Positions 1 to 27,499 of a stretch of 27,499 nucleotides of DNA are shown here, piece after piece. The notes under the pieces are model-generated. The model made no database searches. It had not been told where the DNA came from and saw nothing but the letters and a program-made list of their open reading frames with translations. Origin of the DNA: a virus; the IMG/VR virus record IMGVR_UViG_3300044712_000654, positions 1-27,499 of that record; one strand, written 5' to 3'. Position numbers and translations under genes: made by a program. The stretch's first letter is position 1, and the number at the start of each line of letters is the position of its first letter.

Positions 1-2
1 GC

Positions 3-212
3 GGAGCCAACCTGAGCGAAGCCAACCTGAGCGAAGCCAACCTGAGCGAAGCCAACCTGAGCGGAGCCGACCTGAGCGGAGCCGACCTGAGCGGAGCCGA
101 CCTGCGCGGAGCCAACCTGAGCGAAGCCAACCTGAGCGAAGCCAACCTGAGCGGAGCCAACCTGAGCGGAGCCGACCTGAGCGGAGCCAACCTGAGCGGA
201 GCCAACCTGAGC
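3..212 (+). repeat. 14 tandem 15-bp units encoding pentapeptides
   Basis: Fourteen in-phase 15-bp units (gga gcc aac ctg agc type) run from 3 to 212. They vary at only three sites: gaa/gga, aac/gac, and agc/cgc once. All other positions, including third codon positions, are invariant, pointing to recent expansion by slippage or recombination. The array probably continues to the left of the window. Confidence 0.95.
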
Positions 213-563
213 GGAGCAAAAAACTTAAATGCCCTACGCGCTGCGCAACTATCCATTATCCCGGCAGGGGATATTTACGGCTGGAAGAAATGTCGAAACG
301 ATGCTATTGTTTGCTTGCTCATCGAATCCGATACGCGTCGCTCGAACGCTACCGGCAGAAAGTGCCGAGCAGAAAAAGCGTTATGTATCAGCGTCGAATG
401 GGATGGTAATTCGTTTGGATTTGCACAAAGTAAGTATGACGGAGAGTTTTATTATCGAGTCGGCGAATATGCCGAAGTCAAAGATTTTGACACCGACCGT
501 TGGAGTGAGTGCTCATCTGGTATCCACTTTTTTCTGACCAGGGAAGAAGCCGAAGCGTATTAA
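3..563 (+). CDS. Pentapeptide-repeat protein with C-terminal DUF5758-like domain (5' truncated)
   Basis: The frame is open from base 3 with no start codon, so the N terminus lies outside the window. Fourteen consecutive A(N/D)L(S/R)(E/G) pentapeptides (bases 3-212) predict a right-handed quadrilateral beta-helix. A globular C-terminal part of about 115 residues follows, with [46 protein letters not shown] recognise this as the DUF5758 type that phages often attach to pentapeptide repeats. The molecular role of that domain is unknown to me. The repeats are almost identical in DNA as well as protein, which is unusual. It ends at TAA 561-563, just before a hairpin-containing spacer. Confidence 0.85.
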
Positions 564-564
564 T

Positions 565-637
565 CCCCCACGCGAAACGCCAGCCCGGAGAACTGGCGTC
601 ACCGGCAACTTGGGCCGGTCTGATGAGCGAAAAGGAG
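565..637 (+). promoter_or_regulatory. Intercistronic element: two hairpins before a strong ribosome binding site
   Basis: Directly after the stop codon comes CCCCCACGC (565-573), then a hairpin CGCCAG 579-584 / CTGGCG 593-598, a second hairpin ACCGGC 601-606 / GCCGGT 614-619, and a strong Shine-Dalgarno AAAGGAG (631-637). There is no U-run, so it is not a typical terminator. A related arrangement recurs at 2552-2596. Confidence 0.5.
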
Positions 638-644
638 ATAAGTA

Positions 645-878
645 ATTACGAAAAAGCAGATTTGCGGAATGGAATTATGCAGAGCGAACCATGAGCACAT
701 GAACAGTTTGACGCTGGATATTTTCCGCGTCAATGACAACGACCCGAAATGGAAAAACGGATACCAGTTTGACGGAACCATCCATATCAACGACCGCTTC
801 CCCAACCGCCCGCGCCGTATGATGAATTTATTCGTGGCCTGGCTGGTGAAGTGCGGAACCGAAGGAGTGACGGCATGA
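645..878 (+). CDS. Small phage protein of unknown function, possible ATT start
   Basis: Residues from ATG 669 onward contain SLTLDIFRVNDNDPKWKNGY and TIHINDRFPNRPRRMMNLF; I do not recognise a family. The start is uncertain. The only strong Shine-Dalgarno is AAAGGAG at 631-637, and the codon at the expected distance in this frame is ATT 645, giving 77 residues beginning (M)TKKQICG. The frame is closed upstream by TAA 639-641. The alternatives ATG 669 or ATG 699 have only weak purine-rich stretches upstream. The gene ends in ATGA overlap with the next one, so it belongs to the same translated block. Sure that the frame is coding, unsure of the start. Confidence 0.55.
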   Translation: MTKKQICGMELCRANHEHMNSLTLDIFRVNDNDPKWKNGYQFDGTIHINDRFPNRPRRMMNLFVAWLVKCGTEGVTA

Positions 879-1231
879 GCGGCTACAATCCGATTTACAA
901 GGGCCTGACCGACGCGAAGATTGACGCGATTTATGACAATCTGGACGCGATGAAAGTTTTCCGCTCCATCGCCGCAAATGTCCACACTGATTACACCGAT
1001 GAAATTATGGACCGCGTCCATGACTTCGTAGTCTGCGCCGAAGCCAACGATGAAACGGCAGAACTCACCCGCCGCGCCGATCCGCTGATTTACGAGCGCT
1101 TGGCTTGCCCGCAGGAGTGCCCCGTTTTGGACCCCGAAAAAGTCGAAGCCGAGATCAAGATGCGGGAAGAATCTGAATTGACCGACCGTGCAGAATGGCA
1201 GATGCGCCAAAAGAGAAACGAGCCGCTATGA
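875..1231 (+). CDS. Hypothetical phage protein, 118 residues
   Basis: ATG 875 overlaps the previous stop (ATGA) and has GAAGGAG at 861-867 as ribosome binding site, which decides the start. The protein is acidic and mostly helical in appearance (YKGLTDAKIDAIYDNLDAMK, DETAELTRRADPLIYERL) and has three Cys, two of them in CPQEC. It shows no motif that I can tie to a function. It lies in the early small-gene cluster upstream of the RecT-type gene and overlaps the next start by ATGA (1228-1231), suggesting coupled translation. Confidence 0.7.
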   Translation: MSGYNPIYKGLTDAKIDAIYDNLDAMKVFRSIAANVHTDYTDEIMDRVHDFVVCAEANDETAELTRRADPLIYERLACPQECPVLDPEKVEAEIKMREESELTDRAEWQMRQKRNEPL

Positions 1232-1623
1232 ACACTGGTGGATATAACATAAGTGCCGAAAATCCAGAAAATTATTCGGAAGAAATCCGCCCGATCGTGA
1301 AAATCTTTCTGGATAATGAAGAAGCGTTATCCGATGGATATGAATACTACAGCGGAAATCAGCTGTATAACACGCTGAAAGATATGGCTTATGCCATCCT
1401 GAAAGCCGCGCAGGTCAAGCGGATAAAAGACGGCAATGAGCAAGTTACCACACTGGAACGCATCGCAGAACTGGCAAAAGAAAGGCGGGCGATTATTTCC
1501 AATCTCGGTGTAAGGATGCCTGCGGCGTTTGTCATAGGCATGCCAGGTAAGAGAATATTAGAATTTATCAAGTCAGGAATTTACGTCTACGAAAAAGGAG
1601 AAAAACAGAATGGCAACGAATGA
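1228..1623 (+). CDS. Hypothetical phage protein, 131 residues
   Basis: Start chosen at ATG 1228 (MNTGGYNISAENPENY), which overlaps the upstream stop; an in-frame ATG at 1195 would add 11 residues but sits deep inside the upstream gene. The protein is helical and charged, with a basic central part (KAAQVKRIKDGNEQVTTLER). The C-terminal segment MPAAFVIGMPGKRILEFIK is more hydrophobic. No family recognised. Its last bases carry the AAAGGAG of the RecT-type gene and overlap it by 14 bases, so expression of the two is probably linked. Confidence 0.65.
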   Translation: MNTGGYNISAENPENYSEEIRPIVKIFLDNEEALSDGYEYYSGNQLYNTLKDMAYAILKAAQVKRIKDGNEQVTTLERIAELAKERRAIISNLGVRMPAAFVIGMPGKRILEFIKSGIYVYEKGEKQNGNE

Positions 1624-2551
1624 AATCGTCAAGCAACAGAATACAGCGTTATCAGAATTTGGCGGACGCGATGAAATCAAGGAACTCGCCGAACGCCTGC
1701 GCATTATGATGCCGAACGCGCAAAAGTTGAACGATAACGAAGCGCGGGCCGTGGCTCAAATCGCCGTCGCTCACCAGCTCGACCCGTTTAACGGCGAAGT
1801 GTGGGGTATCAAGGGCGAAGATAAGTGGTACGGCGTGATGGTTGGTATCAAGGGCCTGCGCCGCTCTGCTCGCCGCGAAGCCCGCAAAAACGGAAGCGAC
1901 TTTATTACTTCCTTTCACAAAGTAGACCCCGCGAAGTATTCAGCGAAGCCCGAAGAAATTGTCTACGAGTGCCACTTGCGCGATACCAGGGATTTCCAAA
2001 ACTGGGTAAAAATGTCCATCGATATGACCGTCGCGAAGATGGACAAAGATTTTATCCTGTCCGCGATTGGTCCCGCTCCCGTCGTAATTGGTGTAGGCAT
2101 TGCCCGCTCTGGTGAACGCTCGAAGATGGAGCTACACGCCCGCGCGAAGAAACGCGCCGAAGCCGACGCGATCAAGCAGAAGTATGATGTCAGTTTTGGC
2201 CCTGGCGTGGTAACGGATGCCGACGAAGTGAAAGATGACATCGAAGAAGTTATCGAAGCATCGTCGACTGATTACAACGAATTTGACAATCGCCATGATA
2301 GCCCTGACTACATCGAAGGCGAAGCGATCGAACCCGAACCAGCCCAAGACGAACCGCCCGCTCAGGAAGCCGTAATCGATTGGAAACAGCGCCATACCGA
2401 ATTATGGCATAAGGCCAGCAAGCTCGGCTTGCTGAAATTGCCTGAAGCCGTGATGAAATACAGCGCCAAGGCGAACGAGACACCCGAACAGGTGAAAGAG
2501 AAATGCTACCTGTTGAATGAACTGATCACACAGACCGAACTCGGCTTTTAG
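1610..2551 (+). CDS. recT: RecT-family single-strand annealing recombinase
   Basis: The 313-residue product has the look of phage RecT proteins: residues about 20-190 include DNEARAVAQIAVAHQLDPFN, EVWGIKGEDKWYGVMVGIKG and a basic segment LRRSARREARKN, followed by a positively charged helix ERSKMELHARAKKRAEADA. Members of this family coat single-stranded DNA and anneal complementary strands in phage recombination. The C-terminal third is acidic and low in complexity (VKDDIEEVIEASS, EGEAIEPEPAQDEPPAQE), then ends in a short helical domain that may bind a partner. No RecE-like or lambda-type exonuclease is visible next to it, so the pairing nuclease is missing or lies outside the window. Start ATG 1610 has AAAGGAG just upstream. 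Confidence 0.75.
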   Translation: MATNEIVKQQNTALSEFGGRDEIKELAERLRIMMPNAQKLNDNEARAVAQIAVAHQLDPFNGEVWGIKGEDKWYGVMVGIKGLRRSARREARKNGSDFITSFHKVDPAKYSAKPEEIVYECHLRDTRDFQNWVKMSIDMTVAKMDKDFILSAIGPAPVVIGVGIARSGERSKMELHARAKKRAEADAIKQKYDVSFGPGVVTDADEVKDDIEEVIEASSTDYNEFDNRHDSPDYIEGEAIEPEPAQDEPPAQEAVIDWKQRHTELWHKASKLGLLKLPEAVMKYSAKANETPEQVKEKCYLLNELITQTELGF

Positions 2552-2596
2552 CCCCCACGCACAACGACAGGGGCGGGTAACACCGCCCCGAAAGGA
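2552..2596 (+). promoter_or_regulatory. Intercistronic hairpin before a ribosome binding site
   Basis: After the recT stop, CCCCCACGC (2552-2560) is followed by a 7-bp GC-rich hairpin GGGGCGG 2570-2576 / CCGCCCC 2583-2589 and then AAAGGAG (2591-2597 region). Order and sequence match the element at 565-637. There is no U-run, so a processing, stability or translation-control role is more likely than termination. Confidence 0.5.
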
Positions 2597-2599
2597 GCA

Positions 2600-2881
2600 A
2601 TGATGAGCGCACTAGATAAGATTGTTGACAAAACAAATGGCGGACAGGTGACAAAAGCGGAAGCGTGTGTCATCGTCGCTTACCAAAAAGGCTGGGAAAA
2701 TCTCGCAGCCGAAGCAGCCGAAGAACTCGCCGCCCTACGCGCCGAGAACGAAAAGCTGACAGCGGCGCTATTAGAAATAAAGCAGGAAGCAATGAGCGGA
2801 CGTGATTCTTACGTAAAATGGCAAGTGATTTACGAGATTGCCCGCGCGGCCCTGGTAGAGTTGGAGAAAAAGCAACCATGA
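2600..2881 (+). CDS. Small coiled-coil protein, 93 residues
   Basis: Residues about 30-65 (NLAAEAAEELAALRAENEKL and onward) form an obvious heptad-like coiled coil; the C terminus is helical and ends KK-Q-P. It probably oligomerises, but the sequence gives no catalytic motif. AAAGGAG lies about 5 bases before a double ATG (2600 and 2603), so the start could be either. The stop overlaps ATG 2878 of the next gene. It follows the recT gene in the same orientation; a link to recombination is only positional. Confidence 0.65.
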   Translation: MMSALDKIVDKTNGGQVTKAEACVIVAYQKGWENLAAEAAEELAALRAENEKLTAALLEIKQEAMSGRDSYVKWQVIYEIARAALVELEKKQP

Positions 2882-3063
2882 GCAGCCTGCCTAAATGTTC
2901 TGACTATTTGAAATCTCACGGCTGGGAACCCGTCAAGTCCGACGCCTGGCCGAATGAAACGCGCTGGATTGACCCGCTGACCAAGAAAGAGTGTGATTTC
3001 GTCGTGGCCGATGTCATCCAAAAGACACGGGACGAAGCGAGCGAAAATGCCAGCGCCGTTTGA
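2878..3063 (+). CDS. Hypothetical small protein, 61 residues
   Basis: Begins with ATG 2878 inside the upstream stop (ATGA), with GGAG in the preceding GTTGGAGAAAAAGC as a possible ribosome binding site. It contains SDYLKSHGWEPVKSDAWPNE and RWIDPLTKKECDFVVADVIQ. The composition, rich in W, D and K, suggests a compact cytosolic protein. No family recognised. Its 3' end overlaps the next gene by 17 bases. Confidence 0.6.
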   Translation: MSSLPKCSDYLKSHGWEPVKSDAWPNETRWIDPLTKKECDFVVADVIQKTRDEASENASAV

Positions 3064-3268
3064 AGTTTCGAATACTTTGCAATCGCTCATCGGAAAAACG
3101 GCCGTAAAGCGCCCGCGTCAAAGTAGCTGGCACATCGACCCGGCTTACAGCATCCGTGGCGTGTTCCCGCGCTGTGGTGTCTGGTTTGCCATTCTGAGAT
3201 CAATGCAAGACGATGGCGTAATGTATGTGTCACTCTCCGCACTACGGCGGGGATGGAAAGTAATATAA
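3047..3268 (+). CDS. Hypothetical small basic protein, 73 residues
   Basis: Start taken at ATG 3047 (MPAPFEVSNTLQSL), overlapping the upstream gene by 17 bases; the ribosome binding site is weak (GAGCG). The middle contains RPRQSSWHIDPAYSIRG and the end VSLSALRRGWKVI. It has a few aromatic residues and a net positive charge but no recognised motif. The stop coincides with a TATAAT-like stretch (3264-3269) that I did not accept as a promoter. Confidence 0.5.
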   Translation: MPAPFEVSNTLQSLIGKTAVKRPRQSSWHIDPAYSIRGVFPRCGVWFAILRSMQDDGVMYVSLSALRRGWKVI

Positions 3269-3288
3269 TCTAATCAAAAGGAGTAACG

Positions 3289-3483
3289 ATGCAACGCAAA
3301 AAGATGTCCCTGCAAGACTTGAAAGATTTGTACCCATCCTATGACCCGTACGGTCATGCGCCAACCAAGGCAACGCAGAAGGGATTTGCACATAAGCACA
3401 ATCCGACCTGGATGCCGCCGAAGTCGAAACTCACCCCAGCACAATGGGCACGCGAACGGCGCAAACAGCGTGCTAAGAAATAA
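3289..3483 (+). CDS. Small highly basic protein, 64 residues
   Basis: A clear AAAAGGAG sits at 3277-3284 ahead of ATG 3289. The 64-residue product is strongly basic (MQRKKMSLQDLKDL at the start, PAQWARERRKQRAKK at the end) with a PPKSKL turn. Such charge is consistent with nucleic-acid binding, but nothing more specific can be said. The gene is the first of a separate cluster after a 20-base gap. Confidence 0.65.
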   Translation: MQRKKMSLQDLKDLYPSYDPYGHAPTKATQKGFAHKHNPTWMPPKSKLTPAQWARERRKQRAKK

Positions 3484-3654
3484 TCAGAATGTTCCGGGCG
3501 CGCCTGTGCCACCGTCTGGCCTGTATGCGAGTAATTGGGAAATAACGGCCCCGCCCGAATAGAATCCGCGCCTAAAGACAAAATCTCGGGATGCCGACAC
3601 ACAAGATTGCGTCACAGCAAATCGGAGCGGCGGCGCGGATTGAAAGGAAATCTC

Positions 3655-3870
3655 ATGCTAAAAATACGATACCAATTACTTACTCCATATCGGAGTTGGA
3701 AACAGCGCAATCGTAAATCTTTTGACCGACCAGGATATTGCCGGGCTTGTGGATCAAAGCTGACTAATCCAAAAAGTATTGAGCGCGGCTACGGATGCCG
3801 ATGCCTGAAAGACAGGGTAGCCATCATCCTGGAATTTATTCCTGATGCTCCTAAAGCGGACGGTGCATGA
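3655..3870 (+). CDS. Small zinc-ribbon protein, DUF6011-like
   Basis: Cys29-x2-Cys32-G-S-K-L-T-N-P then E-R-G-Y-G-Cys48-x-Cys50 matches the pattern of short phage and actinobacterial DUF6011-like proteins (CRxCGRxLTDPxSxxRGxGPxC). Four Cys would hold one zinc ion. The N terminus is basic (KIRYQLLTPYRSWKQRNRK). Start ATG 3655 is chosen for AAAGGA ten bases upstream; a longer in-frame reading from about 3535 lacks a ribosome binding site. It ends in ATGA overlap with another zinc-ribbon gene, the first two members of a run of Cys-rich small proteins. Confidence 0.65.
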   Translation: MLKIRYQLLTPYRSWKQRNRKSFDRPGYCRACGSKLTNPKSIERGYGCRCLKDRVAIILEFIPDAPKADGA

Positions 3871-4043
3871 TGGGATGGTACTGCGAAAAAGATAAAACAT
3901 GGTCAACCTACAAGCCGCCAGCGTATAAATGCCCGAATTGCGGCGACTTTGTTACCGAACGCGAAAGCCCGCCGTTTGACCCGGATATGGTCATTGTGTA
4001 TCCGGCAGTGAGTGCAGATTGCGAGAAGAAGGTGGAGAAATGA
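3867..4043 (+). CDS. Cys-rich mini-protein with a zinc-knuckle motif, 58 residues
   Basis: ATG 3867 overlaps the upstream stop and reads MMGWYCEKDKTWSTYKPP, then Y-K-C-P-N-C-G-D-F and a C-terminal DCEKKVEK, stopping at TGA 4041-4043. One canonical CPNCG knuckle plus Cys at residue 6 and near the end could bind zinc. It starts and ends in overlaps (ATGA on both sides), which supports real coding despite the short length. Role unknown. Confidence 0.55.
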   Translation: MMGWYCEKDKTWSTYKPPAYKCPNCGDFVTERESPPFDPDMVIVYPAVSADCEKKVEK

Positions 4044-4261
4044 CGAAGATCGAAACGCGTATCGAACAGAACCGGGAAATTGTCGAACTTGGTAGCCAGA
4101 TACTAGACCGCGCACGAAAGGCAGAACAGAAGGTATCAAATTACGAAGTTGTCATTGGTGGATTGCTTGAGTATCGGAAGCGCAACAGCTTGAATTTTCA
4201 GCTTGAAAAGCTTGACGATTATTTGCACGAACTGCAAAGAATTATGCAGGGCCACAAATGA
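4040..4261 (+). CDS. Small helical protein, 73 residues
   Basis: ATG 4040 is preceded by AAGGTGGAG and overlaps the previous stop (ATGA). The product is almost entirely charged helix (ETRIEQNREIVELGSQILDR, LEKLDDYLHELQRIMQGHK) with no Cys, so probably a coiled-coil or helical-bundle protein. No family recognised. The stop overlaps the start of the next zinc-ribbon gene. Confidence 0.6.
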   Translation: MTKIETRIEQNREIVELGSQILDRARKAEQKVSNYEVVIGGLLEYRKRNSLNFQLEKLDDYLHELQRIMQGHK

Positions 4262-4428
4262 AAGTCAAATACTGTCCCGACTGCAACGCCATGGCTGATA
4301 TGTCTTTCACCGATTGCCCCACCTGCCACGAGCCGATGATCACCATCGAGAGCGCAGAGATCCCGACCGGCCACGAGAGTACCGGCTACAACGCCGGGCC
4401 AGTGAACAGAATGGAGCCGATAAAATGA
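4258..4428 (+). CDS. Zinc-ribbon mini-protein, 56 residues
   Basis: Reads MKVKYCPDCNAMADMSFTDC then P-T-C-H-E-P, i.e. C6-x2-C9 and C20-x2-C23, a four-Cys zinc ribbon, followed by a flexible tail ending RMEPIK. ATG 4258 sits in an ATGA overlap and the stop 4426-4428 overlaps ATG 4425 of the next gene, so the frame is tightly fitted between neighbours. Function unknown; likely a nucleic-acid or protein adaptor. Confidence 0.6.
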   Translation: MKVKYCPDCNAMADMSFTDCPTCHEPMITIESAEIPTGHESTGYNAGPVNRMEPIK

Positions 4429-4679
4429 AATCTCAATCCTGGAGAGACAGAGCGCGTCCGATCATCGCTGAAGTTCTGAGAATGACGGCGGGCAAAGATG
4501 AGAACATTATCCGCGCTGCCCTATTCGATGCTTATCCGTTCGGAGAACGTAAGCGCTACCCATATCACATCTGGCTCGATGAAATCCAGCGCCAGCGCAA
4601 AATGAAGCGAACCAGGCCAAAGACAAAAGACGGGCGCTTGCTGGTACTCGACACCAAGTTACAAGATAAGTTATTTTGA
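4425..4679 (+). CDS. Hypothetical phage protein, 84 residues
   Basis: The sequence SQSWRDRARPIIAEVLRMTA and AYPFGERKRYPYHIWLDEIQ, followed by a basic stretch RQRKMKRTRPKTKDGR, resembles small uncharacterised phage proteins that carry an IIxEVL...YPFGxRxxxPYxIWLxEI pattern. I know of no assigned function. ATG 4425 has TGGAG about nine bases upstream and overlaps the previous stop. It is the last gene before the promoter at 4705 and so probably ends the upstream transcription unit. Confidence 0.65.
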   Translation: MKSQSWRDRARPIIAEVLRMTAGKDENIIRAALFDAYPFGERKRYPYHIWLDEIQRQRKMKRTRPKTKDGRLLVLDTKLQDKLF

Positions 4680-4704
4680 GCACTAAATGAAACTGCTTTC
4701 ATCC

Positions 4705-4732
4705 TTGAAGTTACAGCAAAGTCGTGTATAAT
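4705..4732 (+). promoter_or_regulatory. Sigma70-type promoter of the replication block
   Basis: TTGAAG (4705-4710) and TATAAT (4727-4732) are separated by 16 bp, giving a predicted start near 4739. It lies in a non-coding gap between convergently spaced + strand genes and points at the zinc-finger, VapE and primase genes. Confidence 0.75.
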
Positions 4733-4753
4733 GAACTTGTAAGACAAAACAGT

Positions 4754-4868
4754 CTGGCGGCTGATAATATGGAGTAAAGACCTATTTTTGAGCCCGTTGG
4801 TGTCGCCCTGTACTCCCAGGATGCCGCCAGCATTGGACGCCAGCGGACTCAAAGACAGGTCTTTTTTT
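4754..4868 (+). ncRNA. Structured leader RNA with terminator-like helix (candidate attenuator)
   Basis: A long imperfect helix pairs 4776-4804 with 4836-4864: AAAGACCT/AGGTCTTT, TTTGAG/CTCAAA, CCG/CGG and TTGGTGTC/GACGCCAG, with one 3x3 loop and one mismatch. It is followed by a U-run (4862-4868). Its loop holds two adjacent small hairpins: CCTG 4807-4810/CAGG 4817-4820 and ATGC 4821-4824/GCAT 4830-4833. Upstream, CTGGCGGC (4754-4761) can pair with GCCGCCAG (4823-4830), or its first six bases with CGCCAG 4838-4843 inside the terminator arm. The helix ends about 20 bases before the next start codon. Confidence 0.6.
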
Positions 4869-4889
4869 ATCTCAATTGGAGTAGGGATT

Positions 4890-5189
4890 ATGGAAAACGT
4901 AGAATTTGAAGGGTTAGTCATCAAACCAAACCGGGGGGTTTATCGGTGCCCTTGGGGATGTGGTAATCCTGGCTTTCCCCCGCCAAAGTGGAAGACTCCG
5001 GGCGGGATATTGGGCCATCTGAAAAAGTGCCCGAATAAGCCTGATAAGATCGAAAAACCGAAGTCAAAACTTTTCGCCTGTGGCAAGACCTGCCCGACCT
5101 GTGGCGATAGTTTAGCCAAGGATGCGCAGGGGCGCTACACCTGCTTTACGTGCGGGCACCGTGTTTTTCTTGATAGCCGGGGCGGGTGA
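4890..5189 (+). CDS. Zinc-finger protein with C2HC and four-Cys ribbon, 99 residues
   Basis: Two metal sites are visible: Cys20-x3-Cys24 ... His43-x3-Cys47 (a C2HC finger around PWGCGNPGFPPPKWK and GILGHLKKC) and Cys68-x2-Cys71 ... Cys85-x2-Cys88 (zinc ribbon, with an extra Cys64). The linker is rich in Lys and Pro. Such proteins usually bind DNA or RNA. Start ATG 4890 has GGAG (4878-4881) upstream. It is the first gene behind the 4705 promoter and its leader hairpin, and lies one base from the VapE-type gene, so a role in replication or its regulation is plausible but inferred from position only. Confidence 0.65.
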   Translation: MENVEFEGLVIKPNRGVYRCPWGCGNPGFPPPKWKTPGGILGHLKKCPNKPDKIEKPKSKLFACGKTCPTCGDSLAKDAQGRYTCFTCGHRVFLDSRGG

Positions 5190-5190
5190 C

Positions 5191-6594
5191 ATGGCTACAT
5201 TCTCAGATGATTTTATTCACGCCATGCACGGCCTGCTTATGGCCGGCCTTTCCCCCGAAGAAATCACTCCGCCAAATGGCAACAGCTCTGAATGGGAGCG
5301 CAAAGTTTTTGAAGATGTAGCACAGGTATCAGACAAAGCGCGGCGGGTAAGTATCTTCAATCAGTACATTGTCAATATCCCCGAGAGACAACAACTCCAG
5401 GAACTTGTATTCAACCCGCCCGCGCGTAAAGGGATCGTGGATTACATCGGCGCGAAAGGGGAGAAATCATTCAAGAGCGCCAATTATGTTGACGTGCTGG
5501 CGCGCCTGGGTTACGAGTTCAGGCAATGCGATTTAGACGACTCAATCGAAGTCAATAAGCAGCCTGTTTCAGACACGGTAGAAGCCGAGATAAGAGCGCG
5601 GTGCAGAGATATAGGATTATCCAAACTTCAATACATGCGCGATGCCTATGTCATGGAAGCGGCAAAAAACCACTATAACCCAATCTTAGATTATCTCAAT
5701 TCGCTAACATGGGACGGCGTAGACTGGATTGAAACGCTGGCCTGTCACCTCGTGGATGAAAATGATTTGATGCCGATCCTGTTACGGCGCTGGCTAATTG
5801 GAGCCGTCGCAAGGAATTTTCAAGAGACACAGAATAGAATGTTAGTTTTGGATGGTAAGCAGGGCATTGGCAAGAGCCGCTTTGTATCCTGGCTGGCTTC
5901 ACCACTACCAAAACATTTTCACGAAGGGGAAATAAGAACGGACGATAAGGATTTCAAGATCCTTTTATCCAACACCTGGATTTGGGAAGTCTCAGAACTC
6001 GGCAGCACAATCAAGCGCTCTGACATCGAAGCGCTAAAAGCATTTTTGACCATGGGGCGGATAAATGTAAGACCGGCATTTATGAAAAACTCCATAGATA
6101 AAAAGGCCATCACCAGTTTTATCGGAACCGTCAATAACATTGGCGGCGTACTCAATGACGCCTCGGGCAGCCGTAGGTTTATGGCTACAACACTGACAAA
6201 CATTGACTTTGACTATGTAAAAATCGATATAAACCAGATTTGGGCGCAAGCCGTAGCGCTATACAAGGCAGGCGAAACCTGGCAAATCGAAGGCGAGGAG
6301 CGCGCGCTCGTGGATCAGGCGAACGATAAGTACGAGACGGAGAATCCGGTCATTGACCTGATAAACAAACGATACGATATTGATGTAACTCGAACCGATT
6401 GGTTTACATCCACGCTGGATTTAGTAGAAATGCTCCATTCAAACGGATGGGGAAGCCACAGTCCAGTGGGCGAGGCCATGATATTAGCCAGCGCTTGCAA
6501 GTCAATCGGACTGCAAAAAGCTTTTATCGGTGACAGCAACAAAACCCGCAAAAAGGGTTATTTAGGTATAAATGCCAAGCTTTTACAAGGCTAG
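5191..6594 (+). CDS. VapE-family (virulence-associated E) P-loop protein, replicative helicase-like
   Basis: The 467-residue protein fits the VapE/PF05272 family. After an N-terminal region (1-165) comes LDYLNSLTWDGVDWIETL (~170-190), Walker A GKQGIGKS (222-229), Walker B-like WIWEVSEL (263-270), and a GSRRF arginine-finger-like motif (326-330). Family members in phages and satellite islands act as superfamily-3-like helicases or primase partners in DNA replication. Start ATG 5191 follows GGGGCGGGTGAC; a longer in-frame reading from 5122 runs inside the upstream gene and is less likely. The stop TAG 6592-6594 lies within the first iteron of the candidate origin, and a primase-polymerase follows, supporting a replication role. 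Confidence 0.8.
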   Translation: MATFSDDFIHAMHGLLMAGLSPEEITPPNGNSSEWERKVFEDVAQVSDKARRVSIFNQYIVNIPERQQLQELVFNPPARKGIVDYIGAKGEKSFKSANYVDVLARLGYEFRQCDLDDSIEVNKQPVSDTVEAEIRARCRDIGLSKLQYMRDAYVMEAAKNHYNPILDYLNSLTWDGVDWIETLACHLVDENDLMPILLRRWLIGAVARNFQETQNRMLVLDGKQGIGKSRFVSWLASPLPKHFHEGEIRTDDKDFKILLSNTWIWEVSELGSTIKRSDIEALKAFLTMGRINVRPAFMKNSIDKKAITSFIGTVNNIGGVLNDASGSRRFMATTLTNIDFDYVKIDINQIWAQAVALYKAGETWQIEGEERALVDQANDKYETENPVIDLINKRYDIDVTRTDWFTSTLDLVEMLHSNGWGSHSPVGEAMILASACKSIGLQKAFIGDSNKTRKKGYLGINAKLLQG

Positions 6595-6788
6595 TCGAAC
6601 TAGTCGAACTGAGGTCGAACTACTTTTTAGCATACTTTTTTACCACTTCTATAGAAGAGAACCCAATAGTAAATTATAAGCAGTTCGACTAGTTCGACTA
6701 GTTCGACCTTTTTCAAAGTCAGCGGAAAATTAATTAATCACCGGCGCTAAGTTCAAAAAAAGCCTACCTAGTCGAACTACCCGAACTA
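6592..6788 (+). other. Candidate replication origin: inverted 9-mer iterons around an A+T-rich dyad
   Basis: Three copies of GTCGAACT(A) lie at 6594-6602, 6603-6610 and 6614-6622. Three copies in opposite orientation, (T)AGTTCGAC, lie at 6682-6689, 6690-6698 and 6699-6707. One more forward copy is at 6771-6779 and a degenerate one at 6781-6788. Between the arrays is an A+T-rich stretch centred on a perfect 12-bp palindrome CTTCTATAGAAG (6646-6657), whose centre almost coincides with the centre of the whole arrangement. It lies between the VapE-type and primase-polymerase genes. It could instead, or also, be an operator. Confidence 0.6.
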
Positions 6789-6801
6789 AAAGGATAATCC
6801 C

Positions 6802-7668
6802 ATGGCAAATTTACTCACCTGCGCATTATGGTACGCATCAACAAAAGGATGGCATGTTTTCCCGTGCCGTGAAAAAGACGGCCTAATGTGGGTTGATGAT
6901 AAGGGCGTCACGCATTTACCGCGTGCAAAATCTCCCTATGTCAAGTTCGGGCTGAACGTGGCTACTACCGACCGCGGGCAGATTTCCGAATGGTGGCAGC
7001 GCTGGCCTAATGCGGCGATTGGCTGTAATTGTGGCAAGTCGGGTATTTTTGTTTTCGACCTGGATCGCAAAGACGGCAAAGACGGCTGGGCAGTTTTCCG
7101 CGATATGCAAATCGATCACGAAGGCGCGCTGCACAGCGTGACACCCTCGGGCGGTATCCACATCGTTTACAGCGGGCACGGCAAAAGCTCTTCAAGTCCT
7201 GCCGGGTTGGATACGCGCGGCGATGGCGGATATATTATTTTGCCGCCGTCTGAGATTGAAGGAAAAGGCGATTACTTTGCATCTGATGACTGGCGGAGAA
7301 CACCGGCACCGGTTGACCAAGCGGTATTAGAGCGCTTATTCCCCGCTCATCCGGCACCCGTTCAAAGGGAATACCCTGCGCTATCTCCAGACGAAGAGAT
7401 TCAAAGAGCCAAAAAAGCCATTGACGCCATATCACCAGTCAGGGCGCAAAACTATGATGAAAAAATGAAAGTCGGTATGGCGCTTACAAAACTGGGCGGG
7501 CAGGGCCTGGAGCTTTTCCACCAGTTCTGTAAAAAGGATTTGCGCCCTGGAAAATATATCCCCGCTGAAATTGACGAACACTGGCAGCGCATCCAAAATA
7601 CATCCGTGACGCTCGGCACCCTGTTTTATTTTGCCAGACAAGACTCGCCGAATTGGAACGAAAGATGA
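6802..7668 (+). CDS. Bifunctional DNA primase-polymerase with PriCT_2-like C-terminal domain
   Basis: Residues 1-170 match the archaeo-eukaryotic primase-polymerase type of PF09250: WYASTKGWHVFPCREKDG near the start, the acidic pair D86-L-D88 in FVFDLDRKDG, TPSGGIH (114-120) and DTRGDGGYIILPPS. Residues about 190-285 (SPDEEIQRAKKAIDAISPVR, NYDEKMKVGMALTKLG, LGTLFYFARQ) look like PriCT_2, found C-terminal to primases. The protein would make primers, and perhaps extend them, at the phage fork. It is short (288 residues) because no helicase is fused; the neighbouring VapE-type protein could supply that. ATG 6802 has AAAGGAT upstream, right after the last iteron. Confidence 0.85.
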   Translation: MANLLTCALWYASTKGWHVFPCREKDGLMWVDDKGVTHLPRAKSPYVKFGLNVATTDRGQISEWWQRWPNAAIGCNCGKSGIFVFDLDRKDGKDGWAVFRDMQIDHEGALHSVTPSGGIHIVYSGHGKSSSSPAGLDTRGDGGYIILPPSEIEGKGDYFASDDWRRTPAPVDQAVLERLFPAHPAPVQREYPALSPDEEIQRAKKAIDAISPVRAQNYDEKMKVGMALTKLGGQGLELFHQFCKKDLRPGKYIPAEIDEHWQRIQNTSVTLGTLFYFARQDSPNWNER

Positions 7669-7880
7669 CTATCAAATCCGCCGTCCATTTCGCAGGTATC
7701 GGAAGATGCCCGCTCTGCGGCGCGAGACTTCGGCGCGTCGTGTGTCGCTGCGCTCGTGGTGGTTTTTTCGGAAAGCCGCACATCCGGCACCCGAAACACT
7801 GTATACATTGCGGCGGGCTGGGATATACCAGGCAATGCCCGTTACAAGGATTGCACAAAGCAGCAGGATTAGGAAAATGA
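7665..7880 (+). CDS. Cys-rich zinc-finger protein, 71 residues
   Basis: Cys15-x2-Cys18, Cys27-x-Cys29, Cys46-x2-Cys49 and Cys58 are present; the segment CIHCGGLGY resembles a DnaJ-type CxxCxGxG half-repeat. It probably binds one or two zinc ions. ATG 7665 overlaps the primase stop (ATGA), and the stop overlaps the HNH gene start, so it sits in a coupled three-gene unit. Exact role unknown. Confidence 0.6.
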   Translation: MTIKSAVHFAGIGRCPLCGARLRRVVCRCARGGFFGKPHIRHPKHCIHCGGLGYTRQCPLQGLHKAAGLGK

Positions 7881-8149
7881 ACCGCATACAATACCACGCC
7901 TATTTACTCACCCCTGCCTGGCACGCAATAGCCGAGCGAGCCAAAGCCAGGGATGGCCACAGGTGCCGGATTTGCAACAGCCCGGATAATCTCGAAGTGC
8001 ATCACAGGACGTATGAACGAGTCGGGCATGAGCGACTTAGCGACCTGACTACGCTATGCGGTGAATGCCATGGGCTATATAGCAATCGCAACGCGGGCGG
8101 CTGGGCGCTGGTGCGCAGTCTGACGGCTGCATTACGCGGAAAGGCGTAA
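7877..8149 (+). CDS. HNH endonuclease-like protein, 90 residues
   Basis: A compact HNH fold is evident: Cys30-x2-Cys33 with RCRICNSPDNLEVHHRTY (His42-His43 catalytic region) and LTTLCGECHGLY (Cys61-x2-Cys64-His65). The start MNRIQYHAYLLTPAW resembles other small phage HNH proteins. These nick or cut DNA and often serve in packaging, recombination or host DNA breakdown; which applies here cannot be told. ATG 7877 overlaps the preceding stop, with AGGA just upstream. It ends the replication block just before the 8157 promoter. Confidence 0.75.
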   Translation: MNRIQYHAYLLTPAWHAIAERAKARDGHRCRICNSPDNLEVHHRTYERVGHERLSDLTTLCGECHGLYSNRNAGGWALVRSLTAALRGKA

Positions 8150-8156
8150 TTGCTAC

Positions 8157-8184
8157 TTGACAAGAGTTATGAAATCCGTATAAT
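8157..8184 (+). promoter_or_regulatory. Full-consensus sigma70 promoter
   Basis: TTGACA (8157-8162) and TATAAT (8179-8184) both match consensus exactly, with a 16-bp spacer. Transcription should start near 8191, inside the 5' arm of the leader helix described next. It begins 8 bases after the HNH stop codon. Confidence 0.85.
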
Positions 8185-8189
8185 TGAAA

Positions 8190-8302
8190 TTGCCAGATCG
8201 TGAACGCGAATTTTTTTCTTTTACAAGCCAAATACTCGCTCTTCTGTTCCGCGCAATTCGCGCACGGTCTGGCAACCGAACAGGAGAGCGAGTTTTTGTT
8301 TT
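8190..8302 (+). ncRNA. Leader RNA with two mutually exclusive long helices; attenuator candidate
   Basis: Helix 1 pairs 8190-8212 with 8255-8275: TTGCCAGA/TCTGGCAA, TCGTG/CACGG (one G-U) and CGCGAATT/AATTCGCG, 21 pairs with a two-base bulge. Helix 2 pairs CTCGCTCTTCTGTTC (8235-8249) with GAACAGGAGAGCGAG (8278-8292), 15 pairs with one G-U, followed by TTTTTGTTTT (8293-8302), so it reads as an intrinsic terminator. The 5' arm of helix 2 lies in the loop of helix 1 and only two bases separate the 3' arms, so both cannot form fully at once. A small GCGC-5-GCGC hairpin (8251-8263) fits inside helix 2's loop. Confidence 0.75.
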
Positions 8303-8316
8303 GAAAAGGAGAAATT

Positions 8317-10608
8317 ATGAATGAGCAATTAGCCAAGTTTATCGAGAGCAAGAAACTACGCGCGCACTTCTATGGCAAGGAAATCTCCCCCGCCGACGTG
8401 CATCCGCTCCTGAAGGATTTCCAGCGCGATGTAGTTGTCTGGGCTGTGCGCAAAGGTCGCGCCGCCGTGTTTCTGGATACCGGCCTAGGAAAGACCTATG
8501 TCCAGCTTGAGTACGCGCGCCTGATGGGTGAAAAGACCTTGATCATCGCCCCGCTATCCGTGGCACGTCAAACTGTCAGGATGTCAGCGAATATCGGTGT
8601 ATTTGTGAAATACGTCCGCCATCAGAGCGAATGCACAGAACAAATCAGCATTACGAATTATGAGATGTTGGATGAGTTTGATCCTGCCGCCTTCGGTGCG
8701 ATCGTGTTGGATGAAAGCAGCATCCTGAAATCCCTGGACGGCAAAACCAAGCAGAAGATTTTGACATCCTTTTCCGAGACATCTTATCGCCTGGCTTGCA
8801 CGGCTACACCAGCCCCGAACGATGAAACCGAGATTGGAAACCATGCCGAGTTCCTGGGCGTGTGTTCGTCGAACGAAATGCTGGCCATGTTCTTTATTCA
8901 TGCCAATAAGGTCAGAGAGATTGACGCGGGAAATGGCGACATTCTGAAAATCAAGCAATCCGGCGACAAGGGCCAGGAGTGGCGCTTGCGTAATTACGCG
9001 CGCGATACCTTTTACGAGTGGATGTCCAGCTGGAGTATTTTGCTACGCAAGCCGAGCGACCTGGGCTATTCCGATGAAGGTTATGACCTGCCGGCGCTGA
9101 ATATCAAGCCGATATTTGTCGATGTGGATTATGTCCCTGATGGGCAGTTGTTTTTCATAGGCCTGTCTGGTATTCAGGAGCGCCATGAAGTCAGACAGGC
9201 GACTTTGGCCGAGCGCGTCAAGGTTGCTGCTGATCTGGTCAATAACTCGGATGAGCAATGGCTCGTGTGGTGCGGCTTGCAATCCGAAGGTGATGCGCTC
9301 GAAAAGGCTATCAATGATGCGGTGCAGGTGCAGGGCTCGGATGCTCTCGAGCACAAGATCAATGCCATTCAGGATTTCCAGGATGGGAAATCGCGCGTTC
9401 TGATCACGAAGCCGAAAATCGCAGGATTTGGGATGAACTTCCAAAACTGCCACAATATGATCTTTGTCGGCCTATCCGATAGCTGGGAAGCCTATTACCA
9501 GTGCATCCGTCGCGAATGGCGCTTTGGGCAGATGTTCCCGGTCAACGTCTTTATTATCCTGTCCGAAGTTGAGCGCGAAATTTACGCGAATGTCATGCAA
9601 AAAGAAGCAGTCGCTAAACGGATGAGCGATGAACTAATCGCTCGTCTGAAAAAACTCGAGAAGGATGAGATTATGAACAAAGTTATCGCAGTCAAAGAGT
9701 ATCAGGAAAAGACCGTAAAGGGGCGCGATTTTACCGCCATGCTCGGGGATAGCTGCCAGCGTCTGGGCGAGATTGAAGAAAACTCAATTGACCTGTCCGT
9801 ATATTCTCCGCCTTTTGCTGATTTATACACCTACTCCGCCAGTGAATTGGATCTCGGGAACTCGAAAGATTGGGATGAGTTCTTTGAGCATTACAAATTC
9901 ATCATTCAGGAAATCCTGCGCGTGACAAAGCCCGGGCGCATGACCTGCGTGCATACTTCGGACATCGCCGCTATGTCGATGAAAGATGGTTACATCGGTA
10001 TGCGTGATTTCCCTGGCGCGGTCATCGAGGCCTATTGCGCCGAAGGCTGGCATTTCTTTGGTCGCGCGATTGTGACCAAGAACCCGCAGGCGCAGGCCAT
10101 CCGCACAAAAGCCCATGGCTTATTATTTGCCACGCTTCGCAAGGACAGCGCCAATAGCCGCCCGGCCATCCTTGACCATATTCTTATCTTCAAGAAGCAG
10201 GGCGAGAACGAAGTACCTATTTTGCCAGTGGACAACGGCGAAATTGATAACGAGCGCTGGATTGATTGGGCTGGCGGGATCTGGACCGGTATCAGTGAGA
10301 GCGATACACTGCAATACACGACCGCACGTGCTGCGGATGACGAGAAGCATATTTGCCCACTACAGTTGGGCACCATTGAGCGCTGTATAAAGTTATACTC
10401 AAACCCCGGCGAAACAATTCTCACGCCATTCATGGGCATTGGTTCGGAAGCTTACCAGGCGCTGCGCTTCAATCGCAAGGCCATCGGGATTGAGTTGAAG
10501 GAGAGCTATTTCAATATCGCCGTGAAAAACTTGCAAGGCGCGGAAAGCACGTACAAGAACGATTTATTCTCGTTCATCCAGACCGAAGAAACCACCGAAG
10601 CGGAATAA
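8317..10608 (+). CDS. SNF2-like helicase fused to N4/N6 DNA methyltransferase
   Basis: The N-terminal ~450 residues are a superfamily 2 translocase: LLKDFQRDVVVWAV (Q-motif-like), Walker A DTGLGKT (54-60), motif II D132-E-S-S, CTATPAPND (motif III), and a C-terminal RecA lobe with KPKIAGFGMNFQNC and a YYQCIRREWRFGQ arginine motif. The last ~310 residues are a methyltransferase with YSPPF (496-500) before LTPFMGIGSEAYQAL near the C terminus, the SPPY-first order of beta-class N4-cytosine/N6-adenine enzymes. It may methylate phage DNA against host restriction while translocating. ATG 8317 has AAAAGGAG upstream. An internal AAGGATGAG plus ATG 9673 could give the methyltransferase alone. Confidence 0.85.
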   Translation: MNEQLAKFIESKKLRAHFYGKEISPADVHPLLKDFQRDVVVWAVRKGRAAVFLDTGLGKTYVQLEYARLMGEKTLIIAPLSVARQTVRMSANIGVFVKYVRHQSECTEQISITNYEMLDEFDPAAFGAIVLDESSILKSLDGKTKQKILTSFSETSYRLACTATPAPNDETEIGNHAEFLGVCSSNEMLAMFFIHANKVREIDAGNGDILKIKQSGDKGQEWRLRNYARDTFYEWMSSWSILLRKPSDLGYSDEGYDLPALNIKPIFVDVDYVPDGQLFFIGLSGIQERHEVRQATLAERVKVAADLVNNSDEQWLVWCGLQSEGDALEKAINDAVQVQGSDALEHKINAIQDFQDGKSRVLITKPKIAGFGMNFQNCHNMIFVGLSDSWEAYYQCIRREWRFGQMFPVNVFIILSEVEREIYANVMQKEAVAKRMSDELIARLKKLEKDEIMNKVIAVKEYQEKTVKGRDFTAMLGDSCQRLGEIEENSIDLSVYSPPFADLYTYSASELDLGNSKDWDEFFEHYKFIIQEILRVTKPGRMTCVHTSDIAAMSMKDGYIGMRDFPGAVIEAYCAEGWHFFGRAIVTKNPQAQAIRTKAHGLLFATLRKDSANSRPAILDHILIFKKQGENEVPILPVDNGEIDNERWIDWAGGIWTGISESDTLQYTTARAADDEKHICPLQLGTIERCIKLYSNPGETILTPFMGIGSEAYQALRFNRKAIGIELKESYFNIAVKNLQGAESTYKNDLFSFIQTEETTEAE

Positions 10609-10612
10609 TGCC

Positions 10613-10906
10613 ATGTCTCCCATCACTTTCCTGCCCGCCAATCCTGGCACCCGTCACACCCGCACGCCGAAAAAGTGCCTGCGCCCCGAATGCGAGAATA
10701 TGCACACCAGACGCGGGGATTATTGCTCGCCGTATTGCTCCCGCACGGCCTGGAAGAAGCGCAATATCGAACGGGTGCGCGAACAGCAACGCGAGTCGCG
10801 CAAGAAAATCAACGCCATGGAAAAGGTCAAGCCTAAGCGGGATTGGATGGCGGATATTTTATCTTGTCGCTCGGATGATGGTACCTGTCGTTATTTCGGA
10901 ACATAA
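10613..10906 (+). CDS. Small zinc-finger protein, 97 residues
   Basis: Cys22-x4-Cys27 and Cys38-x3-Cys42 in KKCLRPECENMHTRRGDYCS resemble TRASH/MYM-like or HTH-linked zinc fingers of phage proteins (YCSxxCRxxA pattern). A long basic helix follows (AWKKRNIERVREQQRESRKK), typical for nucleic-acid binding. ATG 10613 lies only four bases after the helicase-methyltransferase stop and lacks a strong ribosome binding site, so coupled translation is likely. It may assist the fusion enzyme, but that is inference from adjacency. Confidence 0.6.
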   Translation: MSPITFLPANPGTRHTRTPKKCLRPECENMHTRRGDYCSPYCSRTAWKKRNIERVREQQRESRKKINAMEKVKPKRDWMADILSCRSDDGTCRYFGT

Positions 10907-10920
10907 AAGGAGAGCGAATA

Positions 10921-10964
10921 AATAAAAAGTCCCCACCAGGGGATTCGGAATCTGGTGGGGACTT
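10921..10964 (-). terminator. Perfect 13-bp inverted repeat, best read as a - strand intrinsic terminator
   Basis: AAGTCCCCACCAG (10927-10939) and CTGGTGGGGACTT (10952-10964) form a perfect GC-rich stem with a 12-base loop. On the - strand the stem is followed by TTTTTATTTATT, the classic terminator tail; on the + strand it is followed by ATGACG, so the U-run there is only two bases. It follows the last gene of the helicase-methyltransferase unit and may work mainly as a barrier to antisense reading, or in both directions. Confidence 0.6.
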
Positions 10965-11022
10965 ATGACGCTAGGGGGGAGCGCCACGCATGAAATTGTA
11001 ACATATTCGCGCAAATAAGTTG

Positions 11023-11028
11023 TATAAT
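11023..11028 (+). promoter_or_regulatory. Probable -10 box of the membrane-protein block
   Basis: TATAAT at 11023-11028 heads the gene at 11077, with a predicted start near 11035. No good -35 hexamer sits at 15-18 bp; TTGTAA (10996-11001) is 21 bp away. It may depend on an activator. The short leader can form AATTGT/ACAATT around GGTTTTCGC (about 11031-11051). Confidence 0.45.
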
Positions 11029-11076
11029 AAATTGTAGGTTTTCGCACAATTCAAACATGCACGGAAGGGACATAAC

Positions 11077-11505
11077 ATGAAACTCGTAAATCGCTTTCTC
11101 TCTCTGGTCATTCTTGCAACTCTGTTCGTTCTCGCTCTTTCGGCCTGCGGAGTAGCCGTACCGCCTGCGCAACCGGTTAACGGCTTTGCCGCGTCACTTG
11201 TGGCGATGCCGCCCGAAGGAAGTCAACTGATCGTCGTGCTGGTCACGGCTGGCGTTACCTGGCTGCTTTTGCAACTTTCAACCGCGCTCAAAATCGACCT
11301 GGGGGGATATGTTCAGCAAATCGTAGCGATTGTCTCTCCTATTCTGATTACATTGGCCGAAAGCGCGCTGGGCATGATCCCGCCCGCATTTGATAATATC
11401 GTTTTGACAGTCATCCACCTTTTGGTTTTGATAGCTGGCAGCCTGGGCGTAGTCCTGGTCGCAAATAAGACCAAGGCCAAGCAAGTACACGCCTTGCTTA
11501 AGTAG
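11077..11505 (+). CDS. Membrane lipoprotein with several transmembrane segments; holin-like candidate
   Basis: The N terminus is a lipoprotein signal: MKLVNRFLSLVILATLFVLA followed by the lipobox L21-S-A-C24. After a short Pro-rich stretch come three hydrophobic segments: about 48-66 (LIVVLVTAGVTWLLLQL), 76-98 (VQQIVAIVSPILITLAES) and 105-128 (IVLTVIHLLVLIAGSLGVVL), then a Lys-rich tail. Size and topology resemble phage holins, but a lipidated multi-pass protein is unusual; the signal could instead be an uncleaved first membrane span. ATG 11077 has GGAAGGG upstream. First gene after the 11023 box. Confidence 0.6.
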   Translation: MKLVNRFLSLVILATLFVLALSACGVAVPPAQPVNGFAASLVAMPPEGSQLIVVLVTAGVTWLLLQLSTALKIDLGGYVQQIVAIVSPILITLAESALGMIPPAFDNIVLTVIHLLVLIAGSLGVVLVANKTKAKQVHALLK

Positions 11506-11512
11506 GCATTAC

Positions 11513-11595
11513 CCCGGCTCGCGTTTTCTCACTTAGCGGATTTACCGCTGGCCGCGCCCCTCCTTCGTGGCTTTGGATACGGAACGCGAGCCGGG
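11513..11595 (+). ncRNA. 83-nt three-way-junction RNA element
   Basis: A perfect 13-bp basal stem, CCCGGCTCGCGTT (11513-11525) with AACGCGAGCCGGG (11583-11595), encloses two further hairpins: AGCGG 11535-11539 / CCGCT 11545-11549 and GCCGCG 11551-11556 / CGTGGC 11566-11571 (one G-U). It fills most of the gap between two membrane-protein genes. It is not a tRNA (no anticodon or T-arm pattern). The only purine-rich sequence before ATG 11609 lies in the 3' arm, so it may control that gene's translation. Confidence 0.55.
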
Positions 11596-11608
11596 ATTGC
11601 ATAATCCT

Positions 11609-11845
11609 ATGCCAGATTTAGCGATTACGGCCATCCGTATTGTCACAACCGCCATAGCCACCTTTGGCGTGATTTTGTATGTATATCTTATCTTCATGAA
11701 GCAGACAGCGCGTCAATTCCGTATCTATGGATTGATAGCGCTGTTTTGGTTATCGATCAATTATCTTATTTTCTGGGTTACTGGCAGCTTCCCCGATGCC
11801 TTTTTCGTAGCGGGGGGCTTGTATGCCGCCATCCACCGGAATTGA
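11609..11845 (+). CDS. Small two- or three-pass membrane protein, 78 residues
   Basis: Two clear hydrophobic spans, about 5-28 (AITAIRIVTTAIATFGVILY and onward) and 38-56 (IYGLIALFWLSINYLIFWV), with a third weak one (AFFVAGGLYAA). Positive residues KQTARQFR lie between spans one and two. The start ATG 11609 has only a poor ribosome binding site, and a GTG 11567 start would run through the structured RNA. Overlaps the next gene by 23 bases. It may be a holin or antiholin, but nothing proves this. Confidence 0.55.
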   Translation: MPDLAITAIRIVTTAIATFGVILYVYLIFMKQTARQFRIYGLIALFWLSINYLIFWVTGSFPDAFFVAGGLYAAIHRN

Positions 11846-12239
11846 GCTAGGCGCAATACTAGCAATCATTTTAGCCATTTCCCCGATACTCAAATCGTTG
11901 GGCGATGGTATCTCGCAATGGGTACAGTCCTGGCAAAAAAACAAAATAGACGGCGCGGATATACTCTCTAAAAATTCGCTTGAATGGGTAGAGCGTTTCT
12001 CGGCAGAGTTGAAAGAAGCAAAGGCCCGTATCGATGCGCTCGAAGCTGAGAATAAAAAGCTGCGCCAGCAACAAAAAGAAAAAGACGCGCTTCACGAAGA
12101 TTTAGCCAGCCGCGTCACCGCATTTGAAGAAAAGCTCAACGAATGGTCGCGCGGTATTGACATCCTGATTGAGCAAATTGAGAAGCAGGAGCCACCACCC
12201 GCAAAATGGAAGAAGCCAAAGACAGGACCGTTGAAATGA
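11823..12239 (+). CDS. Membrane-anchored coiled-coil protein, 138 residues (spanin-like)
   Basis: One N-terminal hydrophobic segment (about residues 8-27, ELGAILAIILAISPILKSLG) is followed by a long charged coiled coil (ERFSAELKEAKARIDALEAE, then KLRQQQKEKDALHEDLASRV) and a Pro/Lys-rich tail. Anchor plus coiled coil is the layout of inner-membrane spanins and of some Gram-positive phage proteins next to holins. GGGGGG lies about ten bases before ATG 11823. Located in the membrane-protein cluster; no endolysin is recognisable nearby, so the lysis role is tentative. Confidence 0.6.
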   Translation: MPPSTGIELGAILAIILAISPILKSLGDGISQWVQSWQKNKIDGADILSKNSLEWVERFSAELKEAKARIDALEAENKKLRQQQKEKDALHEDLASRVTAFEEKLNEWSRGIDILIEQIEKQEPPPAKWKKPKTGPLK

Positions 12240-12490
12240 AAATTGATGAAGCTATTCAGCTTTTGCAAAATGAAATCAATTGGTGCCTTGATCACCCGGA
12301 CCCGGAATTGACGCACGATCAGCGTATGGGGTTTGTGAACGGTCTAAAGCAGGCGCAATACCTTTTGCGGTCTGCCGAACAAAAGTGCATATCCGAATCG
12401 TTTTATTCTCGGTGTATTTGCAATAAACCATTTGGTCATCATGGTCCATGCTATCCCGAAAAAGAGATAGCGAAAAAAGGCGATCTGTGA
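12236..12490 (+). CDS. Hypothetical small protein with Cys/His cluster, 84 residues
   Basis: ATG 12236 overlaps the previous stop (ATGA). Residues 1-50 form two helices (AIQLLQNEINWCLDHPD, RMGFVNGLKQAQYLLRSAEQ). The C-terminal part has RCICNKPFGHHGPCYP, whose three Cys and two His could hold a zinc ion. No family recognised. The stop overlaps GTG 12487 of a possible microprotein. Confidence 0.55.
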   Translation: MKIDEAIQLLQNEINWCLDHPDPELTHDQRMGFVNGLKQAQYLLRSAEQKCISESFYSRCICNKPFGHHGPCYPEKEIAKKGDL

Positions 12491-12552
12491 TCTGGCTTGC
12501 AATTGGTATCGTCTTTGTTATCTGGCTGGCTTTGATAATCAAGTTCGGATGA
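12487..12552 (+). CDS. Possible single-span membrane microprotein, 21 residues
   Basis: GTG 12487 overlaps the upstream stop (GTGA), with AAAAAAGG (12473-12480) seven bases before it, and reads VIWLAIGIVFVIWLALIIKF plus Gly, then stops at 12550-12552. It is a bare transmembrane helix. Good ribosome binding site, coupling and extreme hydrophobicity argue for translation; its length argues for caution. Confidence 0.4.
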   Translation: MIWLAIGIVFVIWLALIIKFG

Positions 12553-12565
12553 AGAAAGGCTGATT

Positions 12566-12757
12566 ATGATGGATTTTTCGGCAACCCGTTACACTACCGA
12601 TTGTTCACATTCATGGGTATTTATCAATAACACTGATAGCACTTCGGCGATTTCCGGCTATCAACGTTGCAAATACTGCGGGCTATATCGACCGCTTGTC
12701 CTGACCGTGATTATCCCTGGCATAAACGTTATGCGTCCGATAGAAGGTTCTCGTTAG
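12566..12757 (+). CDS. Small Cys-rich protein, 63 residues
   Basis: GAAAGG lies six bases or so before a double ATG (12566 and 12569). The sequence has TDCSHSWVFINN and YQRCKYCGLYRPL, i.e. Cys-x-His plus Cys-x2-Cys, a likely single zinc site of the type seen in small phage proteins. The tail is hydrophobic (LVLTVIIPGINV) but short. Function unknown. Confidence 0.55.
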   Translation: MMDFSATRYTTDCSHSWVFINNTDSTSAISGYQRCKYCGLYRPLVLTVIIPGINVMRPIEGSR

Positions 12758-12772
12758 GCAGAAAGGCGAATT

Positions 12773-12919
12773 ATGTCTCCTGAATTGATTTTTGCTCTCA
12801 AAGGTATTGCCGCGTTCGTGGTCTCTGGGCTGGTGATGCTGTATATCGCTGCCCGCTTCGCTCCTGTCGGCTGGAAAGATGGCGACGGTTTCCACTATGG
12901 CGAACAAAAGCACAAATGA
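12773..12919 (+). CDS. Small single-pass membrane protein, 48 residues
   Basis: ATG 12773 with GAAAGG nine bases upstream. One hydrophobic span, about residues 5-27 (LIFALKGIAAFVVSGLVMLY), then a polar tail ending GEQKHK. Stops at TGA 12917-12919, overlapping the next start (ATGA). Size and layout would fit a small holin-like or accessory membrane protein. Confidence 0.5.
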   Translation: MSPELIFALKGIAAFVVSGLVMLYIAARFAPVGWKDGDGFHYGEQKHK

Positions 12920-13080
12920 CATTGTCTAAATTCATTCTCGCTATCCGTCTGTTTCTTTTTCGGATAGCTATCTTCTTCGGCGCATCCCCCACCCCGATAT
13001 ACTCTGGGGCAGGGGATTGCCAGGACGGCGACCCGCGATGGATACGGTATCAAAAGCGGTACATGGAGCAATATGCATAA
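12916..13080 (+). CDS. Small protein with N-terminal hydrophobic segment, 54 residues
   Basis: ATG 12916 overlaps the preceding stop. The first 24 residues (MTLSKFILAIRLFLFRIAIF and onward) are amphipathic-to-hydrophobic with three positive charges, followed by a polar region with a single Cys and a basic end (RWIRYQKRYMEQYA). It overlaps the next gene by 8 bases. No ribosome binding site of note, so probably coupled. Could be membrane-associated; role unknown. Confidence 0.45.
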   Translation: MTLSKFILAIRLFLFRIAIFFGASPTPIYSGAGDCQDGDPRWIRYQKRYMEQYA

Positions 13081-14518
13081 ACCAGTAATGATGACAACGG
13101 TAATGGGCGGCGGCGCGGCGGCACCTGCTTTCAAGCCAACCGATATTGCCACGCTTGAAGCAGAGCATGATCCTACGGTTATTACCAACCTGTTCAAAGA
13201 CGCCGCAAGATCGCAGGCTGTAACCGCCGACGCCGACAACGTTGGTGGGGTACTTGATTCCAGCGGAAAGACCAAACACCTATCTGTTGATGGCACACGA
13301 TATGCACAGTACAAAGCAAATATCAACAACGGTAAGGGGGTGCTTCGTTTTGCCGGTTCGTCCAGGTTGGTGACGCCAACATTTACCAGTATTCCGCAGC
13401 CAAGGACATTCTTTTTTGTCATTCGTCGCTCGGGTGATGCGTACAATCCTTTTCTGGATAACTCAGGATGGAATAGCCATACCGCGTTCGCCGAAAGCAC
13501 AAACGCAAAACCGGGCCGAATTATGCACATGTACTCCGGTGCATTTGGGTTCAAAACGCAATTAGGGATCGACAAGAATTTCCATGTCTTGACGTTGGGA
13601 ATGAATGCCAATGATGCTTTTGTGCGGCTAGACGGCAAGTTTATTGGCGTAGGGCAAATTGGCTCGGCTGGTATAGTGTCGTGGAATTTGGGCGGAACAA
13701 ATAACGGAGCATTTAGCGGTGATATTCAATACTCAGCTATGGCATCCGGCAATATCACGGCAAAAAACATAGCTGACATAGAAAACTACCTTTCTACGTT
13801 GTCGGGAATATCGGTATCCACTGACCCGAATTTGCCAATGACAGGGATAACGTCCTGGTTAGACCCCTACACAATTACAAGCGATGATGGTGAGGTTGTT
13901 GGCGGCGGGTCTACGGCATACTGGGCCAGCCGGAGCCACTATCCCTACGGGCTTAACAATTACATGACCGTTACCCCGGCCAATGAAGTGCCGCATTTTT
14001 CAGAAGCCGACACATCCGTATTATTCGATGGTGTTACCAATGTGATCACCCATAAAACGGGTGCGAACTTATTTTCTGCCGCCGCCGATACTCAATTTAT
14101 GGTGGTCAAATTCAACTCTATTCCTGCCGGGGATGGAGTTAGCGCAGCTAATATTTTGATGCTTCCGCAGGCGGGCGCGAGTTATGGCTTATTGGTTGGC
14201 AATAATAATCAGGTGATGCGCTATGGTTTAGTTGGTGCAACCCCGGTATATGCGCGTCAAACCATTGCGGCGGATACCTGGTATATCTTGGAGTCCAGGC
14301 GCGAAAATGGGCGCATTTATTTATCTCTCAACGGCGGGGAAGAAACGAGCGTTGCTGCAGATAATACAACAAATCTCGACGCTGTCCTGCTTATCGGCGG
14401 CGAACCACGAAATCTGGCTATGAATCTTCGTGATAATGTCACTTTCAATGTCGCTCTATCAGCACTCGATAGAGCCGCCTGGAGAAATTACCTGAATGCT
14501 AAGTGGTCAGTTTATTGA
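13073..14518 (+). CDS. Two-domain LamG/concanavalin-like structural protein, 481 residues
   Basis: Two repeats of a beta-rich jelly-roll pattern are visible: about 75-240 (GVLRFAGSSRLVTPTFTSIP, TFFFVIRRSG, FHVLTLGMNANDAFVRLDGK, IENYLSTLSGISV) and about 255-481 (ITSWLDPYTITSDDG, TQFMVVKFNSIPAG, WYILESRRENGRIYLSLNGG, FNVALSALDRAAWRNYLNAK). This is the LamG-like lectin fold often used by phages for carbohydrate or host-surface binding. It could be a virion decoration or receptor-binding protein; the location before the terminase rather than after the tail genes is unusual. ATG 13073 follows GGAG in ATGGAGCAAT. Confidence 0.65.
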   Translation: MHKPVMMTTVMGGGAAAPAFKPTDIATLEAEHDPTVITNLFKDAARSQAVTADADNVGGVLDSSGKTKHLSVDGTRYAQYKANINNGKGVLRFAGSSRLVTPTFTSIPQPRTFFFVIRRSGDAYNPFLDNSGWNSHTAFAESTNAKPGRIMHMYSGAFGFKTQLGIDKNFHVLTLGMNANDAFVRLDGKFIGVGQIGSAGIVSWNLGGTNNGAFSGDIQYSAMASGNITAKNIADIENYLSTLSGISVSTDPNLPMTGITSWLDPYTITSDDGEVVGGGSTAYWASRSHYPYGLNNYMTVTPANEVPHFSEADTSVLFDGVTNVITHKTGANLFSAAADTQFMVVKFNSIPAGDGVSAANILMLPQAGASYGLLVGNNNQVMRYGLVGATPVYARQTIAADTWYILESRRENGRIYLSLNGGEETSVAADNTTNLDAVLLIGGEPRNLAMNLRDNVTFNVALSALDRAAWRNYLNAKWSVY

Positions 14519-14540
14519 GTTATGAGCGACCTGCCTGCCT

Positions 14541-14708
14541 ATGACATCGCGAAAACGACACCACCCATTGATAACTGACGCCGGCTGGACCTACATGGTG
14601 CTAACACGGGCGATAATCCACCGTCGCCGCCGGGTTGATTATGACTACCTGCGCTTGCTGGTGTACGAGCATTACACAGCGGTGCAGAACGAAAGAGAGA
14701 TTGGATGA
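14541..14708 (+). CDS. Hypothetical small basic protein, 55 residues
   Basis: ATG 14541 to TGA 14706-14708, overlapping the next start by ATGA. The product is basic (MTSRKRHHPLITDAGWTYMV, then RAIIHRRRRVDYDYLRLLVY). It lacks a visible ribosome binding site; an 18-codon frame at 14523-14579 ends just inside it and might couple its translation. The fit between neighbours and codon pattern make it plausible. No function suggested. Confidence 0.45.
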   Translation: MTSRKRHHPLITDAGWTYMVLTRAIIHRRRRVDYDYLRLLVYEHYTAVQNEREIG

Positions 14709-14962
14709 GCGATGATACGGACGTAATAGTTATCCGCTTTCCTGCGCAGGTCTTTAGTCTGCGAACGCTCGTAGATGGCGGATGGCGTTTAGCCCTAGAC
14801 GGTAGCGGAAATCTAGAAGCGTTTACAGAACTTATGAGAGCGAAGAAACCAGGAATACTTTTGGAAGTAGCTGCTGTGGTCGTGAAGGTTGCGGAAGAAA
14901 AACCAACGGAGAATTATGTCACCAAAAAGCGTGAGCGATACCCCTACAAAGCTGACGCTTGA
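14705..14962 (+). CDS. Hypothetical small protein, 85 residues
   Basis: ATG 14705 has AAAGAGAG upstream and overlaps the previous stop. The sequence (VIVIRFPAQVFSLRTLVDGG, LEAFTELMRAKKPGILLEVA) looks like an alpha/beta fold with a basic tail (KKRERYPYKADA). It overlaps the terminase gene by 47 bases. Location just before the terminase could suggest a packaging accessory, yet the terminase already carries a fused small-subunit domain, so this remains open. Confidence 0.6.
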   Translation: MSDDTDVIVIRFPAQVFSLRTLVDGGWRLALDGSGNLEAFTELMRAKKPGILLEVAAVVVKVAEEKPTENYVTKKRERYPYKADA

Positions 14963-16685
14963 CGATTTGGCTTTTATCGGAGCCTATTTCGAGAATAATA
15001 TGATTGGCACGCGCGCCTATTTGAGCCTTCACCCCGATTCGAGCTATGATGCAGCCAGGTCTAGCGCGCCGGTAATTCTTGCAAAACCTAGCATTAGAGC
15101 CGAAATCAAGCGCCGACTAGAAGAGCGGGCGATGTCTGCCGAGGAAGCGATAGTCCGCGTGGGCGAAATGGCCCGGGCCGATTTGCATCCATTTATCAAG
15201 ATAGGGGATGACGGCTTTGTCTGGTTTGACTTCTCCGATCCGCGCGCAAAAGAATACTTGTACCTTATTAAAAAAATAAAGACCAAGCGAGAACGGCGCA
15301 TCGTCGGCTCGGGTCCAATGGCGGAACCCTGGGAGGGTGAATGGGTAGAAGTAGAGTTGCACGACGCACAAGCCGCCCTACGCGATATTCTCAAGATGCA
15401 CGGCAAACTAGATAAAGCCACGCAGGAGAACGCCAGCACAGAAAGCGCGCCTATCTCGATCCCTGCTGACTTATTAGCGCCGTCCTTCTCGGCTTCATAT
15501 CGAGCCGTCCGCTCTGGTAAATACACCGAATTTCTAGAATACGGCGGGCGCGGCTCTACGAAGTCAAGTTTTATCAGTCTTGCTATTATCGAGCTGCTTG
15601 TCAATAATCCAGATATGCACGTTTTAGCGCTCAGGCAGGTTGCTAACACAATTCGAGAGAGCGTATATAGTCAATTGGATTGGGCCATCCGCGAATTAGG
15701 ATTAGCCGAAAAGTTCAAGCTAACCACGAACCCGATGCAGATTACTTACCTGCCAACAGGTCAAAAGATATTCTTTCGTGGCGCCGATGATGCAAAGAAA
15801 ATCAAGTCTATCAAGCCGCCATTTGGTTATATCGGTATTCTCTGGCTGGAAGAGCTTGACCAATTCCACGGAGCCGAATCTGTGCGCACGATTGAGCAAT
15901 CGATACGCGGCGGAGATAAGCTCTATAACTTCAAGTCTTGGAACCCGCCGCGCACGGCTGCTAGTTGGGTATCGAAATATATTCAAATCCCTAAAGAGGG
16001 CCAGTGGCAGCACAAAAGCGATTACCGCGATGTGCCTATCGAATGGCTAGGTAAGCCTTGGTTTGACGAAGCCGAGCATTTACGGGAAGTCAACCCAACC
16101 GCCTACGAGCATGAGTATCTAGGGGTAGCTAATGGTAACGGTGGGCAGGTATTTGAAAATGTGACTATCCGGGCGATTACCGACGAAGAAATGGCGCAGT
16201 TTGACCATATTCACAACGGTTTGGATTGGGGTTACTTCCCCGATCCGCTCTCGTTTGGCAAGATGCACTATGATGCAAATCACTTGAAGCTGTATATCTT
16301 CAGCGAGTATCGCGCGAACAAAAAGAGCAATCGGAAAACATACGACGATCTTGTGCAAAAAGGTTTACTGTCACCCGAAGATTTGATTATTGCAGACAGC
16401 GCAGAGCCTAAGTCGATAGGTGATTATCGCAGTTATGGCGCGAACATCCGGGGAGCCGAGAAGGGGCCGGACAGCGTAGACTACTCCATGAAGTGGCTGC
16501 AATCGCTGACGGAAATCGTCATAGACCCGGTACGCGCTCCGATGCACGCCGAAGAGTTTCTAAATTATGAGCTAGAACAGGACAAGGACGGCAACTATAT
16601 CTCTGAATATCCTGACAAGAATAACCATGCAATTGACGATGTGCGCTACGCACTCAATCTCATTTGGCGGCAACGCGGAAAATAA
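14916..16685 (+). CDS. Terminase with fused small-subunit and large-subunit domains
   Basis: Residues about 10-180 resemble a small terminase of the Terminase_2 type: helix-turn-helix region TLDDLAFIGAYFENNMIGTR, SYDAARSSAPVILAKPSIRA, then the usual end DAQAALRDILKMHGKL. From about 195 on it is a PBSX/Terminase_3-type large subunit: Walker A GGRGSTKS (210-217), Walker B region IGILWLEELDQF, coupling motif KSWNPP, and a nuclease domain with GLDWGYFPDPLSFGK, LIIADSAEPKSIGDYR and a final DDVRYAL acidic site. It recognises phage DNA, pumps it into the prohead and cuts it. Total 589 residues, longer than a lone large subunit. ATG 14916 has GGAG upstream. Confidence 0.85.
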   Translation: MSPKSVSDTPTKLTLDDLAFIGAYFENNMIGTRAYLSLHPDSSYDAARSSAPVILAKPSIRAEIKRRLEERAMSAEEAIVRVGEMARADLHPFIKIGDDGFVWFDFSDPRAKEYLYLIKKIKTKRERRIVGSGPMAEPWEGEWVEVELHDAQAALRDILKMHGKLDKATQENASTESAPISIPADLLAPSFSASYRAVRSGKYTEFLEYGGRGSTKSSFISLAIIELLVNNPDMHVLALRQVANTIRESVYSQLDWAIRELGLAEKFKLTTNPMQITYLPTGQKIFFRGADDAKKIKSIKPPFGYIGILWLEELDQFHGAESVRTIEQSIRGGDKLYNFKSWNPPRTAASWVSKYIQIPKEGQWQHKSDYRDVPIEWLGKPWFDEAEHLREVNPTAYEHEYLGVANGNGGQVFENVTIRAITDEEMAQFDHIHNGLDWGYFPDPLSFGKMHYDANHLKLYIFSEYRANKKSNRKTYDDLVQKGLLSPEDLIIADSAEPKSIGDYRSYGANIRGAEKGPDSVDYSMKWLQSLTEIVIDPVRAPMHAEEFLNYELEQDKDGNYISEYPDKNNHAIDDVRYALNLIWRQRGK

Positions 16686-16700
16686 AAAGGACTAACAAAA

Positions 16701-17258
16701 ATGGCTGATGTAAACGCGAACGGGGTTATTACCCAAGAAGTAACTTTGTACGATGAAAACGGCTTGCCTGTCGGCGCATCAAACCCGATGCCCGTTGCCG
16801 GGGCCGTCAAGGGCGCGGGGTTTGAAATCCGCATCCCTTTAACCGTGACGAACGGCGCTTATTCCATCGGTGATGCGGTGGGCGGATTAATCACAATTCC
16901 CGGTGCTGTGTCGGCTGCTGGCAAACGTGGATATATTTACAATGTCGTGCTTTCCGGCGTGGCAGCCCTGGCCTATCATCTGTGGTTTTTGTCTGCCGAT
17001 TTAGCAGCCGGAACCGTAGCCGATAACGCTGCATTTGCGCCCGCCGCCGCTGACATCGCAGGATGCAAGGGCGTGATTGCCATCGCAACGACAGACTACG
17101 CCGCGCCGCAGTCATCTTTCAACGTGGCAACCGTTCAAAAGCTGTTGGCTTATTCCTGCGCAGCAACCACGCTGTACGCCTATCTCGTGGCTGATGCGAC
17201 CACCACGCCAGGCACAACGGCGCTGACATTGACGCTCAAAGGCGAATGGGTAGACTAA
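16701..17258 (+). CDS. Probable virion structural protein, 185 residues
   Basis: Ala/Gly/Thr/Val-rich beta protein (VGGLITIPGAVSAAGKRGYI, AIATTDYAAPQSSFNVATV, TTLYAYLVADATTTPGTTAL), ending KGEWVD. It has no signal peptide and sits between terminase and portal, a place where phages often encode small head or decoration proteins. I do not recognise a named family. ATG 16701 has AAAAAGGA upstream. Structural role rests on composition and position. Confidence 0.55.
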   Translation: MADVNANGVITQEVTLYDENGLPVGASNPMPVAGAVKGAGFEIRIPLTVTNGAYSIGDAVGGLITIPGAVSAAGKRGYIYNVVLSGVAALAYHLWFLSADLAAGTVADNAAFAPAAADIAGCKGVIAIATTDYAAPQSSFNVATVQKLLAYSCAATTLYAYLVADATTTPGTTALTLTLKGEWVD

Positions 17259-17271
17259 CAGGCGGTGCCTA

Positions 17272-18771
17272 GTGTTTGCTAAAATCCTGCAATGGATTAG
17301 GGAGTTTCTAAATAAGATGATTCCAATTACGGGCGTTAAGGATGCTCTGAAAGTTGACGTTGCCATTTCGCAGGATATGGCAACAGCCCTGCAAAATTGG
17401 GCGTTGATGTATTCAAATCATGCGTCATGGCTCTCGACCGATATTCGCAGTCTGAACCTGCCCGCCGCGATTGCTTCCGAGATTTCCCGAGCCGTCACAA
17501 TCGAAATGACGGCGGAGATTTCGGGCAGCGCGCGGGCCAACTACCTAGCCGAACAGTTGAAGCCCGTTCTTACCCGCATACGGGCCGCAACGGAATACGG
17601 CAGCGCCAAGGGCGGGCTGATGTTCAAGCCCTATGTCAAGGGCGGCAACCTGTACATAGACTATGTACAGGCGGACCAGTTCTATCCCGTTGCTTTTGAT
17701 GCCAATCAGAACATTACCGCCTGTGTCTTTTCGGATGTGCGCACCAGTGGCGGGAAATGGTACACGCGGCTCGAGTATCACCAGATGATAGACGGCGGGT
17801 GCCAGATCATTCAGAAGGCGTATAAGTCGGATACTCAAAGCATCCTGGGTAACGAAGTGCCCCTTTCGTCTGTTGCGGATTGGGCAGAGTTGGAGCAGGA
17901 AGCGCTTATCTCGAACATTGACGCGCCGCTCTTTGCGTATTTCCGCTATCCATCTGCCAACAACATCGACCCGACTTCCCCGCTGGGTGTGTCTTGCTTT
18001 GCGCGCGCGGTTGACCAGATCGAACAAGCCGACAAAATTTACTCCAATTTGGTATGGGAGTTTGAGAGCGGCAAACGCGCCATTTATGCCGATACGCAGG
18101 CTTTTGACGTGGGCAGCGACGGCAAGCCAAAGCTACCTGATAAGCGCCTGTACCGCGCGCTTAATGGCGTAGGCGATATTGGGCAAGGCGGCAAACTGTT
18201 TGAAGCATGGTCGCCCGAGTTCCGAGAAGCGGCGATAAAAGCAGGCTTAAACGATGTCCTGCGTATCATTGAGTTTAATTGTGGGCTGGCTTATGGGACG
18301 CTATCAGACCCGAACGTGGAAGCCAACACCGCGACTGAAATCAAGATGCAAAAACAGCGCAGCTTTGCCACGATCACAGACACCCAAAAAGCACTTGAAA
18401 GCGCGCTCAATCAGCTTTTGTATGCAATGGATGTTTGGGCCACGCTGTACAATCTTGCCCCGCGCGGAACGTATAAAGCCGTTTTTTCGTGGGACGATTC
18501 GATTGTCGCGGACCATGACCAGCAGTTTCTACAGGATCAACAAGTGGTGACCATGAGCGCAATGCCGCTGTATACCTTCCTGATGCGTAATTATGGCTTA
18601 TCCGAGACGGATGCGAAGAAATGGGTAGCCGAAGCGCAGGAAGAAAAGACAGCTGCAATGGACTTATTCAGCACCCCGGCCAAGACAGACCCGAACGCAA
18701 CACCGGATAATCCAATGCAAAATCAGGATATGACAAATAATCAGATGATGCAAGATAAACAGGCGGCTTAG
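17272..18771 (+). CDS. Portal protein, A118/SPP1 gp6-like
   Basis: 499 residues with the pattern of A118-type portals (Phage_prot_Gp6): N-terminal helix FAKILQWIREFLNKMIPITG, AIASEISRAVTIEMTAEISG, YVQADQFYPVAFDANQNITA, then FRYPSANNIDPTSPLGVSCF and a long helical stem LNDVLRIIEFNCGLAYGTLS. The C terminus is Gln/Asn/Met-rich. Twelve copies would form the DNA gate of the head and dock the terminase. Start is GTG 17272 with AGGCGGTG upstream. The stop TAG overlaps the next GTG by one base. Confidence 0.85.
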   Translation: MFAKILQWIREFLNKMIPITGVKDALKVDVAISQDMATALQNWALMYSNHASWLSTDIRSLNLPAAIASEISRAVTIEMTAEISGSARANYLAEQLKPVLTRIRAATEYGSAKGGLMFKPYVKGGNLYIDYVQADQFYPVAFDANQNITACVFSDVRTSGGKWYTRLEYHQMIDGGCQIIQKAYKSDTQSILGNEVPLSSVADWAELEQEALISNIDAPLFAYFRYPSANNIDPTSPLGVSCFARAVDQIEQADKIYSNLVWEFESGKRAIYADTQAFDVGSDGKPKLPDKRLYRALNGVGDIGQGGKLFEAWSPEFREAAIKAGLNDVLRIIEFNCGLAYGTLSDPNVEANTATEIKMQKQRSFATITDTQKALESALNQLLYAMDVWATLYNLAPRGTYKAVFSWDDSIVADHDQQFLQDQQVVTMSAMPLYTFLMRNYGLSETDAKKWVAEAQEEKTAAMDLFSTPAKTDPNATPDNPMQNQDMTNNQMMQDKQAA

Positions 18772-19907
18772 TGCTGACTTCGGATCAATTCGACACGCTC
18801 TCAGAACCATTGACCGCGCTCTATTCGGAATATGAAACGAGCGTTATCAATGACATTGCCCGCCGTCTTGCGAAGATGGGCAAGGTCACGAGCGCGTCCG
18901 CATGGCAGATGCAAAGGCTGATTGAGAGCGGTAAGACCTATGAGAACGCGCTCAAAGAACTGGCGAAAACAACGGGCATAAGCGAAGATGTTCTAAAAGA
19001 AACATTCGCAAAAGCTGGCGTACACTCGCTGAAATTTGATGATGCAATCTACAAAGCCGCTGGATTGAAACCGCTCCCTTTGAACCTATCGCGTGCTATG
19101 CAGTCTGTTCTTTTGGCAGGATTGGAAAAGACAGGCGGTGTGGTCAAAAATCTGACACTTACAACGGCTATCAGCGCACAACAGGCTTTTATAAACTCGG
19201 CCGACCTGGCTTATATGCAGGTTTCGAGCGGTGCGATGTCGTATGACCAAGCCATAAGACAGGCTATCAAATCGGTTGCCGCTTCGGGCCTGTCAACTAT
19301 CGACTATGCAACGGGGCACAAAGACCATTTTGATGTGGCAATGCGCCGCACGGTGCTTACTGGCGTAGCGCAGACAACCGGGAAGTTGCAAGAGAGCCGA
19401 GCCGCAGAAATGGGCGTAGACCTTATCCAGGTCAGCGCACACGCGGGCGCGCGAAACAAAGGCGTAGGGCCGGCCAATCATGCAAGCTGGCAGGGTAAGA
19501 TTTATTCTCGCGTAGGATCAACAAAACGTTATCCCAACTTTGCCGAAGTGACCGGATACGGAACGGGCGAAGGCTTAGGCGGCTGGAACTGCCGTCACTC
19601 CTTTTATCCCTTCTTTCCTGGTATCTCTGAAAACGCCTACAAGCGCGCTGAACTTGAAACGATGGCAAAGAAGACTGTTACCTACAAAGGCAATGAAATC
19701 CCGATGTACGACGCCACGCAAGCGCAAAGAGAGATTGAGCGGAAAATCCGCTTTTGGAAACGTCAAGCAGGCGCGCTTGAAGCCGCTGGTATTGATGCCA
19801 CGGATGAGAATAACCGCGTGAAATTATTCCAGCTTCAGATGAGAAACTTTGTCAAAGAGACAGGATTGGATAGGCAAAGAGTACGGGAGCAAGTATGGAA
19901 TCCATAA
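18771..19907 (+). CDS. Phage minor capsid protein (Phage_min_cap2-like)
   Basis: 378 residues starting at GTG 18771 within TAGTG. The protein is helical through the first half (MQSVLLAGLEKTGGVVKNLT, AISAQQAFINSADLAYMQVS) and has the family hallmark around VSAHAGARNKGVGPANHASW and EGLGGWNCRHSFYPFFPG, with conserved Cys and His. Proteins of this type are ejected or minor head components encoded right after the portal in phages of Gram-positive bacteria. It overlaps the next gene by 13 bases. Confidence 0.85.
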   Translation: MLTSDQFDTLSEPLTALYSEYETSVINDIARRLAKMGKVTSASAWQMQRLIESGKTYENALKELAKTTGISEDVLKETFAKAGVHSLKFDDAIYKAAGLKPLPLNLSRAMQSVLLAGLEKTGGVVKNLTLTTAISAQQAFINSADLAYMQVSSGAMSYDQAIRQAIKSVAASGLSTIDYATGHKDHFDVAMRRTVLTGVAQTTGKLQESRAAEMGVDLIQVSAHAGARNKGVGPANHASWQGKIYSRVGSTKRYPNFAEVTGYGTGEGLGGWNCRHSFYPFFPGISENAYKRAELETMAKKTVTYKGNEIPMYDATQAQREIERKIRFWKRQAGALEAAGIDATDENNRVKLFQLQMRNFVKETGLDRQRVREQVWNP

Positions 19908-20242
19908 CGAGAGAGATTGTCGATAATAAGATTTATCGCCTGGCGTTTATCTTGCTCGTGCTGACAAGGATGCTGGATTTCATCACGACCTTTATCAGCG
20001 TTGAATACTTGGGTGCCTACGAAGCCAACCCCCTGCCTGCGCTGATAATTCCGTTCGGCTGGGAGTATGTCATCCTGGGACAACTTACCGCCGTTCTCGG
20101 CAGCGTCTTTTGTTTCTTCGTAGTTGCATATACGTCAAAACTAACCAGGTTGCAACCATACCCGATGATATACGCCGTGCTGATTTTGTCACTATCCACG
20201 TTTCCTGTTCTCTGGAATACATTCATACTGGCTGGCAGGTGA
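19895..20242 (+). CDS. Membrane protein, DUF5658-like, 115 residues
   Basis: Three to four membrane spans: about 13-36 (LAFILLVLTRMLDFITTFIS), 47-54 with 57-78 (IILGQL region, VLGSVFCFFVVAY), and 88-110 (PMIYAVLILSLSTFPVLWNT). The segment RMLDFITTFISVEYLGAYEA followed by NPL matches the D-x2-T-T...EANPL signature of DUF5658 proteins, whose function is unknown. It is inserted between capsid genes, not part of the usual morphogenesis set. ATG 19895 overlaps the minor capsid gene. Confidence 0.65.
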   Translation: MESITREIVDNKIYRLAFILLVLTRMLDFITTFISVEYLGAYEANPLPALIIPFGWEYVILGQLTAVLGSVFCFFVVAYTSKLTRLQPYPMIYAVLILSLSTFPVLWNTFILAGR

Positions 20243-20244
20243 AA

Positions 20245-20358
20245 ATGAGCGTAGAAATGAGAATGTTTCTCGAACTGATGTACTCATTTGCAAAGCAGTA
20301 TATCAGTTGGTATGATCGGCAGATCAAAGCAAAACCAATCAACCCTATTTCAGGATGA
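20245..20358 (+). CDS. Possible small protein, 37 residues
   Basis: ATG 20245, two bases after the preceding stop, with AGGTGA upstream. Reads MSVEMRMFLELMYSFAKQYI then a basic tail (RQIKAKPINP). An amphipathic helix with a positive tail; the ribosome binding site and spacing favour translation, but there is no independent evidence. Confidence 0.35.
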   Translation: MSVEMRMFLELMYSFAKQYISWYDRQIKAKPINPISG

Positions 20359-20361
20359 TTG

Positions 20362-20389
20362 TTGCATCTGTGCAAAAACGCGCTATAAT
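20362..20389 (+). promoter_or_regulatory. Promoter with operator-like palindrome upstream of the capsid block
   Basis: TTGCAT (20362-20367) and TATAAT (20384-20389) with a 16-bp spacer. The inverted repeat TTGCA-TCTG-TGCAA (20362-20375) overlaps the -35 box, as a repressor or activator site would. The predicted start is about 20396, the A of an ATG. Confidence 0.7.
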
Positions 20390-20395
20390 AAAGGC

Positions 20396-20533
20396 ATGAA
20401 AACATTCGCGCGGTTTTTCACAGGCACACTTGGAGTTATCATCGCGGTTGTCGTGTGTGTTGCTGGCACTTGTGTTACGTGCGGATTGGGTACGGTCGTT
20501 GTAAGCACGATTGCGGGAACGCCGACACCATAA
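20396..20533 (+). CDS. Small membrane protein, 45 residues, probably leaderless
   Basis: ATG 20396 begins seven bases after the -10 box, so the transcript would start at or next to the start codon and carry no leader. The product MKTFARFFTGTLGVIIAVVV and onward is a hydrophobic segment (10-40) with three Cys (CVAGTCVTC), ending GTPTP. It could be a small membrane toxin, holin-like or superinfection protein, or it may only be transcribed as an RNA leader. The basic N terminus suggests the tail lies outside the membrane. Confidence 0.45.
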   Translation: MKTFARFFTGTLGVIIAVVVCVAGTCVTCGLGTVVVSTIAGTPTP

Positions 20534-20594
20534 AGTAAATTAGTTACAGCGTCACACTCTCTGAGTAGGGCGCACATCAAGTAAATGGGACTCG

Positions 20595-20646
20595 AAAGAG
20601 CCACGTTTTTACGGGACGAAAGTCTTGTGAGAACGTGGCTCTTTTT
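20595..20646 (+). terminator. Intrinsic-terminator-like hairpin with nested GNRA stem-loop
   Basis: A perfect 13-bp stem AAAGAGCCACGTT (20595-20607) / AACGTGGCTCTTT (20632-20644) is followed by TTTTTGTTTT. Its loop holds a second stem ACGGGAC (20611-20617) / GTCTTGT (20622-20628) closed by a GAAA tetraloop. It lies about 96 bases before the scaffold start codon. Downstream, CCCGTAAAAA (20701-20710) can pair with TTTTTACGGG (20606-20615), giving an alternative fold. Confidence 0.65.
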
Positions 20647-20742
20647 GTTTTCAATCTCGTTATCCGCGAAACGTAAAAGGCGCGGGCGGTTGGGACGTAA
20701 CCCGTAAAAATCGTAAGACGCGATTAGTTTGAAAGGACAGAT

Positions 20743-21309
20743 ATGAAACGCGAAGATTTGACCAAGATCGATTTCACCAAGCCAGACGAAGCCATTGACG
20801 CAATTATGACTCTGTATGGTAAGAGCGTCACAAAACTTCAAACCGATTTGCAGACGGCACAGACCGAGGCGCAGACAGCCAAGGACCAACTTACTGAAGC
20901 TAATAAGCAAATCGGCGCGTTCAAGGGCATGAAGCCCGAGGACGTTGACCGGACTATTGGCGAATGGAAAACCAAAGCCGAGCAAGCACAGAAAGACGCC
21001 GCTGACCAGATCGCCGCTCTGAAGTTTGATGTTGCCCTGAAGGATGCTCTGAAAGAGTACAAGGTCAAAGACCCTGCCGACGTTATCCCCCACTTAAAGC
21101 GCGATGCGTTGAAATTGGGCGATGATGGCAAGTTTATCGGCCTGAAAGAGCAAGTCGATCCACTCAAAACCGCAAAAGATTATCTGTTTGTACCCGACAA
21201 GGAAGACCCCAAGATTGTTCTTGGGGGAAATAACAAATCCGTCTTATCTGACGCGGTAGTCAATGCGGCGCGTACCGCTGCCGGGCTACCCGTTGCACAA
21301 GGAAAATAA
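20743..21309 (+). CDS. Capsid scaffolding protein, GP20-like
   Basis: 188 residues, highly charged and helical, with a central coiled coil (LQTDLQTAQTEAQTAKDQLT, then KAEQAQKDAADQIAALKFDV) and a C-terminal part PADVIPHLKRDALKLGDDGK. This is the layout of phage minor structural protein GP20 / scaffold, always found just before the major capsid gene, which is the case here. It would guide prohead assembly and then leave. ATG 20743 has AAAGGACAG upstream. Confidence 0.8.
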   Translation: MKREDLTKIDFTKPDEAIDAIMTLYGKSVTKLQTDLQTAQTEAQTAKDQLTEANKQIGAFKGMKPEDVDRTIGEWKTKAEQAQKDAADQIAALKFDVALKDALKEYKVKDPADVIPHLKRDALKLGDDGKFIGLKEQVDPLKTAKDYLFVPDKEDPKIVLGGNNKSVLSDAVVNAARTAAGLPVAQGK

Positions 21310-21312
21310 ACC

Positions 21313-22203
21313 ATGTCTCAGACTTTTCAGTACGCTTCAAAGTTCCTGCCCATTCTGGATGAGATTTACAAACTCTCTTCCGTGACTGCCCGCCTGGATA
21401 CCGCCAATCGCCAGCTTGCGAACTTCGCTGGTACGCCTGTGGTTGAAATCTACAAGAGCACGATGGGCGGCCTGGGCGATATGACCCGTGGCGGCGATTA
21501 TCCCAAAGGTGAAATTGTCGGCCAATGGGAACTGCTCACCCTGGCTACTCACCGCGCCCGCCAGTTCGAAGTTGCCCGCATGGACGATAACGAAACACTC
21601 GGCATGGCTTTCGGCCTGACCGCTGGCGAGTTCATGCGCACCAAGGTTATTCCCGAACTGGATGCCTATCGCTTTGCGAAGTATGCCAGCAAGGGCAGCA
21701 TTGGCACGGTCGCAGGCGCTACCCTGTCCAGCTCAACTGTTTTGGCCGCATGGGACGCCGCGAAGGCTGCTATCCGCGCCGCTGAAGTTGATCTTAGTTC
21801 TTGCGTTTTGTTCGTCTCTGACACCGTTCAGGGCTACATCGAAGCCGCCGTTACCCGTATGCTGGGCAACGAAAACAGCGTCAACCGCTCTGTGACTGTC
21901 CTTGACGGCGTGCCCGTTGTGATGGTCCCACAGACGCGCTTCTACACCGCGATTGACTTGGAAGCAGGCGCTACTCCCTCGGCTACTGGTGGTTTCTCCA
22001 AGAGCGCTGGTGGAAAAGACATCAACTTCATGTTGGTTGATCCGAAGGCCGTTGTACAGGTCAAGAAGCACGAACTGCCCAAGATTTTTAGCCCCGACGA
22101 AAATCAGGATGCTGACAACTGGATTTTTGACTATGACATCTATCACGATGCCTTTGTTCTTGACAACAAAGTCGGCGGCATTTACCTGCATAAGAAAGCA
22201 TAG
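21313..22203 (+). CDS. Major capsid protein (HK97-fold type)
   Basis: 296 residues, soluble alpha/beta, no membrane segment: ASKFLPILDEIYKLSSVTAR at the start, GDMTRGGDYPKGEIVGQWEL, FEVARMDDNETLGMAFGLTA, VPVVMVPQTRFYTAIDLEAG, and a C-terminal YDIYHDAFVLDNKVGGIYLH. The pattern (N-terminal E/K-rich arm, DVY-like P-domain ending, position after scaffold) fits an HK97-fold capsid of phages with Gp20-type scaffolds. AAGGAAAAT precedes ATG 21313. Codons are notably uniform, consistent with high expression. Confidence 0.8.
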   Translation: MSQTFQYASKFLPILDEIYKLSSVTARLDTANRQLANFAGTPVVEIYKSTMGGLGDMTRGGDYPKGEIVGQWELLTLATHRARQFEVARMDDNETLGMAFGLTAGEFMRTKVIPELDAYRFAKYASKGSIGTVAGATLSSSTVLAAWDAAKAAIRAAEVDLSSCVLFVSDTVQGYIEAAVTRMLGNENSVNRSVTVLDGVPVVMVPQTRFYTAIDLEAGATPSATGGFSKSAGGKDINFMLVDPKAVVQVKKHELPKIFSPDENQDADNWIFDYDIYHDAFVLDNKVGGIYLHKKA

Positions 22204-22211
22204 GCGATCCT

Positions 22212-22376
22212 ATGAAACTGTATCTTGATGGGATCACTCGCAACACCATCAGCCCTGTGCTGATTGCTGAATTGAAGAAAGCGGGCTATGTTGAAGTCAA
22301 GGAAGAAGAAAAGCCCGCCGAAGAAATCAAGGAAAACGGGGAAGTTTTGTCTTCCCCGAAGGCAGGTAAAAAATGA
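22212..22376 (+). CDS. Small acidic protein after the capsid gene, 54 residues
   Basis: ATG 22212 to TGA 22374-22376, with GGCGATCC upstream. MKLYLDGITRNTISPVLIAE then a Lys/Glu-rich tail (KKAGYVEVKEEEKPAEEIKE). Short proteins like this after the capsid gene often carry a LysM-like or Rho-termination-factor-like mini-domain and act as head accessory proteins; the pattern LIAELKKAGY fits loosely. A perfect hairpin CGGGGAAG (22337-22344) / CTTCCCCG (22351-22358) lies in its 3' end, just before the next start. Confidence 0.6.
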   Translation: MKLYLDGITRNTISPVLIAELKKAGYVEVKEEEKPAEEIKENGEVLSSPKAGKK

Positions 22377-23314
22377 TTGACTGGATTTTGAAACTGTTCA
22401 AGTATCTTGCTAACCTGTTCCTGTTGCCCGCCCCGGCGCTGTATGTCGATACGGTCAACGGCGCAGCGACCAACAACGGTACATCCTGGGACGATGCTTT
22501 CTCCACAATGACGCTCGCCCTGGCGGCCGTCCAGACCGGCGGGAAGATTTATTTTCGCGGTGATGTGCGGGAACAATGCGTAGGGAGCAATCTCAAATTT
22601 GATGTGACTATCGAGGGCGTAGGCTCTCTTCATCATGCCGATGTGCCCGCCGCCGGTTATCATCCCGGCGCGGCTGCATGGCGCTCGCCCGCATCCCCAA
22701 CCGCCGCAACCCCGCTCTTGAACATCAAGGGGCGCGGTTGGAAACTTATCAATATTATGTTTGATGCCCCTGCCGATGCTGCTGCTGTGCGGCTGACCCG
22801 TAACAGCTCCGAAGGCACGGCAGAGCATGACGCCTCGCACGCTTCGATAATTGGTTGTGATTTCCGCTCTGGCCTGTACGGTATCGAGAATTATGACGGC
22901 TGCTTCAATATCACCATCAAAGATTGTGTTTTTGAGACTTTTGATGCCACTACCGGAGCCGCCGCGATTATGACAAACACCAACACCGGTGTAGCAGCCG
23001 CGCGGCGCTGGCGCATCCTGGATAACTTTTTCCAGCCGGACAGCACCACCGAAGGCAACGAGCGTCATATCGTTATTGGTTTGGTTGGTTCGCTCATCAA
23101 GAACAACGTTTTCGGGCGCGTCAAGGGTACGGGGTTGTACATCGACCTGACCGGCGGCGCTGATAACGTTGTGACCGGCAATGTCATGGACGGCGATTAC
23201 ACCACCGCTGATTATGTGGCCGGTACTCGTGACATCTGGTACGGCAACCGCTGCAAAGTGACCGCCACGACCGCCCCGGATGGCGTCTCGCTGGTCGTTC
23301 CTGCCGCTCCGTAA
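22373..23314 (+). CDS. Parallel beta-helix (pectate-lyase-fold) protein, 313 residues
   Basis: From about residue 24 the sequence has right-handed beta-helix rungs: YVDTVNGAATNNGTSWDDAF (the usual entry of such proteins), ASIIGCDFRSGLYGIENYDG, ITIKDCVFETF, WRILDNFFQPD, HIVIGLVGSLIKNNVFGRVK, NVVTGNVMDGDY. The first 22 residues form a hydrophobic helix (MIDWILKLFKYLANLFLLPA) that could anchor it to the particle. Such folds are typical of tail spikes or polysaccharide-binding or degrading proteins; here it lies between capsid and connector genes. ATG 22373 overlaps the preceding stop. Confidence 0.7.
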   Translation: MIDWILKLFKYLANLFLLPAPALYVDTVNGAATNNGTSWDDAFSTMTLALAAVQTGGKIYFRGDVREQCVGSNLKFDVTIEGVGSLHHADVPAAGYHPGAAAWRSPASPTAATPLLNIKGRGWKLINIMFDAPADAAAVRLTRNSSEGTAEHDASHASIIGCDFRSGLYGIENYDGCFNITIKDCVFETFDATTGAAAIMTNTNTGVAAARRWRILDNFFQPDSTTEGNERHIVIGLVGSLIKNNVFGRVKGTGLYIDLTGGADNVVTGNVMDGDYTTADYVAGTRDIWYGNRCKVTATTAPDGVSLVVPAAP

Positions 23315-23331
23315 GAATAAAGGCCGAGACT

Positions 23332-23739
23332 ATGACAACTGCTTATGTGACGTACACCTATTACACTACAACGTATCTGGGAACCGCCATAGCCTCGGCC
23401 GATTTCGCACGTCTCGCTTTGCGTGCTTCGGCGTCCATCAATAGCATGACATTCGGCAGAGCAGCAGATGAAACCGATCTGACCATTATTGACAATATCA
23501 AAATGGCTTGCTGCGCAGTAGCCGAAGAAATCCAACGGCAGGAAGCCAGCCCTGACGATGCAATCCAATCGGAGAGCATCGGCGCTAACAGTGTGACCTA
23601 CGCGGCAACATCGTCAAAGCTACTGACCAACGAAGCCAAGCGTGAAAAGGCCGCGAAAGAATATCTCGGCAATACTGGCTTAATGTTCAAGGGTTTTGCT
23701 TCGGGCGAATACTCAGGGGCCGTCGATGCGGACGAATAG
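23332..23739 (+). CDS. Head-tail connector (adaptor) protein, 135 residues
   Basis: Helical protein: SADFARLALRASASINSMTF, DLTIIDNIKMACCAVAEEIQ, then a region with KLLTNEAKREKAAKEYLG and ATSSKLLTNEAK. Helical proteins of about 110-140 residues at this place are the gp6/gp15-like adaptors that bind under the portal. AAAGGCC precedes ATG 23332. It overlaps the next gene by 14 bases. Assigned by size, predicted fold and order. Confidence 0.65.
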   Translation: MTTAYVTYTYYTTTYLGTAIASADFARLALRASASINSMTFGRAADETDLTIIDNIKMACCAVAEEIQRQEASPDDAIQSESIGANSVTYAATSSKLLTNEAKREKAAKEYLGNTGLMFKGFASGEYSGAVDADE

Positions 23740-24136
23740 CGATTTGACCATCTATAACAAATACATCGTGGCTGGTGCCGAAACGTGGCAACGGACACAA
23801 ATAAGCGCCGTCGCCTGGGAATGGCGCAAAGCGGCAAACGTAATTGCTTCAGGTGGTCAAATCTCGGCAGACAGCGCGCGCGTTTTTATTCCATACGCCA
23901 GGGGGACGAATTACACCGCCCCTAAAGCATGGCAGGCGTTAGTCACCAAGACGGGGAAGTGGACGCTGCAAATTGGGGACGTGATCGTTAAGGGGCTGGT
24001 GACTGATGCCATCGGCCCCGCTTTCACAATCTCGGCACTCAAGGCCAAGTACGATGATGTGCTGGTTATCTCTTCGGTTGATCCAATGCTAAGCGGCTCT
24101 CAATCCATGTGGCATTGGCAGATTGGAGCGAAATGA
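23726..24136 (+). CDS. Probable head-closure or minor capsid protein (DUF6751-like)
   Basis: 136 residues from ATG 23726 (AGGGG upstream). Beta-rich with DLTIYNKYIVAGAETWQRTQ, ISADSARVFIPYARGTNYTA, GKWTLQIGDVIVKGLVTDAI. I associate the LTIYNKY...GDxIVKG pattern with DUF6751-like phage proteins and head-completion proteins. In the order adaptor / this / tail-completion it most likely closes the connector. It ends in ATGA overlap with the next gene. Confidence 0.65.
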   Translation: MRTNSDLTIYNKYIVAGAETWQRTQISAVAWEWRKAANVIASGGQISADSARVFIPYARGTNYTAPKAWQALVTKTGKWTLQIGDVIVKGLVTDAIGPAFTISALKAKYDDVLVISSVDPMLSGSQSMWHWQIGAK

Positions 24137-24531
24137 GCGGCCCTATCATCGAAACACCGCGCGGAAAAGTTATCCTGAACGAAGCAGGCACAAAGGCCGA
24201 ACTAGTTTGGAATACAGGCTTTGGGCAGAAATGGCAAGGACAATATACCGATGCTCAGAAGTTTGTAGATAGCGAAGTCCTACGCCTTTGTGAACCATAC
24301 ACCCCACTTTTGACGGGTACGCTTATCAAAACAGGCATACTCGGCACGGAAATCGGTAGCGGGCTTGTGCAATGGATAGCCCCCTATGCAAGATACCAAT
24401 ACTACGGCAAACGCAAGCCGGGCAGCCAAACAGGGCCACTTCGCGGCCCGCAATGGTTCGCCAGAATGAAAGCTGTCAGCGGCAAGACGATTATTGACGG
24501 CGCGGCCAAAATCGCAGGACGTGGTAAATGA
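24133..24531 (+). CDS. Minor capsid/tail-completion protein (Minor_capsid_2-like)
   Basis: 132 residues. Hallmark FVDSEVLRLCEPYTPLLTGT, then GSGLVQWIAPYARYQYYGK and a C-terminal RGPQWFARMKA followed by a helix. This matches the Minor_capsid_2 / gp10-like pattern (VxxxxxxYVPxxTGxL...Y.PYA.YQYYG...P.WFxxM). It joins the tail to the head. ATG 24133 overlaps the previous stop, and the stop overlaps the next start by ATGA. Confidence 0.8.
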   Translation: MSGPIIETPRGKVILNEAGTKAELVWNTGFGQKWQGQYTDAQKFVDSEVLRLCEPYTPLLTGTLIKTGILGTEIGSGLVQWIAPYARYQYYGKRKPGSQTGPLRGPQWFARMKAVSGKTIIDGAAKIAGRGK

Positions 24532-24959
24532 CCACAACTATCTTAGCGGCGCTAAATACCTACATCAAAACCTATCCTGCTATTGGTTCAAGCGGCGTGG
24601 TTATGGTGGATTATCTGAGCGGAAACCCCAACGAATTTGCTATCTCCCCGCAGCCGGGCAATAAGATCGTAGAGAAATTCATTGACGGCGGTAGCACTCG
24701 TGAGTTTCCGTTCGCGTTTCAGATGATGGCTTATACCGCCGACGAAGCAACGCGCCTGGCGAACAGCGGATTTTATGAAGCGCTTTCGGATTGGTTTGAG
24801 AGCCAGACCGAAGCGGGAATCTTGCCGACACTGAACGCAAACCAAACCCCGCTAACCATCGAAGCTATAAGCCAACCTTTCTTATTTCAGCAAGGCGAAT
24901 CGGAGATAGCCATTTATCAGATGACCTGCAAACTAACCTACGAACAGGCCAAGCCATGA
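24528..24959 (+). CDS. Tail terminator/minor capsid protein (Minor_capsid_3-like)
   Basis: 143 residues with FAISPQPGNKIVEKFIDGGS, REFPFAFQMMAYTADEATRL, FYEALSDWFESQTEAGILPT and an ending YQMTCKLTYEQ. The arrangement matches Minor_capsid_3 proteins of Gram-positive phages, which cap the tail tube and fix its length. Starts and ends in ATGA overlaps, between the tail-completion gene and the glycosyltransferase. Confidence 0.8.
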   Translation: MTTTILAALNTYIKTYPAIGSSGVVMVDYLSGNPNEFAISPQPGNKIVEKFIDGGSTREFPFAFQMMAYTADEATRLANSGFYEALSDWFESQTEAGILPTLNANQTPLTIEAISQPFLFQQGESEIAIYQMTCKLTYEQAKP

Positions 24960-25693
24960 AAATCACTCTCTGGATGCCTTGCGCTGACAGTTCTGCCCGC
25001 TGGCCCGTCATCAATTCCGTATGGAATTTGGAGACACCGGATAATATCAAGCTTCGGCTCGTGCGGAGCAATGCAAACAATCCTAAATATTCATGGAACA
25101 AAGTCGTAAAAGACTTTCTTGATACCACAACCGATGATTGGCTTTTATCGTGGCACTCCGATGTAGTCGGCGCTCCGCAAACACTCGCGCGCCTTTTGTC
25201 CTGGGATCAGCCGCTTATCTCTGCGTTGATATTCATGCGCACAAGTCCAGTAATGCCGCACATCTGGCGGCATTATGACGAAACACCTAACGCCTACTCT
25301 CAACGCATCCGAGACACCCGTAAATGGTTCTACGCTCATCCTGAGTTTGGGAAGGAGTTTGGACCGTTTGTGATGGACCCCCGACCGGGTGACGCGCTTG
25401 TGCCTGCCGATTTCACATCCACGAGTTGTATGCTCATCCATAGGGATGTATTACAGGCCATGCGTCAGGAAGTTAATGACGTTTGGTTTAGATGGGATGA
25501 TGACTATAACGGCGGCGGGGAAGACAGGAACTTTTGCCAGAACGCGGCGAAAGCGGGCTTTACAACCTTCGTGGACCGCTCGTGCGTGGTTGGCCATCTG
25601 GCTGGCGATATTCCCACAAGCTCGGCTGATTTCCTGGTGTGGGATTCTGTTTCAAACGTTCTGGGGGCTGAACCCCACGAAATAATCAGATAG
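24956..25693 (+). CDS. Glycosyltransferase-like protein (GT-A fold) inside the tail module
   Basis: 245 residues resembling GT2-type enzymes: MKITLWMPCADSSARWPVIN, WLLSWHSDVVGAPQTLARLL (S-D-V in the place of the DxD metal/nucleotide-sugar motif), FTSTSCMLIHRDVLQAM, and the acceptor-side motif DDDYNGGGEDRNFCQNAAKA followed by GFTTFVDRSCVVGHL, all near residues 140-215. It would transfer a sugar from an activated donor, perhaps onto a virion protein or the cell surface. It lies between tail terminator and tail tube genes, an odd place. ATG 24956 overlaps the preceding stop. Confidence 0.7.
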   Translation: MKITLWMPCADSSARWPVINSVWNLETPDNIKLRLVRSNANNPKYSWNKVVKDFLDTTTDDWLLSWHSDVVGAPQTLARLLSWDQPLISALIFMRTSPVMPHIWRHYDETPNAYSQRIRDTRKWFYAHPEFGKEFGPFVMDPRPGDALVPADFTSTSCMLIHRDVLQAMRQEVNDVWFRWDDDYNGGGEDRNFCQNAAKAGFTTFVDRSCVVGHLAGDIPTSSADFLVWDSVSNVLGAEPHEIIR

Positions 25694-25703
25694 GAGTAAC
25701 AAA

Positions 25704-26183
25704 ATGACCGGAACAAAAATCAAGCGCTCTCAGATTGCGACCTTCGTCAATGTGTCCAGCACCACCGGCGCTGTGTATAAACTGCTGGGCTTGGGTGTCA
25801 CTACTGGCAAAGTCAATATGAACCCAAAAACCACCGAAGAGACATACATCGACCAAGACACGGCTAATATCAGCATTGATAGCTACGCCCCGACCATGCC
25901 GGTCGAAATGACCGCCCATAACGGCGATGATGTCTTTGAGTTCATTGACACGCTGCGCAAAAATCGCGCCGTGCTGGATGATGCCGAGACAGACATCGTA
26001 GAAGTCGATTTGTACGAAACTTCGGCGAGTGGCTCATACCCTGCCCGCAAACAGAATGTCTCAATCCAAATTGATGATTGGGGCGGCGACGGCGGTACCC
26101 CCGCAAAGATCAACTTCACATTCAACTATATGGGCAACGCCACAAGCGGCTCGTACAACGTTTCTAGCGGCCTGTTTGCATAA
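25704..26183 (+). CDS. Major tail tube protein
   Basis: 159 residues: beta-rich protein with KIKRSQIATFVNVSSTTGAV, VNMNPKTTEETYIDQDTANI, TMPVEMTAHNGDDVFEFIDT, LYETSASGSYPARKQNVSIQ and AKINFTFNYMGNATSGSYNV. The order (turn-rich N terminus, E-x2-YI-D loop, IDDWGGDGGTPAKI end) is typical for siphophage tail tube proteins. TAGGAGTAAC gives a strong ribosome binding site before ATG 25704. Hexamers of it form the tail tube. A 10-bp hairpin follows its stop. Confidence 0.8.
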   Translation: MTGTKIKRSQIATFVNVSSTTGAVYKLLGLGVTTGKVNMNPKTTEETYIDQDTANISIDSYAPTMPVEMTAHNGDDVFEFIDTLRKNRAVLDDAETDIVEVDLYETSASGSYPARKQNVSIQIDDWGGDGGTPAKINFTFNYMGNATSGSYNVSSGLFA

Positions 26184-26185
26184 AG

Positions 26186-26215
26186 ATTAGCCCGCTTAAA
26201 TACGGGCGGGCTAAT
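26186..26215 (+). promoter_or_regulatory. Intercistronic hairpin after the tail tube gene
   Basis: ATTAGCCCGC (26186-26195) and GCGGGCTAAT (26206-26215) form a perfect 10-bp stem with a 10-base loop, between the tube stop codon and the AAAGG before ATG 26229. There is no U-run, so mRNA processing, stability or lowered read-through to the chaperone genes is more likely than full termination. Confidence 0.6.
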
Positions 26216-26228
26216 AGAAAGGCTATTG

Positions 26229-26681
26229 ATGGATTCCATCAAGATCAGCACGGGCGAATACCGCATACCGGTCGAGCGTGACGGCTCTCGCGTAGGTGAG
26301 ATTGCGTTCAATCCGAGCGACGTGGTATTTGCAGAAAAGTTCTACCGCTTTTATGCCGAGCTCGAAAAGGCTCAGAAAGACTTCCAGGAACGCGGAGAAA
26401 AGTTAGACAAAAATACCGCCCTGGACGAGGTAGGCGTACCAATCAACATCAATGAGCGCCTTGAATATCTGCGCGATGTGAATAAGCTTTTCCGCTCGCA
26501 AATTGATGAGCTTTTCGGCGTGGGTACGTCGCAGATGGTGTTTGGCGATTATCTCAGCTACGATATGGATGTTTATATCCAATTCTTTGAAGGCGTATCG
26601 CCGCTCGTGCAAAAGACGCGCGCCGACAAAATCGCAGAGTACACCACGCCAGCCAGCGCAAAGCGCAATAAGAGAAAGTGA
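26229..26681 (+). CDS. Probable tail assembly chaperone, 150 residues
   Basis: Start at ATG 26229 with GAAAGG seven bases upstream; TTG 26226 is the only near alternative. SGEYRIPVERDGSRVGEIAF, then SDVVFAEKFYRFYAELEKAQ, LEYLRDVNKLFRSQIDELFG, and a basic C terminus (PASAKRNKRK). Proteins of this size between tail tube and tape measure act as gpG-like chaperones. The next gene begins in a GTGA overlap in the -1 frame relative to this one, as in chaperone pairs made by frameshifting, but I see no clear slippery heptamer. Confidence 0.7.
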   Translation: MDSIKISTGEYRIPVERDGSRVGEIAFNPSDVVFAEKFYRFYAELEKAQKDFQERGEKLDKNTALDEVGVPININERLEYLRDVNKLFRSQIDELFGVGTSQMVFGDYLSYDMDVYIQFFEGVSPLVQKTRADKIAEYTTPASAKRNKRK

Positions 26682-27244
26682 ACATTCTTGTTCAGTCCTT
26701 GCCCGAATCGCTCGAAGTGGACGGCGAACAATACCCGATCAATACAGACTATCGCGCCGCCCTGCGTGTGATTTTGGCCTTTGAAGATGACGCGCTGACA
26801 GGCTACGAAAAGCAGGTAATCTTATTTCGCAACCTGTACAAGAGAACGCCGTCCAACCTGCAAGCAGCGGCAGAGCGCGCAATGTGGTACCTGAACGGCG
26901 GCAAAGAAGCCGAGAGCGAACAGGACGCACCCCGCCTATACAGCTTCAGCAAAGACGCACAATTTATCTTTGCGGCTTTCAGGCAGACGCACGGTATAGA
27001 CTTACAAAAGGCCGAACTTCATTGGTGGGAGTTTCTAGCCCTGTTTATGGACCTGGGACAAGAGACAACCTTTAGCAATCTGATAGGACTGCGCAAGCGC
27101 GTCAAGAGCGGCGCGGCAACTAAGGAAGAACGGGCGGCAGCGCGCGAAATGGGCGACTTGTTCGATATACCCGAACCCGACACGCGCACACTTGACGAAA
27201 AGATACTTGAACAAGAGTTCCTGAAACTGGTAGGCGGTGGATAA
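26678..27244 (+). CDS. Gp15-like tail protein (Phage_Gp15 family)
   Basis: 188 residues beginning at GTG 26678 (GTGA overlap). INTDYRAALRVILAFEDDAL, WYLNGGKEAESEQDAPRLYS, FSKDAQFIFAAFRQTHGIDL, LHWWEFLALFMDLGQETTFS match the pattern of bacteriophage Gp15 proteins (Y..W..F..AF...YGIDL...ELHWW.F..L...L). They lie before the tape measure in phages of Gram-positive hosts and probably help tail assembly. The stop overlaps the next start by TAATG. Confidence 0.8.
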   Translation: MNILVQSLPESLEVDGEQYPINTDYRAALRVILAFEDDALTGYEKQVILFRNLYKRTPSNLQAAAERAMWYLNGGKEAESEQDAPRLYSFSKDAQFIFAAFRQTHGIDLQKAELHWWEFLALFMDLGQETTFSNLIGLRKRVKSGAATKEERAAAREMGDLFDIPEPDTRTLDEKILEQEFLKLVGGG

Positions 27245-27499
27245 TGGCAGACGGCGGCTACGATGGCAGCATACGCATAAATACGAAGATAGACCCAACC
27301 GGATTCAATAACGGTACACAGAAGATGACGGGCGGGCTAAATCGCGCAGTGAGCGCCGTCAAGAAATTTGGCTCTGACTTGCGGTTGTCTTTGGCGCGCG
27401 GCGCTACGGGGATTTTACAAATCCAGGAAAGCCTGGGCAAGGTCTTTAGCGCCGTCACCCAAGTTGGCAAAACTTTCGCTAAAGTGTTTGCAATCGGCG
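27244..27499 (+). CDS. Tape measure protein, N-terminal part (cut by the window end)
   Basis: ATG 27244 shares its first base with the stop of the preceding gene and the frame stays open to the end of the window (85 codons). MADGGYDGSIRINTKIDPTG, FNNGTQKMTGGLNRAVSAVK and FSAVTQVGKTFAKVFAIG form the usual start of siphophage tape measure proteins, G-x-I-R-I-N-T-K-I-D followed by amphipathic helix. The full protein would set tail length. Role supported by order after the Gp15-type gene. Confidence 0.75.
   Translation, partial: MADGGYDGSIRINTKIDPTGFNNGTQKMTGGLNRAVSAVKKFGSDLRLSLARGATGILQIQESLGKVFSAVTQVGKTFAKVFAIG

Follow-up and report, generated by a model that had tools for sequence, protein, structure and literature searches.

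We have analysed a viral DNA record from IMG/VR over its full length of 27,499 nt (referred to as the window) and conclude that positions 6593-6788 very probably constitute the replication origin, or a principal one, of a tailed phage, with an SaPI/PICI-like layout and with the helicase VapE as the initiator. The region harbors seven 9-mers of the form (R)GTCGAACT and one additional degenerate copy, arranged as facing arrays around an A+T-rich core between the genes for VapE and a primase. An earlier note on this DNA had regarded the region as a candidate origin, and comparative evidence now lends strong support to this reading.

Gene content of the window and anatomy of the iteron array

The record stems from a tailed phage. 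Its rightward genes encode terminase large subunit, portal, minor head, scaffold, major head and head-tail adaptor proteins, while the leftward genes are those for a RecT-like protein, a zinc-finger protein, VapE, PrimPol, an HNH protein and a helicase-methylase fusion. The fusion is encoded in one ORF (8317-10608, 763 aa) that combines an SNF2-type helicase with an N6/N4 DNA methylase. A gene for a pentapeptide-repeat protein with a DUF5758 C-terminus (3-563) is truncated where the record begins. For vapE, a start at 5191 rather than at 5122 is most likely. The features of the origin region and its flanking genes are the following:

5191..6594, plus strand: VapE-family initiator helicase, 467 aa (PF05272, E 1.7e-45; AF2 models; best Foldseek match PriRep1, 7PDS)
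6593..6622, plus strand: iteron arm 1, three RGTCGAACT units, GTCGAACTA (6594-6602), GTCGAACTG (6603-6611) and GTCGAACTA (6614-6622); the first unit overlaps the VapE stop codon
6623..6680, no strand: A+T-rich core, putative melting region, 58 nt, 72% A+T
6646-6657, inside the core: 12-bp palindrome CTTCTATAGAAG
6681..6708, minus strand: iteron arm 2, three inverted units at 6681-6689 (one mismatch), 6690-6698 and 6699-6707
6709..6769, no strand: second A+T-rich stretch with AATTAATTAAT, about 63% A+T
6770..6788, plus strand: iteron arm 3, directly 5' of the primase gene, one full unit (6771-6779) and one degenerate unit, CCCGAACTA (6780-6788)
6802..7668, plus strand: PrimPol-type primase (Prim-Pol and PriCT_2; PF09250, E 2.1e-27; PF08707, E 5.4e-13), likely primer maker

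The iteron unit, RGTCGAACT in its best form, is repeated head-to-tail with a pitch of 9 nt that is broken once, by a 2-nt insertion in arm 1. Three forward units are followed by the 58-nt A+T-rich core, three inverted units and one and a half forward copies, after which the primase gene begins. The repeats, core and palindrome that the earlier note had described are all in place, and so is the overlap of the first iteron with the VapE stop codon.

Taken alone, the repeats of the window are of moderate significance. Elsewhere in the 27.5 kb the iteron word recurs in three further copies with one mismatch and in no more. Matches with at most one mismatch number 10 in the whole window versus 3.95 expected, a count reached in 1 of 100 shuffles. 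The commonest 9-mer of the 199-nt region occurs seven times, and in 300 dinucleotide shuffles of the region the commonest 9-mer occurred six times at most. The inverted-tandem architecture is restricted to a single place in the window (6590-6789, 18 overlapping detections), and 6 of 200 whole-window shuffles gave any dyad at all. Just 0.007% of all 58-mers in the window have a G+C content below that of the core at 6623-6680.

The earlier note had also predicted a change in GC skew, and none is seen as an inflection at the site in the window. Averaged over 24 related loci, GC skew increases from 0.054 in the 2 kb left of the VapE stop to 0.106 in the 2 kb right of it (Wilcoxon p 0.0065); this small family-wide rise is not decisive and may reflect coding bias.

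Facing arrays downstream of vapE in related loci

Profile scans of IMG/VR yielded 166 usable VapE loci, 82 of which remained after clustering at 70% identity. A fixed dyad test was applied that asks for a tandem pair of 8-mers with a pitch of 8-12 and, at a distance of 25-140 nt, an inverted tandem pair that faces it. With this test, the composition filter, pitch and gap limits of which were loosened once after missed loci had been inspected, 39 of the 82 non-redundant loci have a dyad between -30 and +330 nt relative to the VapE stop as compared to 0.05 expected from shuffles of those regions, and together with these relatives the significance of the repeats is overwhelming. Only about a dozen dyads occur elsewhere across all 527 kb. 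An earlier version of the test had returned 34 of 82 loci, its composition filter having dropped some real words. Roughly half of the VapE loci do not pass the strict test; among them, L054, L066, L067, L083 and L099 contain repeats visible by eye, and L029, L034 and L035 are without repeats near VapE. A match to the HMM for the VapE C-terminal domain is only weakly associated with the presence of a dyad (Fisher p 0.045), possibly since distant versions of the domain escape the HMM.

Over 26 iteron-bearing loci, most pitches are 9 and core lengths range from 41 to 77 nt (median 60); in all but one locus (25/26) the array begins with an iteron situated between -18 and +39 nt from the VapE stop. 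The iteron word itself varies between lineages, while the pitch of 9 and the core length stay constant. This lineage specificity explains why a search of viral contigs with the exact iteron pattern of the window returned no other contig; a scan of genome contigs led to a single relative, L036. In L004, the VapE of which is 73% identical to that of the window, facing arrays reside at the same place and consist of a different word, GGTTGATTA. L005 and L006 (VapE 33-34% identical over the alignment) feature AGTGCAGAT arrays with no primase downstream, and L005 contains a primase-like ORF upstream that lacks a Pfam hit. The array also stays 3' of vapE where PrimPol is fused to VapE (L021, L048) and where another primase-type N-terminus is fused to it (L030-L033). 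In four named tailed phages, i.e. Paenibacillus phage Jacinda, StauST398-2, Adelaide and Enterococcus phage phiFL4A, iteron clusters are located in a non-coding gap of 285-340 nt after vapE, and such clusters were looked for after vapE in phages Haddon, P738 and Aval without success. Relatives that keep VapE often keep the arrangement as well, and the objection that the earlier note had envisaged, a loss of the repeats in relatives with both flanking genes retained, therefore fails.

The neighborhood of the arrays is variable and bears on the question of whether the repeats could be operators, by means of which VapE or another phage DNA-binding protein regulates the primase operon without any origin function. 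It is true that the array of the window fills the gap before a gene, that arm 3 lies just 5' of the primase start and that autoregulation is frequent among initiators. However, no promoter-like site was found on the plus strand between 6400 and 7000, and the at least seven sites in facing arrays around an A+T-rich core are more than an operator needs. Furthermore, the array remains 3' of vapE when a different gene follows (L005, L006, L027), and the same anatomy is annotated as the origin of phage Sfi21 and defines the origins of PICIs. We therefore consider a purely regulatory function improbable; a dual role as operator and origin may apply. Short-repeat arrays also mark centromere-like and recombination sites, and the site could in principle serve partition, packaging or recombination and follow vapE by chance. 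This is extremely improbable given that the VapE-specific arrangement recurs in 39 of 82 loci with varied neighbors, that the genes identified next to the array in the window include none for partition or a recombinase and that the packaging genes are about 8 kb distant.

The earlier note had placed emphasis on the palindrome, which finds no support: relatives do not conserve CTTCTATAGAAG, and none of the core boxes reaches significance family-wide. A TATATGAAG-like core box is common to several close relatives and was dismissed, as its family-wide occurrence is not above that in shuffles (best core word in 12 of 27 loci versus shuffle maxima of 9-14). The idea that all iterons begin with RGT in one orientation was likewise discarded because the orientation of the arms flips in some loci.

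Some loci feature further peculiarities. In L040, inserted sequence shifts the arrays to about +820 to +1000 from the VapE stop, where they are still located directly 5' of the PrimPol gene. In L050 and L055, a separate ORF extending from the VapE stop to +268 and +274, respectively, encodes a second, stand-alone VapE C-terminal winged-helix domain, and the iterons follow after that ORF. These cases were initially candidates for a split VapE, which was rejected since the HMM shows that VapE retains its C-terminal domain and that a second copy follows. The stand-alone domain could be a copy-control element or a competing iteron binder. In L027, ACAACAAT units at 9-nt spacing are present past the iteron arrays, at about +217 to +270 from the VapE stop.

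VapE as the candidate iteron-binding protein

VapE, the primase and the zinc-finger protein encoded at 4890 had all been named in the earlier note as possible binders of the 9-mers. Our data favor the first of these and not the other two. AlphaFold2 predicts a C-terminal helix-helix-helix-hairpin domain for VapE, corresponding to a winged helix at about residues 386-462 with a predicted recognition helix at 425-439; modeled alone with 23 sequences, this domain reaches a pLDDT of 84.6. Its nearest solved folds are winged helices, i.e. the RFX DNA-binding domain and PadR regulators, albeit with weak E-values, and the origin-binding domain of phage P4 (1KA8, E 0.28) appears further down the list. 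The best PDB match of the whole model is SaPI PriRep1 on dsDNA, 7PDS (Foldseek E 8e-18 over 441 columns), deposited under the name 'Similar to D. nodosus vapE'. The A2 and A3 profiles match 7PDS at 2e-31 and 1.5e-75, respectively.

When VapE from the window and from L004 are compared, identity amounts to 87% in the helicase core, 57% in the C-terminus and 36% in the last 27 residues, a divergence expected if the iteron words differ. Across 28 loci, iteron distance follows C-terminal distance given the core (partial Mantel r 0.25, p 0.0004), while the helicase core given the C-terminus is not significant; the permutation removes shared ancestry only in part and the iteron words were picked semi-manually. 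Among all positions scored, residue 430, which falls within the predicted recognition helix, exhibits the strongest association with the iterons (z 6.9), closely followed by residues 426, 428, 416 and 448. Core positions such as 143 and 359 score high, too, indicating that shared ancestry persists in the residue signal. In descriptive terms, RxNAM-like helices accompany most GGTTGG-type words, and for TGTTAC-type words the helices are mostly ExD(T/S/A)RR-like. The covariation of residues and iterons, as read from sequence comparison, is strong, not conclusive, evidence and, in conjunction with the predicted winged-helix fold, supports the VapE C-terminal domain as the putative specific iteron binder.

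It is also conceivable that the site is an origin in which the primase, the zinc-finger protein or a host factor binds the iterons and VapE acts solely as the helicase. The PrimPol gene is located 3' of the array in most close relatives, and the zinc-finger gene resides just upstream of vapE. Yet in the 19 loci with downstream PrimPol, PrimPol similarity contributes nothing once the VapE C-terminus is known (partial Mantel r -0.07, p 0.75), whereas the C-terminus given PrimPol yields r 0.39 (p 0.0002). Some repeat-bearing relatives have a replacement for the primase, a primase fused upstream or no primase at all, arrays persist without a downstream PrimPol, a relative of the zinc-finger protein was found in L004 only among the relatives searched, which disfavors it as a general binder, and iteron similarity is most strongly associated with the recognition helix of VapE. 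A binder other than VapE thus appears very improbable.

Proposed mechanism and significance

The SaPI Rep protein uses its C-terminus to bind iterons that lie just 3' of its own gene, apparently in the form of two hexamers (PMC7581432). By analogy, we propose that VapE would contact the 9-nt iterons of the window with the winged helix at its C-terminus and form two hexamers that face each other, one on each arm. It would then melt the core of about 60 nt, load itself onto the exposed strands and unwind the DNA. PrimPol would lay primers, and the remaining replisome, of host or phage provenance, would join. The data establish the anatomy, its conservation and its tie to VapE and the VapE C-terminus, along with a predicted fold, and from these we infer binding, melting, hexamer loading, priming and origin activity.

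Facing 9-nt arrays just 3' of the VapE stop codon provide candidate origins for many phages with unmapped origins. The window and its relatives exhibit the layout in phages with structural genes of their own, and the replication modules of satellites and phages therefore probably form one pool. We regard it as evenly balanced whether the PICI-type origin, rather than being peculiar to satellites, serves as the standard origin in a large class of tailed phages that have VapE-type helicases, its 9-letter word changing rapidly together with recognition-helix residues 426, 428 and 430 as a readable origin-recognition code. If true, the code would determine which co-infecting phages and satellites are compatible in their replication. 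The pairing of iteron word and recognition-helix residues would be a concrete specificity code that is open to test. Neither the phage-wide occurrence nor the residue-word pairing was found described in the literature searched, which excludes most subscription journals and is therefore weak evidence.

Comparison with known origins

Iteron plasmids and lambda-type O origins share with the window iterons that adjoin an A+T-rich element. Iterons of iteron plasmids are about 17-22 nt long, in contrast to the unit and pitch of 9 nt found here, and in lambda-type O origins the iterons reside inside the initiator gene, whereas those of the window begin at the VapE stop codon. The window differs from both in that its arrays face each other and are located 3' of the gene. 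The alpha protein of phage P4 is a helicase-initiator with a C-terminal origin-binding winged helix, to which the VapE C-terminus bears a weak fold resemblance (1KA8, E 0.28 only). P4 has two separate sites, ori and crr, and a fused primase, and differs from the window in both respects.

In SCCmec, Cch2 is a candidate self-loading helicase, the C-terminal domain of which binds AAGTG repeats downstream of its gene (PMC7581432). By analogy, VapE may resemble Cch2 in using the helicase C-terminus as the binder of repeats 3' of its own gene. Cch2 differs in being a D5-type helicase with a different primase and in having three 5-nt direct repeats instead of facing 9-nt arrays.

The comparison with SaPIs and PICIs is based on the literature and on the record of Streptococcus phage Sfi21. 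In Sfi21, the annotated origin is a 302-bp phage-inhibitory element 3' of a D5-type helicase gene, and just as in the window, tandem repeats (8 nt, TTAGTTACTTAGTTACT) are followed by an A+T-rich core, inverted copies and more copies before the next gene. The Sfi21 helicase is different (Pox_D5/DUF5906, no VapE hit, BLAST similarity not meaningful), and its PrimPol gene is situated upstream of the helicase gene. From annotated origins with the same layout it follows that this anatomy marks functional origins in at least two related helicase families.

Origins of PICIs always have, 3' of rep, an A+T-rich region with a set of iterons on either side (PMC6092414). The window matches this in its two iteron sets around an A+T-rich region, in the position of the origin directly 3' of the initiator gene, with the first iteron overlapping the VapE stop, in the AEP-type primase nearby and in an initiator helicase that, judged by predicted fold and sequence family, corresponds to the VapE-family PriRep1. 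It deviates in that PrimPol is encoded by a separate gene after the origin and in that a third iteron block is present. PICIs are without head, portal and large-terminase genes of their own, whereas the window is a tailed-phage replicon with terminase, portal and major head genes and not a satellite. Since it combines the features of a PICI-type replicon with its own head and packaging genes, the window is not a PICI, and its putative origin is a new member of the already known SaPI/PICI-type kind.

Follow-up and report, generated by a model that had tools for sequence, protein, structure and literature searches.

In the leaders of classic attenuators, the antiterminator and the terminator share a strand. 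Premature termination in an untranslated leader is also known from replication genes: the replication initiator of the plasmid pIP501 is under antisense-induced attenuation (PMC4981023), and in phage P4 RNA complementarity (CI RNA with seqA and seqC) in the leader upstream of the replication genes leads to premature termination of transcription (PMC4825925). The HMP-PP (thiS) riboswitch is described as having an aptamer that is embedded in a terminator (PMC6478431).

Here we report on a leader RNA with two interleaved helices in a 27.5-kb fragment filed as a virus in IMG/VR (IMGVR_UViG_3300044712_000654), the whole of which is hereafter called the window. This leader, which begins at position 8190, is one case of a recurring phage leader architecture that has apparently gone undescribed; our search of the open literature for a phage leader of this topology yielded no description.

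Structure of the 8190 Leader

The window contains VapE-like and Prim-Pol replication genes, genes for an HNH protein and a helicase-methyltransferase, a terminase and structural genes, while its left edge (positions 1-219), which is the edge of the contig, holds the end of a pentapeptide-repeat (A-x-L-x-x) protein. The leader fills the gap between the end of the HNH gene at 8149 and the start, at 8317, of the gene that it presumably controls (8317-10608). This gene encodes a 763-amino-acid SNF2-like helicase fused to an N6/N4 DNA methyltransferase (Pfam matches: PF01555, 5.8e-19; PF00271, 2.1e-8; PF00176, 1.3e-5) and is located, like all parts of the leader, on the plus strand. Where the HNH gene ends, immediately upstream of the promoter, a perfect hairpin without a T-run is present at 8133-8151 (arms ATTACGC and GCGTAAT, loop GGAAAG). 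Elsewhere in the window, a match to the Rfam GP20-b RNA (RF03003) at 20658-20715 (plus strand) scored 36.3 bits, the gathering score being 36.2, and an ORF at 20743 is directly downstream.

A previous, sequence-only reading of this locus had proposed a perfect-consensus promoter, a 21-bp helix made by the 5' end of the transcript and a 15-bp helix ending in a U-tract, with the 5' arm of the second helix in the loop of the first and two bases between the 3' arms, all of which we confirmed. The sigma-70-type promoter (8157-8184) consists of TTGACA (8157-8162) and TATAAT (8179-8184), both perfect hexamers, separated by a spacer of 16 bp, the optimum being 17 bp. Transcription is predicted to start at approximately 8190-8192, which places the first helix at the very 5' end of the RNA. 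The 5' strand of this helix (8190-8212), here termed the antiterminator (AT), comprises A (8190-8202, TTGCCAGATCGTG) and E5 (8205-8212, CGCGAATT) with an AA bulge between them, and its 3' strand (8255-8275) comprises E3 (8255-8262) and A' (8263-8275); together they form 21 bp, with one G-U pair and the 2-nt bulge, at a duplex energy of -31.6 kcal/mol. The loop of the AT helix contains B' (8234-8249), the 5' arm of the terminator, the 3' arm of which, B (8278-8292), follows A' after 2 nt. The terminator helix (8235-8249 with 8278-8292) has 15 bp, or 16 bp if the pair 8234-8293 is counted, with one G-U pair and an energy of -28.1 kcal/mol, and is directly followed by the U-tract (8293-8302, TTTTTGTTTT) and then by the ribosome-binding site (8304-8311, AAAAGGAG). 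A GC-rich hairpin with a U-tract (8234-8302), i.e., an intrinsic terminator, is thus located between the promoter and the gene, and the order of elements is A-B'-A'-B-U-tract. In the minimum free energy fold, a small hairpin termed Q (8250-8262, CGCG(CAATT)CGCG), which contains E3 and is possible only in the terminator fold, is also formed.

The interleaved structure is real and well beyond chance. Its joint interleaved-stem score, from a scan that needs only two interleaved stems and a T-run, is 70.6. Dinucleotide shuffling of the local segment (with the U-tract kept) never brought the score to 60 in 30,000 trials, and the top score in 462 shuffles of the whole window was 56.8. The z-score of the RNA fold is -3.8, with 1 out of 200 shuffles equally good. 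Previously, the G-U pairs in both helices had been taken as a hint of selection for structure; we regard these as weak evidence, the real evidence being compensatory change in relatives. For the 8190 leader itself no close relative was found and, therefore, its own pairs are beyond the reach of covariation.

The claim that the two helices are incompatible holds for the full 21-bp and 15-bp pair, which cannot coexist since the junctions of 2 nt and 5 nt (8250-8254) are too short. However, a partial AT helix of 13 bp together with the terminator helix, bridged by 13 nt, is not barred by distance alone. Such coexistence is unlikely during transcription, since the polymerase-bound 3' end of the RNA would have to wind through a closed loop.

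Recurrence of the Topology in Uncultured Phages

The topology scan is independent of sequence; its thresholds were picked by eye against shuffles, and some of the matches with scores of 40-50 are likely due to chance. An RNAduplex-based scan proved too permissive and was discarded. At approximately 25 places in uncultured phages, the order A-B'-A'-B-U-tract, built from unrelated sequences, was found immediately between a promoter and the gene that follows. When the filters were extended to a -10 box just before A and a gene that starts just past the U-tract, 18 matches scored at least 50, compared to 1 in three shuffles. In the 2.59 Mb scanned, 10 out of 11 matches scoring at least 60 were on the gene-sense strand and four shuffles gave none; the strongest matches in 478 kb of loci of the helicase-methyltransferase type were all gene-sense. 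A DNA-level operator, i.e., a long inverted repeat, was ruled out on the grounds that the arms interleave and have tens of nucleotides between them and that strong matches occur almost only in the gene-sense orientation.

The genes that follow interleaved leaders are mainly those of replication initiators, primases, helicase-methyltransferases and small Cys-rich proteins. In the strong elements the gene starts 7-37 nt past the U-tract, in some cases with the ribosome-binding site beside or inside arm B. Several leaders can be present on a single contig (three each in L006 and in the G008 contig, two each in L209 and in the window). Helicase-methyltransferase genes are preceded by an interleaved leader at four other loci (L002, L005, L006, and L209); at the first three of these, where the proteins are 58-59% identical, the promoter and the A-B'-A'-B-U-tract order are present in unrelated sequence. 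At Bacteroidota-like loci, L002 included, we read a TAnnTTTG-type box in place of the -10 box. The switch had previously been tied to the modification enzyme, an association that was not upheld: most relatives of the leader precede replication genes, and upstream of 31 homologous enzymes a leader is mostly lacking because the genes are packed in operons. No convincing interleaved leader was found in eight records of isolate or named phages that carry the enzyme gene (S-CBS3, XX1924, FCV-1, FCL-2, PA8, EBPR podovirus 2, Emma, and a Helicobacter prophage), and a search of isolate phages for DNA homologues of the 8190 leader or of an element of the R2 family (see below) gave none.

Two further observations were made on these contigs. 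A phage contig in a genome from the order Burkholderiales (L398), which also carries an R2 element and a helicase-methyltransferase, contains a strong interleaved element (11266-11359, score 78) with no gene start seen immediately downstream. At five loci (L031, L033, L034, L069, and L076), approximately 90 nt upstream of a gene for a 294-amino-acid protein, the flanks of A can pair (e.g., CTTTGC..GCAAAG), placing A in a loop that shares positions with the -10 box; transcripts started upstream and those started locally might, as a result, take on different folds.

The RNA Family R2 and a Second Leader in the Window

Some of the leaders could be aligned over their full length and were grouped as R2 (L018, L057, L235, L237, L039, L362 (twice), L314, and L296). 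From 5' to 3', R2 consists of a hairpin H, the loop of which (UUGGYC) is A, E5, B', hairpin Q, A' (GRCCAA), hairpin P, the loop of which is frequently of the GNRA type, B and the U-tract; the loop of hairpin Q (E3) is complementary to E5. Over helices H, A, B, Q, and P jointly, 98.2% of the alignment cells are paired, with double-sided changes in 27 of 38 pairs; none of 500 shuffles was as good, and structures slid along the alignment paired 35-45%. The E helix, which was outside the search criteria, paired above non-self pairings in an automatic self-versus-swapped test on 18 elements (P=0.0012); this is the fair test, as the hand-picked E arms (98% self vs. 44% non-self) were chosen by eye. 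Judged by these sequence comparisons, R2 is a true RNA family in which both helices covary. In the 8190 leader, A and E are merged into one long stem, and it has the plan, not the sequence, in common with R2.

Rfam covariance models gave no match to these elements at the gathering score, only sub-threshold matches. A covariance model built on R2 (R1) found L023, which is outside the training set (E=4e-9), and, among 300 genomes from the order of Parasutterella (Burkholderiales), one new member (2.8e-12), in which the H, A, and E arms are changed in sequence and yet pair. For phages that carry an R2 element, a host in the Burkholderiales is suggested by the G354 contig. No R2 was found with this model among 274 genomes from the class that includes Halomonas (Gammaproteobacteria), nor did it match the 8190 leader. 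In five members (L057, L235, L237, L039, and L362), an ATG after a G-rich stretch inside B' opens short M-x-S-G-(G/W) frames, which could be either a chance result of the common B' sequence or a leader peptide. The helix order of R2 is that of the HDV ribozyme; on reading, no joining segment able to carry the catalytic C was seen and an HDV-like ribozyme was rejected.

The model R1 also gave a match (E=0.013 in 0.5 Mb) at 4745-4870 of the window, where a second interleaved leader, a putative distant R2 member with a scan score of 53.8, is located on the plus strand. Its promoter consists of TTGAAG (4705) and TATAAT (4727), and its stems are formed by A (4754-4761) with A' (4823-4830) and by B' (4777-4792) with B (4848-4863). 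The automatic test assigned E to 4771-4776 and 4811-4816 (GGAGTA/TACTCC), the latter in the loop of a hairpin at 4807-4820. Downstream (4890-6594, plus strand) are genes for a 99-amino-acid Cys-rich protein and then a VapE-like replication protein.

Folding Order and the Proposed Switch

The RNA was folded as a growing chain with 12 nt held by the polymerase, using energies that ignore pseudoknots and real kinetics. When B of the 8190 leader begins to emerge, the AT fold is at -31.2 kcal/mol and the terminator fold (T) at -14.6 kcal/mol; T finally reaches -40.5 kcal/mol and is computed to overtake AT only once the polymerase has come to the end of the U-tract (near 8302-8304). By computation, a competing earlier helix is thus present in this leader. 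Before B emerges, AT was at least as stable as T in all 20 elements folded and T was the more stable at the end in 18; the cross-over was located between 9 nt before and 12 nt past the end of the U-tract.

We consider, with a probability of roughly 0.6, that the 8190 leader is a co-transcriptional transcription attenuator. By sequence and comparison, the RNA starts at or beside strand A, and A (with E5) can pair with A' (with E3) to give an antiterminator stem whose loop encloses the terminator arm B'; B and the U-tract are transcribed last, right before the ribosome-binding site of the gene. The antiterminator would form first and be kinetically trapped, since the two helices share no strand and the terminator could not invade it by branch migration, and its loop would be closed while the polymerase still holds the 3' end of the RNA. 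The terminator would win if the first ~25 nt were kept from, or released from, pairing or if the polymerase dwelt at the U-tract, for which RNA, a protein or the elongation rate are candidate input signals. The energetics suggest that the regulated event is probably termination and that read-through into the gene is the default. The termination/antitermination switch proposed in the sequence-only reading thus stays the best interpretation, as the topology recurs and R2 covaries, from which we infer regulation, with the amendment that the default is predicted to be read-through.

Alternative Explanations

A promoter, a length of ~110 nt, a terminator and a stable terminal fold are also what a mere small-RNA gene with its own terminator, followed by a gene by chance, would have. 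However, genes start at short distances past the U-tract of the strong elements, some with a ribosome-binding site beside or inside B (see above), and a plain terminator does not need interleaving, which makes this explanation improbable. We also doubt strongly that a ribosome on a short leader ORF picks the fold: a Shine-Dalgarno sequence with an ATG/GTG ORF of at least 8 codons is found in 9 of 23 leaders, compared to 4.6 ± 2.3 in shuffles, and in L005 and L006 the ORFs have 34-36 codons and end just beyond the U-tract, but most leaders, both of those in the window included, lack such an ORF and the excess comes mostly from related R2 members with a common B'. An opposite-strand antisense RNA that binds A, in the style of the countertranscript attenuators of pIP501 and pT181, has a precedent in the pIP501 initiator; yet antisense promoter scores inside 23 elements (7.80) equal those of shuffled sequences (7.77), while the sense promoters upstream of the elements stand out (9.2 vs. 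7.4), and we regard this mechanism as very improbable.

It has also to be considered that the terminated leader of ~110 nt acts in trans, its exposed A' (with the A loop) pairing with A of newly made leaders, preventing their antiterminator from forming and causing termination, so that each operon would limit itself or exclude relatives, as the P4 CI RNA does. The promoters are strong and look constitutive, A of R2 is presented in the hairpin loop UUGGYC, complementary to A', and, in the manner of P4 (PMC4825925), the leaders have replication genes downstream. Furthermore, one phage carries several elements with different arms, and the A arms of L034 and L070 have 20% identity, compared to 72-82% in the flanks. 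However, intramolecular A:A' pairing would compete, the hypervariability of the arms rests on few comparisons, and no integrase (PF00589, 18 records) or resolvase (PF00239, 12 records) was found in these records, which are fragments; this would speak against lysogenic immunity. Altogether, action in trans seems rather unlikely to us. The wider idea that such leaders are a phage-specific switch class, defined by topology, in which leaders recognise their own kind in trans (A loop with A') as orthogonal, self-limiting circuits for early and replication operons, with hypervariable arms that set specificity between competing phages, is speculative and likewise unlikely.

Significance and Comparison with Known Systems

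RNA-only control of phage replication genes has so far been known from a handful of cases. The single folding plan described here, which sequence searches do not see, spans promoters from the sigma-70 type to an apparent Bacteroidota type. If co-transcriptional attenuation operates as inferred, the leader would be a compact and portable switch in which the order of folding decides the outcome, topology-based searches could reveal regulators missed by homology searches of the Rfam type, and family R2 would offer a testable RNA.

The conserved elements of R2 (hairpins Q and P and strand A') are located within the terminator, in its apical region, as is the aptamer of the HMP-PP (thiS) riboswitch; unlike the latter, however, R2 has few conserved unpaired bases and the 8190 leader no evident ones, and other genes are concerned. 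Replication genes with leaders in which transcription ends early are also known from plasmids (repR of pIP501 and pAM-beta-1 and repC of pT181), whereas the present leaders are from phages and no antisense promoter was found in them. With the P4 immunity system (CI RNA, seqA and seqC) they have in common leader RNA complementarity before replication genes; they differ in that everything is contained in one compact leader of ~110 nt, with no integrase seen, no Rfam match and a trans action that is putative. With antiterminator/terminator attenuators, the 8190 leader shares the promoter, the competing upstream helix, the intrinsic terminator and the gene downstream. In contrast to the classic attenuators, its antiterminator and terminator have no strand in common. 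It is the interleaving that makes them mutually exclusive: the antiterminator loop encloses one arm of the terminator, and strand A occupies the 5' end.
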